Assembly (NCBI GenBank): GCA_039819165.1
Contig: JBCBSM010000001.1
Coordinates: 1,054,001-1,118,000 of the forward strand
Source of the DNA: Planctomycetota bacterium
GTDB taxonomy: Bacteria; Planctomycetota; Phycisphaerae; Phycisphaerales; UBA1924
Length of the DNA: 64,000 nt
Reading direction: 5' to 3'
The position numbers and the translations under genes are program-made. Below, piece after piece: positions 1-64,000 of the stretch (the first letter of the stretch is position 1; every line of letters begins with the position of its first letter). Below the pieces are notes generated by a model. It worked only from the letters and a program-made list of their open reading frames with translations, made no database searches and had not been told where the DNA came from.

Positions 1-2
1 TC

Positions 3-518
3 CGCATCGAGCACGCCCAACTGCTGCACCCGAGCGACATCGACCGCTTCGCGGCGATGGGCGTCATCGCGTCCATGCAGCCCACCCACTGCACCAGCGA
101 CATGCGGTGGATCGACGCCCGCGTCGGCTCCGAGCGGGCCCGCGGCGCCTACGCGTGGGCCAGCCTGCTGCGCACCGGCGCGGTCATCGCCGGCGGCAGC
201 GACTTCCCCGTCGAGAGCCACAACCCGTTCCTTGGGCTCTATGCGGCCGTCACCCGGCAGAACCTCGCGGGCTCGCCCGACGGTGGCTGGCTGCCCGGCG
301 AGCGGATGACCCGCGAGGAGGCGCTCCGTTCCATGACGCTGCACGCCGCCCGCGCCGAGTTCGCCGAGGACCGCAGGGGCTCGATTGCGCCCGGCAAGCT
401 CGCCGACATGATCGTGATTGACACCGACGTGATGACCTGCGAGCCGCGAGGCATCGCGGATGCCCGGGTGCTGCGCACGATCGTCGGCGGCGAGGTCGTC
501 TTCGAGACCGCGCCATGA
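3..518 (+). CDS. YtcJ-like amidohydrolase, C-terminal part
   Basis: The frame is open from the left edge, so the start lies outside the window; 171 residues are present. It begins RIEHAQLLHPSDIDRF, which is the conserved metal-site histidine strand of the amidohydrolase family 3 (YtcJ/LAF3) proteins, followed by the family's ASMQPTHCTSDM segment and the AGGSDFPVE strand that carries the last metal-ligand aspartate. It ends with the usual GSIAPGKLADMIVID beta-sandwich segment. Members are metal-dependent hydrolases of amide or similar bonds; the substrate cannot be read from this fragment. Its stop overlaps the next gene's start by four bases (ATGA), so the two are probably translated together. 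Family call is secure; substrate unknown. Confidence 0.88.
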   Translation, partial: RIEHAQLLHPSDIDRFAAMGVIASMQPTHCTSDMRWIDARVGSERARGAYAWASLLRTGAVIAGGSDFPVESHNPFLGLYAAVTRQNLAGSPDGGWLPGERMTREEALRSMTLHAARAEFAEDRRGSIAPGKLADMIVIDTDVMTCEPRGIADARVLRTIVGGEVVFETAP

Positions 519-1129
519 CGGCGCCCGAGCCATGGTCGCAGCCCGAGCGCTGGCCGCTGCCCATCGAGACCGAGCGGCTCGTGCTTCGGGCGCCGACGCA
601 CGACGATGCCCCGGCGATGTTCGCCGCGATCGAGGCCAGCCGCCCCAGCCTGCACCCCTGGCTGCCCTGGCCCAAGACCGAGAACCACAGCCTCGCGCAG
701 ACGCACTACACCATCGAGACGTTCGCCCGCCAGCGCGCCGAGAGCCCGACGCCGCACCTGCACCTGGCCATCTTCGACCGGGCGAGCGGCGCATACCTGG
801 GCGGCACCGGGCTTCACACCTTCCGCCCCGACGCCCACCAAGCCGAGACCGGCTACTGGATCGCCCAGGAGCACCGCCAGCGCAGCATCTGCACCGAGGC
901 CGTCATCGGGCTGACGCGGGCGTGCTTCTGCGCGCAGGCCGAAGGCGGTTTCGGACTGCGGCGAATCGAGATCTGCTGCTCGGCGCACAACGCGGCGTCG
1001 GCAAGGGTCGCGGACCGGGCGGGCTACGCGGCCGAGGGACGGCTGCTGGCGCATCGCTGGGTCGATGGATACGGCTGGAGCGACACGCTGATCTTCGCGG
1101 CGCTCGCCGGCACCTGGAGCACGCCATGA
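515..1129 (+). CDS. GNAT N-acetyltransferase, RimJ/RimL type
   Basis: A 204-residue acetyl-CoA-dependent acetyltransferase. The N-terminus has the ETERLVLRAPTHDD motif typical of RimJ/RimL/YdaF-type GNAT proteins, followed by the GGTGLHTF strand and the region where the acetyl-CoA pyrophosphate is bound (around GYWIAQEHRQRSI, with the usual glycine-rich loop replaced by QEHRQR-S). The C-terminal part has the NAASARVADRAGYAAEG signature. RimJ/RimL relatives acetylate N-termini of ribosomal proteins or small molecules; the target here is unknown. The start ATG overlaps the stop of the upstream amidohydrolase and its own stop overlaps the prmC start, giving a three-gene coupled unit. Confidence 0.85.
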   Translation: MTAPEPWSQPERWPLPIETERLVLRAPTHDDAPAMFAAIEASRPSLHPWLPWPKTENHSLAQTHYTIETFARQRAESPTPHLHLAIFDRASGAYLGGTGLHTFRPDAHQAETGYWIAQEHRQRSICTEAVIGLTRACFCAQAEGGFGLRRIEICCSAHNAASARVADRAGYAAEGRLLAHRWVDGYGWSDTLIFAALAGTWSTP

Positions 1130-2001
1130 CCACCGCGGCGCCCCAGGCGTGGACCACGCGGCGATTGCTTGCGTGGATCGGCGGCAAGCTCCGCGAGCGT
1201 GACATCGACGACGCCAGGCTCTGCGCCGAAATGCTCGTAGCCCACGTCCTCGGATGCGAGCGGCTCCGGCTGTACATGGAGGCCGACAGGCCCGCATCGG
1301 CCGACGAGCTGGCGATGCTCCGCGAGCTGGTGCGGCGGGCGCTGTCGCACGAGCCCGTGCAGTACCTCGTGGGCGAGGCCTCGTTCTACGGCATCTCGTT
1401 GCTCGTTGATCGCCGGGTGCTGATCCCCAGGCCCGAGACGCAGACGCTCGTCGACGAGGTCGTCGCGGCCATCAAACCGATCGCCGCGCCGCGCGTGGCC
1501 GACGTGTGCACGGGCACCGGGTGCGTGGCGATCGCGGTGGCGAAGCAGGCGCCGCACGCAGTCGTCAATGCGGGCGACATCGACGACGACGCGCTCGCGG
1601 TCGCGGGCGACAATCTGGAGCGCACGGGCGTGGCCGACCGCGTGTCGCTGCACGCGGGAGACCTGCTCGGGGCCCTGCCGGAGGACTCGACCTACCACGC
1701 CATCGCAGCCAATCCGCCCTACATCCCCGACGATGAATGGGCCGGTGTCGCCGCCAACGTCCGCGACTTCGAGCCCGAGCACGCGCTGCGAGGCGGCGTA
1801 GACGGCATGGATCTGGTCCGGCGGCTGATTGACGACGCGCCGCAGCGGCTCGAGCCCGGCGGGGTGCTTGCGATCGAGGTGGCCTCGACGCGGGCGGCAC
1901 TCGCGCTGGAGATCGCCGAGGCGAGCGGCCGGTATGCAGAAGCGCGGATGGTTCGCGATTTTGCGGGCCGGCCCCGGGTGCTCGTGGCGCGGCTTGGCTA
2001 G
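1126..2001 (+). CDS. prmC: Release factor glutamine N5-methyltransferase PrmC (HemK)
   Basis: A 291-residue SAM-dependent methyltransferase that modifies the glutamine of the GGQ motif in peptide chain release factors RF1 and RF2, in the cytoplasm. An N-terminal helical domain (about residues 1-95) includes EPVQYLVGEASFYG, the family's substrate-binding signature. The Rossmann domain follows, with DVCTGTGCVAIA (about 126-137) as SAM-binding motif I and the catalytic NPPY at 196-199. Length matches the family (about 280-300). The ATG at 1126 was chosen because it overlaps the previous stop as ATGA and starts just before the conserved helical domain. Upstream in-frame codons exist but carry no homology. 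Confidence 0.95.
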   Translation: MTTAAPQAWTTRRLLAWIGGKLRERDIDDARLCAEMLVAHVLGCERLRLYMEADRPASADELAMLRELVRRALSHEPVQYLVGEASFYGISLLVDRRVLIPRPETQTLVDEVVAAIKPIAAPRVADVCTGTGCVAIAVAKQAPHAVVNAGDIDDDALAVAGDNLERTGVADRVSLHAGDLLGALPEDSTYHAIAANPPYIPDDEWAGVAANVRDFEPEHALRGGVDGMDLVRRLIDDAPQRLEPGGVLAIEVASTRAALALEIAEASGRYAEARMVRDFAGRPRVLVARLG

Positions 2002-2027
2002 GCCGCCGATGGGATCGGGGGGGGGCG

Positions 2028-3743
2028 CTAGCCGGACGTGTGAACGCCGTCCGACTCGCTCGCGGCGTCCTCGGTCCGCAGCACCGAGCGGATCTCCTCG
2101 AGCAGCCGCTCGACCTGGAAGGGCTTGAACAGCACGCAGCTGAGGCCCTCCTGGGAGGCGCGGACGATGCTGTGGCTCGGGTCGTAGCCGAAGCCCGTCA
2201 TCAGGATGACCGGCACGTCGGGCAGGGCGCGGCGGGCGGCCGAGAACAGCTCGTAGCCGTTGCGGTCGGGCATCTGGATGTCGCTGATGACCAGCTGGAA
2301 GGGTCGGCCGCCGTCGGCCGACGCCTGGACCGCTTCGATCGCCTCCGCCCCGCTCTCGCACACGCACACGTCGGCACCACGGTTGCGGAGCACGTCGGCG
2401 ATGACGCGGCGGACGGCTCGCTCGTCGTCGGCCACCAGCACGCGGGCGCCCTCGATCAGCGGCTCGCGCTCCTCGGAGGCCATCGCCCGCTCGACGCCCA
2501 GCAGGGCGCGCGGCCCCTCGGCCACGCGGCGGACGCGATCGCGGATGGACTCGACATCGGTGCCGATCCGCTTCAACCGCGACGCCAGGTCGGGATCGTT
2601 GCCGACCTTCTCGCGGAGCTGCTCGACGATGCTGGCGATGTCGTCCAGTGGCTCGCGGAGTTCGCCCTGCACGCGGCCCGACACCGTGGCGTTGGTCTCG
2701 CACCGCTCGACGACGAGCAGGTCCAGCACCCGCAGCGCCAGGGCGAGGTGGCGGGCGAAGTGCTCGGCGAAGCGGCGGTCTTCCTCGTCGAAGGCGCCCG
2801 GCTTGAACGACTCGACGTCGAGCACGCCGATGACCCGGTCGTGCAGCCGCAGCGGCACCACCATCGCGCTGCGGGCACCCTGCAGGCACGGCAGGAATCG
2901 GGCGTCGCCCATCGCGTCGTTGCAGATCTCAGACACGCCCGTGGAGGCCACGAAGCCCGCGATGCCGTTGCCCTGCCGCGAGGGATACAGATCGAGCTCG
3001 GCGGCCTCGGGGCTGAGGCCCTCGGAGATCACCAGTTCCAGCTTGCCGGTCTTGTCGTTGATCAGCCGGATGGCGAAGTGGTCGAAGTTGAGCAGCTTGT
3101 GGGCCGTCTCGATGATGCGGCTCTCGAGCACGCTCAGCCGCTCCATGGCGTTCTTGGAGCGGACGAATTCCGGATCGATGGACACGAGGTCCCGGCCGGC
3201 CTGCTCGATGGCGGTCATGCGGCGGTCCAGCCGGCGGGCCTCGGACACATCGCGGATGACCGCGACCAGCCGGGAGTCGGCTACGCCTCCGCCCTCGCCC
3301 TGTGCGAGCGAGACGATCACGTCGTACCAGGCGTTCGCGTCCTCGTCGCCGACCTCGACGCACCGCGCGACGAGCTTGCCGCGCTGCTCGCGCTGGGCGA
3401 CCAGCCAGTCGATGCTGTGGCGCGCGGCCGCCCGGATGCGCTGCCCCACCGACGGGTCCAGCGTGCGGAAGAAGGCGTTGGCCCAGATGATGGTGCCGTC
3501 GGTCCGCATCAGGCACACGCCCTCATTGACGGCATCGAGCAGCGCGTAGGCCCGGTCGAGCTCGCTGAATTCCGGCGCGGCCGCCCCGGCGCTGAGCACC
3601 CGGGCGCCCGGATGCTCGGCGAGCCGCTGGGCGAGTTCGTCCGGGGTGCAGAAGACCACGTCCGCGTCGTCGCGGATCGGAAGCTCGGAAGCCGCCTCGG
3701 CCGTCGAGCCGACAATGATGATCGTGTTGGAACGCTCGACCAT
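2028..3743 (-). CDS. PAS-GAF-receiver signalling protein with a HisKA-like helix lacking histidine
   Basis: A 571-residue cytoplasmic protein. A PAS domain covers about residues 65-170 (NEGVCLMRTDGTIIWAN). A GAF domain covers about 205-350 (HFAIRLINDKTGKLEL; SAMVVPLRLHDRVIGVLD). A helical segment at about 365-430 follows, then a receiver domain (about 435-555) with the acidic pair in VADDE, the phospho-acceptor Asp near 488 in ISDIQMPD, MTGFG and the FKPF lysine. The helical segment contains GELREPLDD where a histidine kinase has HELRTPL, so the phospho-accepting histidine is a glycine, and there is no ATPase domain. It is therefore probably a phosphorylation target or sensor rather than a kinase. 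The start at 3743 precedes a short segment of unknown fold; an upstream in-frame ATG near 3860 is possible. Confidence 0.82.
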   Translation of the reverse strand: MVERSNTIIIVGSTAEAASELPIRDDADVVFCTPDELAQRLAEHPGARVLSAGAAAPEFSELDRAYALLDAVNEGVCLMRTDGTIIWANAFFRTLDPSVGQRIRAAARHSIDWLVAQREQRGKLVARCVEVGDEDANAWYDVIVSLAQGEGGGVADSRLVAVIRDVSEARRLDRRMTAIEQAGRDLVSIDPEFVRSKNAMERLSVLESRIIETAHKLLNFDHFAIRLINDKTGKLELVISEGLSPEAAELDLYPSRQGNGIAGFVASTGVSEICNDAMGDARFLPCLQGARSAMVVPLRLHDRVIGVLDVESFKPGAFDEEDRRFAEHFARHLALALRVLDLLVVERCETNATVSGRVQGELREPLDDIASIVEQLREKVGNDPDLASRLKRIGTDVESIRDRVRRVAEGPRALLGVERAMASEEREPLIEGARVLVADDERAVRRVIADVLRNRGADVCVCESGAEAIEAVQASADGGRPFQLVISDIQMPDRNGYELFSAARRALPDVPVILMTGFGYDPSHSIVRASQEGLSCVLFKPFQVERLLEEIRSVLRTEDAASESDGVHTSG

Positions 3744-3828
3744 CGCCACACCGCCTGCGGGCTGGCCGATCGCCGGATCGGGCGATCGGTTCGGCGAGTC
3801 CTTCGCCCCAGCCCCCGAATCTACGCCG

Positions 3829-3857
3829 TATATACCAATCGGCTCCCGGCCAGACAT
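3829..3857 (-). promoter_or_regulatory. Possible promoter of the PAS-GAF-receiver gene
   Basis: On the minus strand ATGTCT (3852-3857) and TATATA (3829-3834) are separated by 17 bases in an AT-rich patch of the 168-base divergent region between the receiver gene and the ABC cassette. The spacing is right for a housekeeping sigma factor but the upstream hexamer is poor. It is not possible to say whether the same patch also serves the plus-strand ABC genes. Confidence 0.35.
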
Positions 3858-3911
3858 TGTTTCATCCGATCCTAATCGGCTTCCCGGGCGAACCGGGCGC
3901 AGGCGGGTCCG

Positions 3912-4943
3912 ATGATCGAAGTCCGAAACCTGCACAAGGCGTTCGGCCGCTTCCACGCCCTCCGGGGCGTCGGCTTCGACGCGCCCGAGGGCCAGGTGAC
4001 CGGCCTGCTGGGCGCCAACGGCGCCGGCAAGAGCACCACCATCCGCGTCATCACCGGGTATACGACCCCCGACGTGGGCTGGGTCCGCGTCGGGGGAATC
4101 TGGCCGCACCGCCGCCCGCTGGCCGCCCGCCGGGCCATCGGTTACCTGCCCGAGTCGGCCCCAGCCTACCCCGAGATGTCCACGGAGGCATTCCTGGCGT
4201 ATCGGGCCTCGCTCTACGGGATTCCACGGAGAACGCGGCGGGGCGCCGTCGAGCGGGCGATCGAGAGCTGCGCATTGGGCCCCGTGCGGCGGCGGCGTGT
4301 GGGCCACCTCAGCAAGGGCTACCGCCAGCGGGCCGGGCTCGCGGCGGCCATCCTGCACGATCCGCGGGTGCTGATCCTCGACGAGCCGACCAACGGCCTC
4401 GACCCGGGCCAGATCAACGAGACGCGGTCGGTCATCCGGCGGCTGGCCGAGGGCCGCACCGTGCTGGTCAGCTCGCACATCCTCCCCGAGATCGAGCGGA
4501 GCTGCGACCGCGTGGTGATCCTGGCCGCCGGCCGGCTGTGCGCCCAGGGCAGCCTCAGCGATCTGCTCGGGGCCGCGGACGACGAGCTGGCCTGCGAGGT
4601 CGCCTTTCCGCTGGCGGGGACCGCAGAACCGGCACGGTCGGCCGTGGCGCGGACGCCGGGCGTCTTATCGGTCGCCGCGGACGAGCCCGGCCCGAAGCTG
4701 CGACGCTGGCGGGTGCGCTTCGACGCCGGCACCATCACCGAGCCCGACCTTCGGGCCGTCGTGGGCCGGACGCTCTCGACCTACCAGGCCGAGGTCCGCC
4801 TGCTCGAGCGGCAGACGCCGACGCTGGAACGCGTCTTCCTGGCGCTGACCGAGGCCGCCAGCGGCGATGAGGGCGAGAACCGCGAGAAGTGCGACCACTC
4901 CAGGGACGATCCCGGCGCCAAGGAGCCCAAGGCGTGCGCGTAG
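3912..4943 (+). CDS. ABC transporter ATP-binding protein, GldA-like
   Basis: A 343-residue ATPase subunit. Walker A is GANGAGKST (about 34-42), the signature motif is LSKGYRQRAGLA, and Walker B plus catalytic Glu is VLILDEPTNGLD; the switch histidine lies in LVSSHI. The C-terminal third (about 215-315) is the extension found in ABC-2 exporters and GldA-type proteins. It starts with RNLHKAFGRFHALRGV, typical of the family. The stop overlaps the permease gene by ten bases and a GldG-like gene follows, so this is the three-part Gld-type cassette known in Bacteroidetes and widespread in Planctomycetota. In planctomycetes its cargo is not established. The last 25 residues are rich in charged residues and may be unstructured. 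Confidence 0.92.
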   Translation: MIEVRNLHKAFGRFHALRGVGFDAPEGQVTGLLGANGAGKSTTIRVITGYTTPDVGWVRVGGIWPHRRPLAARRAIGYLPESAPAYPEMSTEAFLAYRASLYGIPRRTRRGAVERAIESCALGPVRRRRVGHLSKGYRQRAGLAAAILHDPRVLILDEPTNGLDPGQINETRSVIRRLAEGRTVLVSSHILPEIERSCDRVVILAAGRLCAQGSLSDLLGAADDELACEVAFPLAGTAEPARSAVARTPGVLSVAADEPGPKLRRWRVRFDAGTITEPDLRAVVGRTLSTYQAEVRLLERQTPTLERVFLALTEAASGDEGENREKCDHSRDDPGAKEPKACA

Positions 4944-5656
4944 CGCTGCTGCTGGCTCGGCGGGAGTTCGCCTCGCTGTTCCGCGTGCCGGTCGGCTGGC
5001 TGGTGCTCGCGCTGTACGCGGCGCTCTGGGGCGGCATGTTCGCGCAGTTCGTGCTGGTCGAGGGCGCACCCGCCACGCTGCGGCCGATCTTCGCGACCGC
5101 CGGCTGGCTAATGCTGCCCCTCGCGCCGGCGATCTCGATGCGGCTGCTCAGCGACGAGTACCGCACCGGCAGCTACGAGACGCTGGCGACCGCGCCGGCG
5201 AGCGACGCCGCCATCGCGCTGGGCAAGTTCCTCGGGGCGGCCGCCTTCCTGCTGGCGATGCTCGCCTGCACGCTGCCCACGGTGGGCGTGCTGCTGGCGA
5301 TCTCCGATCCGATGCCCGACCCGGGGCCCATCGCCGCGGGCTATCTGAGCGTCACGCTCGTGGGCGTGCTGTTCCTGTCGGTGGGGTTGACCGCGTCGAG
5401 CCTCACCAGCAGCCAGACCCTGGCGTTCCTCGGCGCGATGATCGCGCTGCTGGCCTGGCTGCTGGCGACGACCGTCGGCCGCCAGCGGGCCCCGGCCTGG
5501 CTGGCCGATGCGCTGGGCACCATCGACGTGACCGGCCGGCTCGCGGGATTCGCCAAGGGCGTGATCGACACGGGCGACGTCGCCTTCTTCCTGGTCGCCA
5601 GCGGCTGGTTCGTGCTTGCCGCGTCGATGATCCTCTCGATCCGGAGGTGGGCGTGA
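4934..5656 (+). CDS. ABC-2 type permease, GldF-like
   Basis: A 240-residue integral membrane protein with about six hydrophobic segments. It opens with LLARREFASLFRVPVGWLV, the standard amphipathic start of ABC-2 and GldF permeases, and contains SDEYRTGSYETLATAPASD, the conserved cytoplasmic loop seen between the second and third helices in this family. The GTG at 4934 was chosen because AAGGAG (4920-4925) sits eight bases upstream; a longer form from 4889 would place the start inside the ATPase gene without a ribosome-binding site. It should form the membrane channel driven by the preceding ATPase. Its stop TGA overlaps the next ATG (TGATG). Confidence 0.9.
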   Translation: MRVALLLARREFASLFRVPVGWLVLALYAALWGGMFAQFVLVEGAPATLRPIFATAGWLMLPLAPAISMRLLSDEYRTGSYETLATAPASDAAIALGKFLGAAAFLLAMLACTLPTVGVLLAISDPMPDPGPIAAGYLSVTLVGVLFLSVGLTASSLTSSQTLAFLGAMIALLAWLLATTVGRQRAPAWLADALGTIDVTGRLAGFAKGVIDTGDVAFFLVASGWFVLAASMILSIRRWA

Positions 5657-7797
5657 TGCGCTCCGCGGGCCGCTGGCGGCGGCGGATCCACATCGCCTGG
5701 CTGGCGGCGACCTTCCTGGTCGCCAACCTGGTCAGCGCCGCCTTCCTGGTGTCCATCGCCGACCGGCACCGCGTCCGCATCGATGCGACCGCGACCGGCG
5801 AGCACCGCCTCGCGCCCCTCACGCTGCGGCTGCTCGAAGCGACGTCCGAGGGCGGGGGCTACGAGCTGGTCGTCGCCGCCGATACGACACGGGTCGATCC
5901 GCGTGCCTGGCAGGCGTTGCTCGACGTAGGAGCCGAACTGGAGGCGACCGGCGCGATGGACGTCTCGCCGCTGGCCGCGAGCAATGCGCAGGCCGGGCTG
6001 CAAGAACTGGCCCAACGGCTGGCGGACCGCGACGCGGACGCCATCGCGGCGCAGGAGTCGGCGCTGCGGGCCGCGATCGAGGACGTCCGCCTCGCCGCGG
6101 GCGTGATCGAGACGCGGGTGGCCGCCGAGCTGGCCGCCATCGCCGCCGTGCTGGAGGACCTCGGCCCGGGCACGGCCGCGGCCGCCCGGGAGTACGCCGG
6201 CCGGGCCGAGTCCGCCCCGCTGCTCGCCCGCGACCTCCGCTCGGCAGCGGACGCTGCGGAGGCGGCGCTCGCAACGCCGCTGCTGGCCGGCGTCGAGACG
6301 CCCTCCCTCGACCGCGCCCGTGCCGCCCTGGCCCCCGCCGCCCGGACCGCCGGCGGCCAGCTGGCGCTGCTCTCGGGCGAAGCGGCCGGACTCGCCTCGA
6401 ACACCGACGCGCCCGAGGGTGTTCGGCCGCCGGCGGCCGCGCTCGAGCGATCGTCCGAGGACGCCGGCGAGCGGTGCGCCGCGGCCGCCGCCGCCATCGA
6501 CCGCCTGGAGCTGCTAGACGTCGTCCGTGTGCTGCGGAGCGCCGGGACGGCAACGGTGGCGATCCTCGTGGGCCCGGGCACGCCCGTCGCCATCGACACC
6601 GAGCAGCTTCTTCCGCCGCCCGGCGTGCTGAGGCCCGAGGCCGCGACCGCTCCGGCGCTGCGGCGCCGCACCGAATCGCTGATCGGCAGCGCCCTGCTCG
6701 GCGCGACCGATCAGCTCGGCCCGATCGTCGTGCTGACCCACGCCGAGTCGGCGCGGCTACTCGAGCTGGAGGGTGCCTTCGGCATCGCGGCCGCATACCT
6801 GCAGCGCCGGGGCATCGAGGTCGTCGAGTGGCCCGTCGTGCTCGAGGACGAACCGGCCAAGCTCACCCGGCTCGATCCCGCGGGCGTGCGGCCGGCGGTC
6901 TACGTCGTGCAGAACACCTACAGCGGCCGCGGGGCCAGCGGGCCGCTCGCGCAGACCGGGGCCCAGCGGGCGGCGGAACTCGGCCGCGTGGTCGACCGCT
7001 TGATCGACTCGGGCGCGCCCGTGCTGCTGAGCGTCACGCCCAGCGAAATCGCCGTGTCGGGATCCCAGGATCCGACGGTGGCCGGGCTCGCGCTATTCGG
7101 CCTGGTGGCGCGCAGCGAGGCGACCATCCTCGCGACCGACGCGGCGAGCACCTCGATCGGGTCCCCCGCCGGTTTCGTGCGGACCGACCAGTTGGTCCGC
7201 GCACAGAACGGCGAGCACGCGGTGCAGGGCGCCATCGCCGGGCTGGCGACCTACCTGCCGTGGCCGATCGAGGTCGAGCGCGCCGCCAACCCACCGGCGG
7301 GCACGGATGCCACACCGCTGCTTGCGATCAACGAGCCCGGCGGGTGGCAGGAAACGCAATGGACGGGCTACCGGCGGATCGGGCGGGAGCGCCGCGCGAT
7401 CGTCGCCGATCCGCCGACGCCCGATCCAGAGACCGAGGACGTCGAGGGTCCGTGGCCGGTCGCATGGGCGGCGTCGCGTGCGATGGACGGCGGCCGCGAC
7501 GCCCGGCTGGTGGTGGTCGGTTCGAACGACTGGTTCATCGACGAGATCGTGTCGCAGGGCGAATCGATCGACGGCCGCCAGGTCGCCGACTTCCCGGGCA
7601 ACCTGGCGCTGCTCGAGGCCGGCGTGCTGTGGCTGGCGCATCGCGACGAGTTCATCGCACGGGGCGCGAGCGTGGCGGACGTCGCGACGATTCGCGACTT
7701 GCACGGGGGCGTCGCGACGGCTATCCGCTGGGGCCTGGTGCTCGGGCTGCCGTTGCTAGTGCTCGTCGTTGGTGGCGTCTGGCAGCTCCGCCGCTGA
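5656..7797 (+). CDS. GldG-like auxiliary subunit of the ABC cassette
   Basis: A 713-residue membrane-anchored protein. One hydrophobic segment is near residues 15-35 (IAWLAATFLVANLVSAAFLV) and another is at the extreme C-terminus (GLVLGLPLLVLVVGGVWQL, then basic RR). The large part between should lie outside the membrane. RIDATATGEHRLAPLTLRLL matches the GldG opening strand, where the family has a D-x-T-x-x-K-x-Y-T-L-S-type sequence. An Ala-rich helical stretch (about 100-300) replaces part of the usual fold and probably forms a coiled coil. The topology and position after ATPase and permease genes support the GldG assignment; sequence similarity alone is weak. The 3' end overlaps the convergent gene at 7756 by 42 bases. 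Confidence 0.75.
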   Translation: MRSAGRWRRRIHIAWLAATFLVANLVSAAFLVSIADRHRVRIDATATGEHRLAPLTLRLLEATSEGGGYELVVAADTTRVDPRAWQALLDVGAELEATGAMDVSPLAASNAQAGLQELAQRLADRDADAIAAQESALRAAIEDVRLAAGVIETRVAAELAAIAAVLEDLGPGTAAAAREYAGRAESAPLLARDLRSAADAAEAALATPLLAGVETPSLDRARAALAPAARTAGGQLALLSGEAAGLASNTDAPEGVRPPAAALERSSEDAGERCAAAAAAIDRLELLDVVRVLRSAGTATVAILVGPGTPVAIDTEQLLPPPGVLRPEAATAPALRRRTESLIGSALLGATDQLGPIVVLTHAESARLLELEGAFGIAAAYLQRRGIEVVEWPVVLEDEPAKLTRLDPAGVRPAVYVVQNTYSGRGASGPLAQTGAQRAAELGRVVDRLIDSGAPVLLSVTPSEIAVSGSQDPTVAGLALFGLVARSEATILATDAASTSIGSPAGFVRTDQLVRAQNGEHAVQGAIAGLATYLPWPIEVERAANPPAGTDATPLLAINEPGGWQETQWTGYRRIGRERRAIVADPPTPDPETEDVEGPWPVAWAASRAMDGGRDARLVVVGSNDWFIDEIVSQGESIDGRQVADFPGNLALLEAGVLWLAHRDEFIARGASVADVATIRDLHGGVATAIRWGLVLGLPLLVLVVGGVWQLRR

Positions 7798-8268
7798 GCG
7801 GCCGGACTCGGCCTGGCCGAGGCGCGATCGCCCCAGTATCTCTCGCACGTCACGCGATCGGGATTCTGCGGCAGCAGGACGCTCGACAACGGCCGCGGCG
7901 CGGCGCTCGGCCGCTTCGGCCGTGGCGCGGTCGTACTCCACGCCGCACTCGGGGCACTGCTCCGCGAAGCCCGGCACACCCGTGAGGTCGTAGCCACACT
8001 TCTGGCAGCACCACGCCGCGGGCCGATGCGGGATGGCGACCACGAAGAAACCCACGAGCCCGATGAGGATGAGGTAGCCCCACAGCAAGAACTGCAGCAC
8101 GGGCAGGTACATGTCGTAGGACACCCACGCGTTCATCTGCGTGTGCAGCAGCATGAAGCCGAGGATGCCCAACTCCCCCACCGCGACGCACGCGACGCCG
8201 AGCCAGCGGCGTCGCCATCGGCAGGCGCCGTACCACACGAGCAGGGCGTAGGGCACGAAGAGCAGCAC
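7756..8268 (-). CDS. Small membrane protein with a CGYDLTG zinc ribbon
   Basis: A 170-residue protein of unknown function. Two or three hydrophobic segments occupy residues 1-80. Then CCQKCGYDLTG and CPECG supply two CxxC knuckles of a zinc ribbon, in the form common among Planctomycetota membrane proteins. An alanine- and arginine-rich tail follows. The start is GTG at 8268; the ribosome-binding site is weak, so the exact start is uncertain. It is the last gene of a minus-strand run that begins at 12271, 27 bases after the flippase-like gene. Its tail overlaps the end of the GldG-like gene on the other strand. The coding call rests on composition, the metal ribbon and context. Confidence 0.72.
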   Translation of the reverse strand: MLLFVPYALLVWYGACRWRRRWLGVACVAVGELGILGFMLLHTQMNAWVSYDMYLPVLQFLLWGYLILIGLVGFFVVAIPHRPAAWCCQKCGYDLTGVPGFAEQCPECGVEYDRATAEAAERRAAAVVERPAAAESRSRDVREILGRSRLGQAESGRSAAELPDATNDEH

Positions 8269-8295
8269 GCCAGAGAGCCTAGCAAGCGAACCCTG

Positions 8296-9330
8296 TCATA
8301 CGTTCGCGTCCGACGCACGTGCGGATCTTCCCTGGCCGCGTTCGGAGGCTCCGCCGCGGCGGTGCCGACGCAGCCGACGGATCGTGAGCGCAAGCCCCAG
8401 CAGCCCGACGGGGATCGACACGAGCACCTCGGCCGCGCGATTGAGGACGTCCGCGGTGAGGCCCTGACCGAGTTCGATGCCGCCCCCGGCGACGGCCGCC
8501 GTCGTGAGCGCGCCGCTCGCCAGCGCGCCGATCATCCACTCGCGCAGGCCCAGCCCGTTGCCCGCGATGGGCACGAGCATGGCCAGCTGGCTGGCGATCG
8601 CGAGGGCCATCGCGCCCGAGGCGTCGATGGGCACGCCGATAACGCCGAAGGCCAGCGCGTAGCGGGCCGCCCAGATGGTCATGTCCAGGCTGCGCAGTCC
8701 TGTCGCGATCGCGTATCGCGCGACCAAGGGTCGGGCACGGAACGACGACGACGCGACGAACCCGCCCAACACCACCGGCCCGATCGCCATCGCCAGCCAG
8801 GCCACCCCGGCGGGCACGCCACGGAGCAGCAGCGCAACCGCCAGCAGCACGCCCGCCGAGATCGCGGTGCTGGCGGCGCCCTCGGCCAGCGCCCGGGCCG
8901 ACTCCCGCACGCGGATGCCGTTGACCATCTTGTGGTAGGTCACGCGGCTGACCAGGCCCGGCCTCATGGGCAGGTAGTTGAGCAGCCAGGCCAGGCCGAT
9001 GAGCCCGGTCATCTCCGTCCAGCCGAGGCGGCCGAAGCGCTCGGTGAGCACCCAGAGCGACGTGGCGATGACAAGCCAGTTGAGCGCGGGCAGCGCGAAG
9101 AGGGCCACGACCTCCCAGGCGGGCCGCGCCCGCATGGCGGCGTAGGCCTCGCGGAGGCCGTCGGGATTCTGCCAGAGCGCCGCGACGATCGCGGCGACCA
9201 CGAGACCCGCGCCCAGAACGAAGCCCGCGACGCGGATCGCGGGCCGCCCGCGGAGGGCGTTGACCCGGGCCGCGGCGGCGCGCACCCGTGCGGAGCCCCG
9301 ACGCGGCCGCGGGGCGCGCAGCGGGGTCAC
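8296..9330 (-). CDS. Flippase-like integral membrane protein (lysylphosphatidylglycerol synthase TM / UPF0104 family)
   Basis: A 344-residue protein with about seven or eight hydrophobic segments. The loop WLLNYLPMRPGLVSRVTYHK and the later NGLGLREWMIG segment match the paired motifs of the UPF0104/AglD-like family, whose members are the membrane half of MprF or stand-alone proteins near glycan and lipid genes. The soluble lysyl-transferase half of MprF is absent. Family members are thought to move lipids or lipid-linked molecules across the membrane; the cargo here is unknown. The start GTG at 9330 overlaps the stop of the upstream 857-residue gene (GTGA), so the two are translationally coupled. 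The C-terminal 30 residues are basic and cytoplasmic. Confidence 0.8.
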   Translation of the reverse strand: MTPLRAPRPRRGSARVRAAAARVNALRGRPAIRVAGFVLGAGLVVAAIVAALWQNPDGLREAYAAMRARPAWEVVALFALPALNWLVIATSLWVLTERFGRLGWTEMTGLIGLAWLLNYLPMRPGLVSRVTYHKMVNGIRVRESARALAEGAASTAISAGVLLAVALLLRGVPAGVAWLAMAIGPVVLGGFVASSSFRARPLVARYAIATGLRSLDMTIWAARYALAFGVIGVPIDASGAMALAIASQLAMLVPIAGNGLGLREWMIGALASGALTTAAVAGGGIELGQGLTADVLNRAAEVLVSIPVGLLGLALTIRRLRRHRRGGASERGQGRSARASDANV

Positions 9331-11900
9331 GGCCCGGGCGTCGCGGGCTGGCCAGACGGTTGCCGAGTTGGCTGTCGATCCGCGGCCGCGGCGATGCCGC
9401 TCGCCGTGAAGCCCCGGAACGCCGCGTAGGTCGCCCGGCCGTCTCGGAGCCGGGCCCGCAGCAGGGCGGCGAGTTCGGCAACGCGAGGGTCCTCGGCGGA
9501 CGATGCGCGGTCGAATGCCTCATGCTCGGGATCGCTACCCCTGGTCAGCAACGCAGCGGCGAGCAAGGCCGGCTCCTCGCTCGCGAGCGCCGCCTGATCG
9601 AACGGCGCGAGCGCCGCGCTCATCCGCGCGTTCGGCACGGCGCCCAGGAGCGCGAGACGCGCCTCGGGCGATAGCTGGGCGAAGCGCTGCGCTGCGGCGG
9701 CGACCACGGGCGCGTAGAACTCGGCGGTCCGCCGCAGCCGCGCGGAATCCGGACCCGCGATGCTCGCCTTGATGGCGGCCGCCAGGGAGGTAAGCACGCC
9801 CTCGGCGTCCGCGATGAACCGCGTGGCGAGCCGATTGGACGGCAGCTGTGCCTCGGGCAGCGGGCGACGGACGACGAGCCCGGTCTCGGCGGTGAGGCAC
9901 ATGGGCCCCGCTCGATAGCTCTGCCCGCCGGAGGCCACGAAGCCCTGCATCGCCCGCCAGCGCACGCGTGTGGTCCGCGTGCCGCAGGCCTCCAGGAACC
10001 AGCCCGTGAGCCCGGCGCCGACGAGCACCTCGGCCTCGAGCGTCTCGCCGGGCTCGAGCCGCAGCCGATGATCGAGCGAGGCCACCTCGGGCACGGCCAG
10101 CCCACCGAGGCTGTCCAGGTCCGCGTCGATGGAGGGCGCCAGCAGCACGCGGCTGTTGAGCGGCGCGTTGGGCCCGACGGCGAGCGGCATGGGCGAGGTG
10201 TTCCGAAGCCGGATCCGCAGCCTCGTGAACGACGTCGGATGCTCCTCGCTGCGGGGCGAGGCCACCGACAGATCCATGAAGCGTTCGGGCTTCTCGGTCA
10301 TGCGATCGAGCCAGGGCGGCACCGCGGACGCGAGCGAGGACAGCGCGGCGGCGTGCTCGAACCCCGGATTGACGCCCAGGTCGAACAGCCGCTGGTTGGC
10401 CCAGGCGCCCCACGTCGTCGCGGGCACGCCGCGGGCGAAGCCCGCGAGCCGCGGCAGGGCGTCCTCGACGCGGCCGTGCTCGAGCAGCGCGTGCGTGTAG
10501 GCGATCGACGCCAGCGGCACGACGCCGATCTTGGACTCCAGCACCGCCAGCCGCGTGTCGGCCTCGGGCGTGCCGATGGCATCGAGCGCCGCCAGCAGGT
10601 GGTTTACGAGGTTGAGCTGCTCGCGCGAGGGCTCGACGGCAGCCGGATCGATCTCGGCGAGCGGGCCCTCCTCGGCCATCGCACGATCGAAGGCCTCGTT
10701 GGCCTGGCGGATGTCGGCCCGCACCAGCTCCCGCTGCGTGCCGGCGATGATCATCGCGATGCCGTTCTCGGCCCGCACGCGGGTGGCCAGCAGGGCGACC
10801 TGCCGCGCCTCGTCGCGATCGCGGACGTTCAGGAGCAGCTGCTGCAACCGCTGGCCCACGGCGCGGCGGAGGTCCTCGGACGCCCGCGAGGCCGCGGCGT
10901 CGTCGCCCTCGGCGGTCGCCATCAGCATGCGGAGCATCGAGGCATCGGGGGGCGGCACGATCTGCTCGGGGGTCTGCATGCCCTCCAGCGACTGGCCCCG
11001 CTGCTGCATCAGCTCGCGGATCGACTCCAGACGCGCCCGCTCTTGGAGCAGCGGCAGCTCCAATTCGTTGGCGAGCCCACGCGGCCCGTCGGCCAGCCAG
11101 CGGAGCCGCACGCGGTGCAGCGCCGCCGCCGCGCCGCCGGGCGTGCCCGCCGCCGTCCGCAGCCGCTGCTCGAGCTCGAAGAACCGCAGCGCCTGCGCGA
11201 AGGCGCCCCGCTGCGCCAGCTCGTCGCTCACGGTCTTGTAGACGTTGGCGTCCACGGGGTCAGCCATAAGCAGGTTGAGCAGCAGCTCGAAGCGGCCCGC
11301 GGGATCGGCGCCGCCCTGGTCGTACACGGTCAGGATGAGCGAGGCGGCCTGCTTGTTTGTCGGGTCCAGCTCGCTCGCGGTGGCGAGCCAGTCCACGAAC
11401 CGCTCGGTGTCGCCGGTTTCGCGGGCGAGCAGGGCCGCGTCGAGCGCGAGCCGGCTGCGGACGGTCGCGGGCAGCCGCCCGCCGCCCGCACCAAGCAGCC
11501 GCTCGTAGGCCGCCATGCGATCCTCGACGGTCTGCATCGCGTCGATGCCGCTGGCGATGACCCGCAGCAGCGCCACGTCGTCGTCGGGGTCCAGCCGGAC
11601 CAACTCGCGGGTGAGCGCCAGGGCGTCCCCATCGCGGCCCGCGGACCACGCCGCCTCGATCTCGGCCCGCAGCAGCGGCACGTCCGCCGGTGAGAGCGAC
11701 CGCGCAAGCCCCAGCCCGAGCTGGGCGATGCGGTAGTCCCGCTCGTCCGGCGAGGCCTGCATCCGCAGGTCCATGAGCGCCGCGCGGGCCAGGCCCTGCG
11801 GCGCATAGGCATCGGGCGGCGCGGGCTGTGGCTGCGACCACGCCGCGGCGGAGAGCAGCAGGACGGCGAAGATGCCCGCGAGCGGGCGGAGCGCCCTCAC
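9327..11900 (-). CDS. Large exported alpha-helical repeat protein, unknown function
   Basis: An 857-residue protein starting with an N-terminal signal peptide (MRALRPLAGIFAVLLLSAAAWSQ, using GTG as Met). The mature part to about residue 480 consists of repeated helical pairs such as ALALTRELVRLDPDDDVALLR and QALRFFELEQRL, which look like degenerate TPR repeats. The middle (about 550-700) is beta-rich with DLSVASPRSEEHPTS and RLEPGETLEAEVLVGAGL. The C-terminal part is helical again and ends in a Q/P/T-rich tail. It should act outside the cytoplasm as a scaffold. The GTG start overlaps the previous stop (GTGA) and its stop overlaps the flippase-like start, so it sits in the middle of a coupled operon. 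No enzyme motif was recognised. Confidence 0.82.
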   Translation of the reverse strand: MRALRPLAGIFAVLLLSAAAWSQPQPAPPDAYAPQGLARAALMDLRMQASPDERDYRIAQLGLGLARSLSPADVPLLRAEIEAAWSAGRDGDALALTRELVRLDPDDDVALLRVIASGIDAMQTVEDRMAAYERLLGAGGGRLPATVRSRLALDAALLARETGDTERFVDWLATASELDPTNKQAASLILTVYDQGGADPAGRFELLLNLLMADPVDANVYKTVSDELAQRGAFAQALRFFELEQRLRTAAGTPGGAAAALHRVRLRWLADGPRGLANELELPLLQERARLESIRELMQQRGQSLEGMQTPEQIVPPPDASMLRMLMATAEGDDAAASRASEDLRRAVGQRLQQLLLNVRDRDEARQVALLATRVRAENGIAMIIAGTQRELVRADIRQANEAFDRAMAEEGPLAEIDPAAVEPSREQLNLVNHLLAALDAIGTPEADTRLAVLESKIGVVPLASIAYTHALLEHGRVEDALPRLAGFARGVPATTWGAWANQRLFDLGVNPGFEHAAALSSLASAVPPWLDRMTEKPERFMDLSVASPRSEEHPTSFTRLRIRLRNTSPMPLAVGPNAPLNSRVLLAPSIDADLDSLGGLAVPEVASLDHRLRLEPGETLEAEVLVGAGLTGWFLEACGTRTTRVRWRAMQGFVASGGQSYRAGPMCLTAETGLVVRRPLPEAQLPSNRLATRFIADAEGVLTSLAAAIKASIAGPDSARLRRTAEFYAPVVAAAAQRFAQLSPEARLALLGAVPNARMSAALAPFDQAALASEEPALLAAALLTRGSDPEHEAFDRASSAEDPRVAELAALLRARLRDGRATYAAFRGFTASGIAAAADRQPTRQPSGQPATPGP

Positions 11901-12271
11901 GGGCCGGCTCCGGACCACACCGCCCACGCCGTCGCGACAAGCCCAGCACAAATCAGCACCACGATCGCCACCTCGATGATCCAGCCCACGTGCCGGCCGG
12001 CCTTGGGAAACAGCCGATCCGCCACGAGGAACATGAAGACGAACACGCCCATGGCGATCGCCGTCACGCCGCCCAGGAGGGCCGCCGAGGAGAACATCGG
12101 CCAGGTCTGCCGGGCGCTGAACGCCAACCAGAGCCCGGCCACCACGAGCGAGGCCGACCAGACCGAGGCGACGCCGACGAGCACCCCCAGGGTCAGCCGC
12201 CGGAGCGTCCGGGGCGAGGGGAGGCGGCCGGCGAGGGCCGGGGGCCGCGGCGTCGAGTCCTGGTCGGGCAT
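11897..12271 (-). CDS. Small three-helix membrane protein, unknown function
   Basis: A 124-residue protein with a proline-rich hydrophilic N-terminus (about 35 residues) and three hydrophobic segments (LTLGVLVGVASVWSASLVV; FSSAALLGGVTAIAMGVFV; WIIEVAIVVLICAGLVATAW). The ATG at 12271 was preferred over one 45 bases upstream because a purine-rich CAGGGGG lies just before it. It is the first gene of the operon that continues with the 857-residue exported protein (GTGA overlap), and follows rho with a 66-base gap. It could anchor or assist the large exported protein. No family was recognised. Confidence 0.7.
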   Translation of the reverse strand: MPDQDSTPRPPALAGRLPSPRTLRRLTLGVLVGVASVWSASLVVAGLWLAFSARQTWPMFSSAALLGGVTAIAMGVFVFMFLVADRLFPKAGRHVGWIIEVAIVVLICAGLVATAWAVWSGAGP

Positions 12272-12337
12272 GCATGCCCCCTGCAACGCTCGGGTCCGGG
12301 GCCCGGTTCGCCGCAATCCCCCGCACCGCGGCGGGCG

Positions 12338-13882
12338 TCAGCCGAGCCGCATCGTCATCAGGAACTCGGCGTTGGTCTTCGCCTTGCCGAGCCGGCCCTG
12401 CAGCAGCTCCATGGCCTCTACCACGTTCATATCGGCCAGGACCTTGCGGAGCTTGTAGATCAGCTCCAGCTCCTTGGGGTCCAGCAGCAGTTCCTCGCGG
12501 CGGGTGCCGCTGGCGGTGACGTCGATGGCGGGCCAGACCCGCTTCTCGACCAGGCGCCGATCCAGGTGCAGTTCGCTGTTGCCCGTGCCCTTGAACTCCT
12601 CGAAGATGACCTCGTCCATCTTCGAGCCCGTGTCGACCAGGGCCGTCCCGATGATCGTCAGGCTGCCGCCGTCCTCGATGGCGCGAGCGGCGCCGAAGAA
12701 CTTCTTGGGCCGCTGCAGCGCGTTGGCGTCGATGCCGCCCGTCATGATCTTGCCCGAGTGGGGCTGCTCGGCGTTGTACGCCCTGGCCATGCGGGTGATC
12801 GAGTCCAGCAGGATCACCACGTGGTCGCCGAACTCGACCATCCGCTTGGCCTTCTCGATGACCATGTCGCACACCTGGACGTGCCGCGTCGAGGGCTCGT
12901 CGAAGGTGCTGGCGACGACCTCGACCTGATCGGCCGTGTTGCGGCGGAAGTCGGTGACCTCCTCGGGCCGCTCGTCGACGAGCAGCACGATGATCTGCAC
13001 CTCGGGGTGGTTCTTGGTGATCGACTGGGTGATCTTCTGCATCAGCACCGTCTTGCCGGTGCGGGGCGGCGCGACGATCAGCGCCCGCTGGCCCTTGCCG
13101 ATCGGCGCAACGAGATCGATCACCCGCGTCTCAATGCTGCTGGGGTCGGCCTCGAGGATGAACCGCTCCTCGGGGTGCAGCGGCGTCAGGTCCTCGAAGG
13201 GCTTGGTGCGGTGCGCCTGCTGGGGCTCGCGGCCGTTGACCTCGTCCACGCGGAGCAGCGCGAAGTACCGCTCGCTCTCGCGGGGCGGGCGGATCAACCC
13301 GCGGACCACCATGCCCTTGCGCAGGCCGAATCGGCGAATCTGGCTGGGGCTCACGTAGATGTCGTCGGGGCCGGGCAGGTAGCTCTGCTCGGCGCTGCGG
13401 AGGAAGCCGAAACCGTCGGACATGATCTCCAGGGTGCCGTCGCCGACGAGCAGACCCTGGCTGGCGGCGCGCACCTTCAGCAGCTTGAAGATCAGGTCCT
13501 GCTTGCTGACGCCCTCGACATCCTCGAGGCCGTCCTTCTCGGCAAGCTCCTGCAGTTCGTCGAGGGGCATCCGCTGCAGGTCCGAGATGCTGAGCGCCTG
13601 CTTGAGCACCTCGGGGTCGGCGTTGGCCGCGACCTTCTCGATCTCGGCGGCTTCCCGCTCCAGCTCGTCGTCGGTTGGCAGGCCGTGGTCGACCGGCGAG
13701 CCCTTGCGCTTCCGCCGCTTGCGGCGAGGCCCCCCGTCGCTGTCGTTGCGGCGGTTGCGCGGCCCGCGGCGGCGTTCGCCGTCCTCGGTGCCGTTGGCGC
13801 TGCCGCCCTCGGCCCGCGACGCGGTGCTCGTGGGCTTCTCTTCCCGGGCGTCGCCCGACTCGGACGCGGAACTCTTGGCCAT
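12338..13882 (-). CDS. rho: Transcription termination factor Rho
   Basis: A 514-residue hexameric RNA-dependent ATPase that ends transcription. An N-terminal extension of about 95 residues is rich in Arg, Lys, Asp and Ser (for example [12 protein letters not shown]) and is absent from the 419-residue E. coli protein. The SAP-like helical region (about 95-140) and the cold-shock RNA-binding domain ([12 protein letters not shown], about 151-162) follow. Walker A is APPRTGKT (271-278); [10 protein letters not shown] and the Q- and R-loop regions (GTGNSELHL) are intact. The start at 13882 has GAGGAA just upstream. Basic extensions of this kind occur in other high-GC phyla and add RNA affinity. 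A GTGGCT/AGCCAC stem (13944-13965) lies 62 bases upstream in the leader and may be regulatory, since rho is often autoregulated. Confidence 0.97.
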
Positions 13883-14153
13883 CGCTTCCTCGCTGGTCAG
13901 CCAAAGGGGGGCGGAGGGGCCGCGGACGCGGCGCGTCGCCGGTGTGGCTGGAACGACGGAGCCACCCCTCCTCGGTCTCTCGCCTTGCTCGGGTTGCCGC
14001 CGATCGGATTGCGACCGAACGAATGTGCACCGGGCCGGGGCCGTGCGACGAACTCGACTGGGTGAGAGAAGGGACGCCACCGGAGTTCGGTGGTCGGCAA
14101 AGCCTACGCCCGCGGCCGGCCGCCAGCAACCCGCCTCGCCGGGACGGCCCGTG

Positions 14154-14792
14154 CTAGCCCTGGGCCGCGAGTCCGATGCCGTGCAGGGCCCGCAGGACGG
14201 CGTCGCGAAGCCCAGCCAGATCACCCGTGTTCGGCACGACCGCGGTGCTGCGACGCCGCTTCTCGTCCAGGGGCATCTGGGCCGCCTCGCGGCGATCGAG
14301 CTCGGCCTCGTCCCACCCCCGCCGCCGCACGCGGGCGAGCCGTTCGGCCCGCGGCGTCTCGACGAACAGCACCGCGTCGCACTCGGCATCGACGCCGGCC
14401 TCGAATAGCAGCGGCGCATCGACGACCACGCCGCGGACGCCCGACTCGGCGGCCCGTCGCAGGAGGTCGGCCCGCTCGGCGTGCAGCATCGGATGCAGGA
14501 TGGCCTCGAGCGCCCGCCGCGCCGCATCGTCGCCGAAGACGCGCGCGGCGATGGCCCGCCGATCGAGCCGCCCGTCGCGCACAACGCCATCGCCCAGCGC
14601 CGCCACTACGCGGGCCCGCACGTCCGGCCGCGCCAGCAGCGTCCGCACGCCGGCGTCCGAATCACTCACCCAGAATCCGAGTTCGGCGAGGATGCTCGCC
14701 ACGGCGCTCTTGCCGCTGCCGATGCCGCCGGCCAGGCCGAGGACCATCGGCCGCTGCGGGGCGGTCGCACCCGACGGGTCAGCCGACGCCAT
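14154..14792 (-). CDS. coaE: Dephospho-CoA kinase
   Basis: A 212-residue P-loop kinase that adds the 3'-phosphate to dephospho-CoA, the last step of coenzyme A synthesis. The P-loop is [11 protein letters not shown] near the N-terminus, followed by VSDSDAGVR (the usual DAD/DxD region, here D-S-D), ILHPMLHAE and [11 protein letters not shown], all diagnostic of the family. The ATG at 14792 overlaps the end of hpt by 14 bases; an inner ATG at 14747 (MVLGLAGG) begins directly at the P-loop strand and is a serious alternative. It is in the same minus-strand run as hpt and ppa; a second CoA-pathway gene, coaX, is at 22617. Confidence 0.93.
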
Positions 14793-15339
14793 CAACGACC
14801 TCGGGCTTGAGGGTGGCAATGTCGGGCAGGTTGCGGTAATAGCCGTCGAAGTCCAGCCCGCAGCCCACGACGAACTCGTCGGGGATGTCGAAGCCCACGT
14901 AGTCGGGCGTCGCCTCGACGGCGCGTTCGACCCGCTTGCTGAGAAGCACGCACGTCCGCAGTTCGGCCGGCCCGCGGGCCCGCAGCAGCTCGCCCACGCG
15001 GGCAAGCGTGCGGCCGCTGTCGTAGATGTCATCGACGACGAGAACGAACGCGCCCGAGAGATCCTCCGGACCCTCGCCCCGCAGCGTGACGCCGGCGGAG
15101 CTGGTCGAGCGCCCCGGGTAGCTGCTGGCCTCGACCAACTCGATGGAGAGCCGCAGCGGCAGCCGCCGGATCAGGTCGGCCGTGAACACCATCGCGCCGG
15201 TCATGATGGGCACCACGACGAGGCGGTCGGCGCGGGCCGATGCCGCCTCGATGTCGCGGGCGATCCGGTCGCCCAGCTCGCCCACGCGGCCGGCGATGCG
15301 GTCGCGATCGATCAGGATGCGGTCCAGGTCGCGGTGCAT
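14779..15339 (-). CDS. hpt: Hypoxanthine phosphoribosyltransferase
   Basis: A 186-residue enzyme of purine salvage that transfers phosphoribose from PRPP to hypoxanthine or guanine. The PRPP-binding motif is VLVVDDIYDSGRTL, with the acidic pair in place. VVPIMTGAMVFTADLIRR matches the N-terminal loop of bacterial HPRTs and VGFDIPDEFVVGCGLDFD is the base-binding hood with its Phe/Ile/Asp pattern. The final LDFDGYYRNLPDI matches the end of the family. The ATG at 15339 lies 41 bases after ppa, in the same direction, and its 3' end overlaps coaE. Confidence 0.94.
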   Translation of the reverse strand: MHRDLDRILIDRDRIAGRVGELGDRIARDIEAASARADRLVVVPIMTGAMVFTADLIRRLPLRLSIELVEASSYPGRSTSSAGVTLRGEGPEDLSGAFVLVVDDIYDSGRTLARVGELLRARGPAELRTCVLLSKRVERAVEATPDYVGFDIPDEFVVGCGLDFDGYYRNLPDIATLKPEVVDGVG

Positions 15340-15380
15340 GGAGGCGACCAGTGTAGTAGGGGAGGGACCGCGCCCCGCCG

Positions 15381-15947
15381 TCAGCTGTGCAGCCCCAGGA
15401 TCCGCCCCTGCCGCCGCTCGTCGCTGTAGCGGCTCAGCGCGTTCTCGATGATCGGGTGGGCGGCCTCGGCGGGCATGATCTCGTCGACCTCGACCTCCTT
15501 GCCCTCCAGCACCTTGTAGTCCTCCAGGAAGCGCTTGAGCATCTTGAAGGTGTGCTGCGGGAAGTCGCTGGCCTTCTGGTAATCGTCGTAGATCGGGTCG
15601 TGCGCCAGCACCGCGATGATCTTGTGGTCGGCCTGCCCGTCGTCCACCATGCTCATCATGCCCACGGCGCGGGCGTGCACGAGGCACATCGGCACCACCT
15701 GCTCGGCGCTGAACACCAGCACGTCCAGCGGGTCCTCGTCCTCGGCGAGGGTCTGGGGGATGAAGCCGTAGTTGGCCGGGTAGTAGACGGCGCTGGACAG
15801 CACCCGATCGAGCTTGAGCATGCCGCTGCGCTTGTCCAGCTCGTACTTGTTGTGGCTGCCCTTCGGAATCTCAATGACCGCGCGGAAGTGCCCCGGCAGC
15901 GGCTGGCTGCACGAGCCGGGCGTGACATCGTGCCAGGGGTGGATCAT
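15381..15947 (-). CDS. ppa: Inorganic pyrophosphatase (family I)
   Basis: A 188-residue cytoplasmic enzyme that hydrolyses pyrophosphate and so pulls biosynthetic reactions forward. VIEIPKGSHNKYELDK contains the conserved active-site Glu, Lys and Tyr; YPANYGFIPQTL and DEDPLDVLVF supply the metal-binding aspartates; DDYQKASDFPQHTFKMLKRF is the usual C-terminal helix region. There is no ribosome-binding site before the ATG at 15947, but TATATT lies seven bases upstream, consistent with a leaderless transcript. pgi is divergent across a 99-base gap. Confidence 0.96.
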   Translation of the reverse strand: MIHPWHDVTPGSCSQPLPGHFRAVIEIPKGSHNKYELDKRSGMLKLDRVLSSAVYYPANYGFIPQTLAEDEDPLDVLVFSAEQVVPMCLVHARAVGMMSMVDDGQADHKIIAVLAHDPIYDDYQKASDFPQHTFKMLKRFLEDYKVLEGKEVEVDEIMPAEAAHPIIENALSRYSDERRQGRILGLHS

Positions 15948-15954
15948 GCACGCA

Positions 15955-15960
15955 AATATA
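15955..15960 (-). promoter_or_regulatory. -10 element of ppa, leaderless type
   Basis: TATATT on the minus strand, seven bases before the ppa ATG. This is too close for a leader with a ribosome-binding site, and none is visible, so transcription probably starts at or next to the ATG. Confidence 0.5.
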
Positions 15961-16034
15961 GCCGCAGCCCGCCGAAAGCCCGCCTTCCGGGCGAACCGGC
16001 GCGCGTTTGACCACGCCGGGCTCGGCACAGGCGG

Positions 16035-16040
16035 TACGCT
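16035..16040 (+). promoter_or_regulatory. -10 element of pgi, leaderless type
   Basis: TACGCT ends six bases before the ATG at 16047. No ribosome-binding site is present. A TTGACC at 16007-16012 is 22 bases upstream of it, too far for a standard -35 pair. Confidence 0.5.
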
Positions 16041-16046
16041 TTGTCC

Positions 16047-17456
16047 ATGATCACGCTCGACGTCGCTCGATGCCTCGCCCCGGCCGTCCACGACCACGGC
16101 CTGGACCCCGACCTGCTGGCCGACGACGGGCCCGGCGGCGTGGCGGCAGCCGAGCTGACCAAGCGGCTCGAGGCGTCCCGCGGCACGGGCATGGAACGCT
16201 GGCGGCTGCTGGCCGAGGACCCCATGCGGGCGCAGCACCTCGCGGGCGTCCGAGAAGTGCGGGATCGATACGCCGGCACGCTGCGCAACCTCGTCGTCCT
16301 GGGCATCGGCGGGTCGGCCCTGGGCAACATCGCGCTGCAGGCCGCCCTCAACCCGCCGACGCACAACCTGCTGCCCGACCCCCAGCGCCGCAGCCCCAGG
16401 CTCTTCGTGCTCGACAACGCCGACCCCGTGCTGTTCCAGGGCACGGTGGACCTAGTGGCGGCCGACGACCCGGGCTTCGAGCGGACGCTGTTCGTCGTCA
16501 TCAGCAAGAGCGGCGAAACCGCCGAGACCGCCGCCCAGTTCCTGATCGTCCGCGATCTGCTGCAGAAGGCCCGGGGCGACGCCCACAGCGACCGGCTCGT
16601 GGCCATCACCGATCCCGACCGGGGCACGATGCGGCGGATCTGCGACGCCGCGGGCTACGCCACGCTCCCGGTGCCCGAGGGCGTCGGCGGCCGCTTCAGC
16701 GTGCTGAGCCCCGTTGGCCTCCTCAGCGCCGCGCTGTGCGGCATCGACGTCGAAACGCTCCTGGAGGGCGCGGCGGCCATGGAGCACGCCTGCCGCAGCG
16801 AACGCCTGAGCGAGAATCCCGCCGCCCTGCTCGCGACCACGCTCGTCGAGCTGGGCGCCCGCTGCGGCAAGGGCGTCCACGTCATGATGCCCTACGCCAA
16901 CCAGCTCGACCCGATGGCCGACTGGTGGCGGCAGCTCTGGGCCGAGAGCCTGGGCAAGATCGTCCCGGGCGTCCAGGGTACGGTCTTCGCCGGCTATACG
17001 CCGGTGAAGGCCCTCGGCGCCACCGACCAGCACAGCCAGGTGCAGCTCTACCGCGAGGGGCCCAACGACAAGGCCGTCATCTTCCTGGAGGTCGAACGCT
17101 TCGCGAGCGAAGCTCCGATTCCGGTTGGTCTCGGCGAGGACGCGCTGGCCTACCTCGAGGGCGCCAGCCTCGCGCAGTTGCTGGCGGCCGAGAAGCGGGC
17201 CACCGAGTACGCCCTCACCGAGAGCCGCCGGCCGAATCTGACCATTCGCCTCCCCGAGATCAACGAGCACACCATCGGCGAGTTCATCATGCTCTGGCAG
17301 GTCACCACCGCCTACGCGGGCCTGATGCTCGGCGTGGACGCCTACGACCAGCCCGCCGTCGAGCTGGGTAAGCAGGCCACCTTCGCGCTCATGGGCAAGC
17401 CGGGGTTTGAGCAGTTGCGGGAGCGCGTCGAGGGCGTGCCCGCCCCGTCGGCGTAG
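16047..17456 (+). CDS. pgi: Glucose-6-phosphate isomerase
   Basis: A 469-residue enzyme interconverting glucose 6-phosphate and fructose 6-phosphate in glycolysis and gluconeogenesis. VLGIGGSALGNIALQAAL is the phosphate-binding glycine-rich region, ISKSGETAETAAQF is the SKT-like substrate loop, GRFSVLSPVGLL is the family signature, and the catalytic His/Lys region lies in DQHSQVQLYREGPNDK. The length fits the shorter bacterial type (Thermotoga/Bacillus-like), not the 550-residue E. coli type. The ATG at 16047 fits the promoter spacing; a TTG six bases upstream is also in frame. It is divergent from ppa and convergent with the NHLRC2-like gene, from whose stop it is separated by only three bases. 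Confidence 0.95.
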   Translation: MITLDVARCLAPAVHDHGLDPDLLADDGPGGVAAAELTKRLEASRGTGMERWRLLAEDPMRAQHLAGVREVRDRYAGTLRNLVVLGIGGSALGNIALQAALNPPTHNLLPDPQRRSPRLFVLDNADPVLFQGTVDLVAADDPGFERTLFVVISKSGETAETAAQFLIVRDLLQKARGDAHSDRLVAITDPDRGTMRRICDAAGYATLPVPEGVGGRFSVLSPVGLLSAALCGIDVETLLEGAAAMEHACRSERLSENPAALLATTLVELGARCGKGVHVMMPYANQLDPMADWWRQLWAESLGKIVPGVQGTVFAGYTPVKALGATDQHSQVQLYREGPNDKAVIFLEVERFASEAPIPVGLGEDALAYLEGASLAQLLAAEKRATEYALTESRRPNLTIRLPEINEHTIGEFIMLWQVTTAYAGLMLGVDAYDQPAVELGKQATFALMGKPGFEQLRERVEGVPAPSA

Positions 17457-17459
17457 GAC

Positions 17460-19487
17460 CTACTCCACGATCGCGGCCAGCGACGCCTCGCTCGACTCAC
17501 CGGCCGCCACCTCGACCGCCCAGGCCAGGTCCACGGGCACGCACAGGCCCTCGTCGTCGTAGCAGTACGCGAAGGCCAGCTCGACCCGCAGCGACGCCCC
17601 GTCGGCGACGGCCTCGCCCGGCACGCCGATGGTCTTGGGCAGCTCGCCCGTCGCCCATGTGCTCTGCGCGACGACGGTGCCTTCCGCGTCGAGCACGCGG
17701 GCGACCATCGGCAGCTCGGCGTTGGCCTTGGCGCCCTCGGGCAGGGTGGGCGCGAGCGTGAGCATCGCGTCCCGGCCGGCCGCCAGCGACACGCCCACCT
17801 CGACGGCGGGGATCTCGAAGGCCTCCTCGGCCACCGGATCGAGCCCGTCGAAGCTCACCTCGACCCAACGCGAGCCGTCGGCGCTGATCCGCACCACGCG
17901 GTGGTTGTTGGTGTCGGCGATGAACACGTCGTCGCCCTCAACCCACAGCCCCGCGGGCTCGGCCAGCTTCAGCGTCGAGGGCGGCGCGTCGAGATCGCGA
18001 TCCACGCCCGTCCACGTTCGGCTGGTCTGCGCCGTCGGATCGACGATCTTGATCTTGTCGTTGTAGGTGTCGGCCACCAGCACGCGGTCGCCCTCGGGCG
18101 TCGGCAGCAGCTTGGCGCCGATGCAGTGCTGCAGGCGGGCGGTCGGGTACGCGCCGTCGATGTCGCCGAACTCGAATAGCCCATTCTCGAAGGCGTACTC
18201 CACGTTGTGGCCCACGATCGTCCTGACCTGGCCCAGCTCGAGATCGACGGCCCGCAGGCTGCTCGACTCGCTGTCGGCGAAGTACAGCGTGCCGCCGTCG
18301 CTCGACAGCGCGAGCCCCGACGGCTGCGCGAGCGCGGCGTCCATGGCCGGCCCGTCGAGGCTGTTCTCCCGGCCCGAGCCGGCGATCGCCGCCGCGCTCC
18401 AGCTCGCCGTGTCGGCCGCCCAGATCTGGTGCGTGCCCGCCATCGCGATGTAGAGGTTCTCGCCGTCGGGGCTCAGCGCGAGGTCCCAGGGCGAGCCCAG
18501 GCCCTGCTCGCGGCCGGCCTTGCCGCCCCGCCGGTCGTAGGACTGCTCGCCCGTGCCCAGCACCGTCGACACCTCGCCGCTGGCCAGATCGATGGCCCGC
18601 ACGACGTGGTTCTTGGTATCGGCGACGAATAGCGTGCCCGCCTCACCCCGATCCGCGTCATACGCAAAGCCCTGCGGATCATGGAATCGGGCGTCCTCGT
18701 AGGCGGCGTCCACCAGGCCCCGGCGGCCGCCGCCGAAGATCGCTCGGACCTCGCTGCGGCCCTGCGAATCGGGGTAGGTCGACGCCACGATGCGGTCGTT
18801 GGAGCTATCGGCCACGAACAGCCAGCCCCGCGGATCGCGCTCGCTCGGCGCAATCGCCAGGATCTTGCCCGGGTAGCGCAGCCCAGCCGGGCTGGCGACC
18901 TCGGCGTCGGGCACGATCGTCACCTTCTTCTCGGCCAGCGTCCCCGCCTCGCGGGCCTCATCGAGGGCCTTGCGGATGGCGCCATCCAGAAGTTCGCGGT
19001 TGCCCTCGCCCGCCGCCATGCCGATGGCCTTGCCGTCGGCGCCGATGAGCACGAAGGTCGGCCAGCTCCGCGCGCCGTACTGCCGCCAGATCTGCATCCG
19101 ATCGTCGACCACGACGGGATGCTTCACGTCGTAGCGGAACATCGCGTTGCGGATGCGGCTCCGCTCGCCCTCGGCCTCGAACTTGGCCGAGTGCACGCCC
19201 ACGACCACGAAGGGCTCGTCGGCGTACTTGGCCTCGAGGTACTCCAGGTCGGGCAGCACGTGCAGACAGTTGATGCAGCAGTAGGTCCAGAAGTCCAGCA
19301 GCACGACGTGGCCCTCGAGGTTGCCATCGAAGCGCAGCGGCGTCTGGGTGTTCAGCCACCCCAGGTTGGGCTCGAGTTCGGGCGCCACGATCTGTCCCTT
19401 CGCGGGCCGCACCAGGTAGAGGCTGGCGACGGCGGTGAGCAGGACGGCGGCCAGCGCCGCCGACATCCTTGCGTTGCGTCCGAACAT
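17460..19487 (-). CDS. Exported thioredoxin-like/NHL-repeat protein, NHLRC2 type
   Basis: A 675-residue protein with an N-terminal hydrophobic segment (about 9-27) that is a signal peptide or anchor. A thioredoxin-like domain spans about 50-190; its active site is WTYCCINCLH (Cys70, Cys71, Cys74), the CCINC form characteristic of the animal protein NHLRC2 and its bacterial relatives. A six-bladed NHL beta-propeller follows (about 195-570), with repeats such as LFVADTKNHVVRAIDLASGEV and VFIADTNNHRVVRISADG. A C-terminal beta domain (about 575-675) ends the protein. The domain order thioredoxin-propeller-beta matches NHLRC2. The biochemical role of the bacterial proteins is not established. GAGGA precedes the ATG by eight bases. 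It is convergent with pgi. Confidence 0.88.
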   Translation of the reverse strand: MFGRNARMSAALAAVLLTAVASLYLVRPAKGQIVAPELEPNLGWLNTQTPLRFDGNLEGHVVLLDFWTYCCINCLHVLPDLEYLEAKYADEPFVVVGVHSAKFEAEGERSRIRNAMFRYDVKHPVVVDDRMQIWRQYGARSWPTFVLIGADGKAIGMAAGEGNRELLDGAIRKALDEAREAGTLAEKKVTIVPDAEVASPAGLRYPGKILAIAPSERDPRGWLFVADSSNDRIVASTYPDSQGRSEVRAIFGGGRRGLVDAAYEDARFHDPQGFAYDADRGEAGTLFVADTKNHVVRAIDLASGEVSTVLGTGEQSYDRRGGKAGREQGLGSPWDLALSPDGENLYIAMAGTHQIWAADTASWSAAAIAGSGRENSLDGPAMDAALAQPSGLALSSDGGTLYFADSESSSLRAVDLELGQVRTIVGHNVEYAFENGLFEFGDIDGAYPTARLQHCIGAKLLPTPEGDRVLVADTYNDKIKIVDPTAQTSRTWTGVDRDLDAPPSTLKLAEPAGLWVEGDDVFIADTNNHRVVRISADGSRWVEVSFDGLDPVAEEAFEIPAVEVGVSLAAGRDAMLTLAPTLPEGAKANAELPMVARVLDAEGTVVAQSTWATGELPKTIGVPGEAVADGASLRVELAFAYCYDDEGLCVPVDLAWAVEVAAGESSEASLAAIVE

Positions 19488-19550
19488 GCGGCGTCCTCGT
19501 GGGGTTCTGGGGCGGGCCCGGTCGCGGAGACAACCCGGCTCCGGGCGGCC

Positions 19551-20720
19551 CTATTCGCCTTCTTCGAGATCAAGCCGGGCGTACGGCACCGCGTGCGCCG
19601 GATTCACCCGCTCGACCATCCCACTACGAAGGTGCGCTAGCAGGCGGTTCATGTCGCCCGGGATTGGCGCAACGGGCGCCATGGTTTTCCCCGTGATGGG
19701 ATGCTCGAAGGCCAGCAGCGCCGCGTGCAGCATCTGCCGATCGATGGTCCCGGCCTCCGTCGCGTCGCCGCCGGGCAGCTCGAACGCCCGCCCGCCGTAC
19801 ATATCGTCGCCCACGATCGGCCACCCGCGGTCGCTCAGGTGCACGCGGATCTGGTGCGTGCGGCCGGTCTTGAGCTCCAGCTCGACCAGGCTGAACCACT
19901 GGTCGCCCACGGGGCGGTCGTGCAGCCGGTAGACCTCCCGCACCCGGCAGATCGTGACGCTCGGCTTGCCCAGCTGGTCGTGCCGCACCACCATCTTCTC
20001 GCGGTAGCCCTTTTCGCGGCTGGGATGCGGACCGATGGGCGCCTCGATGACCTCGACCGCAGACTCGACGCGGCCGTGCACGATCGCGAGGTACCGCTTG
20101 TCGGTCGTACGCTTCTCGAACTGCGCCGCGAGCTTCCAGTGGGCCTCCTCGGTCTTGGCGAAGGCGATGCAGCCCGTGGTATCCCGATCGAGCCGGTGGA
20201 CCACGCCCGGCCGCGCGAACTCGGTGCCCACCGGCGAGAGCGCGCCCCCACCCTGCCCGCGGAAGCGCCACGCGAGCGCGTTGAGCATGGTGCCGCGGTT
20301 GTGCGATCGTGCTGGATGCACGATGATGCCCGCCCGCTTGTTGAGCACGATGATGTGTGCGTCCTCGAACAGCACGTCGAGGGGGATGTCCTCGGGCTCG
20401 ATCTCGCCGCTGGGCGGCGGCGGCAGCACGAGGTCGATCGCATCGCCGCCGCGCAGCTTCGTGGACGCGCGGGCCGTCCTGCCGTTGACGACCGCGTGCC
20501 CGTCCTCGATCAGCCGCTGGATCTGGCTGCGGCTCATGAAGGGGATGCGGCTGGTGAGATAGCGATCGAGGCGGTCGTTGATGTCCCGCTGGAGCGTGAG
20601 CACGACGCGACGCGCGTCGGGATCGTCCGGGCCGGCCCGCTCGACCGCCGCCCGCAGCGCGTCCTGGTCCACCTTGCCGCCGGGATCGAGCAGGCCCCCG
20701 TCGGCCGCGGCGCCGCTCAC
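19551..20720 (-). CDS. RluD-family 23S rRNA pseudouridine synthase
   Basis: A 389-residue RNA modification enzyme. Residues about 50-110 form an S4 RNA-binding domain (LDRYLTSRIPFMSRSQIQRL). The catalytic domain carries HRLDRDTTGC with the essential aspartate, LNKRAGIIVHPA as motif I and KTGRTHQIRVHL as motif III. Such proteins convert uridines in large-subunit rRNA to pseudouridine; which of the RluC/RluD positions is used cannot be told. The start is a GTG at 20720 overlapping the stop of the upstream membrane protein gene (GTGA). The first 40 residues, rich in Asp and Ala, are an extension. Confidence 0.9.
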   Translation of the reverse strand: MSGAAADGGLLDPGGKVDQDALRAAVERAGPDDPDARRVVLTLQRDINDRLDRYLTSRIPFMSRSQIQRLIEDGHAVVNGRTARASTKLRGGDAIDLVLPPPPSGEIEPEDIPLDVLFEDAHIIVLNKRAGIIVHPARSHNRGTMLNALAWRFRGQGGGALSPVGTEFARPGVVHRLDRDTTGCIAFAKTEEAHWKLAAQFEKRTTDKRYLAIVHGRVESAVEVIEAPIGPHPSREKGYREKMVVRHDQLGKPSVTICRVREVYRLHDRPVGDQWFSLVELELKTGRTHQIRVHLSDRGWPIVGDDMYGGRAFELPGGDATEAGTIDRQMLHAALLAFEHPITGKTMAPVAPIPGDMNRLLAHLRSGMVERVNPAHAVPYARLDLEEGE

Positions 20721-21625
20721 GGCCCGCCGGGCGCGGCCGGGGGCTCGGGCGTCGGATCCGTCGCGGGCTCGGTGGTCGTTGGCTCAGGGTCCTCGGGGGG
20801 GAGCACCAGCGGAGGCGTCTGCTCGCCGGGCTGGTCCCCGGGCTCCCCGCCCAGCAGGTCGCCGAAGTCGCCGGGATTGCCCAGGCCGAACGGATCGTCG
20901 CCGGCATCCGCGGGCTCCTCGACGACGGCCGCGGACGGCAAGTCCGCGCGAGCGGGGAGCACCACGGGCTGCGCGAGGGCGTCGAGGGACGCCAGCCGCG
21001 CGTCGATGACCGCGGTCATCCCGCCGTAGCCGGCCGCCCGATCCAGCTCGCGGGCCCGCTCGTACCGCAGGCGGGCGTCGTCGAGGTCGCCCGAGCTCTC
21101 GGCGACGGCCGCCAGCCCGAGGTTCGCGCGGATGGCGTGCACCGCCTCGCCCGCGCCCGACCCGGCATCGGCGGCGACCCGCTCGAACAGCGTGCGCGCC
21201 TGGGCAAGGTACATCTCCCGCAGTTCGCCGTCGAGCAGTTCTTCGGCCGGATAGGTGCCGTCGGGCTGCGGCTGGGCCCCGAGGACCACGCCCCGGCGCA
21301 CGGCGTCAAGGTAGGTCCGCGCCGCCTCGTGCCGCGCCGCGAGCGGGATGCCCTTCACGTCGCCGAACTGGTCGGCCAGGGCTACCAGCGTGTCGGGGCT
21401 GGCGGCGTCGCTCGAGGTCGCCAGCGTCCACTGGCGGAAGGCCTCATCGACGCGGTCCTCGGCCTTCTGGTCGAGCCAGCGCTTGCCGTTGATGGCGGCG
21501 AACACCAGGCCGACGGCGATCAGGGCGTAGGGCCCCCACTTCTTGAGGAAGTCGACGAAGTCCTGGTTGATCCGGGACTCCTCGAGGCCGGCGCGCTCCT
21601 TGATCTGTGCCTGGCGATCGTCCAT
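20717..21625 (-). CDS. Single-pass membrane protein with helical repeats, YfgM-like
   Basis: A 302-residue protein. A short cytoplasmic N-terminus with FVDFLKKWGP is followed by one membrane helix (YALIAVGLVFAAINGKRWL, about 33-50), then about 170 residues of helical pairs like TPR repeats (GDLDDARLRYERARELD). A 70-residue tail is acidic and rich in Pro, Thr, Gly and Asp and probably disordered. This layout resembles YfgM, which assists SecYEG and periplasmic chaperones, but similarity is mainly in architecture. The ATG at 21625 has GGAG five bases upstream. It is coupled by GTGA to the pseudouridine synthase gene downstream. Confidence 0.7.
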   Translation of the reverse strand: MDDRQAQIKERAGLEESRINQDFVDFLKKWGPYALIAVGLVFAAINGKRWLDQKAEDRVDEAFRQWTLATSSDAASPDTLVALADQFGDVKGIPLAARHEAARTYLDAVRRGVVLGAQPQPDGTYPAEELLDGELREMYLAQARTLFERVAADAGSGAGEAVHAIRANLGLAAVAESSGDLDDARLRYERARELDRAAGYGGMTAVIDARLASLDALAQPVVLPARADLPSAAVVEEPADAGDDPFGLGNPGDFGDLLGGEPGDQPGEQTPPLVLPPEDPEPTTTEPATDPTPEPPAAPGGP

Positions 21626-21678
21626 GGTGGCTCCGCGGGGGCTCGTTCGACGGGGTTTCGTTCAACGAGACCCAGAGT

Positions 21679-22620
21679 CTACGACCGCCAGAACGCCCAC
21701 GCCCCGGGATGCTCCACCGCAGCGCGGCCGACCAGGGCCTCGAAGATCTGCGCCGCCAGCGAGCCCAGCCCGTCACCGCGCAGCGCGCTCACCGCAACGT
21801 CGGCCCACGCGGGGCGGCCCTCCGCCGCGAGATCAAGCCGCAACGCCACACGCAGCACCAAGGCGTCGAGCGGCGGGATCCGTGGTGGCGGGGCGCGGGC
21901 ATCGTCGCACCACAGCACGAGGTCGGCCGCGGCGATGGCGGCTTCCGCCAGCGTCTGCGCCCCAGCCAGCACCTCATCGGCGGACGCGTCGCGGCCCGGA
22001 GCATCGAGATATCGGACCGCGAGCCCGCCGATCTCGGCCTCGAACGCCACCGCGTCTCGCGTGACGCCCGGCCGATCGGCCACCCTCGCGACCTCGCGGC
22101 CCGCGATGGCGTTGGCCAACGTCGACTTGCCGACGTTCGACGACCCCGTGGCCACCACCAGCGGCGGACGAAGCAGGCGGGCCAGCCGCCGGGCCACCCC
22201 GGGCGGCACCTCCGCGACGCCGGCCGCCCAGCGGGTGGGTTGGGCCAGGAGCACGCCAACCGCATACGAACCTCGAACGCCGCCCAACGCCGCCAGCACG
22301 CGGGCCTCCACTTGATCCGACGCCTCGGGCCAAGCGGCCGCGGTTGCCGGCTTGATGCCTCCGCGGGCGAGGGCGGCCTCAAGCTCCCGAAGAACCTCCG
22401 CGCCGCCGTGCGGCGTGAGCAGCAGCGTGTCCTCGGCGGGCCGGATCACGAGCAGCGTGTCGACGCCCTCGATCCGCCGCAGGCCCACGCCGCCGGCCGG
22501 GGGCGGCTCGATGCCCAGGGCATCGCGGGCCGCCGACGGATCGCCGGTGATCTCGATCACGGCGACCGCTGACTGGGCGCCGCGGACCGTGAGCGTCCGG
22601 GCAAGAGCCGGGGGGCTCAC
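21679..22620 (-). CDS. MnmE-like GTPase, shortened and lacking key motifs
   Basis: A 313-residue protein related to the tRNA-modification GTPase MnmE. The N-terminal part resembles the folate-binding TrmE domain (VIEITGDPSAARDAL; LLLTPHGGAEVLRELEAAL). The G domain follows: G1 GSSNVGKST (159-167), G2 region DRPGVTRD (182-189), G3 DAPG (206-209) and G5 VSALRGDGL. G4, normally NKxD, reads LRVALRLDL, so the guanine-specificity lysine and asparagine are lost. E. coli MnmE has 454 residues; most of its helical domain and the C-terminal CIGK cysteine motif are missing. It is unlikely to be the housekeeping MnmE and may be a regulatory paralogue. The GTG start overlaps the coaX stop (GTGA). Confidence 0.8.
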   Translation of the reverse strand: MSPPALARTLTVRGAQSAVAVIEITGDPSAARDALGIEPPPAGGVGLRRIEGVDTLLVIRPAEDTLLLTPHGGAEVLRELEAALARGGIKPATAAAWPEASDQVEARVLAALGGVRGSYAVGVLLAQPTRWAAGVAEVPPGVARRLARLLRPPLVVATGSSNVGKSTLANAIAGREVARVADRPGVTRDAVAFEAEIGGLAVRYLDAPGRDASADEVLAGAQTLAEAAIAAADLVLWCDDARAPPPRIPPLDALVLRVALRLDLAAEGRPAWADVAVSALRGDGLGSLAAQIFEALVGRAAVEHPGAWAFWRS

Positions 22621-23435
22621 TCGTCGTCCGCGTCGTCGGCCCGGGCGAGCGCCGCGGCGTAGGCCTGCGCCAGGCCGGCGAGCTGGAGGTCGGGCACGAC
22701 GTGCTCGACGATGTCGTCCTCACCGAACAGGGCCGCCGCGTCGCCGCCGGTGGCGATGACCCGCGGATAGCCGCCGTACGCCTGGGCAAAGCGATCGACG
22801 AGGGTGTGCACGAGCCCCACGGCCGCGTGCCGCACTCCCAGGGCCATCGCCTCGCGGCTGTCGGCCCCCCAGGGGTCGGCGTCGCCGGTGGCCGAGGCCA
22901 GGGCGTCCGACGCCGAGAGAGCCGGCAGCGTTGGCGCGGCCCGTGCGAGACCCTCGAGCATGGCGGCGATGCCCGGGCAGATGGCCCCGCCGTGGTGCGT
23001 GCCCAGGCCGTCCACGAAGTCGACCGTGATGGCGGTGCCCGCGTCGGCGACGATGCAGGCCTGGTCGGCCATGCGGAAGGCCGCCAGCGAGCACAGCAGC
23101 CGGTCGATCCCGATCCGCTCGGGCTCGCGGACCGTGGTCTGGATGGGCAGGCCGAAGTCCTCGCCCGCGATGACCGCCTCCACGCTCCCCTCACCCAACG
23201 CATCGAGCACCGCGTCGAGTGCGGGCCGATGCACCGAGGCGACCACGAGCGGCGCCCCGGCGTGGTCGTCGAGGACGCCGCGGATGGCCTGGGCAACGCC
23301 GCCGGCGTCGCCGCTGGGGTGGGCCGTGGCGTGCTGCACCCCCCCATCGGCCAGCGCGGCGACGCGGCATCGGGAGTTGCCCACCGCCAGCAGGCAGGCG
23401 ACGAGGTCCGGCGGGATTGGGTCGTGTCCGGGCAT
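22617..23435 (-). CDS. coaX: Type III pantothenate kinase homologue (CoaX)
   Basis: A 272-residue protein of the ASKHA fold; the family phosphorylates pantothenate, the first step of CoA synthesis. VADAGTAITVDFVDG is the conserved DxGTA(x)T motif, and HHGGAICPGIAAMLEGL, PRVIATGGDA are also typical. The N-terminal motif, normally D-x-G-N-T/S, reads LAVGNSRCRVA, so the first metal/phosphate-site aspartate is an alanine (codon GCG). Activity is therefore uncertain. The ATG at 23435 begins just before this strand, with GAGG about eleven bases upstream. It is first in a run with the MnmE-like gene. Confidence 0.85.
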   Translation of the reverse strand: MPGHDPIPPDLVACLLAVGNSRCRVAALADGGVQHATAHPSGDAGGVAQAIRGVLDDHAGAPLVVASVHRPALDAVLDALGEGSVEAVIAGEDFGLPIQTTVREPERIGIDRLLCSLAAFRMADQACIVADAGTAITVDFVDGLGTHHGGAICPGIAAMLEGLARAAPTLPALSASDALASATGDADPWGADSREAMALGVRHAAVGLVHTLVDRFAQAYGGYPRVIATGGDAAALFGEDDIVEHVVPDLQLAGLAQAYAAALARADDADDE

Positions 23436-23538
23436 GCGGGGGGCCCTCGGTCGCGGGAGGCGGCGGCCGGCCGGGGCCGCCGAGGTGGGATCTTTGTCAC
23501 GGCTGCCGTCCGGCGGCCCGATGGGGAATGATCCAGTA

Positions 23539-24615
23539 ATGCATCGCTGCGTTGTCAATCCCGCGGTCGAACGCATCCGCATCAACGGATTCGCGTTTCC
23601 GTTAGGGGTCTATCCAATCGAGCCGGTCTCACCCAAGCCCGGCTACACCGTGGACTTCGAGCCCGCCGACGGCGACGAGGAATGGGAGGAGTGGCCCGAC
23701 CGCTACGTCTACGAGGTGCTGGTGTCCGCCGAGCGGCTCCGCTTCCTCTGCTCGGCCATGTTCAGCCTGCTGCCGGGCCGAATCTACCCGATCCTGGACG
23801 TGCTGGGCAACGACGCCTTCCGCGAGATCGACCCGTACATCGCCTACGAACTGGTCGGCACCGACGCGCTCTACGACGGCATCCGCTGGTTCGAGCCCTT
23901 CCTGTTCGAGGACGGGCTCTGCGGCTTCGGCGCCATGAGCGATGACCCGTTCATCTACTTCTTCGTCGACGAGCACAAGGTGCTGACCATCCGCGTCGAG
24001 ACCGCCCAGAAGGAGCGGGTCGATCGGCTGCTGGCGGCCTTCGACCTGGCGGCCCTGCCGGGCGAGATCCAGGCCGCCGACGCGGTCAACCACGAGCACC
24101 GCAGCGTGCTGCTGACGCCCGAGGATCGCCCCGAGCTGCTCGGGCACGATGAGGTGGCCGAGGGCCTCGTCGACCTGTGGGGCATGACGCTGAACATCGA
24201 CGTCGAGCAGAACACCGACGACGACGGCCGCGAGCTGGGTATAACCGCTTGGCGATGCGTGGTCCGCGACGTGGACGACCGACCAGACCCCAAGCGCAGC
24301 CGCCGGCGTTACGCCGAGGTGCTGCTCACCGCGGGCAGCTGGCGGGACGCCGAGGAGCTGGCGATCCAGGCGGCCTCGCAGCTGCCCGAGCGGCGGCTGC
24401 AGTTGCCCAAGGCCGCCGCGGCGGCGGGCGACGGCGGCTCGACGCCCGAGGCCGACTGGTCGCCCGAGGACGCCGACGAGCCCTTCCTGCACGTAGTGAC
24501 CGCCGACCGGCTGACCGCCAACGAGTTGCGCGAGCTGGCGGGGGCGCCCATCCCCGACGAAGCGCTCGCCGCGGATGCAAGCGGGCGGATCCTCCGCGCG
24601 CGATGGCTCGAATAG
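23539..24615 (+). CDS. Conserved protein of unknown function
   Basis: A 358-residue soluble acidic protein with no signal peptide or membrane segment. It begins MHRCVVNPAVERIRINGFAF and has aromatic-rich segments such as RIYPILDVLGNDAFREID and DPFIYFFVDEHKVLTIRVE. The C-terminal 60 residues are Ala/Glu/Asp rich with a short basic end. The composition and codon bias are those of a real gene and it fills a gap between a divergent coaX and the secretin region. An in-frame ATG at 23521 (MGNDPV) is an alternative start; neither has a strong ribosome-binding site. I do not recognise a family. The regular alternation of beta-like strands could suit a modified sensor or binding domain, but that is a guess. 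Confidence 0.75.
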   Translation: MHRCVVNPAVERIRINGFAFPLGVYPIEPVSPKPGYTVDFEPADGDEEWEEWPDRYVYEVLVSAERLRFLCSAMFSLLPGRIYPILDVLGNDAFREIDPYIAYELVGTDALYDGIRWFEPFLFEDGLCGFGAMSDDPFIYFFVDEHKVLTIRVETAQKERVDRLLAAFDLAALPGEIQAADAVNHEHRSVLLTPEDRPELLGHDEVAEGLVDLWGMTLNIDVEQNTDDDGRELGITAWRCVVRDVDDRPDPKRSRRRYAEVLLTAGSWRDAEELAIQAASQLPERRLQLPKAAAAAGDGGSTPEADWSPEDADEPFLHVVTADRLTANELRELAGAPIPDEALAADASGRILRARWLE

Positions 24616-25050
24616 CGCCGCGCCACGCGACTCGGTTCGACCCTCGCCTGGGCCCGAAGGAGCCCGAAAGAGATGGACCCGCGAGTTGGTCGAATGGGTG
24701 GTTGCATCGACGCGAGGGGGTGATTATCCTCCCCGCACGCGCAGCGAGCCGGTGTGGGCTCGTGGCGTGACCGCGGCGCGTGCCGCGGCGTGCAGCGCCC
24801 AGCGCGCGGGCCCGGTATCGCCCGCGTGGATGCCACGGCCGTCGGCCTCCGCGTCGAGCCCAGCCCCGCAGCAGCCAACGAGTCCCCGTCGAAGCGCCTC
24901 CCCGTCCGAAACACCCCAGACCCAAGGCCGCAGAGTCCAGGCACGGATTGCCGGCGTCAAGCGTCCGCCACGTGACGAGCAATCCCCCCGCGGCTTCCGG
25001 CCGTGTCTGAACCCAACCGCGTCCGAACCAGTCGTATTCCGGAGTTTGGC
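24616..25050 (+). other. Non-coding stretch with possible secretin promoter
   Basis: 435 bases with no convincing gene. TTGCAT (24702-24707) and TATCCT (24725-24730) are 17 bases apart and form a possible promoter for the secretin gene, which would give a leader of about 310 bases. GGGC/GCCC just after the previous stop (near 24650) could be a weak termination hairpin. GGAG at 25040-25043 is the secretin ribosome-binding site. Confidence 0.4.
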
Positions 25051-28000
25051 ATGAGCACCCTCAGGACCCCCCGCAGCCTTCTCGCCCTGGCCCTGGCCAC
25101 CTCGGTCCACGCCGCCGCGCTGGCCAACGTCGCCGACCCGGGCTCGCCCGAGTCGCTGCAGTCGGTCCGCGCCCAGGCGGATCGGCTGGTGACCGACGGC
25201 CAGTACGTCCGGGCGCACGCCATCCTGCTCGAGGCGCTCAGCAATGGCCAGGGCGACGCCAGCGAGCGGGGCGCGACGCTGGTGGCGCTCGAGGGCGTCC
25301 GCCGCAAGCTCGCCGACGCCGACCGCGAGGAGATCGCCCTCCAGCAGGCCGAGCTGGCGATGGACCGCGGCAACCTCGCGCTGGCGGCCCGCCGGGCCGA
25401 GGGCGTGCTGGAGTCGGCCAAGGAAGAGTCGGCCATGTGGACGCGGGCCGACGCGCTGCGGGCGGACATCACCCGCCGGCAGGAGGCGCTGAGGCCGGCG
25501 GTGCTCGATGCCCTCGACCAGGCCGGCCGCGACGTCAAGGCCGAGCGGTACGCCCAGGCCAAGGGGCAGCTCTCCTTCGTGCGGCGGTCGGGGCTGGAGC
25601 TGCAGGGTCGCGAGGCCACCGGGCTGACGCGGATGGAGCAGCGGATCGCCGACGCCGAGCGTCGCCTGGGCCGCATCTTCGACCTCGAGCCGCTGGCCGC
25701 CGGTGCGGTGCAGGCCGGCGTGGTCCGCACCCGGGAGGACGGCGGGCAGGATCAGCCGCAGGCCGGCCAGGACCAGCCGCTGGGCGATCCCGCCGAGCTC
25801 TTCGTGCAGGCCCGCCAGCAGGACGCGCGACTGAACCTCAGCCAGGCCGACGCGGCCTTCGAGCGGGGCGAACTGCGGGAGGCAAGGCGGCTGTACGTGC
25901 TGGTCCGCGGCAACGCCGATGTGCTGACGCCCGAAGAGCGGCAGCTGGTCAGCGACCGCATCGACGAGATCAACATCCGGCTTGGCGACGGCGACCTGGG
26001 ACAGGCCACCGAACCCCTGGGCCAGCAGAATATCCTCCGCCGGCAGAACGCCGAGGCGCAGTTCGGCGTGGGCGTGCGGGAGGTCAACCGCCTGCTCGAT
26101 CAGGGTGACCTCTCGGGGGCCCGCAACGAGCTGAGCCAGACCCGGCTTCGCTTCCAGGGCGACCGCGACGTGTTCTCGCAGCCCGAGGTCGACGCCCGGC
26201 TCAACCAGCTGGCCGACCTGGAGGGCCGGATCGAGCGGCGGGCCCAGCAGCTGCTGGACGACCGCGACCGCGAGATCCGTGCACAGGCCCAGGAGGACGC
26301 CGAGCGGAACCGCAGCGAGCAGCGCAACCAGCGGCAGCGGCAGATCACCCAGCTGCTCGAGCAGGCCCGCGAATTCCAGAAGGACATGCGCTATCGCGAG
26401 GCCCTCGATCGCGTCGAACAGGTGCTGGTGATCGATCCGATCAACTCCGCGGGCCTGCTGCTCAAGGAGCTCTACGAGCACATCATCCTGTACCAGGAGT
26501 ACAACAGCATCCGCGACGAGCGGAACAAGAACCTCGCGCAGCTCTCGGTCGACAACGAGCGGGCCCTCATCACGCCGCCCAACATCGTCAACTACCCCGA
26601 GAACTGGCCGGTCATCAGCCAGCAGCGGGAGGCCCGGGCCGACTTCGTCGACACCCCCGCCAACCGCCGGGTGCTGGCGCAGCTCGAGAACACGCCCGTC
26701 CAGGTGACGCTCCAGGACAACCCGCTGGAGGATGCGCTGACCTACATCGCCACGCAGGCGCAGGTCGACCTGGACGTCAACTGGGACGCCCTCGACGAGC
26801 TGGGCATCGGCCGCAGCGATCCGGTGACGATCAAGCTCAGCGGCGGCGTCGACGCCTCGAGGGCGCTCTCCCGCGTGCTCGATAAGGCCAGCATCGACGA
26901 GTTCTCGCAGGCCGACTGGGCGATCGTCGACGGGCTGCTGACCGTGTCCTCGGCCGACCGCCTGCTCGACGAGACCGACGTGGGCATCTACGACATCAAC
27001 GACCTGCTGCACATCGTGCCCGAGTACGACGAGGTGCCCGAGCTCGAGCTCGACCAGGCGCTGCAGTCCGGCCAGGGCGGCGGCGGCGGCCAGAGCCCCT
27101 TCCAGAACAACAACGACCAGGACCTCGAGCAAGTGCCGCTGCAGGACCGCATCGACGAGATCATCGAGATCATCGAGGGCAACATCGAGGACGATCGCGG
27201 CTTCGTCGAGGGCCGCTGGACCATCGGCAACTACCGGGGCCTGCTGATCATCAAGGCCACGCCCAAGGCCCATCGCCAGATCGGTGGGCTGCTCAACAAG
27301 CTGCGGGCCCAGCAGGCCCTGCAGATCAACGTCGAGACCCGCTTCCTGCTGGTCGACCAGGACTACTTCGAGCAGATCGGCTTCGATCTGGACATCTACT
27401 TCAACGCCGACAACCAGCAGGTCCGCGACGCCCAGCTGGGCGGCCCGCTGGGCCCGGGCGATCCGACCATCCAGGCGGCCGACTTCTTCGACTTCGGCGG
27501 CGCTCCGCTCGGCCGCCCGCGCGTGGTCTCCGGCGGCGGCGTGATCGACGCCAACGGCGACGGCTTCAACGAGGCCACCGCCGCCCAGGGCGTCACGGCG
27601 CCCACCAGCGGCTTCTCGCCCATCGGCTTCGGGCAGGATTCCTTCGGCCTCGCGGCGCTCCTGGCGCCGAGCGAGGGCCTGGCCTCGGACATCCTGAGCG
27701 CCTCGCCCGCGCTGGGCATCGCCGGCCAGTTCCTCGACGACGTGCAGGTCGACTTCCTGGTGCAGGCCACGCAGGCCGACCGCCGCTCGACGCAGCTCAC
27801 GGCTCCGCGGCTGACCTTCACCAACGGCCAGATCGCCAACATCTTCGTCGCGACGCAGATCGCCTACGTCGGCGACCTGCAGCCCATCGTCAGCGATAGC
27901 GCGGTCGGCTTCGACCCGACGGTGCAGGTCGCCACCGAGGGCGTCACGCTGCTGGTGCAGGGCACGATCTCGTCGGACCGCCGCTACGTCACCATGAACG

Positions 28001-28398
28001 TGGACGCGGGCCTGGCGACCATCGACGGCTTCGACACCCAGGCGGTGACCGCCGTCGCGGGCGGCGCGCTCGTCAGCTCCGACGACGTCGCGTCGTTCAT
28101 CGAGCTCCCGCTGGTGACCGTCACGCGGGTGCGGACCACGGTGACGGTGCCCGACGAGGGCACGATCCTGCTCGGCGGCCAGCGGCTGGTCAACGAGTTC
28201 GAGGTCGAGACCGGCGTGCCGCTGCTCAGCAAGCTGCCGGTGCTCAACCGCTTCTTCACCAACCGCATCGAGAGCAAGGAAGAGCAGACCCTGCTGATCC
28301 TGATGAAGCCCACCGTCCTCATCCAGAGCGAGGAGGAGAACCAGAGCTTCCCGGGCCTGCAGGACGCCCTGACCAGCAGCCCGCTGCTGGGCGGCTGA
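25051..28398 (+). CDS. Secretin-family outer membrane protein with long helical N-terminus
   Basis: An 1115-residue exported protein. The signal peptide is at 1-25 (LLALALATSVHAAALA). Residues about 30-480 are helical repeats and coiled coil rich in Gln, Arg and Ala (RREIRAQAQEDAERN type). A secretin N-type domain follows (about 540-760; VTLQDNPLEDALTYIATQAQ, LIIKATPKAHRQIGGLLNKL). The C-terminal secretin domain has QADRRSTQLTAPRLTFTNGQ, TTVTVPDEGTILLGGQ and VPLLSKLPVLNRFFTNR, the family signature. Secretins make the large outer membrane channels of type II secretion and type IV pili. Long helical N-termini are typical in Planctomycetota. No other secretion or pilus gene is in the window. GGAG is seven bases before the ATG. 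Confidence 0.9.
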   Translation: MSTLRTPRSLLALALATSVHAAALANVADPGSPESLQSVRAQADRLVTDGQYVRAHAILLEALSNGQGDASERGATLVALEGVRRKLADADREEIALQQAELAMDRGNLALAARRAEGVLESAKEESAMWTRADALRADITRRQEALRPAVLDALDQAGRDVKAERYAQAKGQLSFVRRSGLELQGREATGLTRMEQRIADAERRLGRIFDLEPLAAGAVQAGVVRTREDGGQDQPQAGQDQPLGDPAELFVQARQQDARLNLSQADAAFERGELREARRLYVLVRGNADVLTPEERQLVSDRIDEINIRLGDGDLGQATEPLGQQNILRRQNAEAQFGVGVREVNRLLDQGDLSGARNELSQTRLRFQGDRDVFSQPEVDARLNQLADLEGRIERRAQQLLDDRDREIRAQAQEDAERNRSEQRNQRQRQITQLLEQAREFQKDMRYREALDRVEQVLVIDPINSAGLLLKELYEHIILYQEYNSIRDERNKNLAQLSVDNERALITPPNIVNYPENWPVISQQREARADFVDTPANRRVLAQLENTPVQVTLQDNPLEDALTYIATQAQVDLDVNWDALDELGIGRSDPVTIKLSGGVDASRALSRVLDKASIDEFSQADWAIVDGLLTVSSADRLLDETDVGIYDINDLLHIVPEYDEVPELELDQALQSGQGGGGGQSPFQNNNDQDLEQVPLQDRIDEIIEIIEGNIEDDRGFVEGRWTIGNYRGLLIIKATPKAHRQIGGLLNKLRAQQALQINVETRFLLVDQDYFEQIGFDLDIYFNADNQQVRDAQLGGPLGPGDPTIQAADFFDFGGAPLGRPRVVSGGGVIDANGDGFNEATAAQGVTAPTSGFSPIGFGQDSFGLAALLAPSEGLASDILSASPALGIAGQFLDDVQVDFLVQATQADRRSTQLTAPRLTFTNGQIANIFVATQIAYVGDLQPIVSDSAVGFDPTVQVATEGVTLLVQGTISSDRRYVTMNVDAGLATIDGFDTQAVTAVAGGALVSSDDVASFIELPLVTVTRVRTTVTVPDEGTILLGGQRLVNEFEVETGVPLLSKLPVLNRFFTNRIESKEEQTLLILMKPTVLIQSEEENQSFPGLQDALTSSPLLGG

Positions 28399-28407
28399 CG
28401 CCCCGCC

Positions 28408-28422
28408 GCGTGGCATCCACGC
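28408..28422. terminator. Hairpin after the secretin gene
   Basis: GCGTGG-CAT-CCACGC is a perfect 6-bp stem with a 3-base loop starting ten bases after the secretin stop. There is no T-run, so it may be a 3'-end stabilising hairpin rather than an intrinsic terminator. Confidence 0.35.
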
Positions 28423-28486
28423 CCCGCCCCGCGAGACGACGACACGGTCCACGCCCGGCCTTAGCGCCCGGCGGGGGCCGTGTTGC

Positions 28487-28492
28487 TACGCT
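28487..28492 (+). promoter_or_regulatory. Putative -10 element of the STAS gene
   Basis: TACGCT preceded by GC (GCTACGCT), 47 bases before the STAS start codon; it matches the motif seen before several other genes here. No clear -35 hexamer was found. Confidence 0.4.
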
Positions 28493-28539
28493 TGCGCCGG
28501 GCTGGCCGCGGGGATCGGCCCGCCACGGGAGTGCCGCGC

Positions 28540-28899
28540 ATGTCCGCCGATGAATCCAGGCTGCGCATCACCAACCAGGACGGTGTGATGCGCGTGGAGT
28601 TTCTCGATCGCAACATCCTCGACGAGGCGAGCATCCAGCGCATCGGCGAGGAGATCTCTGAGCTGATCGATGGCTCGCCCGATCCGAAGCTGCTCATCAG
28701 CTTCTCGGAGGTCGACCACCTGTCGTCCGCCGCCCTCGGGACGCTGATCACCATCAACAACAAGATCCGCAATCGGTCCGGACAGCTACGGCTGGCGGAC
28801 ATCGATCCGCAGATCCAGGAGGTGTTCAGCATCACCAAGCTGGATCGCATCTTCACGATCCACGAGAACTCCGAGGCCGCCCTGCAGAGCTTCGCGTAG
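28540..28899 (+). CDS. STAS-domain anti-sigma factor antagonist
   Basis: A 119-residue single-domain protein of the SpoIIAA/RsbV type. VDHLSSAALGTLITINNKI is the conserved loop and helix carrying the serine that partner kinases phosphorylate (here SS, about residue 56). The unphosphorylated form binds the anti-sigma kinase and frees the sigma factor. The gene for an RsbW-like kinase follows 47 bases later, the natural partner. The ATG at 28540 has GGGAG eight bases upstream; an earlier in-frame codon at 28480 would add 20 basic residues with no homology. The sigma factor regulated is not in this pair, though one is encoded at 37645. Confidence 0.9.
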   Translation: MSADESRLRITNQDGVMRVEFLDRNILDEASIQRIGEEISELIDGSPDPKLLISFSEVDHLSSAALGTLITINNKIRNRSGQLRLADIDPQIQEVFSITKLDRIFTIHENSEAALQSFA

Positions 28900-28946
28900 T
28901 TCGGCGGCCGACCGCCGGATCGCCCACGCCAGAGGCAACCGCCCGG

Positions 28947-29387
28947 ATGGACGACGCCCCCGACACCAACGGCATCCATGCGTCGACGCGCGTCACCAAC
29001 GACCGCGATCGCATCGATGCGCTGTGGCGGGCCATCGAGGCCGCCATGGCCGGCCGCGGTTACCCGCAGGCCTCGCAGTTCGCGGTGCGGCTGGCCCTCG
29101 AGGAGGCGATGACCAATGCCTTCCGCCACGGCCTGCGGGACCTGCCCGAGGATACCCCCATCACCGTCGACTACGGCATCGATCGCGATCTGGTCCGCAT
29201 CGCGGTCGAGGACCCCGGCCCGGGCTTCAACCCCGACATCGTGCCCGACCCCACGCTCGACGAGAACCTGACCCGCCCCGGCGGCCGCGGGCTGCTGCTC
29301 ATCCGCGCCTATATGACGCGGACGTCCTTCGCCAACCGCGGCCGACGGCTAGAGATGGAGTACGAGCGGCCCGCCGGCGGCGACTAG
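28947..29387 (+). CDS. RsbW-like anti-sigma serine kinase
   Basis: A 146-residue HATPase_c protein. The N box is LEEAMTNAFRHG, the G1 box is VEDPGPGFNP and the G2 box is GGRGLLLIRAYM, all intact for ATP binding. Proteins of this kind bind a sigma factor and phosphorylate the STAS partner, here the gene just upstream. The two lie in one direction with a 47-base gap and are probably cotranscribed. No third gene for a PP2C phosphatase is adjacent. Confidence 0.92.
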   Translation: MDDAPDTNGIHASTRVTNDRDRIDALWRAIEAAMAGRGYPQASQFAVRLALEEAMTNAFRHGLRDLPEDTPITVDYGIDRDLVRIAVEDPGPGFNPDIVPDPTLDENLTRPGGRGLLLIRAYMTRTSFANRGRRLEMEYERPAGGD

Positions 29388-29476
29388 GCCCGCCGGCGGG
29401 GATGGCCTGGGGGGGCCCCTAATCCCGCGACGCCAAACCCGTGCCCACCCCGCAACCGCTCGCCGATCGACAGATC

Positions 29477-29504
29477 TTTGCTAGAATAGAATGGTTCTAA
29501 AAAG
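29477..29504 (+). promoter_or_regulatory. AT-rich promoter/operator region of iscS
   Basis: A 28-base AT-rich island in GC-rich surroundings. It holds two overlapping TAGAAT hexamers (29482-29487, 29487-29492) that suit a -10 element, and an inverted repeat TAGAA-8 bases-TTCTA (29482-29499) that could be an operator. It lies about 75 bases upstream of iscS. TAACAT at 29545-29550, nearer the gene, is a second possible -10. I cannot match the repeat to a known iron or Fe-S regulator. Confidence 0.4.
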
Positions 29505-29573
29505 CTCTCGTTGGTCCCGAACATGGGGCCGCACACGGGAGTGCTAACATAGACCCACCACGCAGGAGGCGTC

Positions 29574-30812
29574 ATGTCCGTATCGCTGCCCATCTACCTT
29601 GATAACGCCGCCACGACCCGCACCGATCCCCGGGTGGTCGAGGCCATGCTGCCGGCCTTCACGCAGGTCTACGGCAATCCGGGCAGCCGAAACCACGCCT
29701 TCGGCTGGGCGTCCGAGGACCTCGTCGACACCGCCCGCCAGCAGGTGGCCGGGCTGATCGGGGCCGACCGCAAGGAGATCATCTTCACTTCGGGCGCCAC
29801 CGAGAGCAACAACGTGGCGATCAAGGGCGCCGCCTCGATGTACGCCAAGGCGCCGGCGGGCCAGGAGGGCCGCGGCCACGTCATCACCGCGCTGCACGAG
29901 CACAAGGCCGTTCTGGATCCGTGCAAGCGGCTCCAGAAGGAGGGCTTCGACGTCACGTACCTCGAGCCGGGCGCCGACGGCCTGATCACGGCCGCGATGG
30001 TCGAGGGCGCACTCAGAGAAGACACCATCCTCGTGACGGTGATGTGGGCCAACAACGAGCTCGGCACGATCAACGAGATCCCCGAGATCGGGGCGCTGTG
30101 CCACGATCGGGGCGTCGTCTTCCACACCGATGCGACGCAGTGGGTCGGCAAGATGCCCACGGACGTCAACCGCGACAACATCGATCTGCTGAGCCTCAGC
30201 GGCCACAAGATGTACGGACCCAAGGGCGTGGGCGCGCTCTACGTCCGGCGGCGTCGCCCGCGGATCCGACTGACGGCCCTCCAGGAGGGCGGCGGCCAGG
30301 AACGGGGCTTCCGCTCGGGCACGCTCAACGTGCCGGGCATCGTCGGGCTGGGCAAGGCCTGCGAGTTGTGCGCGGCCGAGATGGACGACGAGCGGGAGCG
30401 GCTGCTGGCCCTCCGCCGCAGGATCGAGGACGAGATCACCCGGCGGCTCGACACGGTGCAGGTCAACGGGCACGCCGACAAGCGGATGCCTCACCTGACC
30501 AACATCTCGTTTGGATTCGTCGAGGGCGAGAGCCTGATGATGGCCACCAAGGAGATCGCGATGAGCTCCGGGTCGGCGTGCACGAGCGCCAGCCTCGAGC
30601 CCAGCTACGTGCTCAAGGCGCTCGGCGTCGGCGACGATCTGGCGCACAGCTCGCTCAGGATCAGCCTGGGCCGGTTCAACACCGAGGCCGAGGTCGACTA
30701 CACGATCGACAAGATCGTGCACGCCGTCGAGAAGCTGCGGGAGCTCAGCCCGCTGTACGACATGCACAAGGAAGGCATCGACATCACGAAGATCGAGTGG
30801 CAGTCGCACTAG
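29574..30812 (+). CDS. iscS: Cysteine desulfurase IscS
   Basis: A 412-residue PLP enzyme that removes sulfur from cysteine and hands it to IscU and other acceptors. [14 protein letters not shown] opens the protein; the PLP lysine is Lys212 in [12 protein letters not shown]; the sulfur-carrying Cys336 lies in the flexible [14 protein letters not shown] loop of the group I (IscS/NifS) type. Length matches E. coli IscS. AGGAGG is four bases before the ATG, slightly close. iscU and an IscA-type gene follow in order. Confidence 0.96.
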
Positions 30813-30865
30813 CCCGCCGGGCGAAGCATCCGGGTCACTCGAGCAGTCCTCCGAAGGGAGACACC

Positions 30866-31288
30866 ATGGCATACGGCGACAAGGTCATCGACCACTATGA
30901 GAACCCGCGGAACGTGGGCTCGTTCGGCACGCAGAAGGAGATCAAGGAGCGCACCGACGTCGGCGTCGGCCTCGTGGGCGCGCCCGAGTGCGGCGACGTG
31001 ATGCAGCTGCAGATCAAGGTCGACGAGAACGGCACCATCGAGGACGCCAAGTTCAAGTGCTTCGGCTGCGGGTCGGCCATCGCCTCGAGCTCCCTGGCCA
31101 CCGAGTGGCTCAAGGGCCGCACCCTCGACGAGGGGCTGGCGATCAAGAACACCGAGATCGTCGAGGAGTTGAGCCTGCCGCCGGTGAAGATCCACTGCTC
31201 GGTGCTGGCCGAGGACGCCATCCGCGAGGCCATCCACGACTACAAGGCCAAGAACGGCATCGAGAGTGAGCCCGCCCACGCCCACTAA
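30866..31288 (+). CDS. iscU: Iron-sulfur cluster scaffold IscU
   Basis: A 140-residue scaffold on which Fe-S clusters form. The three conserved cysteines are Cys42 (APECGDVM), Cys68 (GCGSAIASSS) and Cys111 (KIHCSVLAEDA); Asp44 is also kept. LPPVK (104-108) is the recognition motif for the HscA chaperone, although hscA and hscB are not in this cluster. An extra Cys65 precedes Cys68. AAGGGAG precedes the ATG. The gap from iscS is 53 bases. Confidence 0.96.
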   Translation: MAYGDKVIDHYENPRNVGSFGTQKEIKERTDVGVGLVGAPECGDVMQLQIKVDENGTIEDAKFKCFGCGSAIASSSLATEWLKGRTLDEGLAIKNTEIVEELSLPPVKIHCSVLAEDAIREAIHDYKAKNGIESEPAHAH

Positions 31289-31359
31289 CGCGCCGGGTGC
31301 GGGATGCCCCGCCCTTATGGGACATCCGTTTCCTGAACACCGCTGGCCCGCCGGCCGTT

Positions 31360-31365
31360 TATACT
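31360..31365 (+). promoter_or_regulatory. Putative -10 element of the IscA-type gene
   Basis: TATACT 27 bases before the start codon, followed by a normal leader with AAGGAG (31381-31386). This suggests the IscA-type gene can be transcribed apart from iscS-iscU. Confidence 0.5.
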
Positions 31366-31392
31366 GGTAGGAGCACGACCAAGGAGCCCCGC

Positions 31393-31755
31393 ATGACCGC
31401 AACCGCCGACACCACCGAGATCCACGCCGTCACCGTGACCGAGCTCGCGGCCAAGGAGATCCAGCGGATCATCGAGGAGCAGGAGCTCGATGCGGCGAAG
31501 GTGCATCTGCGGGTGGGCGTCAAGGGCGGCGGCTGCTCGGGCTTCAACTACATCCTCGACCTGACCGAGTCGGTTCGCGACAGCGACGAGGTCATGGAGC
31601 AGCACGGCATCCGCGTGGTCTGCGATCCCAAGAGCCTGCTCTACCTGCACGGCACCGTCGTCGACTTCAAGGACGAGATCATGGGCCGCGGGTTCGTCTT
31701 CCAGAACCCCAACGCCACGGCCACCTGCGGCTGCGGATCCAGCTTCTCGGCCTGA
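31393..31755 (+). CDS. IscA/ErpA-type iron-sulfur carrier
   Basis: A 120-residue A-type carrier that moves Fe-S clusters from the scaffold to target proteins. The three conserved cysteines are Cys48 (KGGGCSGFNY), Cys112 and Cys114 (TCGCGSSF). Whether it corresponds to IscA, ErpA or SufA cannot be settled from sequence alone. The ATG at 31393 has AAGGAG six bases upstream; an earlier in-frame codon at 31297 lies upstream of the TATACT promoter and is rejected. Confidence 0.95.
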   Translation: MTATADTTEIHAVTVTELAAKEIQRIIEEQELDAAKVHLRVGVKGGGCSGFNYILDLTESVRDSDEVMEQHGIRVVCDPKSLLYLHGTVVDFKDEIMGRGFVFQNPNATATCGCGSSFSA

Positions 31756-31945
31756 CGCCCGATCGCGTCCGGTGGCAGCATCCGAGACGCCCGGATTTGC
31801 GGTCTGATTTTCGTGCGTCCGGCGTGCGGAAGCGCTGTATCCGGACCATTCGTTCGGGTATTCTTGGCAATTGGTGGAGTTGGACCGCACGTCCGCCGAC
31901 GCGAGGTAGTGCGCGAGCGGAATGGTCCGTTGCCAGGGAATCTCG

Positions 31946-32422
31946 ATGGCTGCAGAGGGCACGACGCCACTCGAAACCACGCAGGGCTACGCGACGCCGA
32001 CGGTCACGCAGTTCAGCGTGTTCCTGGATAACCGGGTGGGCAAGCTCCACGAGCTGGTGGGCGCCTTCGAGCGGTCGGCCGCCAAGATCTGCGCCCTGAG
32101 CGTGCACGAGGCCTCGGACCACGCCGTCGTCCGGCTGATCACGAATCGGGCCGCGATCGCCAGCCGCATCCTGCGGGAGCAGGACCTGCCCTACGCCGAG
32201 AAGGAAGTGATCGTGGTCGAGCTGTCGGAGGGCCACAGCCTCGAGAGCCTGTGCCTCTCGCTCCTGGGGGCCGAGCTGAACATCTTCTTCGCCTACCCCC
32301 TCATGCTCCGCCCCAACGGCAGCGCCACCATCGCGTTGTCGGTCGACGACATGACGCTGGCCGGCCAGATCCTGCGGCGGAAGGAGTTCCGCCTGTTCGG
32401 CGAGGGCGACCTGGCGGCCTAG
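31946..32422 (+). CDS. ACT-domain protein
   Basis: A 158-residue protein made of two ACT-like units. The first (about 15-80) starts with VTQFSVFLDNRVGKLHELVGAFE, a clear ACT strand-helix unit with the glycine and leucine that bind ligands; the second (about 85-150) includes FAYPLMLRPNGSATIALSVDD. ACT domains sense amino acids or similar small molecules. It has no catalytic domain, so it may be a stand-alone sensor or a partner subunit. The ATG at 31946 has AGGGA about nine bases upstream. It follows the Fe-S genes by 190 bases but there is no sign of a functional link. Confidence 0.82.
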   Translation: MAAEGTTPLETTQGYATPTVTQFSVFLDNRVGKLHELVGAFERSAAKICALSVHEASDHAVVRLITNRAAIASRILREQDLPYAEKEVIVVELSEGHSLESLCLSLLGAELNIFFAYPLMLRPNGSATIALSVDDMTLAGQILRRKEFRLFGEGDLAA

Positions 32423-32440
32423 ACGACACGCCCCCCGAAC

Positions 32441-32893
32441 CTAGTCAGCGGCCCATGCTGGTAGTTCCGCGGGTACGACGTGCTGGATTCGCCAGTGCTG
32501 ATCGACGCCGTAGTAGCCCGGCTTGCCGCGTCCTCCCGGCAACACGTAGCAGTCGTCGAATCTCTGGAGAGCAACGAGCAACAGAACCGGTGCGTCTCGG
32601 TCGGTCGCTATCCAGTCATCGCGATCGGGGTTGATGGCGACGCGCGCGGCCGTGCCACCGGATGGGCTTAGGCCGTCGCGCTCCGCGGAAGCTATGGCCT
32701 CCTCGACCGATGCGCCCCTAGCGATGCTGAGTTGCAATGGCGCGACGAGTTGGTGCAGGCGATTGACGCACGCCGCCTGTTCGCCTCGGCTCGCTTGATG
32801 CATGCGGCGAAACGCTACATACCCCAACGAGTTCACCAAGACCATCGCGCCGACGAGCGCGAGTAGTGCCCAATATCGGCCGCCACGGTTCAT
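32441..32893 (-). CDS. Small single-pass membrane protein, unknown
   Basis: A 150-residue protein. One hydrophobic helix (YWALLALVGAMVLVNSLGYVAF) occupies residues 7-28; the rest is soluble and presumably outside the cytoplasm, with three cysteines in all and a Gly/Tyr-rich end (GGRGKPGYYGVDQHW). The ATG at 32893 overlaps the GNAT stop as ATGA, which decides between it and an ATG nine bases upstream. The N-terminus vaguely resembles type IV pilin-like exported proteins but lacks the Gly-Phe cleavage site with Glu at +5. No family recognised. It seems less GC-rich than its neighbours. Confidence 0.62.
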   Translation of the reverse strand: MNRGGRYWALLALVGAMVLVNSLGYVAFRRMHQASRGEQAACVNRLHQLVAPLQLSIARGASVEEAIASAERDGLSPSGGTAARVAINPDRDDWIATDRDAPVLLLVALQRFDDCYVLPGGRGKPGYYGVDQHWRIQHVVPAELPAWAAD

Positions 32894-33459
32894 GGGCGCC
32901 ACGGTGGCCGCTCCTCCTGGTTCAACCGCACCTGCCAGTACCCCACATCCAGCACCCGCCCGAACTTCTCGCCGACGGCCTCCAGGGTGCCGGCGTGGCG
33001 GAATCCGCGGCGCTCGTGAAGGCGGACGCTGGCCTCGTTGGGCAACGCGATCGCGGCGATGGCGCTGCGGAAGCCGCGCTTGCGGAGGGCCTCCAGCAAG
33101 GCCCGGTACAGCTCACCGCCCACGCCCCGGCCTCGGTGTGCTTCGGCGACGTAGACGCTGACCTCGACGGCGGATGCATAGCCGCAGCGCGGGCTCCAGG
33201 GCTTGGACCACGCGAAGCCCGCGATCGCGTTGTCGGCCACGGCCTTGGCCTCGGCGACCAGCCAGGGATAGCGATCGCCGGCGTCGGCCATCGCGTCGGC
33301 GATCTCGTGTTCGGGCCTGGGTTCGGTCCAGAAGCTCGCGGTGGTGTGCTCGATGGCGTGGTTGAAGATGGCGGCGATCGCCGGCACGTCGGCAGAGTCA
33401 GCGGAGCGGATCGACGCGCCACTCGTCGTGGGGCTGCGGATCACGGCGTCCTGCGTCAC
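32890..33459 (-). CDS. GNAT acetyltransferase, phosphinothricin-acetyltransferase type
   Basis: A 189-residue GNAT enzyme. IAAIFNHAIEHTTASFWTEPR matches the N-terminal motif of the PAT/Bar/YncA group. VEVSVYVAEAHRGRGVGGELYRALL is the acetyl-CoA binding strand and loop (RGRGVG), followed by IALPNEASVRLHERRGFRHAGTL, the typical C-terminal signature. Members acetylate amino acid analogues such as phosphinothricin or methionine sulfoximine; the true substrate is unknown. It starts with GTG at 33459, overlapping the trxB stop (GTGA). Confidence 0.9.
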   Translation of the reverse strand: MTQDAVIRSPTTSGASIRSADSADVPAIAAIFNHAIEHTTASFWTEPRPEHEIADAMADAGDRYPWLVAEAKAVADNAIAGFAWSKPWSPRCGYASAVEVSVYVAEAHRGRGVGGELYRALLEALRKRGFRSAIAAIALPNEASVRLHERRGFRHAGTLEAVGEKFGRVLDVGYWQVRLNQEERPPWRP

Positions 33460-34475
33460 ACGAGCGCGTGCTCGCCCAGCCAGTGCTCGGCGTCGAGGGC
33501 GGCCTGGCAGCCCATGCCCGCGGCGGTGATGGCCTGGCGGTAGCGAGCATCGGCGACGTCGCCGGCGGCGAAGACGCCCGGGATGTTGGTGTGGCTGCCG
33601 CGGCTCTTGAGCTCCAGGTAGCCCGCGTCGTCGAATTCCAGGCCGCTCTCGCGGAGGAACTTGGTGGCGGGCGTGTGGCCGATGGCCACGAACATGCCGT
33701 TGACCTCAAGCTCGCTGGTCTCGCCGGTCTCGGTGTCCTCCAGGACGAGGGCGCGGAGGACCTCCTGGCCGCTGTTCTCGTCCTTCTTCGACAGGCACTC
33801 CTTGACGACCTTGTTCCACAGCATCTCGACGTTGTCCTTGCCGAGCGTGCGCTCCTGCATGACCTTGCTGGCCCGCAGCTCGTCGCGGCGGTGGATGACG
33901 TAGACGGTGCTCGCGAACTTGCTGAGATGGTGGGCCTCCTCCATGGCGGTGTCGCCGCCGCCAATGACGGCGACGGGGTTGCCGCGGAACATGGGCAATG
34001 CACCATCGCAGATGGCGCAGGCGCTGACGCCGCCACCGTTCTGCGCCAGCCGCAGCTCGCTCTCCAGGCCCAGCCAGTTGGCGGTCGCGCCGGTGGCGAT
34101 CACGACGGAGAGCGCGCGGACCTCCTTGCCCGACGCCAGCTTGAGCGTGTGCGGCGTGCCGGGATCCTCGCTGAAGTGGACCTCGGCGACGTCGTCCGAC
34201 ACCACGCGGGCACCGAAGCGTTCGGCCTGCTTCTGGAAGAGCTGCATCATCTCCGGGCCGGCGATGCCCTCGGGGAAGCCGGGGTAGTTCTCGACGTCGG
34301 TGGTCAGCATCAGCTGGCCGCCGGGGAGCACGGGCCCGGGATCCTGCTTGGGAATGCCGACGATGCAGAGAGGGTCGAGCTGGGCCCTGGAGGCGTAGAG
34401 GGCGGCGGTCCAGCCCGCCGGGCCGGAGCCGATGATCACGATCTTCTCGATGCCGTCGCCGTTGCCGCTGCTCAT
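33456..34475 (-). CDS. trxB: Thioredoxin reductase
   Basis: A 339-residue FAD/NADPH flavoprotein that reduces thioredoxin. The FAD motif is VIIGSGPAGWTAALYAS, the NADPH motif is VIGGGDTAMEEAHHL, and the C-terminal FAD segment is VFAAGDVADARYRQAITAAGMG. The redox pair is Cys153-Ala-Ile-Cys156 (CAIC), where most bacterial TrxB have CATC; the cysteines are intact. Length matches the family. The ATG at 34475 has GGAGG ten bases upstream. A GNAT and a small membrane protein gene follow with overlaps, forming a three-gene unit. Confidence 0.95.
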   Translation of the reverse strand: MSSGNGDGIEKIVIIGSGPAGWTAALYASRAQLDPLCIVGIPKQDPGPVLPGGQLMLTTDVENYPGFPEGIAGPEMMQLFQKQAERFGARVVSDDVAEVHFSEDPGTPHTLKLASGKEVRALSVVIATGATANWLGLESELRLAQNGGGVSACAICDGALPMFRGNPVAVIGGGDTAMEEAHHLSKFASTVYVIHRRDELRASKVMQERTLGKDNVEMLWNKVVKECLSKKDENSGQEVLRALVLEDTETGETSELEVNGMFVAIGHTPATKFLRESGLEFDDAGYLELKSRGSHTNIPGVFAAGDVADARYRQAITAAGMGCQAALDAEHWLGEHALV

Positions 34476-34528
34476 GTCGGGGCCGCCTCCTGGTCGCCGG
34501 TGCGGATAGAACGCGTGGAAAGGAGCGA

Positions 34529-34556
34529 ATCGTAGCGGGCCCCGGGTTGTTCCCAA
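34529..34556 (-). promoter_or_regulatory. Promoter of trxB
   Basis: On the minus strand TTGGGA (34551-34556) and TACGAT (34529-34534, in GCTACGAT) are 16 bases apart, 53 bases before the trxB start. The downstream hexamer fits the motif seen before other genes here. Confidence 0.5.
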
Positions 34557-34664
34557 GCCTGCATGGCAATCCCGCCCCGATCGCCCCGGGGGCGGACCGA
34601 GGTGCCATTCTCGGAGCGGTTTGCGGCGATGTCCTCGGCGGTCGCGGGGGAACCGGCGACGGGA

Positions 34665-36257
34665 CTAGTTCAGTTCGTTCTGGGCGGCAAGGAACTCGCG
34701 GTAGACCGAGAGCACGGGCGGCCAGATCAGGTAGTCGCCGTCGTAGAGGGCCCGGGTGTTCTCGCGGACGCGGCGGGCGGTGTCGTCATCGGTATCGGGC
34801 CCCACGGACCAGAGCACGAATTCGTCGTCGGTGATGCCGACGTCGATGCCGAAGTTGCGCTGGTTGAGCATCACCACGTCGACGGGCAGCGGCTGGGGGC
34901 CCAGCCGCGGGTCCACCGGCAAGTCGATCCTGGGCCGCAGGTACTTGAACTCGTTGGCCAGGCTGCGGCCCCGCGCATCCTCACGCGGAGCGAACGGATC
35001 GAGCTCCCGCTCATCGATGATCGCCGGTCGGAGGGCGTTGAGATCGTTGGGCAGCGTGCCGATGCGGTCGGCGTAGGCGACGACGCCCAGCGCCTGGCGG
35101 GTGCCGAGGACCTCGACCTGGAGGATGCGCCGCTCGTTGAACAGGCCGGTCATGTCGGGCAGCACCGATTGCACGACGGCATGGCGGACCGGATCGAGGC
35201 GGTCGTACTCGCGGACGAGCTGGTGGCCCGGCGCGAAGTCGTCCTGCGGCCAGAGGTTCCGCCAGTCGTTGTGCACGTCGGCGAGCTTCTGCCGAGTGTC
35301 CAGCCCGTCGGCGTGCGCAAACGAGACGCGCTCCCAGCGGCCGGCGTCGCCGAAGCGGCGCAGTGGCGTGTCGGTCGAGGTGAGCGCCGACATCACGGCG
35401 GCGAAGCGGTCCGACGCCTGTCCCCGCGGCTCGAAGATCCGGCCGAGGATCTGCAGGCCGCCCTCGTAGTTGCCCGCCGGGAAGCGAAGCCGGTCGAACA
35501 GCAGGAAGCCGCGGCGGCCCGGGGTCAGCCGATTGATGGCGACCTGGATGTCGTCGTCGCTGAGCGTCGGAGACGACGCGTTGTAGTCGACAAAGGCGAT
35601 GTCGCGCAGCCGGATGGCCGCATCGATCATGGTGCGGTAGCCCCAGGCAACCTCGGCATGGAACTGGCGGTCGGCCATCATGCGGCCCACGTGCATCAGG
35701 TCGACGAGCACGTCGAGCGCGTCGGCCCCACGTCCCTCGTCCAGCCGGCGGGTCGCCTCGACGTGGGCGAGCACCACCATCGTGCTCATGGCTGGCAGGT
35801 AGCGGTGCTCAGCGGCGGCCATGGTGGGCGGATCGCCCAGCTCGGTGTACAGGTCGGCGCGGACCAGCGTCGCGGGCACGCCGCCGATGCCGTAGGGCTG
35901 GGCGATCAGCATCGACCCCGTCGCGTCGGGCACCCGGGTGATCTCGTCCATCGCAGCGATCACGGCCTGCTGCTCGGCGGACGTGGCCCACGCGATGGCG
36001 GTGTTCCAGTCGGCCATGCCCGGTCCGAGCAGCATGGCGCGGATGGGGCGGCCATCTTCCAACTCGCCCAGGTCGCCCGGCGGGTCGGCCATGCCGGCCA
36101 GGGCGGGGAAGAGGATCGCGTGGGCATGCAGGTCGGCCGGCACCCGTGCGAAGGCGGCGTTGGCGCGGTCGACGAACTCGTCGCCCCGGGCCGCATCGGC
36201 GACGGCGAGGACGGCCACCAGCGCGACGGCCAGCCATTGGATCGTGCGGTGCAGCAT
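34665..36257 (-). CDS. Exported protein of unknown function
   Basis: A 530-residue protein with a signal peptide (MLHRTIQWLAVALVAVLAVADAARG). The mature part is mostly helical to about residue 330, with motifs such as RRLDEGRGADALDVLVDLMHVG, then a beta-rich C-terminal region containing LANEFKYLRPRIDLPVDPR and DEFVLWSVGPDTDDD. The last part (VWSVGPD-like, DGDYLIWPP) recalls the C-terminal region of planctomycete proteins that list numeric or type II secretion-like fields, but no family is certain. The ATG at 36257 was chosen because it starts the signal peptide. It is divergent from alanine dehydrogenase. Confidence 0.75.
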   Translation of the reverse strand: MLHRTIQWLAVALVAVLAVADAARGDEFVDRANAAFARVPADLHAHAILFPALAGMADPPGDLGELEDGRPIRAMLLGPGMADWNTAIAWATSAEQQAVIAAMDEITRVPDATGSMLIAQPYGIGGVPATLVRADLYTELGDPPTMAAAEHRYLPAMSTMVVLAHVEATRRLDEGRGADALDVLVDLMHVGRMMADRQFHAEVAWGYRTMIDAAIRLRDIAFVDYNASSPTLSDDDIQVAINRLTPGRRGFLLFDRLRFPAGNYEGGLQILGRIFEPRGQASDRFAAVMSALTSTDTPLRRFGDAGRWERVSFAHADGLDTRQKLADVHNDWRNLWPQDDFAPGHQLVREYDRLDPVRHAVVQSVLPDMTGLFNERRILQVEVLGTRQALGVVAYADRIGTLPNDLNALRPAIIDERELDPFAPREDARGRSLANEFKYLRPRIDLPVDPRLGPQPLPVDVVMLNQRNFGIDVGITDDEFVLWSVGPDTDDDTARRVRENTRALYDGDYLIWPPVLSVYREFLAAQNELN

Positions 36258-36309
36258 GCGGACGAATCTCCCAGGCAGCGGGCGGTTGTGGTCCCCGACG
36301 GCGGGCGGC

Positions 36310-36315
36310 ATCGTA
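36310..36315 (-). promoter_or_regulatory. Putative -10 element of the 530-residue exported protein gene
   Basis: TACGAT on the minus strand within GCTACGAT, 52 bases before the start codon. Same motif as before trxB. Confidence 0.4.
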
Positions 36316-36376
36316 GCCGAATCCGTGCCCGTGGTCGCAATCCCCGCGGGCCGCCGGACCCCGGATTGGGGCGGCG

Positions 36377-36382
36377 TACCAT
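36377..36382 (+). promoter_or_regulatory. Putative -10 element of ald
   Basis: TACCAT 54 bases before the ald start, giving a leader of about 48 bases that ends in GGAGGACCGGAAGC before the ATG. Confidence 0.4.
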
Positions 36383-36436
36383 CGCAGATGCGCACGCGGA
36401 GGCGGGCAGTTCCCCGGCTCCCGGAGGACCGGAAGC

Positions 36437-37552
36437 ATGATCGTTGGCGTTCCCACCGAAGTGAAGCCCGATGAGTACCGCGTGGGGCTGATGCCCGTGG
36501 GCGTCGACCTGCTCATCCGCGATGGCCACGACGTCGTCATCCAGTCCGGGGCCGGGCACGGCATCGGCTGCCAGGACGAGCACTACACGGCCATCGGGGC
36601 CCGCATCGTTCCGGATGCCGCGACCGTGTGGGCCGAGGCCGACATGATCGTGAAGGTCAAGGAGCCACAGGCCCAGGAGTGGCCGCACATGCGGTCGGGG
36701 CAGGTCGTCTTTACCTACTTCCACTTCGCGGCCGACCGGGACCTCACGCTGGCCTGCCTCGACCAGAAGATCATCGCGGTGGCCTACGAAACGCTCGAAT
36801 CACCAGGCCACATGGGCCGCCCCACGCTGCCGCTGCTAACGCCGATGAGCGAGATCGCCGGCCGCATGGCGACGCAGGAGGGCGCCAAGTACCTGGAGCG
36901 CCCCCAGCAGGGCCGTGGCGTGCTGCTCGGCGGCGTCCCGGGCGTCGAGCCCGGGCGGGTGCTGGTGCTGGGCGGCGGCGTGGTGGGCACCAACGCCGCC
37001 AAGATCGCCAGCGGCATGGGCGCCGACGTCATCATCATGGACGTCGACCTCGACCGCATGCGGTACCTCGAGGACGTGATGGCCGACAACGTCACGACCA
37101 TCTACTCGGATCCGCACGCCATCCGCAAGTACCTGCAATGGGCCGATCTGGTCATCGGCGCCGTGCTGCTGCCGGGCGCGAAGGCGCCCCACCTCGTCAA
37201 GCGGGAGGACCTGGCGATCATGCCCGATGGCGCGGTGATCGTCGACGTCTCCATCGACCAGGGCGGCTGCGTCGAGACCAGCAAGGTGACCACCCACGGA
37301 GAGCCCACCTTCATCATCGACGGCGTCGTCCACTACTGCGTAGGCAATATGCCCGGCGCCGTTGCCCGCACCAGCACGCACGCCCTCAACAACGCGACCA
37401 TCCCCTGGGCCCGCCGGCTGGCGCACCACGGGCCGCGGGCCATCGCCGAGCGGGACGCGGGATTCGCCATGGCCATCAACTGCGCCGACGGCCGCCTGCT
37501 CAACGGACCGGTGGCCGAGGCGCACGGCCTCGAGGTCGCGACCGCGACCTAG
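36437..37552 (+). CDS. ald: Alanine dehydrogenase
   Basis: A 371-residue NAD-dependent enzyme that converts L-alanine to pyruvate and ammonia. MIVGVPTEVKPDEYRVGLMP is the family N-terminus; VKVKEPQ holds the substrate-binding lysine and FTYFHFAADRDL the catalytic histidine; the NAD motif is VLVLGGGVVGTNAAKIASGMGA; DGVVHYCVGNMPGAVARTST is the C-terminal signature. Length matches Bacillus Ald. It allows growth on alanine and recycles nitrogen. It is followed by the convergent sigma factor gene, with that gene's terminator between them. Confidence 0.96.
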   Translation: MIVGVPTEVKPDEYRVGLMPVGVDLLIRDGHDVVIQSGAGHGIGCQDEHYTAIGARIVPDAATVWAEADMIVKVKEPQAQEWPHMRSGQVVFTYFHFAADRDLTLACLDQKIIAVAYETLESPGHMGRPTLPLLTPMSEIAGRMATQEGAKYLERPQQGRGVLLGGVPGVEPGRVLVLGGGVVGTNAAKIASGMGADVIIMDVDLDRMRYLEDVMADNVTTIYSDPHAIRKYLQWADLVIGAVLLPGAKAPHLVKREDLAIMPDGAVIVDVSIDQGGCVETSKVTTHGEPTFIIDGVVHYCVGNMPGAVARTSTHALNNATIPWARRLAHHGPRAIAERDAGFAMAINCADGRLLNGPVAEAHGLEVATAT

Positions 37553-37583
37553 CGCAGACCGCTGGCAGCTCGCTTCGGGCCAC

Positions 37584-37616
37584 AAAAAAAAGAGGGAGTC
37601 CGGTGGCGGACGCCCC
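37584..37616 (-). terminator. Intrinsic terminator of the sigma factor gene
   Basis: Read on the minus strand, a 9-position stem (37607-37615 with 37594-37602, one A/G mismatch) with a 4-base loop is followed within two bases by a run of eight T (complement of 37584-37591). It lies about 30 bases after the sigma factor stop. It is the clearest U-tract terminator in the window and may also stop ald transcripts from the other side less well. Confidence 0.75.
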
Positions 37617-37644
37617 TTCTGCTTTCGTCGTGGGAGATGCAACC

Positions 37645-38610
37645 CTACGACACGCCGCGGCGGCGGGCGGCCGACATCGCCCGGGCCCGGGCCCGCTCGG
37701 CGGACATCGGCTCGCCCGTGCGGGTGCGGTTCTCGCGGAAGAACCGCGACGGCCGCTCGTCGGACATCTGCTCGTTGAGCCGCGTCATCGCCTCGTCGAC
37801 GATCTGGCGGACCCGCTCGCGGCTGAGGCCGACACGCTCGGCGATCTGCTTGAGCGTCAGGGGCTCGGTGCCTTCTAGCCCGAAGCGGGCCGACAGAATC
37901 TCGGCCTCGCGGTGGTCGATGGTCTCCATGAGCCGGCGGAGCGTGGTCAGCTCGTCGCTGCGGAGGGGGTGGTCCTCCGGGCGGGCGAGCCGCTCGTCGG
38001 CCACGAGGTCCGACAGGCCCGGGGCGTCGCCGTCGCCCACGACCGACTGGGTCTGGGCGCGGGCGGCCCGCATCGCGCGGCGGATGGCGCGGATCTTCTT
38101 GACCGGCAGGTCCATCCGGTCGGCGAGGGCCTCGGTCGACGGCGGGTAGCCCAGCTCGCCCTCGAGGTCGCGGGCAACCTGCCGCATGCGGGCGATCAGC
38201 TCGACCATGTACGCCGGCACGTGGATGGGCCGCGAGGAATTGATCAGCGCCCGCTTGATGGCCTGCTTGATCCACCACGAGGCGTACGTGCTAAAACGGG
38301 CGCCCTGCTCGGGATCGAAGCCCTCGACGGCCCGCATGAGGCCGATGTTGCCCTCCTCGATGAGGTCCGAGAGGCTCAGGCCGCGGTTGCCGAAGTTCTT
38401 GGCGATGGCGACGACCAGCCGCAGGTTGGCCCGGATCATCCGTTCGCGGGACTCCGGGCACCCGTCCTGCTGGATGCGGTATCCAAGCTCTCGCTCCTCT
38501 TCGGCCGAAAGAAGGGGCGTTTGCTTGATCTCGTCGAGATACATCTGAAGCTCGGACCGAAGGCCCGGCGACGACGCAGCTTGCCTGGTTGCAGCACTCA
38601 CTTGACTCAT
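37645..38610 (-). CDS. Primary-type RNA polymerase sigma factor (sigma-70 family)
   Basis: A 321-residue sigma factor. Region 1.2 is LQMYLDEIKQTPLLSAEEERELG; region 2 is NLRLVVAIAKNFGNRGLSLSDLI with FSTYASWWIKQAIKRAL (2.3-2.4); region 3 begins with RPIHVPAYMVELIARM; region 4 is RFGLEGTEPLTLKQIAERVGLS and RERVRQI. Region 1.1 of large RpoD proteins is missing. It may be the housekeeping factor or a close group 2 paralogue. The C-terminal 40 residues after region 4 (RTRTGEPMSAERARARAMS) form a basic extension. AAGGTGGG precedes the ATG at 38610 and a hairpin lies just upstream (38623-38653). Confidence 0.95.
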   Translation of the reverse strand: MSQVSAATRQAASSPGLRSELQMYLDEIKQTPLLSAEEERELGYRIQQDGCPESRERMIRANLRLVVAIAKNFGNRGLSLSDLIEEGNIGLMRAVEGFDPEQGARFSTYASWWIKQAIKRALINSSRPIHVPAYMVELIARMRQVARDLEGELGYPPSTEALADRMDLPVKKIRAIRRAMRAARAQTQSVVGDGDAPGLSDLVADERLARPEDHPLRSDELTTLRRLMETIDHREAEILSARFGLEGTEPLTLKQIAERVGLSRERVRQIVDEAMTRLNEQMSDERPSRFFRENRTRTGEPMSAERARARAMSAARRRGVS

Positions 38611-38622
38611 CCCACCTTTCGC

Positions 38623-38653
38623 GGCGGCCGCTGTTCTCCCCAGCGCGGCCGCC
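38623..38653 (-). promoter_or_regulatory. Hairpin in the sigma factor leader
   Basis: GGCGGCCGC (38623-38631) and GCGGCCGCC (38645-38653) are perfect 9-bp complements around a 13-base loop. On the minus strand the hairpin ends a few bases before the ribosome-binding site of the sigma factor gene, so it could influence translation. Each arm contains the 8-base palindrome GCGGCCGC. Confidence 0.45.
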
Positions 38654-38864
38654 GGCCTCCTACCCCACGTATTCGCTGCTTCGCCGCAACGGATTCATCG
38701 ATCCGCCCCGCCGGGCGCTCGATTCCGTTGCCGCGCAGCAGCGGCTACGAGGTCGGTATCGCCCGTCAGGCGCTTTTGCAACGCCTGTGCCGAGACCGGC
38801 TTGCCTCTCTCCAAAGACCGGCGGGTTTCGGCGTCAGCGATGGTGGGCGTCTTCCCTCGAGGAA

Positions 38865-38870
38865 TATGCT
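38865..38870 (+). promoter_or_regulatory. -10 element of the UVR-motif gene, leaderless type
   Basis: TATGCT ends seven bases before the ATG at 38878. No usable ribosome-binding site separates them. Confidence 0.45.
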
Positions 38871-38877
38871 AGCAGGA

Positions 38878-39696
38878 ATGTCCCAGCCGCCGCAAGCCGA
38901 AATACCGGATCGAACGATGGCACGCGACATATCGGACATCCTGGGCGAATGGCCGTTCGACCGCACAAGACCGAACATTCGCCTAATACAAGGCGAGGGC
39001 GGCACGCCGCTGCTGCAGGTTCGCCTCGACCTGGGCCTGCTGCAGATGCACGTCGACGGGCGACCGGACGGCCAGAATCCGCACGGCTCCCGAACGCTCC
39101 TGGAGCACTACGAGCACCTCGCCGACGAGGCCGATCTGATGGCCGCCGCGGGCCAGGCCGAAGAGCCCATCGAGCTGACCCCCGAGGACTGCAAGCTGCT
39201 GCGCGAGGAGGCGGCCCAGTTCTACCACCGCTACGTCGCGCTGCTCGTGCTCAACGACTTCGACGGGGTCATCCGCGACACGGGCCGCAACCTGAGGCTC
39301 ATCGAGTTCCTCCAGCAGCACGCCCGCGAGGAGCAGGACAAGCGGTCGATGCTGCACTACTGCCCGTTCATCCTGACCGTCCGCACGCGGGCCCTGGCGG
39401 GCCAGATGCTGCGGGCCAACGAGACCAAGGTCGCCGTCGCGATGATCGACGAGGGCCTCGAGGCGCTGCGGCAGGCCTTCGCCGACGCGGGCGAGCCCGA
39501 GGCCTTCGAGGCCTCCGCCGAGCGCCGCACCCTGATGGGCATGCGCGAGGCGATCCAGCCCAAGCTCATGCCCAGCCAGTCGGCCGAACTCGAGCAGCGG
39601 CTCGAGCGGGCGCTCGAGGACGAGAACTACGAGCTGGCGGCCATCCTCCGCGACGAGATCAAGTCGCTGCGGGGCCAGCCGCCCGGCGACGCCTGA
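38878..39696 (+). CDS. UVR-motif protein of unknown function
   Basis: A 272-residue soluble protein. The C-terminal segment LEQRLERALEDENYELAAIL followed by RDEIKSL is a UVR motif, the helical pair that UvrB and UvrC use to bind each other and that ClpC and McsA-like proteins also carry. The N-terminal 240 residues begin with DISDILGEWPFD and contain QFYHRYVALLVLNDFDGVIRD; I do not recognise a domain there, but the segment appears well ordered and helical. It is not UvrB or UvrC. The ATG at 38878 fits the promoter spacing; ATGs at 38866 and 38917 are alternatives. The CCA-enzyme gene follows four bases after its stop. Confidence 0.8.
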   Translation: MSQPPQAEIPDRTMARDISDILGEWPFDRTRPNIRLIQGEGGTPLLQVRLDLGLLQMHVDGRPDGQNPHGSRTLLEHYEHLADEADLMAAAGQAEEPIELTPEDCKLLREEAAQFYHRYVALLVLNDFDGVIRDTGRNLRLIEFLQQHAREEQDKRSMLHYCPFILTVRTRALAGQMLRANETKVAVAMIDEGLEALRQAFADAGEPEAFEASAERRTLMGMREAIQPKLMPSQSAELEQRLERALEDENYELAAILRDEIKSLRGQPPGDA

Positions 39697-39700
39697 CGCG

Positions 39701-41029
39701 ATGCACGGCCGCCCCCCACCGCCCCCCGAGGCTCCCGGGCCGCCCGAGCCCGGCGACCCCCCGGAGCGGCTGGCGGCGATCCGCATCATCGGCGATCTGC
39801 GAGAAGCCGGGCACGAGGCCTATCTGGCCGGCGGCTGCGTCCGCGACGAACTGCTGGGCGTGGCGCCGGGCGACTACGACGTCGCGACCAACGCCACGCC
39901 CGAACGCATCGGGCGGCTGTTCCCCGCCACCCGCCACGTCGGCGCGAAGTTCGGCGTCATGCAGGTCCGCCGCGATCGCGCGTGGATCGAGGTGGCCACC
40001 TTCCGCACCGACGGCTCCTACGCCGATCGGCGGCGGCCCGACGAGGTCTGGTTCAGCGACCCCGAGGCCGACGCCGAGCGGCGGGACTTCACGATCAACG
40101 CCCTGTTCCTCGACCCGCTCGCGCCCGAGTCGGAATGGACGCCGCGGGACGGCGCGCCGGCGGTGCTCGGGCGGGTGATCGACTTCGTGGGCGGGCTGGG
40201 GGATCTAGCGGCGGGCGTGGTCCGGGCCGTGGGCGACCCCGAGCGCCGCCTGGCCGAGGACCAGCTGCGGGCGCTGCGGGCGGTTCGGTTCGCCGCGCGG
40301 CTGGGGTTCGAGATCGAGCCCGCCACCGCCCACGCCATCGCGCGACACGCGGCCGAACTCGAGGGCATCAGCCCCGAGCGTATCGGCGGTGAGCTGCGGC
40401 GGATGCTCGGAGTGCCGTCCCGAGCGCGGGCCGCCGCGCTGATCGAGTCGCTCGGGCTGGATGCCGCCGCCCTCGGCGAGCCCTCCCGCGGACCCGGCGC
40501 CTCGATACCCAGGCTGGCGGGGCTTCCGACCGATGCGGGTGTCCCGGTTGCGCTGGCGGCCTGGGCGCTCGATCGGGGGCACGACGGCGATCCGAACTCG
40601 TCCAGGTGGCTGCACCGCTGGCGGGCCGCGTTGTGCCTGAGCAACGCCGAGAGCGACGCCGTGGCGGCCGTCCTGCGATGCCGGCGGGGCCTGGCCGGCT
40701 TCGGGTCGCTGCCGCGTGCCGCCCGCAAGCGGCTGGCGGCAGCGCCGGGGTTCTCGGACGCGCTGCGAGTGGCCCGGGGCGAGGATCCAGAGCTCGCGGG
40801 AGCCGTCCGGGAGGCCGTGGAGGTCCTCGCGGGCGAGCCCGGGGGCCTCGCCCCGCCGCCCTGGGTCACAGGGCGGGACCTGATCGAGCGGGGCATGACA
40901 CCCGGACCCCGATTCGCCGAGATCCTCGACGAGTTGTACGATGCTCAGCTGGAGGGGACGGCGGGCGATCGGGATGCCCTGCTGGAACTTCTCGCGCGTC
41001 GGCGCGTCCAACTCGACGCGGAGCCGTGA
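39701..41029 (+). CDS. CCA-adding enzyme / poly(A) polymerase family protein
   Basis: A 442-residue class II nucleotidyltransferase. AYLAGGCVRDELLG and GDYDVATNATPE hold the glycine-rich motif and the two catalytic aspartates (DxD in DYD), and RRDFTINALFLDP is the conserved base-binding segment. The helical neck and body follow (LRALRAVRFAARLGFEIEP; ISPERIGGELRRML). The family includes enzymes that add CCA to tRNA 3' ends and bacterial poly(A) polymerase; the two cannot be separated by eye. A proline-rich N-terminal 20 residues is an extension. Overlap with the UVR gene context (four-base gap) implies one transcript. Confidence 0.9.
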   Translation: MHGRPPPPPEAPGPPEPGDPPERLAAIRIIGDLREAGHEAYLAGGCVRDELLGVAPGDYDVATNATPERIGRLFPATRHVGAKFGVMQVRRDRAWIEVATFRTDGSYADRRRPDEVWFSDPEADAERRDFTINALFLDPLAPESEWTPRDGAPAVLGRVIDFVGGLGDLAAGVVRAVGDPERRLAEDQLRALRAVRFAARLGFEIEPATAHAIARHAAELEGISPERIGGELRRMLGVPSRARAAALIESLGLDAAALGEPSRGPGASIPRLAGLPTDAGVPVALAAWALDRGHDGDPNSSRWLHRWRAALCLSNAESDAVAAVLRCRRGLAGFGSLPRAARKRLAAAPGFSDALRVARGEDPELAGAVREAVEVLAGEPGGLAPPPWVTGRDLIERGMTPGPRFAEILDELYDAQLEGTAGDRDALLELLARRRVQLDAEP

Positions 41030-41116
41030 GCCCTGTTGCCCGGACCGGCCGCGGCATCCAATCAGAACCCAATCGTCCGCGCGTCGCCGGACGCTCACAC
41101 GGGAGGATCCACCAGA

Positions 41117-42334
41117 ATGCCGAGCACCAGCACTTTCCGCCGTTGGTCGCCGCGGGACGCATCGCGCGGCCCATGGCATCCGGCGATGATCCGCGTCGCG
41201 GTCCTGATGCTGATCGCCGTGCTGGCGATCGCGCCGGCGCAGGTCGCTGCCCAGGAGCCCGCGCGGGTGTTCACCTTCACGCTCGACGGCAGCTTCGGCA
41301 AGGATATTTCGCAGACGCCGATCCGCGAGGCGATGGAGAAGGCCCGCCAGCTGCAGGCCGACTACGTCATCATCAAGGTCGACAACGACTGGTTCCAGTT
41401 CGGCGATCCGCTCGAGGAGGCGCTGCCGGACGACGAGGGCAACTTCGACCAGTTCTTCCGCACGAAGGTCATGCGACCGATCTTCGACGAGGAGCTGGAG
41501 CAGTGGGACGAGGAGCCCCGGATCGTGTTCTGGGTCAAGAATGCGATGGGCGGGGCGGCCTTCCTGCCGTTCATGGCCGAGGCGATGTACTTCCATCCGG
41601 AGGGTCGCATCGGCGGCATCGGCGGCGTGTTTGCCTCGATGGAGGGCGTGGGCGACCGCGTGGTGGTCGAGAAGCAGGTCGCGCTGCGGCTGTCGACGGC
41701 CAAGGGCGTGGCGATCGCGTCGGGCTACGAGCCGCGGCTGATCGAGGCGATGGCCCGCGGCGACTACGTGCTGTCCTACGAGCTCGTGGGCGGGCGGCCG
41801 GAGTACCACGAGCGGATGCCGGCGGGCACGCACGAGGTGCTGCTGACCAACGACGCGTCGCTCGAGCAGAACGCCGACACCATCCAGATGCGGGCCCGCG
41901 GCGAGGGCCGCAACTACCTGACGCTCAAGGCCGACACGGCCCAGACCCTCAATGTCTCCAGGGGCACCGTCGAGACGCTCGACGACCTGCTCTTCGAGCT
42001 TGGCATCGCCCGCAACCACGAGATCGTCGGCAGCGGCGACGACATCATGGACGACTGGTCCGACGGCATCGAACGCTCCCAGGAGCAGCTCACCCGCCTG
42101 TGGCGGGAGTTCACGCAGATCCAGGTCGAGGGCGACTGGACCGACCGGCGTCGCGCCCGAGGCCAGCAGCGATCGAAGCTCGAGCAGATGATGGGCATCC
42201 TCCGCCGCTACGAGGAGTCCATCGTGCCCTACGAGTTCGGCTTCGGCTTCGGCAACGCCTCGCAGTGGATGGGCCAGCTGCGGCTCATCATCCAGCGGAT
42301 CCAGCTCCAGCAGCTGGCCGACGAACGGGACTAA
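41117..42334 (+). CDS. Exported ClpP/crotonase-fold protein, probable inactive paralogue
   Basis: A 405-residue exported protein. The N-terminus is basic for about 27 residues and is followed by a hydrophobic signal segment (MIRVAVLMLIAVLAIAPAQVAAQ). The body (about 60-260) follows the NfeD/SppA-like pattern: YVIIKVDNDW in place of the TPGG strand, PRIVFWVKNAMGGAAFLPFM where active members have a serine near A-S-A-G, and PEGRIGGIGGVFASMEG for the later IGS loop. The nucleophile position is Gly-Gly-Ala. The C-terminal part is helical. GGGAGG precedes the ATG at 41117 by ten bases; an inner ATG at 41186 starts directly at the signal segment. The next gene looks like a partner or paralogue. Confidence 0.7.
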   Translation: MPSTSTFRRWSPRDASRGPWHPAMIRVAVLMLIAVLAIAPAQVAAQEPARVFTFTLDGSFGKDISQTPIREAMEKARQLQADYVIIKVDNDWFQFGDPLEEALPDDEGNFDQFFRTKVMRPIFDEELEQWDEEPRIVFWVKNAMGGAAFLPFMAEAMYFHPEGRIGGIGGVFASMEGVGDRVVVEKQVALRLSTAKGVAIASGYEPRLIEAMARGDYVLSYELVGGRPEYHERMPAGTHEVLLTNDASLEQNADTIQMRARGEGRNYLTLKADTAQTLNVSRGTVETLDDLLFELGIARNHEIVGSGDDIMDDWSDGIERSQEQLTRLWREFTQIQVEGDWTDRRRARGQQRSKLEQMMGILRRYEESIVPYEFGFGFGNASQWMGQLRLIIQRIQLQQLADERD

Positions 42335-42374
42335 CACCAGAACCACGACGATGCGCACGCACGGGAGAAACCAC

Positions 42375-43706
42375 ATGTTCGGATTGAGGCTCCAGAGCGC
42401 CAGGCTCTCGCTGTCCAGGATCCTGGTCTGCGCCGCCGCGGTGCTGATCGCTTCGCCCCTCGCGCTGGCCACCGATCGGCTCACGCTCAGCGACGGCACG
42501 GTCGTCGAGGGCGAGATCCGCCGCGAGCTGAACGGCAACGTCTGGCTCGAGAACGCGACCGGCCAGACGCAGTACTACAGCGCCGCCCGGATCGTCAAGA
42601 TCGAGCGCGACGTGAACGACACACCCGCCGAGCCGAACGAGCCCGGCGTGAGCGATCCGGCCCCATCCATCGATTCGCCCACTCCGGGCGACGCGACGGC
42701 ACGCGAGCCCGAGCCGCGCCGGGCTCGCTCCGGCGCCCCACGGGCTGCGGTGCTGAGCTACGGCGATGCCGATAGCGATCGCGGCATGGTGGGCACCTAT
42801 CTCACCGCCGAGTCGCTGCGGCGGGCCATCCCGCTGCTCGAGGAGGAAGAGGTCGACATCGTCGTCTTCCGCGTCAACTCGGGCGGCGGTGCGGTGCTCG
42901 AGATCGAGCGGCTCTCCGACGTGCTGCACAACGAGTACAAGCCCAAGTTCCGCACCGTCTCGTGGATCGATTACGCCATCTCGGCGGCCTCGCTGAGCCC
43001 CCACACGCTCAACGAGCACTACTTCATGGAGCGTGGCGCCTACGGCGGCAACACGGCGTGGTTCGGCCGGCTCCAGGCCGTCAAGGGCCGGGATCTCGAG
43101 GAGATCCTCTACATGGCCGAGAAGATCAGCGAGCGCGGCGGGCACGATCCGAAGCTCATCCGCGCGATGCAGATCCTCGAGCCGCTGTCGGCCGACTTCG
43201 ACGAGAACGGCCGCATGATCGCCCTCTACCAGAACACCGAGGGCGAGTACATCATCAACAAGCCCGAGCGGGTGCTCGCGCTGACCAGCGACGTGGCGAC
43301 CAAGATCGGCTTCGCCGACGGCGTGGCCGACACCCTCGACGAGCTCGCGGCGGCCATGGGCCTGACCGAGGTCGAGTGGGTCGGCAAGGAGGTCGAGGGC
43401 GTGCCGTGGCCCGTCAGCAAGGCCGAGCAGCACCTCATCGATTTCCGCGCCCAGACGGCCAAGGACGAGCAGCGGATCAACGAGTACGGCGAGGGCTACC
43501 AGGTCGCCGTCGATCTGGCCCAGGGCGCTCCGCGGGACGAGCGCGGCAAGTTCGTGTCCTTCGCCCGCCGCAACCTGAGCAGCATCAAGCGGATGGTGAA
43601 CAACAACCCCAACCTGGCGCTGTTCATCCTGGGGATGGATCCCGAGAAGCAGTTCGAGCGATGGTACGAGGAGCAGGAGCAGCAGCTCCGCGACCTGCTG
43701 AAGTAG
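42375..43706 (+). CDS. Exported ClpP/crotonase-fold protein, possible serine hydrolase
   Basis: A 443-residue exported protein with signal peptide LSLSRILVCAAAVLIASPLALA. Residues about 34-75 form a small beta domain (LTLSDGTVVEGEIRRELNGN) like SH3-type domains of planctomycete exported proteins. After a Pro/Glu/Arg-rich linker, VDIVVFRVNSGGGAVLEIERL matches the oxyanion strand (NSPGG-like) of the ClpP superfamily, and FRTVSWIDYAISAASLSPHT has the A-x-S-A-A-S serine segment. KPERVLALTSDVATKIGFADG resembles the later part of NfeD and SppA proteins. A strong terminator follows. It is arranged with the preceding gene (40-base gap), so they may act as a complex in the periplasm. The reaction is unknown. 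Confidence 0.78.
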   Translation: MFGLRLQSARLSLSRILVCAAAVLIASPLALATDRLTLSDGTVVEGEIRRELNGNVWLENATGQTQYYSAARIVKIERDVNDTPAEPNEPGVSDPAPSIDSPTPGDATAREPEPRRARSGAPRAAVLSYGDADSDRGMVGTYLTAESLRRAIPLLEEEEVDIVVFRVNSGGGAVLEIERLSDVLHNEYKPKFRTVSWIDYAISAASLSPHTLNEHYFMERGAYGGNTAWFGRLQAVKGRDLEEILYMAEKISERGGHDPKLIRAMQILEPLSADFDENGRMIALYQNTEGEYIINKPERVLALTSDVATKIGFADGVADTLDELAAAMGLTEVEWVGKEVEGVPWPVSKAEQHLIDFRAQTAKDEQRINEYGEGYQVAVDLAQGAPRDERGKFVSFARRNLSSIKRMVNNNPNLALFILGMDPEKQFERWYEEQEQQLRDLLK

Positions 43707-43736
43707 CGCACCCCGCCCGCCGCCGAGAGGAACTCG

Positions 43737-43763
43737 AGGCCGCCCCGTTCGGGCGGCCTTTCT
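43737..43763 (+). terminator. Intrinsic terminator of the ClpP-fold gene pair
   Basis: AGGCCGCCC (43737-43745) pairs perfectly with GGGCGGCCT (43751-43759) around CGTTC, followed by TTCT. It lies about 30 bases after the stop at 43706, before the M3 peptidase gene. Confidence 0.8.
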
Positions 43764-43838
43764 CGTGCGCCGGTCTACCATGCAGGCCGCCGGCGGACGC
43801 GGAACCACCCGGCCGGCGGCCAACCACGGAGGCTTGCC

Positions 43839-45587
43839 ATGTCGACCGCGCCCACCGCCGCCAACCCGATCCCCGAGGACATCGACGCCACCCGCTGGGC
43901 CAACGTGCAGCCGCTGTTCGAGGAGCTCACCAGCCGCGAGGTGCGGACGCAGGACGAGCTCGAGCGGTGGCTCGTGGACCGCGGCGAGCTGGAGGCCGCG
44001 TGCAGCGAGACGCAGGCCAACCTCTACATCGCGATGACCTGCGATACGGCCAGCGCCGACAAGAAGAAGGCCTACACCGACTTCCTGGAGAACGTCTCGC
44101 CCAAGCTGCGGCCGGCCCGCTTCGAGCTCGACAAGAGGCAGGCCGAGCTCACCGACGCCCTCGGGCTGGACGACGCCCGCTACGGCGTGCTCAGCCGCGA
44201 CACCAAGGCCGAGGTCGAACTCTTCCGCGACGAGAACGTGCCGCTGCTGACCGAGATCGACAAGACCGAGCAGCGCTACACCGAAACGGTCGGCAACATG
44301 ACCGTCGAGTTCGACGGTGAGGAGAAGACCCTCCCGCAGATGAACGTGTACCTGCAAGAGACCGATCGCGACGTCCGCGAGCGGGCCTGGCGGCTGACGG
44401 CCGAGCGCAGGCTCCAGGACGCCGACGCCATCGACGGCATCTACGACGAACTGCTCGATCTCCGCCACAAGGTCGCCACGAACGCGGGCTTCGAGAACTA
44501 CGTGGGCTATGCCTTCGAGTCGATGCATCGCTTCGACTACACGCCCGAGGACTGCAAGGCCTTCCACGACGCGGTCGCCGGGGTCGTGGTGCCCTTCAAG
44601 CGGCGGCTCGACGAGGACCGCCGCCAGAAGCTGGGCGTCGATCCGCTGCGGCCTTGGGACCTGAACGTCGACGTCAAGGGCCGCGCCCCGCTCAAGCCGT
44701 TCACCAACGGCGCAGACATGGTCGCCAAGTCGCAGGCAGCCTTCCAGAAGATCGATCCGCGGCTGGCCGAGATGTTCGCGACGCTCGGCGACGGCACGAA
44801 CGCGAGTGGTCCGGCCGACGGCGCCAAGCTCGACCTCGACAGCCGCAAGGGCAAGGCCCCCGGTGGCTACCAGTACATGCGGGACCGCATCCGCGAGCCG
44901 TTCATCTTCATGAACGCCACGGGGCTGCATCGCGATGTAGAGACGATGGTGCACGAGGCGGGCCACGCCTTCCACAGCATGCAGTGCAAGGACGAGCCGC
45001 TGCTGCACTACCGCCACAGCCCCATCGAATTCGCCGAGGTGGCGAGCATGTCGATGGAGTTGCTCAGCATGCCCCACTGGGGCGGGAGCGACGGCTTCTA
45101 CCCCGACGCCGCCGATCACGCCCGGGCGAGCCGCCAGCAGCTGGAGAGCTCGATCTCGATGCTCGCGTGGATCGCGACCATCGACGCCTTCCAGCACCGG
45201 ATCTACTCCAACCCCGGACACGACCGCGACCAGCGGACGGCCTGGTGGCTCGAGCTGGACGAGCGCTTCGGCCACGCCGTCTCCTGGGACGGGCTGGACA
45301 AGGAGCGGGCGTGGCTGTGGCAGCGGCAGCTACACCTGTTCAGCCATCCGTTCTACTACATCGAGTACGGCATCGCGCAGCTGGGCAGCCTGCAGCTCTG
45401 GTTGCGTTCGCAGGAAGAGGGCGAGGCCGTTGCCGTCGATGCCTACCTCGACGCCCTCGCGCTGGGCGGCAGCAAGCCGCTGCCCCAGCTGTTCGAGGCC
45501 GCGGGCGCCAGGCTCGACTTCTCGGTGGACATGATCAAGCGGCTGACCGACCGCGTCGAGGCCGAGCTGGCCAAGCTGCCCGAGTAG
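43839..45587 (+). CDS. M3 family metallopeptidase (oligoendopeptidase F-like)
   Basis: A 582-residue zinc endopeptidase of the thimet/PepF clan. The metal site is HEAGH at 372-376 (TMVHEAGHAFHSMQ), with the third ligand Glu in the downstream IEFAEVASMSMELL segment. The protein is helical throughout, with no signal peptide, so it is cytoplasmic. PepF-type enzymes cut short peptides produced by other proteases. GGAGG precedes the ATG by seven bases. A second metallopeptidase gene (M32) follows 61 bases later, so the two may jointly recycle peptides. Confidence 0.92.
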   Translation: MSTAPTAANPIPEDIDATRWANVQPLFEELTSREVRTQDELERWLVDRGELEAACSETQANLYIAMTCDTASADKKKAYTDFLENVSPKLRPARFELDKRQAELTDALGLDDARYGVLSRDTKAEVELFRDENVPLLTEIDKTEQRYTETVGNMTVEFDGEEKTLPQMNVYLQETDRDVRERAWRLTAERRLQDADAIDGIYDELLDLRHKVATNAGFENYVGYAFESMHRFDYTPEDCKAFHDAVAGVVVPFKRRLDEDRRQKLGVDPLRPWDLNVDVKGRAPLKPFTNGADMVAKSQAAFQKIDPRLAEMFATLGDGTNASGPADGAKLDLDSRKGKAPGGYQYMRDRIREPFIFMNATGLHRDVETMVHEAGHAFHSMQCKDEPLLHYRHSPIEFAEVASMSMELLSMPHWGGSDGFYPDAADHARASRQQLESSISMLAWIATIDAFQHRIYSNPGHDRDQRTAWWLELDERFGHAVSWDGLDKERAWLWQRQLHLFSHPFYYIEYGIAQLGSLQLWLRSQEEGEAVAVDAYLDALALGGSKPLPQLFEAAGARLDFSVDMIKRLTDRVEAELAKLPE

Positions 45588-45648
45588 CCGACCGAGCAAC
45601 TGCGCAAGTAGTCGGCCGAAGAGCAACTCGCGCACGGGAGAGCACGAC

Positions 45649-47184
45649 ATGACGATCTACGCCGATCTGTGCGCGTACCAGCGCACGTCCGCCACGCTGG
45701 GCTCCGTGGCGGCCCTGCTCGGGTGGGACCAGGAGACCTACATGCCGCCCGGCGGCGGGCCGGCCCGGGCCGAGCAGCAGGCCATGCTCGCGGGGCTGAT
45801 GCACCAGCGGTCGACGGCGGGCGAACTCGGCGATCTGATTGCGGCGTGCGAGAACGGCGCCGCCTCGGTCCTCGACGACACCCAGCGGGCCAGCGTCCGC
45901 GAGATGCGGCGGGACTACGACCGCGCGACCAAGCTGCCCCAGGATCTCGTCGAGGAACTGGCCCGCACGGGCAGCCAGGCGCAGGACGTCTGGAAGGACG
46001 CCCGCAAGGCCAGCGACTTCGCGACCTTCGCGCCCTGGCTGGAGAAGATGGTCGACCTGTCGCGGCAGAAGGCCGACTGCTATGGCTTCGAGGCCGGCGG
46101 CGAGCGGTACGACGCGCTGCTCGACGAGTACGAGCCCGGAGCCACCGCCGACCAGATCGAGGCCGTGTTCACCCCGCTGGGCGAGCAACTGAGTGCGCTC
46201 GTCAAGGAACTGACCACCAGCGGCGCCGCGCCAAGCGACGCGCCGATCCGGATCCACGCGCCCGAGAGCGGCCAGCACGAGCTCGGTCTCTACGTGCTCG
46301 ATCGGCTCGGCTTCGACCTCGAGACCGGGCGGCTGGACACCACTACGCACCCGTTCTGCTCCGGGCTCGCGCCGGGCGACACGCGGCTGACGACGCGGTA
46401 CGACGAGGCGTTCTTCCCCAGCGCCCTCTACGGCACCATCCACGAGGGCGGGCACGGCATCTACGAGCAGGGCCTGCCCAAGCGGAGGACCCATGACCAC
46501 ACGGGCGGTGAGGTGCCGCTCTTCGGCACGCCTCTGGCCGACTCGATCTCGCTGGGCATCCACGAGAGCCAGAGCCGCATGTGGGAGAACTTCGTGGGCC
46601 GCAGCCGCCCGTTCTGGGAGTGGCTGCATCCGACCGCCCGCGAGCACCTGCCGGAGCTGGGCGGGCACTCCATCGACGCCGTGTTCGCCGCGTGCAACAT
46701 CGTTGAGCCGAGCTTCATCCGCGTAGAGGCCGACGAGGGCACGTACAACCTGCACGTGATGCTCCGCTTCGAGATCGAGCGGGCGCTCATCGCCGGCGAT
46801 CTGACGGTGGCCGACCTGCCGGGCGCGTGGAACGAGAAGGTGCGGCAGTTCCTTGGGCTCACCGTGACCGACGACGCGCACGGCTGCCTGCAGGACGTGC
46901 ACTGGAGCTTCGGCCTGTTCGGCTACTTTCCGACGTACACGCTGGGCAATCTCTACGCCGCCCAGTTCTGGCGGACGATCAACGCCGCGATCTCCGGCCT
47001 CGACGACCAGATGGCCCGCGGCGAGTTCGGCCCGCTCAGGGCCTGGCTCAACGAGAACATCCACGCCCACGGCCGCCGGTACGGGGCGGCCGAGCTGTGC
47101 GAGCGGGTCACGGGCCGGCCGCTCGAGTCCGAGCCACTGCTGGACTACCTGGGCGGCAAGCTGCGACCCGTCTACGGGCTCTAG
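45649..47184 (+). CDS. M32 family carboxypeptidase (carboxypeptidase Taq type)
   Basis: A 511-residue zinc carboxypeptidase. The family start LGWDQETYMPPGG is present. The metal motif is HEGGH at 265-269 (TIHEGGHGIYEQG), and the later signature SISLGIHESQSRMWENFVG carries the third ligand Glu. AFFPSALYGTIHEGGH and DVHWSFGLFGYFPTYTLGN are typical. These enzymes remove C-terminal residues one at a time from peptides. No signal peptide is seen. CACGGGAG precedes the ATG. A long hairpin follows the stop. Confidence 0.95.
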   Translation: MTIYADLCAYQRTSATLGSVAALLGWDQETYMPPGGGPARAEQQAMLAGLMHQRSTAGELGDLIAACENGAASVLDDTQRASVREMRRDYDRATKLPQDLVEELARTGSQAQDVWKDARKASDFATFAPWLEKMVDLSRQKADCYGFEAGGERYDALLDEYEPGATADQIEAVFTPLGEQLSALVKELTTSGAAPSDAPIRIHAPESGQHELGLYVLDRLGFDLETGRLDTTTHPFCSGLAPGDTRLTTRYDEAFFPSALYGTIHEGGHGIYEQGLPKRRTHDHTGGEVPLFGTPLADSISLGIHESQSRMWENFVGRSRPFWEWLHPTAREHLPELGGHSIDAVFAACNIVEPSFIRVEADEGTYNLHVMLRFEIERALIAGDLTVADLPGAWNEKVRQFLGLTVTDDAHGCLQDVHWSFGLFGYFPTYTLGNLYAAQFWRTINAAISGLDDQMARGEFGPLRAWLNENIHAHGRRYGAAELCERVTGRPLESEPLLDYLGGKLRPVYGL

Positions 47185-47197
47185 CGGCGATCACATT

Positions 47198-47235
47198 CCG
47201 TCCGAGCCGCATGCGTGAGCACGCGGCTCGGACGG
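47198..47235. terminator. Long perfect hairpin between convergent genes
   Basis: CCGTCCGAGCCGC (47198-47210) and GCGGCTCGGACGG (47223-47235) are 13-bp perfect complements around a 12-base loop, 13 bases after the M32 stop and before the end of the convergent small gene. There is no T-run on either side. It may act for both directions as a hairpin with Rho or as an RNA end stabiliser. Confidence 0.6.
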
Positions 47236-47252
47236 AGGCCTGATGGCACGCC

Positions 47253-47447
47253 TCAGTAGACCCCTACCACCTTGAGCACGACGGCGGCCACGAGCGCCAG
47301 TCCGCACGCGATGAGCACGAGCTGGCCGATGTTGGCGGCCTCGTGGTCGTCTAGCGGGTTCATGTCGTGGGACACCAGGCCGGCGGCCACGTGGATCACC
47401 ACCTCGACGACGCGTCCGGTGGCCAGGCTGCCGGGGAGGTGCCGCAT
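47253..47447 (-). CDS. Small single-pass membrane protein (64 residues)
   Basis: A 64-residue protein with hydrophilic N-terminal half (MRHLPGSLATGRVVEVVIHV) and a C-terminal hydrophobic helix (LVLIACGLALVAAVVLKVVG). GGAG lies eight bases before the ATG at 47447. It follows another tiny membrane protein gene by 14 bases on the same strand. No family recognised. The ribosome-binding site and the helix support a real gene; length alone does not. Confidence 0.55.
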   Translation of the reverse strand: MRHLPGSLATGRVVEVVIHVAAGLVSHDMNPLDDHEAANIGQLVLIACGLALVAAVVLKVVGVY

Positions 47448-47461
47448 GCGTTGCTCCGGCC

Positions 47462-47641
47462 TTACGGGATCACGCCCAGGATGAACAGGATCAGCAGGAT
47501 GTCGAGCAGGAACCAGGCGAACTCGAAGGCGGCACGCCCGGTCTTGCGAGGCGTGTAGGTGAGGGCCTCGTAGGTCGCCCACAGGTTGCGCACTGCGGCA
47601 ACGCCGAGCACGACCACGATGATCCACCAGATCCAGTGCAT
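47462..47641 (-). CDS. Small hydrophobic membrane protein (59 residues)
   Basis: A 59-residue open frame from ATG 47641 to TAA 47462. The translation is hydrophobic at both ends (WIWWIIVVVLGVAAV at about 3-17; FLLDILLILFILGVIP at about 44-59) with a polar middle (YEALTYTPRKTGRAAFE). This is a plausible two-helix membrane protein with helices at the termini. It is followed 14 bases later by the 64-residue gene, so they probably form one transcript. The ribosome-binding site is weak. It is too short for automatic calls and could be missed in annotation. Confidence 0.55.
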   Translation of the reverse strand: MHWIWWIIVVVLGVAAVRNLWATYEALTYTPRKTGRAAFEFAWFLLDILLILFILGVIP

Positions 47642-47690
47642 CGCCGAGGGTATTCCGGAAACCGGGGCCGGCGATTCAGCAACGACGCAA

Positions 47691-48377
47691 TCAGCCGCTC
47701 CGCTTGCGAGCGACGAGCACGCCCTCGCGGATGGGCAGGCAGCAGGCCTCGTAGCGCTCGTCGACGGCTACCAGCCGGTTGACCGCGTCGGCGGCGTCCC
47801 GGCTGTCGCTGCTGCCCGGCTCGTCGTCGATCCACCAGCTGCTGCCGCCACCCAGCATGTTGTCGGCGACGAGCAGCCCACCGGGCCGGAGCATAGCGGT
47901 CGCGTGGGGCAGGTAGTCTGGGTATTCGCTCTTGATGGCGTCCAAGAAGACGATGTCCACGCCCGCGGGGTGCTCGGCGGCGAGCCGCTCGAGTTCGGGC
48001 GTGCCGTAGCCGCGGATGATCTCGACGCGATCGCCCACGCCGGCGTCGTCGAAGGCCCGCTCCGCGAAGTCGGCGTGTGCGGCCTCGGGCTCGATGGTCA
48101 GCAGCCGGCCGCCCTCGGCGAGCCCCCGCGCCAGCCAGATGCCGGAGTAGCCCGCCAGCGTGCCCACCTCGACGATGAGCCTCGCATCGACGAGCCGTCC
48201 CAGCAGCAGCAGCAACCGGCCGACCGAGGCCGAGATCGCGATGTCGGGCAGCCCCGCCGCGACCGCCCTGGGCATCAGGCCGGCCATGAACTCGTCGGGC
48301 TGATTCGGGGGATGGCCGAAGACCCCGTCGAGGTAGTCGCAGGTGTGCCGCCAGCGGTCGGGGGTCATGTGCACCAT
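47691..48377 (-). CDS. SAM-dependent O-methyltransferase
   Basis: A 228-residue class I methyltransferase of the O-methyltransferase family 3 (caffeoyl-CoA OMT-like). The SAM motif is IVEVGTLAGYSGIWLARGL; motif II is LLTIEPEAAHADFAERAF; the metal-site region is VDIVFLDAIKSEYPDYLPH; then MLRPGGLLVADNML. The family methylates catechol-like hydroxyls, usually with Mg2+. A TACCGT motif lies five bases before the ATG at 48377, and an inner ATG nine bases later (48368) is possible. The substrate is unknown. It is divergent from the RibBA homologue. Confidence 0.9.
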   Translation of the reverse strand: MVHMTPDRWRHTCDYLDGVFGHPPNQPDEFMAGLMPRAVAAGLPDIAISASVGRLLLLLGRLVDARLIVEVGTLAGYSGIWLARGLAEGGRLLTIEPEAAHADFAERAFDDAGVGDRVEIIRGYGTPELERLAAEHPAGVDIVFLDAIKSEYPDYLPHATAMLRPGGLLVADNMLGGGSSWWIDDEPGSSDSRDAADAVNRLVAVDERYEACCLPIREGVLVARKRSG

Positions 48378-48382
48378 GCGCG

Positions 48383-48388
48383 ACGGTA
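48383..48388 (-). promoter_or_regulatory. -10 element of the O-methyltransferase gene, leaderless type
   Basis: TACCGT on the minus strand, within GCTACCGT, five bases before the ATG at 48377. Confidence 0.45.
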
Positions 48389-48435
48389 GCCCCGCATCGC
48401 GTTCGGCCGGGGGCGGACCCGCGAACCACTCGGGC

Positions 48436-48441
48436 TACGCT
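48436..48441 (+). promoter_or_regulatory. -10 element of the ribBA-like gene, leaderless type
   Basis: TACGCT, within GCTACGCT, five bases before the ATG at 48447. There is no ribosome-binding site. It faces the O-methyltransferase promoter across about 47 bases. Confidence 0.5.
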
Positions 48442-48446
48442 GCGGC

Positions 48447-49616
48447 ATGAGCGACGCCTTCGCCACCATCCCCGAGGTCCTCGACGAGCTGCGTGCCGGC
48501 CGCATGGTCATCCTCACCGACGACGAGGACCGCGAGAATGAGGGCGACCTGGTGCTGCCGGTGCAGTTCGTCACGCCCGAGGCGATCTCGTTCATGCTCC
48601 GCGAGGCCGCGGGCTACCTGTTCGTCAGCCTGACCGAGGCCGACTGCGACCGCTTGGACCTGCACCCCCAGACCGCCCGCAACACCTCGGTGCGGGGCAC
48701 GCCGCTGATGGTCTCGATCGACGGGCACCCCAAGCACGGCTTCACCACCGGCGTGAGCGCGCCCGAGCGGGCCAAGACCATCCTGATGACCATCGATCCC
48801 TCGACGGGGCCGGGCGACTTCGTCCGCCCCGGACACATCAACCCGCTACGAGCCCGCGACGGCGGCGTGCTGGTCCGCATCGGGCAGACCGAGGGCTCGG
48901 TCGATTTGTGCCGCCTCGCGGGGCTCTACCCCGCGGCCCTGGGCATCGAGATCATGCGGCCCGACGGCGAGATGGCCCGCGTGCCGGACCTCGTCGAGTT
49001 TGGCCGCCGCCACGGCCTGAAGATGTGCTCGGTCCGCCAGATCATCGAGCATCGCCTGGCGGGCGAGACGCTCGTCCAGCGACTCGACCCGGCGTGCGGC
49101 ACGCCCATCGAGACCGAGTGCGGGCCCTTCACGCTGCTGGCCTTCCGCTCGGTGGTCGATCCGCTGCCGCACCTGGCGCTCACCGTTGGCGGCGTGGGGG
49201 ACCTTGCGCCCAGCGGCACCGTCGTCGTGAGCGACGAGCCCACGCTCGTCCGCATGCACCGCCGGGACCTGCTAGGCGACATCTTCCTGGCCCGGGACGG
49301 CGGCGCCGACGCAACGGGCCAGGCCCTCCACCGCGCCATGCGGCGGATCCAGGACGAGGGCCGCGGCGCGGTGGTCTACCTCCGGCCCAGCGGCGTGGGT
49401 GACGCCCTGGGCCAGCGGCTGACCAGGCCCTTCGACGCAAGCGAGGCCGATACGCCCCGGCAGTCGATCTCGCCCTCGATGCTCGAGTACGGCGTGGGCA
49501 GCCAGATCCTGCGGGCCCTGGGCGTCCGCCGGCTGCGGCTGCTGAGCAACTCCGATGTGGGCTACCCGCAGCTGGAGGCCTTCGGGCTGTCGATTCACGA
49601 GCGGCTGGCGTTCTAG
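48447..49616 (+). CDS. RibBA homologue (DHBP synthase plus GTP cyclohydrolase II-like), motifs degenerate
   Basis: A 389-residue fusion of two riboflavin-pathway domains. The N-terminal DHBP synthase domain (about 1-205) keeps TDDEDRENEGDLVLP and DFVRPGHINPLRA (RPGH 127-130), but the later metal-binding GHTEA segment reads GQTEG (Gln147). The C-terminal part (about 210-389) follows the GTP cyclohydrolase II fold (RMHRRDLLGDIF; EGRGAVVYL; VGSQILRALGVRRLRLLSN), yet none of the three zinc cysteines is present and the RGRGIGL catalytic loop reads PSGVGDA. The second domain should be inactive and the first is doubtful. A functional RibBA elsewhere in the genome is therefore expected. The gene is divergent from an O-methyltransferase. 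Confidence 0.88.
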   Translation: MSDAFATIPEVLDELRAGRMVILTDDEDRENEGDLVLPVQFVTPEAISFMLREAAGYLFVSLTEADCDRLDLHPQTARNTSVRGTPLMVSIDGHPKHGFTTGVSAPERAKTILMTIDPSTGPGDFVRPGHINPLRARDGGVLVRIGQTEGSVDLCRLAGLYPAALGIEIMRPDGEMARVPDLVEFGRRHGLKMCSVRQIIEHRLAGETLVQRLDPACGTPIETECGPFTLLAFRSVVDPLPHLALTVGGVGDLAPSGTVVVSDEPTLVRMHRRDLLGDIFLARDGGADATGQALHRAMRRIQDEGRGAVVYLRPSGVGDALGQRLTRPFDASEADTPRQSISPSMLEYGVGSQILRALGVRRLRLLSNSDVGYPQLEAFGLSIHERLAF

Positions 49617-49629
49617 CAATACCTATTGC
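49616..49629. repeat. Short inverted repeat after the ribBA-like gene
   Basis: GCAATA-CC-TATTGC, 6-bp perfect arms with a 2-base centre, beginning on the last base of the stop codon. It is in an AT-rich patch and may be an operator for the next transcription unit. Confidence 0.35.
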
Positions 49630-49705
49630 AAACCAAACATACATCGACTAGGGTGGCCCGCGATGCGACACGGGTTCCCATGGATCGGCCGAGGGAATCG
49701 CGGGC

Positions 49706-49735
49706 TACGATAAATGGGTCACATATTGGTTACCC
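49706..49735 (+). promoter_or_regulatory. Putative promoter with inverted repeat upstream of the DUF1579 gene
   Basis: TACGAT (49706-49711, in GCTACGAT) is followed at 49716-49735 by an imperfect 20-base inverted repeat with arms GGGTCAC and GTTACCC. A repeat that overlaps the likely transcription start could be a repressor site. The leader to the start at 49829 is about 110 bases. Confidence 0.4.
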
Positions 49736-49828
49736 TTTTGTGCCCCGCTGCACCCGTTGCGCCCCGACCGGCCGCGCGTAGCGCCGGCGGGCACCTCCCC
49801 CAACGCACCCCGCAATCGGAGAGAAACC

Positions 49829-50530
49829 ATGCGAGTCACGACTTCCGCGATCTGTGCCACCGTTGGCATCGCCGCCGGCCTGAGCTTCGCCGCGGGCCTG
49901 CTGCTGGGCGGCGCGTCCGGCTCGACCGCCCCGGTCGCCCAGGAGGGCCAGCCCCAGGACATGGACGCGATGATGGAGGCCTGGATGCAGGCCGCCGCCC
50001 CCGACGACCACCACAAGAAGATGCACTACTACCTGGGCACCTGGAAGACCGAGGTCAAGTCGCTCATGCCGGGCGGCGAGGCCTGGACCAGCGCCGGCAC
50101 CGCCAACTTCAGCATGATCATGGGTGGCCGCTTCCTCAAGCAGGACTACCGCGGCGACTTCATGGGCATGGAGATGCAGGGCATGGGCCTGCAGGGCTAC
50201 AACAAGGTCAACCAGAGGTGGGAGAGCCTCTGGACCGACAACATGACCACCGCGCTGCACTACAGCACCGGCGAGACCACCGACAAGGGCTGGGCCTACC
50301 ACGGCACCGAGACCGACCCGATGACCGGCGAAACGCTCAAGGTCAAGGACGAGCTGGTCAAGCACGGGGCCGACCACTTCACCTTCACCCGCTACTACCC
50401 CAACCCCGAGGCCGAGGGTGAGATGATGCCGGGCTTCAAGATCGACTACACACGGCAGGCGGCAGGCCGGGACGCCGGCAATAGCGGCAATAACGGCGGC
50501 AACGCCATGGGCGGCAACCGGGGCCGCTAG
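49829..50530 (+). CDS. Exported DUF1579 family protein
   Basis: A 233-residue protein with a signal segment at the N-terminus (TSAICATVGIAAGLSFAAGLLL). A short Met/Asp-rich region precedes the DUF1579 beta-barrel-like domain (about 65-205), recognised by YYLGTWKTEVKSL, MIMGGRFLKQDYRGDF, GMGLQGYNKVNQRWESLWTD and the DFTRYYP strand. The domain is of unknown biochemical role. The C-terminal tail is Gly/Asn-rich (NSGNNGGNAMGG). GGAGAG precedes the ATG at 49829. Confidence 0.85.
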   Translation: MRVTTSAICATVGIAAGLSFAAGLLLGGASGSTAPVAQEGQPQDMDAMMEAWMQAAAPDDHHKKMHYYLGTWKTEVKSLMPGGEAWTSAGTANFSMIMGGRFLKQDYRGDFMGMEMQGMGLQGYNKVNQRWESLWTDNMTTALHYSTGETTDKGWAYHGTETDPMTGETLKVKDELVKHGADHFTFTRYYPNPEAEGEMMPGFKIDYTRQAAGRDAGNSGNNGGNAMGGNRGR

Positions 50531-50548
50531 CCCAAGCCTCCGCTCGCG

Positions 50549-51766
50549 CTAGCCGTCGAGGCCGGCGAAGGCCGGCAGCTCGCCCACGAGCGGCCGGATG
50601 TAGTCCATGAACGCGTCCGACACGTTGGCGTGCCCGTCGAGAAACTCGGCGGGCAGGTGGCGTGTCTGCGCGGCCACCGCGGCCAGCGACTGGCTGCCCA
50701 TCGCACTCGCGTAGGTGGCGCTCGGCCGCCGCTCGATGGTGACCGACAGCCCGTGCTTTCCATCGGCGGCGAGGTCGGCGGCGGACTCCCCCACCCGGCG
50801 GGCCTCGTCGGCGTCCACGGGCGAGGGATCCGGGAAGCACCGCTGGAGGTAGCCGAAGGTGTCGGCCCGCACCCGGGGGGGCTTGCCGCCCTGGGGCGCG
50901 AGCCGGGCCTTGAGCAGGTCGGCAAGCTGGTCGCCCAGCGCGCCCGAGCCCGAGAGCTGGACGTTGCCGTGGGCGTCCTTCTCGCCGCCGACGAGTGCGG
51001 CGCCGATCGCCGTGCCCTCCTTGTCCTGGATGCCCTCGCTGACGGCGATCTGGCATCGGCCGTACTCGTCGAAGATGCGTGCCACGTCGTCGACGAAGCG
51101 ATCGGTCTCGAAGGGCACCTCGGGCACGTACACGAGGTGCGGGCCCGCGCCCTCCCGCCACCGAGCGGCGGCGGCCGCCGCCGTCAGGAAGCCGGCGTGG
51201 CGACCCATGACCACGTTGATCTTGATGCCCGGCAGCGAGGCGTTGTCCATGCCGTCGGCCATGTGCGCCATCGCGACGTACCGCGCCGCGGACGGGAAGC
51301 CCGGCGTGTGGTCGTTGCCGGGCAGGTCGTTGTCGACCGTCTTGGGCACGTGGTAGCACCACAGCTCGTAGCCGGCCTGCTGGGCGCGTTCGTGGACGAT
51401 GCGGCAGGTGTCGGCGCTGTCGTTGCCCCCGATGTAGAAGAAGTAGCGGACGCCGTGCTGCTCGCAAGCGCGGAAGATCCGCTCGCAGTACGCATCGTCG
51501 GGCTTGTCCCGCGTGGAGCCCAGCGCCGCCGAGGGCGTGGCGGCCACGCGATCGAGCACGTCGTCGGTGGTCCCGGTCAGGTCGACGAAGGAGCCCTCGG
51601 TCAGCCCCCGGACGCCGTGCCGCATGCCCAGCACGCGATCGACGGCGCCGGCGTCGGCGAGCGTCCGACGCAGCCCGCGGACGACGCCGACGAGCGACTG
51701 GTTAATGACGGCGGTGGGCCCGCCGGATTGCCCGATAACCGCAGCGCCCCTGGGCAGATCGGCCAT
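50549..51766 (-). CDS. 6-phosphofructokinase, probably pyrophosphate-dependent
   Basis: A 405-residue phosphofructokinase. GQSGGPTAVINQSL is the phosphoryl-donor loop; YFFYIGGNDSADT (GGND 113-116) replaces the GGDGS of ATP-using enzymes; PKTVDNDLP (141-148) is the catalytic motif; RHAGFLTAA and VSEGIQDKEG are also typical. An aspartate at the position after GG-N is the residue associated with pyrophosphate use in the family, so PPi is the likely donor. This enzyme makes fructose 1,6-bisphosphate reversibly. GGAGGGGA precedes the ATG at 51766. A reader should treat the donor assignment as inference. Confidence 0.9.
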   Translation of the reverse strand: MADLPRGAAVIGQSGGPTAVINQSLVGVVRGLRRTLADAGAVDRVLGMRHGVRGLTEGSFVDLTGTTDDVLDRVAATPSAALGSTRDKPDDAYCERIFRACEQHGVRYFFYIGGNDSADTCRIVHERAQQAGYELWCYHVPKTVDNDLPGNDHTPGFPSAARYVAMAHMADGMDNASLPGIKINVVMGRHAGFLTAAAAAARWREGAGPHLVYVPEVPFETDRFVDDVARIFDEYGRCQIAVSEGIQDKEGTAIGAALVGGEKDAHGNVQLSGSGALGDQLADLLKARLAPQGGKPPRVRADTFGYLQRCFPDPSPVDADEARRVGESAADLAADGKHGLSVTIERRPSATYASAMGSQSLAAVAAQTRHLPAEFLDGHANVSDAFMDYIRPLVGELPAFAGLDG

Positions 51767-51882
51767 GGATTCCCCTCCCTCGTGGATGCGGCGTGACGCC
51801 GAAAGCGGATTGTTGCCGCTTCTCGGACTCAAGACCGCGGGCCATCGGGGCGAAGGAGTTCCCAGACCCCCACCCCTCCCGC

Positions 51883-51888
51883 TATGCT
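51883..51888 (+). promoter_or_regulatory. Putative -10 element of the tandem amidohydrolase operon
   Basis: TATGCT within GCTATGCT, 25 bases before the ATG at 51914, with GAGGAGAGG as the ribosome-binding site in between. Upstream, AAGCGG-7 bases-CCGCTT (51803-51821) may be an operator for either divergent gene. Confidence 0.45.
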
Positions 51889-51913
51889 GCGCGGACCGAG
51901 GAGAGGCCACGCC

Positions 51914-54900
51914 ATGCCCAGATTCCGCCACGCGTCCCGCGTGCTGCTCGCCGGGCTGCTGCTATCCGCCGCACCAGCAGCGGCGCAGTCGACCAGCGAT
52001 TCGCCGCTCGCCGATCGCCCCAACGGCCCCCGCCGCAGCGAGCCGGCCCGGACGGCGCTGGTCGGCGGGACGATCCACGCCGGCCCCGACGCCGAGCCCT
52101 TCGTGGGCACGCTGGTGTTCGCGGGCGGCCGCATCGTGAGCATCACGCAGGGCGAGGCCGCGACCCTGGCGGGCACCCTGGTGCATGACGCCTCGGGGCT
52201 GCATTTGTATCCGGCCTTCATCGAGCCGTTCTACGAGATCGACGTCGACGCGCCCGCGCCACCCGGCTCTCCCGGTGCGCACTGGAGCGCGAAGGTCACC
52301 CCCCGCCGCAACGCGCTCGACGCCGAGTGGCCGGGCGAGTCGACGCGGGGCGAGCTCCGGAACCTCGGCTTCGCGGTCGCCGGGCTGTCGCCGGACGGCG
52401 GCATCTTCCGCGGCTGGACGGGCGCGATCTCGCTGGCCGAGCCCAGCGACGACATGAGCAAGGAACGACCGACGATCCTGGCGGAGAGGGTCTCGCAGGT
52501 CGTCGCGTTCGAGTCGAGCGGCTGGGGCACCCGAGCATATCCGACGTCGCAGGTCGGCGCCGTTGCGCTGGTCCGCCAGACGCTGCTCGACGCCGAGTGG
52601 CAGACCCGCCAGGGCGGCGGCGTCGCGAATGCGCTGACGCCCATCGGCGACCGCGATACGCCCATGTGGTTCGATACGCCTGGCGAGCTCGAGGCCATCC
52701 GCGCCGCCAAGATGGCCCGCGAGTTCGGCCGCCACGCGGTCATCGTCGGCAGCGGCCAGGAGTACCAGCGGCTCGACGCGTTGATCCAGGAATCGGCCGA
52801 CGCCCGGAGCGGTCTTCGGTTCGTCCTGCCGCTGAATTTCCCCGAGGCACCGCGGGTCACGAGCGTGGCCCAGGCCGAGAGCATCGACCTGGGCACGCTG
52901 ATGGCCTGGGAGCAGGCGCCGACAAATCCGCGGCGCGTGGTCGAGGCCGGACTCGGCGTCGCGTTGACCTCCAGCAAGCTCTCCAAGCGGAGCGACTTCC
53001 ACAAGAACCTGCGGCGGGCCATCGAGCACGGCCTAGCCGAGGAGCGGGCGCTCGCAGCGCTGACCACCGAGCCCGCGCGGCTGCTGGGCATCACCCGGCA
53101 CGCCGGCACCATCGAGGCCGGCAAGCTGGCGAACGTTATCGTCGCGACCGGGCCGATCTTCGACGCTAAGAGCCAGATCCGCGACCTGTGGATCGAGGGG
53201 CGGCGGCACGAGATCAGTACTCCCAAGCCGCCGAGCCTCGAGGGCACGTGGGAGCTGACGCTCGCGGATCGCTTCCGCCTCGACGCCACCGTGGACGCCA
53301 AGGGCAAGGCGACCATTTCCGACCCGGCAATCGAGGGCGGCGACACCCCCACCGCCAGCGCCACGATCGAGCGCGCGAACGACACGGTCACCTTCGTCTT
53401 CGACCACGAACCCTTCGGCATGCCGGGCATCTTCACGCTCACCGGCACGCTCTCGGGCGATGCACTCATCGGCACGGGCGCACGCTCGGACGGCAGGGTC
53501 TTCGAGTTCACCGGCGTGCGGCAGCCGCGGGATGCGGACGAGCAGCAAGAGACCACCCGGGTGGACAGCAACGACGCAGATCTGCCACCCGAGGATCTCG
53601 GCGGCTACCCCTTCGGCCCCTACGCGATGGCCGAGGTGCCCGCCAGCGAGAGCCTGCTCATTGTCAACGCCACGGTGTGGACCGTGGCCGACCGCGGCAT
53701 CCTCGAGGACGCCTGGGTGCTGGTCCGCGACGGCACCATCCAGAGCGTCGGCACGGGTGGCTATCCGAAGATCGCCGTCGATCGCACGATCGACGCCGGG
53801 GGCCGGCACGTCACGCCGGGCCTGGTCGACGCCCACAGCCACACGGGGACGTGGACGGGCGGCACCAACGAGGCGGGCCAGGCCGTCACGGCCGAGGTCC
53901 GCATGGCCGACACCACCGACCCCAACCCGGTGAACTGGTACCGCCAGCTCGCCGGCGGCGTCACCACCGTCAACACGCTGCACGGGTCGGCCAACCCCAT
54001 CGGCGGGCAGAACGTCATCCAGAAGGTCCGCTGGGGGGCCGTCCACCCCGACGACATGCACCTTGAGGGCGCGATGCCCGGCATCAAGTTCGCGCTGGGC
54101 GAGAACGTGAAGCAGAGCAACTGGGGCGATCGCTTCACCACCCGCTACCCGCAGACCCGCATGGGCGTCGAGACGCTCATCCGCGATCGCTTCCATGCCG
54201 CCCAGGAGTACGCCGCCAACGGCAACAAGACCGCGAACGGGCGCACGGACACGGAGCTGGAGGCCCTCGCCGAGATCCTCGCGGGCGAGCGGCTCATCCA
54301 CTGCCACAGCTACCGCCAGGACGAGATCCTGATGCTGTGCCGCGTGGCCGAGGACTTCGGCTTCAAGATCGGGACGTTCCAGCACGGGCTGGAGTGCTAC
54401 AAGGTGGCCGAGGCCGTCAAGGAGCACGCCATCGGCGCGAGCATCTTCAGCGACTGGTGGGCGTTCAAGGTCGAGGTGCAGGACGCGATTCCCTATGCGG
54501 GCCCAATCCTGCACGAGGCCGGCGTCAACGTCAGCTTCAACAGCGACAGCGATGAACTCGCCCGCCGCATGAACGTCGAGGCGGCCAAGGCTGTCAAGTA
54601 CGGCGGCCTCTCGCCCGAGGAGGCCATCAAGTTCGTAACCATCAACCCGGCGATCCAGCTCGGCATCGGCGATCGCGTCGGCTCGCTCGAGCCCGGCAAG
54701 GACGCCGACATCGCGATCTGGAGCGGCGACCCGCTCTCGACCATGAGCCGCTGCGAGCGGGTGTTCATCGACGGTCGCGAGTACTACAGCCTCGAGCGGG
54801 ACGCCGCGCATCGCTCGCGGATCGCCCGCGAACGCGAGCGGCTCATCCAGAAGCTGATGCGCGAGCAGGCCAAGCTCGGCCCGCCCAGGGACGACGAGCC

Positions 54901-55054
54901 CGAGGCGGACGATGAGGACGACCGCATCCGCCGCGGCGTCTACGCCTGGTTCCACGGCACGGAGGACCGAACCGGCGCCGGTGCGAGCATGTGCGGCGCG
55001 TGCGGCATGCTGCCGGCCGAGTACCTCGAGATGATCCAGCTGGAGGGCCGCTGA
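51914..55054 (+). CDS. Exported tandem amidohydrolase, one inactive and one active-looking domain
   Basis: A 1046-residue protein with a signal peptide (VLLAGLLLSAAPAAAQ). The first amidohydrolase unit (about 45-440) has the beta-sandwich strands (ALVGGTIHAGPDAEP; GTIEAGKLANVIVATG) but HLYPAFIEPFYEID where active members have HxH, so it lacks the metal site. A linking beta region (about 440-555; KGKATISDPAIEGG, DTVTFVFDHEPFG) follows. The second unit (about 590-1000) keeps VDAHSHTG (HxH), LIHCHSYRQDEI, FQHGLECYKVAE and NVSFNSDSDELARR with all expected metal ligands. The fold is that of imidazolonepropionase-like enzymes; substrate unknown. The C-terminal tail has Cys-Gly-Ala-Cys-Gly. It overlaps the next gene as TGATG. 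Confidence 0.88.
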   Translation: MPRFRHASRVLLAGLLLSAAPAAAQSTSDSPLADRPNGPRRSEPARTALVGGTIHAGPDAEPFVGTLVFAGGRIVSITQGEAATLAGTLVHDASGLHLYPAFIEPFYEIDVDAPAPPGSPGAHWSAKVTPRRNALDAEWPGESTRGELRNLGFAVAGLSPDGGIFRGWTGAISLAEPSDDMSKERPTILAERVSQVVAFESSGWGTRAYPTSQVGAVALVRQTLLDAEWQTRQGGGVANALTPIGDRDTPMWFDTPGELEAIRAAKMAREFGRHAVIVGSGQEYQRLDALIQESADARSGLRFVLPLNFPEAPRVTSVAQAESIDLGTLMAWEQAPTNPRRVVEAGLGVALTSSKLSKRSDFHKNLRRAIEHGLAEERALAALTTEPARLLGITRHAGTIEAGKLANVIVATGPIFDAKSQIRDLWIEGRRHEISTPKPPSLEGTWELTLADRFRLDATVDAKGKATISDPAIEGGDTPTASATIERANDTVTFVFDHEPFGMPGIFTLTGTLSGDALIGTGARSDGRVFEFTGVRQPRDADEQQETTRVDSNDADLPPEDLGGYPFGPYAMAEVPASESLLIVNATVWTVADRGILEDAWVLVRDGTIQSVGTGGYPKIAVDRTIDAGGRHVTPGLVDAHSHTGTWTGGTNEAGQAVTAEVRMADTTDPNPVNWYRQLAGGVTTVNTLHGSANPIGGQNVIQKVRWGAVHPDDMHLEGAMPGIKFALGENVKQSNWGDRFTTRYPQTRMGVETLIRDRFHAAQEYAANGNKTANGRTDTELEALAEILAGERLIHCHSYRQDEILMLCRVAEDFGFKIGTFQHGLECYKVAEAVKEHAIGASIFSDWWAFKVEVQDAIPYAGPILHEAGVNVSFNSDSDELARRMNVEAAKAVKYGGLSPEEAIKFVTINPAIQLGIGDRVGSLEPGKDADIAIWSGDPLSTMSRCERVFIDGREYYSLERDAAHRSRIARERERLIQKLMREQAKLGPPRDDEPEADDEDDRIRRGVYAWFHGTEDRTGAGASMCGACGMLPAEYLEMIQLEGR

Positions 55055-56373
55055 TGCTCCGCCTGATCGCCACGCTGGCCGTGCTGCTGCTCTCCGCGGC
55101 GGCGTTCGCCCAGGACCTGACCCCCCGCGCCGAGGCCCCCGAGGGTTCCGTCGCCATCGTCGGCGCCACCATCCACACCGGCGCGGGCCGGACCATTCGC
55201 AGCGGCTACGTGCTGTTCGAGGGCGGCACCATCCGCGACATCGGATCGGGCCGACGACCGTTCGGCGACGACGCCCGCGTGATCGACGCCCGCGGCATGC
55301 ACGTGTACCCGGGCCTGATCAGCGCGACGTCGCGGCTGGGTCTGACCGAGATCGCCTCGGTCCGGGCGATGCGGGACTTCTCGGAGGTGGGGTTGGTCAA
55401 GCCCGAGGTCCGCGCCGTCGTCGCAGTCAACCCCGACTCGACGCTGCTGCCCGTCGCCCGCACCAACGGCATCCTGATCGCCGGCACCGTGCCCAGCGGC
55501 GGCGTGGTGCCGGGCCGGATGGGCATCATCCGCCTCGACGGCTGGACCTGGGAGGACATGGCCGTGCGTCAGGACGCCGGGCTCGTGCTCAACTGGCCGA
55601 ACGTGCGGCCGGCGACATCGGGCCGCCGCGGAAGCGACGCCGAGGCCGCCACCCGCCGCCGGCTCGCCGAGATCGACGCGCTCTTCGACCAGGCCGAGGC
55701 CTACCACGCCGCCCGGTCGGCGGACGAGTCGACGCCGGTGGACCTGGTGTACGAGGGCATGCTCGGCGTGCTGCCGTCGGCCGAGGACCAGAGGCCGATC
55801 TTCATCAACGCCAGCGACATGGCCCGCATCCAGTCGGCCGTGACGTGGGCGGTGGGCCGCGGCCTGAAGCCCATCATCGTCGGCGGCCGCGATGCGCCCA
55901 AGCTCGCCGATCTGCTGACGACGCACGACGTGCCCGTCATCGTCAACGGCACGCACAACTTCCCCAGCCGCAACGATGCGCCGCACGATGAGGCGTTCAC
56001 GCTGCCCAAGCGGCTGCAGGACGCGGGCATTGCCTGGTGCCTGACGTCCGGCAATTCGGACGAGAACGTCCGCAACCTGCCCTACGAGGCCGCTACCGCG
56101 GTGGCCTTCGGCCTGTCGCAGGAGTATGCGATCGCCGCCATTACGCGCTGGCCCGCGGAGATCCTGGGCATCGCCGACGCGTACGGCACGCTGGAACCCG
56201 GCAAGAGCGCGACGCTGCTGGTCACCAACGGCTCGCCCCTCGAGATGACGACCACCATCCACCACGCCTTCCTGGATGGCGCCGAGGTCGACCTGTCGAA
56301 CAAGCAGACCGTGCTGCGGGATCGCTATCGCGAGAAGTACCGCCGTCTCGAACTGATCGAGGTCGACCCCTGA
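55054..56373 (+). CDS. Exported amidohydrolase-fold protein lacking the HxH motif
   Basis: A 439-residue protein with a signal peptide (LIATLAVLLLSAAAFAQ). The strands VAIVGATIHTGAGRTI and GTLEPGKSATLLVTNG place it in the amidohydrolase beta-sandwich group. Where active enzymes have HxH after the beta-1 strand it has YPGLISATSRLGLTE. The barrel part includes PVIVNGTHNFPSRNDAPHDE. This resembles the first domain of the preceding protein and similar pseudoenzymes in secreted planctomycete gene pairs. The ATG overlaps the previous stop. It may be a structural partner of the 1046-residue enzyme. Confidence 0.82.
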   Translation: MLRLIATLAVLLLSAAAFAQDLTPRAEAPEGSVAIVGATIHTGAGRTIRSGYVLFEGGTIRDIGSGRRPFGDDARVIDARGMHVYPGLISATSRLGLTEIASVRAMRDFSEVGLVKPEVRAVVAVNPDSTLLPVARTNGILIAGTVPSGGVVPGRMGIIRLDGWTWEDMAVRQDAGLVLNWPNVRPATSGRRGSDAEAATRRRLAEIDALFDQAEAYHAARSADESTPVDLVYEGMLGVLPSAEDQRPIFINASDMARIQSAVTWAVGRGLKPIIVGGRDAPKLADLLTTHDVPVIVNGTHNFPSRNDAPHDEAFTLPKRLQDAGIAWCLTSGNSDENVRNLPYEAATAVAFGLSQEYAIAAITRWPAEILGIADAYGTLEPGKSATLLVTNGSPLEMTTTIHHAFLDGAEVDLSNKQTVLRDRYREKYRRLELIEVDP

Positions 56374-56397
56374 TCGCACCGCCGAGGGCATCGCGGC

Positions 56398-56997
56398 CTA
56401 GGGCGCCAGGACGAAGTCGCTGCTGGTCGTCCCGCTGTCGTCGTCGCCGATGACCTGCATGTAGACCACGCGGATGGTGATCCGCCCCGCGAAGCTCGAG
56501 AAGGCGGCCTGGGGTCGCTCGCTGGCGGCATCGAGCTCCGCGAGCGCGGGCGGCAGCCACTCGGGCATCGCCGCCTCGGGCACCTCGAGCACGTAGGTCC
56601 GCGTGACGTGGTCGTAGAACTGGCCGTTGAGGTCCAGGTCGCTCAGATTAATCTCGGCCCAGGCGAAGGGCTCGATGGCCTCGCCCTCGTACTCGCCGGT
56701 CGCGAAGATCTGGACGTTGACCCGGCCCAGCCCCTTGGCGTCGTCGTTCCACGCGTCGAGGAACTGGAAGTGGATGCGCAGGAAGTGCGAGCCGTCGGGG
56801 TTCACGCCCGCGCGCGTCAGGTCGTGCACCACCACCCGCACGGGTACGAAGGGGTAGGGTGGCGGCTCGCGGGTCCACAGTTCGCCGCGCCAGTCCCGCG
56901 TGCCGTCGTCCGAGCCGCAGCCGGGCGGCACACCAATGGCGAGGGCCGCCAGAACGGGGACCACGGCTCGCGCACGCACTCGTCTCGCAGCCCGCAT
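56398..56997 (-). CDS. Probable lipoprotein, unknown function
   Basis: A 199-residue protein. The N-terminus is basic, followed by VVPVLAALAIGVPPGCGSDD, where GC after VPP looks like a lipobox cysteine, though it is not canonical. The mature part is beta-rich: VRVVVHDLTRAGVNPDGSHFL, IHFQFLDAWNDDAKGLG, NVQIFATGEYEGE and TRTYVLEVP. It ends VVYMQVIGDDDSGTTSSDFV. This resembles small secreted beta-sandwich lipoproteins of Planctomycetota, but no specific family is recognised. The start at 56997 begins the lipoprotein signal. Confidence 0.7.
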   Translation of the reverse strand: MRAARRVRARAVVPVLAALAIGVPPGCGSDDGTRDWRGELWTREPPPYPFVPVRVVVHDLTRAGVNPDGSHFLRIHFQFLDAWNDDAKGLGRVNVQIFATGEYEGEAIEPFAWAEINLSDLDLNGQFYDHVTRTYVLEVPEAAMPEWLPPALAELDAASERPQAAFSSFAGRITIRVVYMQVIGDDDSGTTSSDFVLAP

Positions 56998-57064
56998 AGC
57001 GTGGCAACCATACCCCCCGCTGCGAACCGCCGCACGCCCGCAAACCGCCCGGAGCACGCCGCCG

Positions 57065-58390
57065 ATGACGACCGCCGCGACGCCAGCCCGAACCACGGCC
57101 CCGACCACGGGCGGATCCGCCGACGCGCGATGGTGGATCCACGAGCCGGGCGTCACGTTTCTCAACCATGGCTCCTTCGGCGGCTGCCCCGCGGCGGTGC
57201 TCGAGACCCAGGCGGCCTGGCGCGCGCGGCTCGAGGCCGAGCCCGTCCGCTTCTTCGGCGAGGACCTCTTCGGCTTGCTGGATTGGGTCCGCGGCGACGT
57301 CGCGGGCTTCCTCGGCTGCGATCCCGGCGGCCTCGTGTTCGTGCCGAACGCGACCACCGGGGTGGCAACGGTGCTGGCGAACCTCGATCTGCGGGCGGGC
57401 GACGAGATCCTGCTCACCGACCACGAATACCCCGCGTGCGCCAACAACCTGAGGCACGTGGCGGCGCAGAGCGGCGCGACGCCGGTGGCGGCGACGCTGC
57501 CGTTCCCCGATCCGACGCCCGACGCGATCGTCGAGGCCGTCCTCGGCCGCGTCACCGAGCGAACGCGGGCCGCCCTGATAAGCCACATCACCAGCGCGAG
57601 CGCGATGGTGCTGCCCGTTGAGCGGCTCGTCCCCGAGCTCGAACGCCGCGGCGTGAGGACGATCGTCGACGGTGCGCACGTACCCGGGCACCTGCCGCTG
57701 GATCTCGATGCCCTCGCCCCGAGCTACTACACGGGCAACCTGCACAAGTGGGTGTGCTCGCCCAAGGGGTCGGCCGTGCTGGGGGTTCGGGAGGATCACC
57801 GGGACAACTTCCGGCCCATGGTGCTCTCGAACATGGCCGAGCAGCCGCCGGCCGACCGGCCGCGGCTGCACACCGAGTTCGACTACGTCGGCACGCAGGA
57901 CCCCACGGCGGTCCTCACGGTGCCCGCAGCGCTGCGGATCATGGCCGCGATCGCGCGGAGCGAGCCGCCCCGGCGATCGCCCGCCGCCGAGTTGCCGCCC
58001 GATGGCGTTCTGGATGAGGCCTGGTCGACGATCCGCGAGCGCAACCGCGCACTGGCGGTCGAGGGCCGCCGGATCGTCTGCGACGCGCTCGAAGCTGCTC
58101 CACCGGTGCCCGACGAGATGACGGCCTGCATCGCGCTCATCGCGCTGCCGCCGCACGACGACGACGCGCGGGCGCGTCTCGAGGCCCGGCCAACCCGATA
58201 CCACGATGCGCTCCAGGATGCGCTGCTGGCCCGCCACCGGATCCAGGTGCCGGTGCACTCGATCCCGGGCCCCGGCGGCCGCGTGCGGTGCGTGCGGATC
58301 TCGGCGCAGCTCTTCAACACCCGGGAGCAGTACGCCGCGCTCGCCGAGGCCCTCCGCGAGGAGCTGCGGCGGGAGCGTGGGGGCGGCTGA
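57065..58390 (+). CDS. Class V aminotransferase, isopenicillin N epimerase-like
   Basis: A 441-residue PLP enzyme. HEPGVTFLNHGSFGGCPAAVLE is the classic start of the isopenicillin N epimerase-like group. NATTGVATVLANLDL is the phosphate-binding region, IVDGAHVPGHLPLDL carries the PLP-pyridine aspartate, and YYTGNLHKWVCSPKGSAVLG holds the Schiff-base lysine. The reaction (epimerase, desulfurase or transaminase) is not certain. The ATG at 57065 lies where homology starts. A cysteine dioxygenase gene follows immediately, which hints at a role in cysteine or sulfur metabolism. Confidence 0.88.
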   Translation: MTTAATPARTTAPTTGGSADARWWIHEPGVTFLNHGSFGGCPAAVLETQAAWRARLEAEPVRFFGEDLFGLLDWVRGDVAGFLGCDPGGLVFVPNATTGVATVLANLDLRAGDEILLTDHEYPACANNLRHVAAQSGATPVAATLPFPDPTPDAIVEAVLGRVTERTRAALISHITSASAMVLPVERLVPELERRGVRTIVDGAHVPGHLPLDLDALAPSYYTGNLHKWVCSPKGSAVLGVREDHRDNFRPMVLSNMAEQPPADRPRLHTEFDYVGTQDPTAVLTVPAALRIMAAIARSEPPRRSPAAELPPDGVLDEAWSTIRERNRALAVEGRRIVCDALEAAPPVPDEMTACIALIALPPHDDDARARLEARPTRYHDALQDALLARHRIQVPVHSIPGPGGRVRCVRISAQLFNTREQYAALAEALREELRRERGGG

Positions 58391-58413
58391 TGGGCCCGGG
58401 CTGGCTCGTTTCG

Positions 58414-58419
58414 TATACT
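58414..58419 (+). promoter_or_regulatory. -10 element of the cysteine dioxygenase gene
   Basis: TATACT nine bases before the ATG at 58429. It lies after the aminotransferase stop, so the gene can have its own start. Confidence 0.4.
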
Positions 58420-58428
58420 GTCTACCAG

Positions 58429-58983
58429 ATGCCGGCCGCCGACACACCCACGCCATCCATGTCGCCCAAGCTCGCCGATCTGGTGGGCTATCTGCGTGGA
58501 TTGAGGGGGCGGGCGGACCTCGAGGTGCTCGAGGACTTACTCTGTCGGCTCGACGTGGCCCGGTGCGACATCGCGCCGTCCTGCCGCTTCGGGGTGCGTG
58601 GCTATCGGCGGAACACCATCGCCCGCGGCGAGTGGTTCGAGCTGCTGGCGCTGTGCTGGCGGAGCGGGGATGCCACGCCCATCCACGACCACGAGGGCTC
58701 CAGCTGCGCCTTCAAGGTCATCGAGGGCGAGGGCACCGAGATCCAGTACGAGCGGACCGCGTGCGGCCAGGTCTGCCCGACGGGCCGCACGCTGATGCAG
58801 CCGGGCTACATCTGCGCCGCCGCCGACGCCGACATCCACCAGGTGGCCAACATGCAGGCCCCGGGCCTGGACCTGATCACGCTGCACGTGTACTCGCCGC
58901 CCATCCAGCAGATGAGCACCTACGCCTTCGCGTCGGGCGATGTGCCGGGCGGGCTGCCGGCTGACGTACCGGGTGACGGCTAG
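58429..58983 (+). CDS. Cysteine dioxygenase (cupin)
   Basis: A 184-residue non-haem iron enzyme that oxidises cysteine to cysteine sulfinate. The iron ligands are His86 and His88 in TPIHDHEGSSCAFKVIEG and His137 in ADADIHQVAN. Cys93 occupies the position of the crosslinking cysteine in animal enzymes; many bacterial ones have glycine there. YRRNTIARGEWFELLALCW is the substrate strand. The ATG at 58429 matches the promoter; an ATG at 58390 overlapping the aminotransferase stop (TGATG) would add 13 residues and is also possible. It is convergent with the dockerin-tailed gene; the stops are adjacent. Confidence 0.93.
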   Translation: MPAADTPTPSMSPKLADLVGYLRGLRGRADLEVLEDLLCRLDVARCDIAPSCRFGVRGYRRNTIARGEWFELLALCWRSGDATPIHDHEGSSCAFKVIEGEGTEIQYERTACGQVCPTGRTLMQPGYICAAADADIHQVANMQAPGLDLITLHVYSPPIQQMSTYAFASGDVPGGLPADVPGDG

Positions 58984-60279
58984 CTAGTCGCAGCCCGCAT
59001 CGAAGGCGTTGCCGAAGGCTAGGAAGTCGAACAGCGTCAGCCGGCCATCGAAGTCGAAGTCGGCCGCCACGCTGCCGGCATCGAACAGGTTGCCGAACTC
59101 CAGGAAGTCGAAGAGGGTCAGTTCGCCGTCTCGGTCGACGTCGGCCGGGCACTCGGGGATGAGCAGGAAGGCGTTGCCCAGCACGCCGAAACGGACGCCC
59201 GTGCCCACGATCCAGCCCCGCTCGTTGACGTGATCCGCCCGCTGCAGCAGGCCCCAGCCCTGCGCGGCGGCCTCGGGCACGAGATCGTTGAGCTCGAAGA
59301 AGGGGCCCCCGGGGCCGCCGGGCATGCAGAACGCCCGGATGCCGTCGAATGGCGGGGTATCGAGATCGGCGTACCAGCCGACGATCTCGCCTCGGTCGTT
59401 GATCGATCGCGCGTTGCCCTGCGGTCGCCCGAAGCCCAGCGGCTCGAGCAGGTGGATGGGCTCGTAGCCGCCGCCGTCAGCCCTCCACATCGTGGCGTAC
59501 TCGGGCTGCGAGATGTCGAACTGGGCCTCGCCCACGATGTCGCCGGCGGCGTTGGCGTCCCACGCACGGCTCGTCACGCCGGTGATGCTCGGGTGGTCGT
59601 GCAGGTTGATGACCACGCCGTCGCGCCACGCCCGGGCTCGATCCTGCAGCGAAGTCCGGAACCCGGCGACGAGTCCCCGCTCGGTGATGGCCCAGGGCCG
59701 CTCGAGATCGCCCAGGTCGACTAGTGCGCCATCGACATCGAGCAGCCAGCCCTTCGGATCCCGGCCGCCCGTCATGTTCTCCTGCTCGCCGTGGCCGACG
59801 ATGCGGCCCGTGGCGTTCCGTGCAATGGCCGAGGTCAGATCGAACGCGGGCGGCGAGGACAGCCGATCCGCGATCGGGGATGGCTCGCCCTCATCGTCCC
59901 ACTCGACCGCGACCGCGTCGATGATGATGAGTGTGATCGAGCCGATCTGCTCGAACGTGATCTCCATCGACGAGCCGAGCAGCTTCCCGTCGTTGCCGAC
60001 GAATTGGACCTCGCTGGCATTGTCACCCGCGCGGAGCAGCATCGGCCGCTCGACCGAGGCGCCCTCGTCGGACCACAGCAGGCCCACCGGCTTGCCCTCG
60101 ACCGGCTCGAAGCCGATGCCACCGATCGGTCCGGCATCGCTCGCGAAGGTGGCGTCGACGATGCCGAACTCGGGCGTCACCTCGCCCAGATCGATGATGC
60201 GGTAGGTGGGCTGCGACCACGCGATGGACGCCGCCGTCCCGAGAAGGGCGCCGGCCACGAGTGCGATCCTGGCGTGCAT
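58984..60279 (-). CDS. Exported beta-rich protein with dockerin-like C-terminal repeats
   Basis: A 431-residue exported protein with signal peptide ALVAGALLGTAASIAWSQ. The body (about 25-375) is repetitive and beta-rich, with units such as RSINDRGEIVGWYAD and VNERGWIVGTGV, similar to HAF-type repeats (NDxGxIVG). The C-terminus is CPADVDRDGELTLFDFLEFG followed by a second DFDGRLTLFDFLAFGNAFD copy: two Asp-rich calcium-binding loops of the dockerin type used as cell-surface tags in Phycisphaerae. GAGGAG precedes the ATG. The body could be a surface adhesin or extracellular enzyme carrier; no catalytic motif was seen. Confidence 0.85.
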   Translation of the reverse strand: MHARIALVAGALLGTAASIAWSQPTYRIIDLGEVTPEFGIVDATFASDAGPIGGIGFEPVEGKPVGLLWSDEGASVERPMLLRAGDNASEVQFVGNDGKLLGSSMEITFEQIGSITLIIIDAVAVEWDDEGEPSPIADRLSSPPAFDLTSAIARNATGRIVGHGEQENMTGGRDPKGWLLDVDGALVDLGDLERPWAITERGLVAGFRTSLQDRARAWRDGVVINLHDHPSITGVTSRAWDANAAGDIVGEAQFDISQPEYATMWRADGGGYEPIHLLEPLGFGRPQGNARSINDRGEIVGWYADLDTPPFDGIRAFCMPGGPGGPFFELNDLVPEAAAQGWGLLQRADHVNERGWIVGTGVRFGVLGNAFLLIPECPADVDRDGELTLFDFLEFGNLFDAGSVAADFDFDGRLTLFDFLAFGNAFDAGCD

Positions 60280-60329
60280 GTCGTGCTCCTCTGCTGCCCA
60301 TCCGCCGGCAGAGTCTACCGGCCGCCGAC

Positions 60330-61655
60330 CTACACGGATGCACCCACCCCATGCCCCGCGTGCCCCGGCAGCGGGAAGGCGCTGCAGAACTCGCGGACCT
60401 CGGCGCGCACCGCGGCGGCCTCGCTGGCGACCACCTCGCCCTTCAGGCCCGCCGCCAGCACCCGATCGATCAGGCCGGCGACGCGGGCCATCTCGGCCTC
60501 GCCGAAGCCGCGAGTGGTCACGGCGGCCGTGCCCAGGCGGATGCCGCTGGTGACGCGGGGCGGCCTGGGGTCCTGGGGCACGCCGTTCTTGTTGCAGACG
60601 ATGCCGGCCCGCTCGAGCCACTGCTCGGCATCGGCGCCGGTCAGGTCCTCGTGCTTGGCGCGGAGGTCGACGAGCATCAGGTGGTTGTCGGTGCCGCCGC
60701 TGGTGATGCGGTAGCCGTGGCCCTGCAGCGCCGACGCGAGCGCCCTCGCGTTGGCCACCACCTGCGTGGCGTACCGGCGGAAGTCGGGCGTGAGCGCCTC
60801 GCCGAAGGCCACCGCCTTGGCCGTCACTACGTGCATCAGGGGGCCGCCCTGCGTGCCGGGGAACACCGCCCGATCGAGCTTCTTGGCCAGGTCGGCGTCG
60901 TCGGTCAGGATCAGCCCGCCGCGGGGACCGCGGAGCGTCTTGTGCGTCGTCGTAGTGACCACGTGCGCGTGCGGCAGGGGCGACGGATGCACCCGCCCGG
61001 CAACGAGGCCCGCGATGTGCGCGATGTCCGCGACGAGCAAGGCGTCGATCGAGTCGGCGATCTCGCGGAAGCGCTCGAAGTCGATCACCCGCGGATAGGC
61101 CGAGTAGCCGCACATCAGCACCTTCGGGCGGTGCTCCTCGCAGATGGCCGCCACGCGGTCGTAGTCGATCTGCTCGAATTGCGGGTGGTCCTCGTCGTAG
61201 TGCAGCGGGTAGTGCACCGGGTTGAACCACTTGCCGCTCATGTTGACCTTCAGCCCGTGGCTGAGGTGCCCGCCGTCGGCCAGCACCAGCGATGCGAAGG
61301 TATCGCCGGGCTTGAGCAGCGCCAGGAACACCGCAGCGTTCGCCTGCGCGCCCGAGTGCGGCTGTACGTTGGCAAACTGCGCGCCGAACAGGTCCTTGGC
61401 GCGATCGATCGCGAGCTGCTCGGCCTCGTCGTGGTGCGCGCAGCCGCCGTAGTAGCGGGCGCCGGGGTAGCCCTCGGCGTACTTGTTGGTCATGCACGAC
61501 CCGGTGGCGGCCATGACCGCCGGTGAGGCATGGTTCTCGCTGGCGATGAGCTCGATCGTCGTCGCCTGGCGGTCGGCCTCGCGGTCGAGGATCGCCGCGA
61601 CCTCCGGATCCCGGGCGCGGATGGACTCCAGGCCGTCGTCGTGCACCGTACTCAT
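60330..61655 (-). CDS. glyA: Serine hydroxymethyltransferase
   Basis: A 441-residue PLP enzyme converting serine and tetrahydrofolate to glycine and methylene-tetrahydrofolate, the main one-carbon source. [19 protein letters not shown] is the family start; [15 protein letters not shown] the PLP loop; the Schiff-base lysine is Lys239 in [29 protein letters not shown] is also typical. Length matches bacterial GlyA with some C-terminal extension. There is no ribosome-binding site; TAGCAT is five bases before the ATG at 61655, in line with a leaderless transcript. Confidence 0.97.
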
Positions 61656-61660
61656 GGGCA

Positions 61661-61666
61661 ATGCTA
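61661..61666 (-). promoter_or_regulatory. -10 element of glyA, leaderless type
   Basis: TAGCAT on the minus strand five bases before the glyA ATG; GC precedes it. It separates glyA from the upstream metallophosphatase gene. Confidence 0.45.
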
Positions 61667-61701
61667 GCGCAAGGACCCCCGGTGCCCGTGCGGGTTGCGG
61701 G

Positions 61702-62628
61702 CTAGCCCGTGGTCTCGGGCGGCACGCCCAGCCGCTCGGCGAACAGCGGCGCCTCCTGCGGATCGGGCGGGCTGGCCAGGTCGATGGGCAGGTACACGCC
61801 GTTGGCATGGTCGCTGTTGAGCACGACCGCGCACGGCGGCACGAAGCGGGCCCCCTCGGGCACCTTCTCGTGCCCCAGCACGAACATCGTGACCCCCCAC
61901 CGCTCGACGAGGTCCTCCAGGCTCTCGGCGTCGTAGTGGCGGCCCCACACCATCATGTGGGCCGACCCCTTGAGCGGCTGGTAGTCGTCGTCGGTCAGGT
62001 CGCGATCCAGGATGCCTACGTCGAATCGGCCCATCATCGCCGGGCTCGGCACGCTGTGGCTGCACAGGATGCGGCCCCTGGGCGTCTCGCACCGCAGCGC
62101 GAGGGGCATGGCCCGCACGAAGGCCTCGATTCCAGCATGCACGCGATCCGCATCGTCGCCGAACATCCGCTCGACGCCGTCGTTGAACGCCTCGACGACG
62201 CGGACGCCGTCCTTCACGATGCCCGATCCGACGATCTGCGCCAGCTCGTGGTTGGCCAGCAGCACGTGCACGTGCTCGGGGAAGGCCGCCTTGAGCGCCG
62301 CCACCCGGGCCAGCGCCCGGTAGCTGAAGTCGATGCCGCCCACGAGGTTCTCGCCGTGGATCAGCTCGTGCAGCGTCAGGTGACTGCGCTCGTCGGCCGG
62401 GGTCTCGGCGGGGTCGCCCGACAGGCCCGCCAGCCGCACCAGTGCCGCGAAGTGCTGCGGGTTGTCGTGCAGGTCGCCCGTGGCGATGAGACGACCCGGG
62501 GCCTCGACCACCTCGATCGAGCCCCGCCGGCACGCCGTCGTCCGCGAGGCCTCCGCGGCGCGGTAGAAGACCTCCGCCACGGCATCGGCCGACGCGAGAT
62601 CCAGGTGCTCGAACGCGAAGGCACGCAT
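61702..62628 (-). CDS. Calcineurin-like metallophosphatase
   Basis: A 308-residue metallophosphoesterase. The metal motifs are [12 protein letters not shown] (GDxH 51-54), [10 protein letters not shown] (NHE), CSHSVPSP (histidine) and LGHEKVPEG with the last histidine region. The class dephosphorylates phosphoproteins or phosphoesters with two metal ions. An inserted helical region lies between motifs one and two. It starts 23 bases after a protein kinase gene in the same direction, so it may reverse that kinase's action, though no direct sign of the substrate is present. Confidence 0.88.
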
Positions 62629-62650
62629 CGGGTGCGCCGCGGCGGGCGGC

Positions 62651-63526
62651 TCAGCTGGCCGCCGACGGGCGGACCTGCCTCTCGGCCTCGGCCCGCACGA
62701 TGCCCAGGATGAGGTTCAACCGGTCGGCGACGTAGGCCATCGACTCGGGCCGCTTGGCCGGATCCACCTCGACGCACTGCATGATCACGTCGTTGAGCTT
62801 GGGGTGGATGCGGGGATTGAGCTCGCTGGCGGGCTTGGGCTTCTCGATCAGGCTGTCGTCCAGCGAATTCACCAGGCTGTTGTTGTCCGCCAGGGCCGTG
62901 GGGATCCGCTGCTGCGTGAGGCACGCGTACATGGTGGCGCCCAGGTTGTACACGTCGGTCTTGGGCGTGATCGCCCGGCGATGCACCTGCTCGGGGGCGA
63001 TGAAGTCCGGCGTGCCCTGGATGCGGGGCTTGACCGTGCCGGTCGCGCACGACTGGCCGAGGTCGATGATCTTGGCGGTGCCATCGGGCTCGATGACGAC
63101 GTTGTTGGGCTTCATGTCGGCGTGCACGAAGCCCCGCTCGTGCATGTGCGCCAGGGCCTGGGCCGTCTGGAAGAAGGCCGAGATCGCCTCCTCGAAGGTC
63201 TTGGGCGGCTTGGCCTCCATCGACACGCCGTCAACCAGGTCCATCACCAGGAACAGTTCCTTGGTCTGCAGGAGTTGCTTCTTCTTGATCATCCGCCGGA
63301 TCTTGCGGATGTTGGGATGGTCCAGCTTCGTCGAAACCTTGAACTCGTACTCGGCCTGCTCCAGGAAGCGCTGGTCCTTGGCGTCCTCCCGCTTGACGTG
63401 CTTGAGCGCGCAGATCTGCTTGCTACGCTCGTCCTGCGCAAGATAGATGATCGACGCCGCCCCGCGACCGAGTTCGTCGAGCACGCGGTGCCCTTCGATG
63501 ACATCTCCCTTGCGAAGCGGCTGCAC
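62651..63526 (-). CDS. Serine/threonine protein kinase, non-RD type
   Basis: A 291-residue soluble Hanks-type kinase. The glycine loop is LGRGAASIIYLA; Lys42 in ALKHVKRE is the ATP lysine; Glu62 region follows; the catalytic loop VHADMKPNN has Asp137 but Ala in place of Arg before it (HAD, not HRD), so it is non-RD; the metal motif is IDLG (Asp155) in place of DFG; GTPDFIAPEQ is the activation end. No membrane segment or sensor domain is attached. The GTG at 63526 has AAGGA seven bases upstream; an in-frame ATG at 63586 would add 20 residues. The metallophosphatase gene follows. Confidence 0.9.
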   Translation of the reverse strand: MQPLRKGDVIEGHRVLDELGRGAASIIYLAQDERSKQICALKHVKREDAKDQRFLEQAEYEFKVSTKLDHPNIRKIRRMIKKKQLLQTKELFLVMDLVDGVSMEAKPPKTFEEAISAFFQTAQALAHMHERGFVHADMKPNNVVIEPDGTAKIIDLGQSCATGTVKPRIQGTPDFIAPEQVHRRAITPKTDVYNLGATMYACLTQQRIPTALADNNSLVNSLDDSLIEKPKPASELNPRIHPKLNDVIMQCVEVDPAKRPESMAYVADRLNLILGIVRAEAERQVRPSAAS

Positions 63527-63649
63527 CGTGCGTCCTTCTCCCTGCTGCCGAGCGCCGCCCGGACGGCTCCCCGTGCGATCCGGCATCCCGGGCGGCGGCC
63601 GGCGACGCGGCGCTCGCCCGGTCGCGGGGCTCCGCCCGACCAAGCAAGT

Positions 63650-63655
63650 ACGGTA
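63650..63655 (-). promoter_or_regulatory. Putative -10 element of the kinase gene
   Basis: TACCGT on the minus strand within GCTACCGT, the same motif as before the O-methyltransferase gene, 123 bases before the kinase start. Confidence 0.4.
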
Positions 63656-63750
63656 GCCGGTCTATCGGCCGATGCGGTCCGTCCATCGCGGCGAAACCCG
63701 CGGCCCACGCCGGCCGAAACCGGCAGATCGTCCTCCCCGCGGAGCATGAA

Positions 63751-63776
63751 CGCGAATGCACCCAGCGCGAATGCAC
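63751..63776. repeat. Pair of 11-base direct repeats
   Basis: CGCGAATGCAC at 63751-63761 and 63766-63776, a 15-base period. Direct repeats of this kind can be regulator-binding sites; they lie about 100 bases upstream of the kinase -10 motif. Confidence 0.4.
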
Positions 63777-63874
63777 ACGCGCCCGGAGGTCCCGAGGCTC
63801 CGTCTATGTGTTCGACGCGTCGGCTGCCCGGTTTCACGCCGCGGCGGCGGGCCGCGGGCATGCGACGGCGCCGC

Positions 63875-64000
63875 TTAGCGAGCCGGGATGCCCGACTCGG
63901 CAAGGCGCTGGTAGAAACCCTCGCGCGGGAAGAAGCGGCCCGGGCTGGAGACCTCGGCCAGATCTTCATGCAATTGGATTCTCGACATCGGAATATCGAG
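63875..64000 (-). CDS. Unknown protein, C-terminal end
   Basis: An open frame runs in from the right edge and ends with TAA at 63875-63877. The 41 residues visible include MSRIQLHEDLAEVSSPGRFF and end EGFYQRLAESGIPAR. The start of the gene lies outside the window, although an internal ATG near 63988 could be the true start of a 37-residue protein. Composition (mixed charge, aromatic FF and FY) suggests real coding sequence. No family recognised. Confidence 0.4.
   Translation of the reverse strand, partial: LDIPMSRIQLHEDLAEVSSPGRFFPREGFYQRLAESGIPAR

Follow-up and report, generated by a model that had tools for sequence, protein, structure and literature searches.

NlpI, a lipoprotein, is a periplasmic adaptor built of TPR repeats. 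The available text of a 2025 article presents MprF of Pseudomonas aeruginosa (PaMprF) as the first bacterial protein to be characterised as a dedicated lipid scramblase, promiscuous in vitro, with a conserved E295-R319 salt bridge whose mutation did not abolish transport (PMC11980842). Stand-alone proteins of the UPF0104 / COG0392 superfamily include YbhN of E. coli and GpgF of P. aeruginosa, which lie near genes for lipid or glycolipid synthesis according to the accessible parts of two sources (PMC11980842, PMC12713373), and transport by GpgF itself is given as unproven in the accessible part of the second (PMC12713373). For UPF0104 proteins near glycosyltransferases, the translocation of lipid-linked sugars has been proposed, as far as the excerpted text of Makarova et al. 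goes (PMC5898192). Here we describe a planctomycete locus, P1-P2-P3, whose membrane protein P3 appears to belong to the same superfamily. In contrast to YbhN and GpgF, P3 is encoded behind the gene of a putative exported scaffold, P2, and unlike MprF it has no LPG synthase domain and has a predicted exported TPR protein as its genetic partner. Our searches of open-licence literature turned up no description of the P1-P2-P3 gene set.

Gene order and overlapping gene ends

The window is a 64,000-nucleotide stretch of the 3.14 Mb genome of a Planctomycetota bacterium (GCA_039819165.1, contig JBCBSM010000001.1, positions 1,054,001 to 1,118,000). Four minus-strand open reading frames lie within 12271-7756. 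P1 (11897..12271), recognised by its sequence and its linkage to P2, encodes a small membrane protein of 124 aa with three hydrophobic stretches. P2 (9327..11900) encodes a predicted exported protein of 857 aa, P3 (8296..9330) a membrane protein of 344 aa, and P4 (7756..8268) a membrane protein of 170 aa with a CGYDLTG zinc ribbon, in which two hydrophobic stretches above the cut used are followed by CQKC and CPEC. The P1 stop and the P2 start share a GTGA overlap (11897..11900, minus strand), as do the P2 stop and the P3 start (9327..9330, minus strand), and both overlaps recur in relatives; the gap between P3 and P4 is 27 bases. The ORF coordinates therefore confirmed the four minus-strand genes, two GTGA overlaps and 27-base gap of the original prediction, and its description of P4 as a CGYDLTG membrane protein also held.

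A codon-bias gene caller recovered P1-P4 and found no plus-strand genes among them. Relative to the starts given by the overlaps, this caller began P2 27 bases further upstream and P3 45 bases further downstream. P4 and the convergent GldG-like gene share 42 bases. Upstream of the module lies rho (12338..13882, minus strand), identified by Pfam and gene calls, preceded by genes that we take to be coaE-like and hpt-like (phosphoribosyltransferase; 14154..15339, minus strand), both frequent upstream neighbours, so that the minus-strand order is hpt-like, coaE-like, rho, P1, P2, P3, P4. On the plus strand, convergent genes presumed to encode an ABC ATPase, a permease and a GldG-like protein (3912..7797) are frequent downstream neighbours, and beyond them lies what we take to be a kinase/response-regulator-like gene. 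A promoter and terminator scan of 7600-14900 returned 0 promoter-like sites and 2 terminator-like sites against 1.1 expected.

Across relatives, the overlaps exceeded chance. Among 73 P2-P3 junctions, 59 had a P2 stop able to overlap a start codon, and in 48 of these the start was in the P3 frame, compared with about 20 if the frame were random. P3 starts were taken nearest to the P2 stop, a choice that favours short gaps and of which the in-frame overlap count is independent. The overlap measured four bases in 46/73 loci (L129, with a split P2, was left out of the gap count). Similarly, 40 of 72 loci had a P1 stop overlapping a start in the P2 frame, where 50 such overlaps were possible.

Family and predicted folds of P3 and P2

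P3 alone gave no Pfam match to PF03706 even at E 1. When the window P3 and 15 relatives were taken as a paired set (A2), 10 of the 16 members matched PF03706 at E 0.1 or better, the best at 7.8e-10; in a set of unpaired UPF0104 proteins (A3), 14 of 15 matched at E 0.1, and the A2 and A3 profiles matched each other at E 3.6e-47. By these profiles, P3 can be assigned through its relatives to the UPF0104 / LPG_synthase_TM superfamily, with no claim to a formal Pfam listing. Searching its own genome with PF03706 returned only a paralogue. This second UPF0104 gene (L063) comes after the gene of a large membrane protein, presumably a GT-C enzyme.

The predicted structure of P3 (pLDDT 89.2) was compared with known folds. 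MprF chains occupied the top six rows of the fold search with Z values of 15.7-18.0, the next entry having a Z of 7.4, and 261-272 residues were aligned within MprF residues 24-350. The best match was 9goe (Z 18.0, rmsd 5.0 over 261 residues). Foldseek placed MprF at ranks 1-4 with E values of only 0.003-0.03, and P3-family alignments and profiles gave no MprF match against PDB sequences. The resemblance is to TMD1 of MprF from P. aeruginosa and Rhizobium, and in the predicted fold it extends over nearly all of P3. Two short helix pairs in the model (H104-117/H124-137 and H237-251/H262-272) fit the two re-entrant hairpins of that domain, with a presumed placement in the membrane. Glu264 (codon 8539..8541, minus strand) and Arg298 (codon 8437..8439, minus strand) were invariant in 71/71 sequences and aligned with the Glu-Arg pair of five planctomycete MprF-like proteins, a weak match (E 0.0014, probability 17). 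Their putative equivalence to E295-R319 of PaMprF runs only through these planctomycete proteins. These findings indicate that P3 is, as judged from sequence and model, divergently related to the lipid-translocase domain of MprF. The description of P3 as UPF0104 flippase-like was thus upheld for family and fold, with the proviso that the single P3 sequence finds no PF03706 match at E 1, and the suggestion that it moves lipid gained backing from the predicted fold and the conserved residues.

We also considered whether P3 could be an MprF in the full sense, a bifunctional aminoacyl-PG synthase and flippase. This was rejected because the LPG synthase domain PF09924 had no match in the genome; the P3 ORF stops at 344 aa. 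Among 119 genomes sampled across the phylum, the synthase domain was found in 12.

A tree of 58 rows was built by a quick method from 31 of the 71 rows of alignment A6 (the window and 30 random ones), 11 fetched paired proteins and 16 unpaired proteins. A branch with an SH-aLRT support of 99% separated the 42 paired P3 proteins from the 16 unpaired ones. This branch bears on the idea that P3 translocates a lipid-linked sugar for glycan or glycoprotein synthesis while P2 binds the glycosylation machinery. Such a role agrees with the proposal for UPF0104 proteins near glycosyltransferases (PMC5898192), and other UPF0104 genes in the sampled genomes do follow genes that we take to be GT2-like (L047, L052, L058, L059 and L060) or GT-C-like (L061, L062 and L063; the L061 protein had no Pfam match). 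However, these glycosyltransferase-linked UPF0104 proteins lie across the branch from P3, and we recognised no glycosyltransferase gene among those of the window's P1-P2-P3 block. We regard a glycan-specific role as distinctly unlikely.

The AlphaFold2 model of P2 (mean pLDDT 93.1) is helical up to about residue 536, followed by a beta domain at 541-678 and further helices at 682-841. The first part is a predicted TPR-type helical solenoid (residues 29-536; 10293..11816, minus strand); the beta domain (9867..10280, minus strand) may be called Ig-like from strand order only, and the C-terminal helical region (9378..9857, minus strand) is HEAT-like in appearance. P2 alone matched no Pfam family at E 1. 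TPR_16 was matched at E 0.1 in 5 of 15 members of the P2 set (A1), and TPR structures of the PDB headed both the sequence-profile and the fold lists, which places P2 among the TPR proteins. The fold search returned generic TPR matches only and barely covered the beta domain and the C-terminus. NlpI has a TPR solenoid in common with P2, at a Z of 10.2-10.7 that was no better than for other TPR proteins. In contrast to NlpI, P2 is far larger and carries the added beta domain and C-terminal helices, and the window P2 has no lipobox-like match, whereas NlpI is lipid-modified.

P2 is predicted to be exported from its signal-peptide-like start. A hydrophobic N-terminus was present in 70 of 75 P2 relatives, a lipobox-like match within the first 60 residues in 14/75 and a later hydrophobic stretch in 10/75, so free soluble export is not certain for all of them. 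In the window P2, the single hydrophobic N-terminal stretch and the predicted TPR fold agree with the exported repeat protein that had been proposed. P2 relatives were detected in 175 of 198 sampled genomes of the class at E 0.001, a count that includes many weak hits with incomplete profile coverage, which may come from other proteins with TPRs. In another group of the class (f10), a DUF502-like gene stood beside P2 in 3 of the 4 loci read (L148 confirmed with Pfam; L149 and L150 judged from resemblance). In L150 and L160, P2 is preceded by two membrane-anchored proteins of TPR-like appearance.

Linkage of P1, P2 and P3 among relatives

Linkage was counted in 80 named loci found via P2, most of them labelled Phycisphaerales or Phycisphaerae. 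The search used two peptide patterns derived from an alignment of closely related P2 proteins, and the best 80 of 93 confirmed loci were kept, so close P2 genes are over-represented. Each count was restricted to loci with enough flanking sequence, and the profiles for P1 and P4 were built from hits in the named loci and in fetched relatives, so that misses may be detection failures. P1 lay upstream of P2 in 68/73 loci and P3 downstream of it in 73/77. Much of the window's gene block recurred in these loci, with rho upstream in 53/70. The linkage might accordingly reflect nothing more than an order inherited together with the housekeeping genes hpt-coaE-rho, with no common function. Mirror-tree analysis of 41 loci can be read in the same direction: the partial correlation of P2-P3 was 0.29 (0/500 permutations as high) and that of P2-hpt was 0.39, so the signal is not specific to P2-P3. 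However, P1 was kept beside P2 in 15 of the 17 loci without rho nearby, and P2 and P3 were still together after rearrangement in L093, L116, L142 and one other family of the order (f4). We consider inherited order alone a very doubtful explanation.

In that other family (f4), P2 and P3 adjoined in 8 of 10 sampled genomes, in a neighbourhood unlike the window's, with presumed pyrE-like, GH57-like and peptide-transporter-like genes; the two remaining genomes (G137 and G182) had P2 without P3 at that place. Among the eight, their order was reversed in L038 and convergent in L045. The P1 profile detected no P1 in f4. In the window's own family (f1), P2-P3 adjoined in 8 of 11 sampled genomes, and the other three (G090, G096 and G113) had P1-P2 without P3 adjoining. 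The sample of the order as a whole had P2-P3 adjoining in 16/34 genomes. In 12 of the 13 genomes from three further families of the order (f2, f3 and f5), the relatives of P2 and P3 were apart, the thirteenth (G131) having no P3 hit.

These distributions raise the possibility that P1-P2 is the sole functional unit, a general periplasmic scaffold, with P3 a passenger that moves lipid for something else. P1 accompanied P2 in all four named loci that had room for P3 and lacked it (L121, L123, L130 and L134, of which L130 had only 678 bases left) as well as in L155-L157, and the separation of P2 and P3 in the three further families fits as well. The four-base P2-P3 overlaps speak against a passenger, as does f4, where P2 and P3 adjoin in a quite different place although P1 was undetected and where their ends overlap in L042, L043 and L046. 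We judge P3 unlikely to be only a passenger. The species that retain P1-P2 but lack P3 show that P2 can do without P3, and P1-P2 would then be the core. These results indicate that P1-P2 is the tighter pair and P3 a common partner.

The original prediction joined all four genes in one coupled operon and proposed looking for scattering among close relatives. In 4/4 sampled congeners, P1-P2-P3 lay together and P4 followed P3, with DUF444 absent between. The predicted linkage therefore stood well beyond one genome, but P4 proved less tied, being detected outside the genus in 37/69 named loci, and in 28 of these 37 a DUF444 gene preceded it. With 3.3 kb downstream in each, the 69 loci comprised 28 with DUF444 and P4, 9 with P4 only, 8 with DUF444 only and 24 with neither. 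A DUF444 relative was not found anywhere in the window (best E 4.4). An ancestral order P1-P2-P3-DUF444-P4 is plausible. Membership of P4 in a tight unit did not hold beyond the genus, given the 37/69 count. The CGYDL codon pattern occurred 7 times in the genome, counted irrespective of reading frame, so the zinc ribbon is probably a common domain. The looser tie of P4 leaves the reading of P1-P2-P3 as before.

Envelope context and proposed function

P2 and P3 relatives were also found beside envelope genes. In f3, three of the five loci read (L153, L154 and L158; not L147 or L151) had P2 downstream of LptF/LptG, and in f2 a P3 relative was near LptF/LptG in both loci read (L049 and L053). LpxC and LptF/LptG are encoded in the window's genome too, a long way from the P1-P2-P3 module. 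The LptF/LptG neighbourhoods offer hints of an envelope lipid role of P2 and P3, and the envelope function suggested for the gene set in the original prediction is plausible.

The best explanation, to which we give about even chances, is that P1, P2 and P3 act jointly in the cell envelope, with P3 as a lipid translocase and P1-P2 as a scaffold. P3 would translocate lipid across the inner membrane in the manner of the MprF domain. P2, by its predicted fold and export, would act as a scaffold for protein binding at the outer surface of the inner membrane, and P1, made just before P2 and linked to it, would be its likely membrane partner. The consecutive overlaps favour coupled translation and assembly in fixed amounts. 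The likely job of the set would be the outward movement of a lipid, either a bulk phospholipid or a lipid-linked sugar, and its transfer to, or organisation with, a step of envelope building. A more specific version makes P1-P2-P3 a dedicated bacterial scramblase complex, in which the exported alpha-solenoid holds an MprF-type scramblase of the inner membrane and receives or steers the translocated lipid across the periplasm. The scramblase and lipid-transfer protein pairs of eukaryotes are its counterpart in logic, and we rate this version as improbable.

Little is known about the ways in which bacteria restore lipid balance across the two leaflets of their inner membrane. A stand-alone MprF relative tied genetically to a putative exported scaffold would offer a concrete way into the regulation of such a protein or its connection to the rest of the envelope, in a group of bacteria whose cell biology is little studied.

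Genes flanking the module

Upstream of the P1-P2-P3 module, the rho gene (12338-13882) encodes a Rho_N domain preceded by a long, charged N-terminal extension rich in arginine and lysine. The GldG-like/ABC transporter genes that converge on the module, along with a kinase-like gene, occupy 2028-7797 in the window, and in relatives such genes often adjoin the module. A DUF444 gene lies 3' of P3, the UPF0104/MprF-fold membrane protein gene, at L035 (10267-11385) and in 36 of the 69 named loci with 3.3 kb of downstream sequence, and was not found in the window. The entire block was also present at L091, whose record title, Leptolyngbya sp. PLA1, is a cyanobacterial name. L091 clusters with planctomycetes, and this label is probably wrong.

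P2 and its other neighbours

Acyl-carrier-protein-like and FabA/FabZ-like genes were observed near P2, the exported TPR protein gene, at three loci lacking P3 (L123, L155 and L157), and Pfam confirmed the FabA domain at L155. In a more distant family, a gene for a DUF502-like membrane protein lies 3-77 bases from P2 (L148, 5497-6294; L149, 5864-6655; L150, 5396-6148), and this protein is a possible alternative partner.

LptF/LptG neighbourhoods

In two other families of the order, LptF/LptG genes were observed upstream of P2, together with trpA-like genes, at three of five loci read (f3; L153, L154 and L158), and near a P3 relative at both loci read (f2; L049 and L053). Both neighbourhoods lead to LPS transport.
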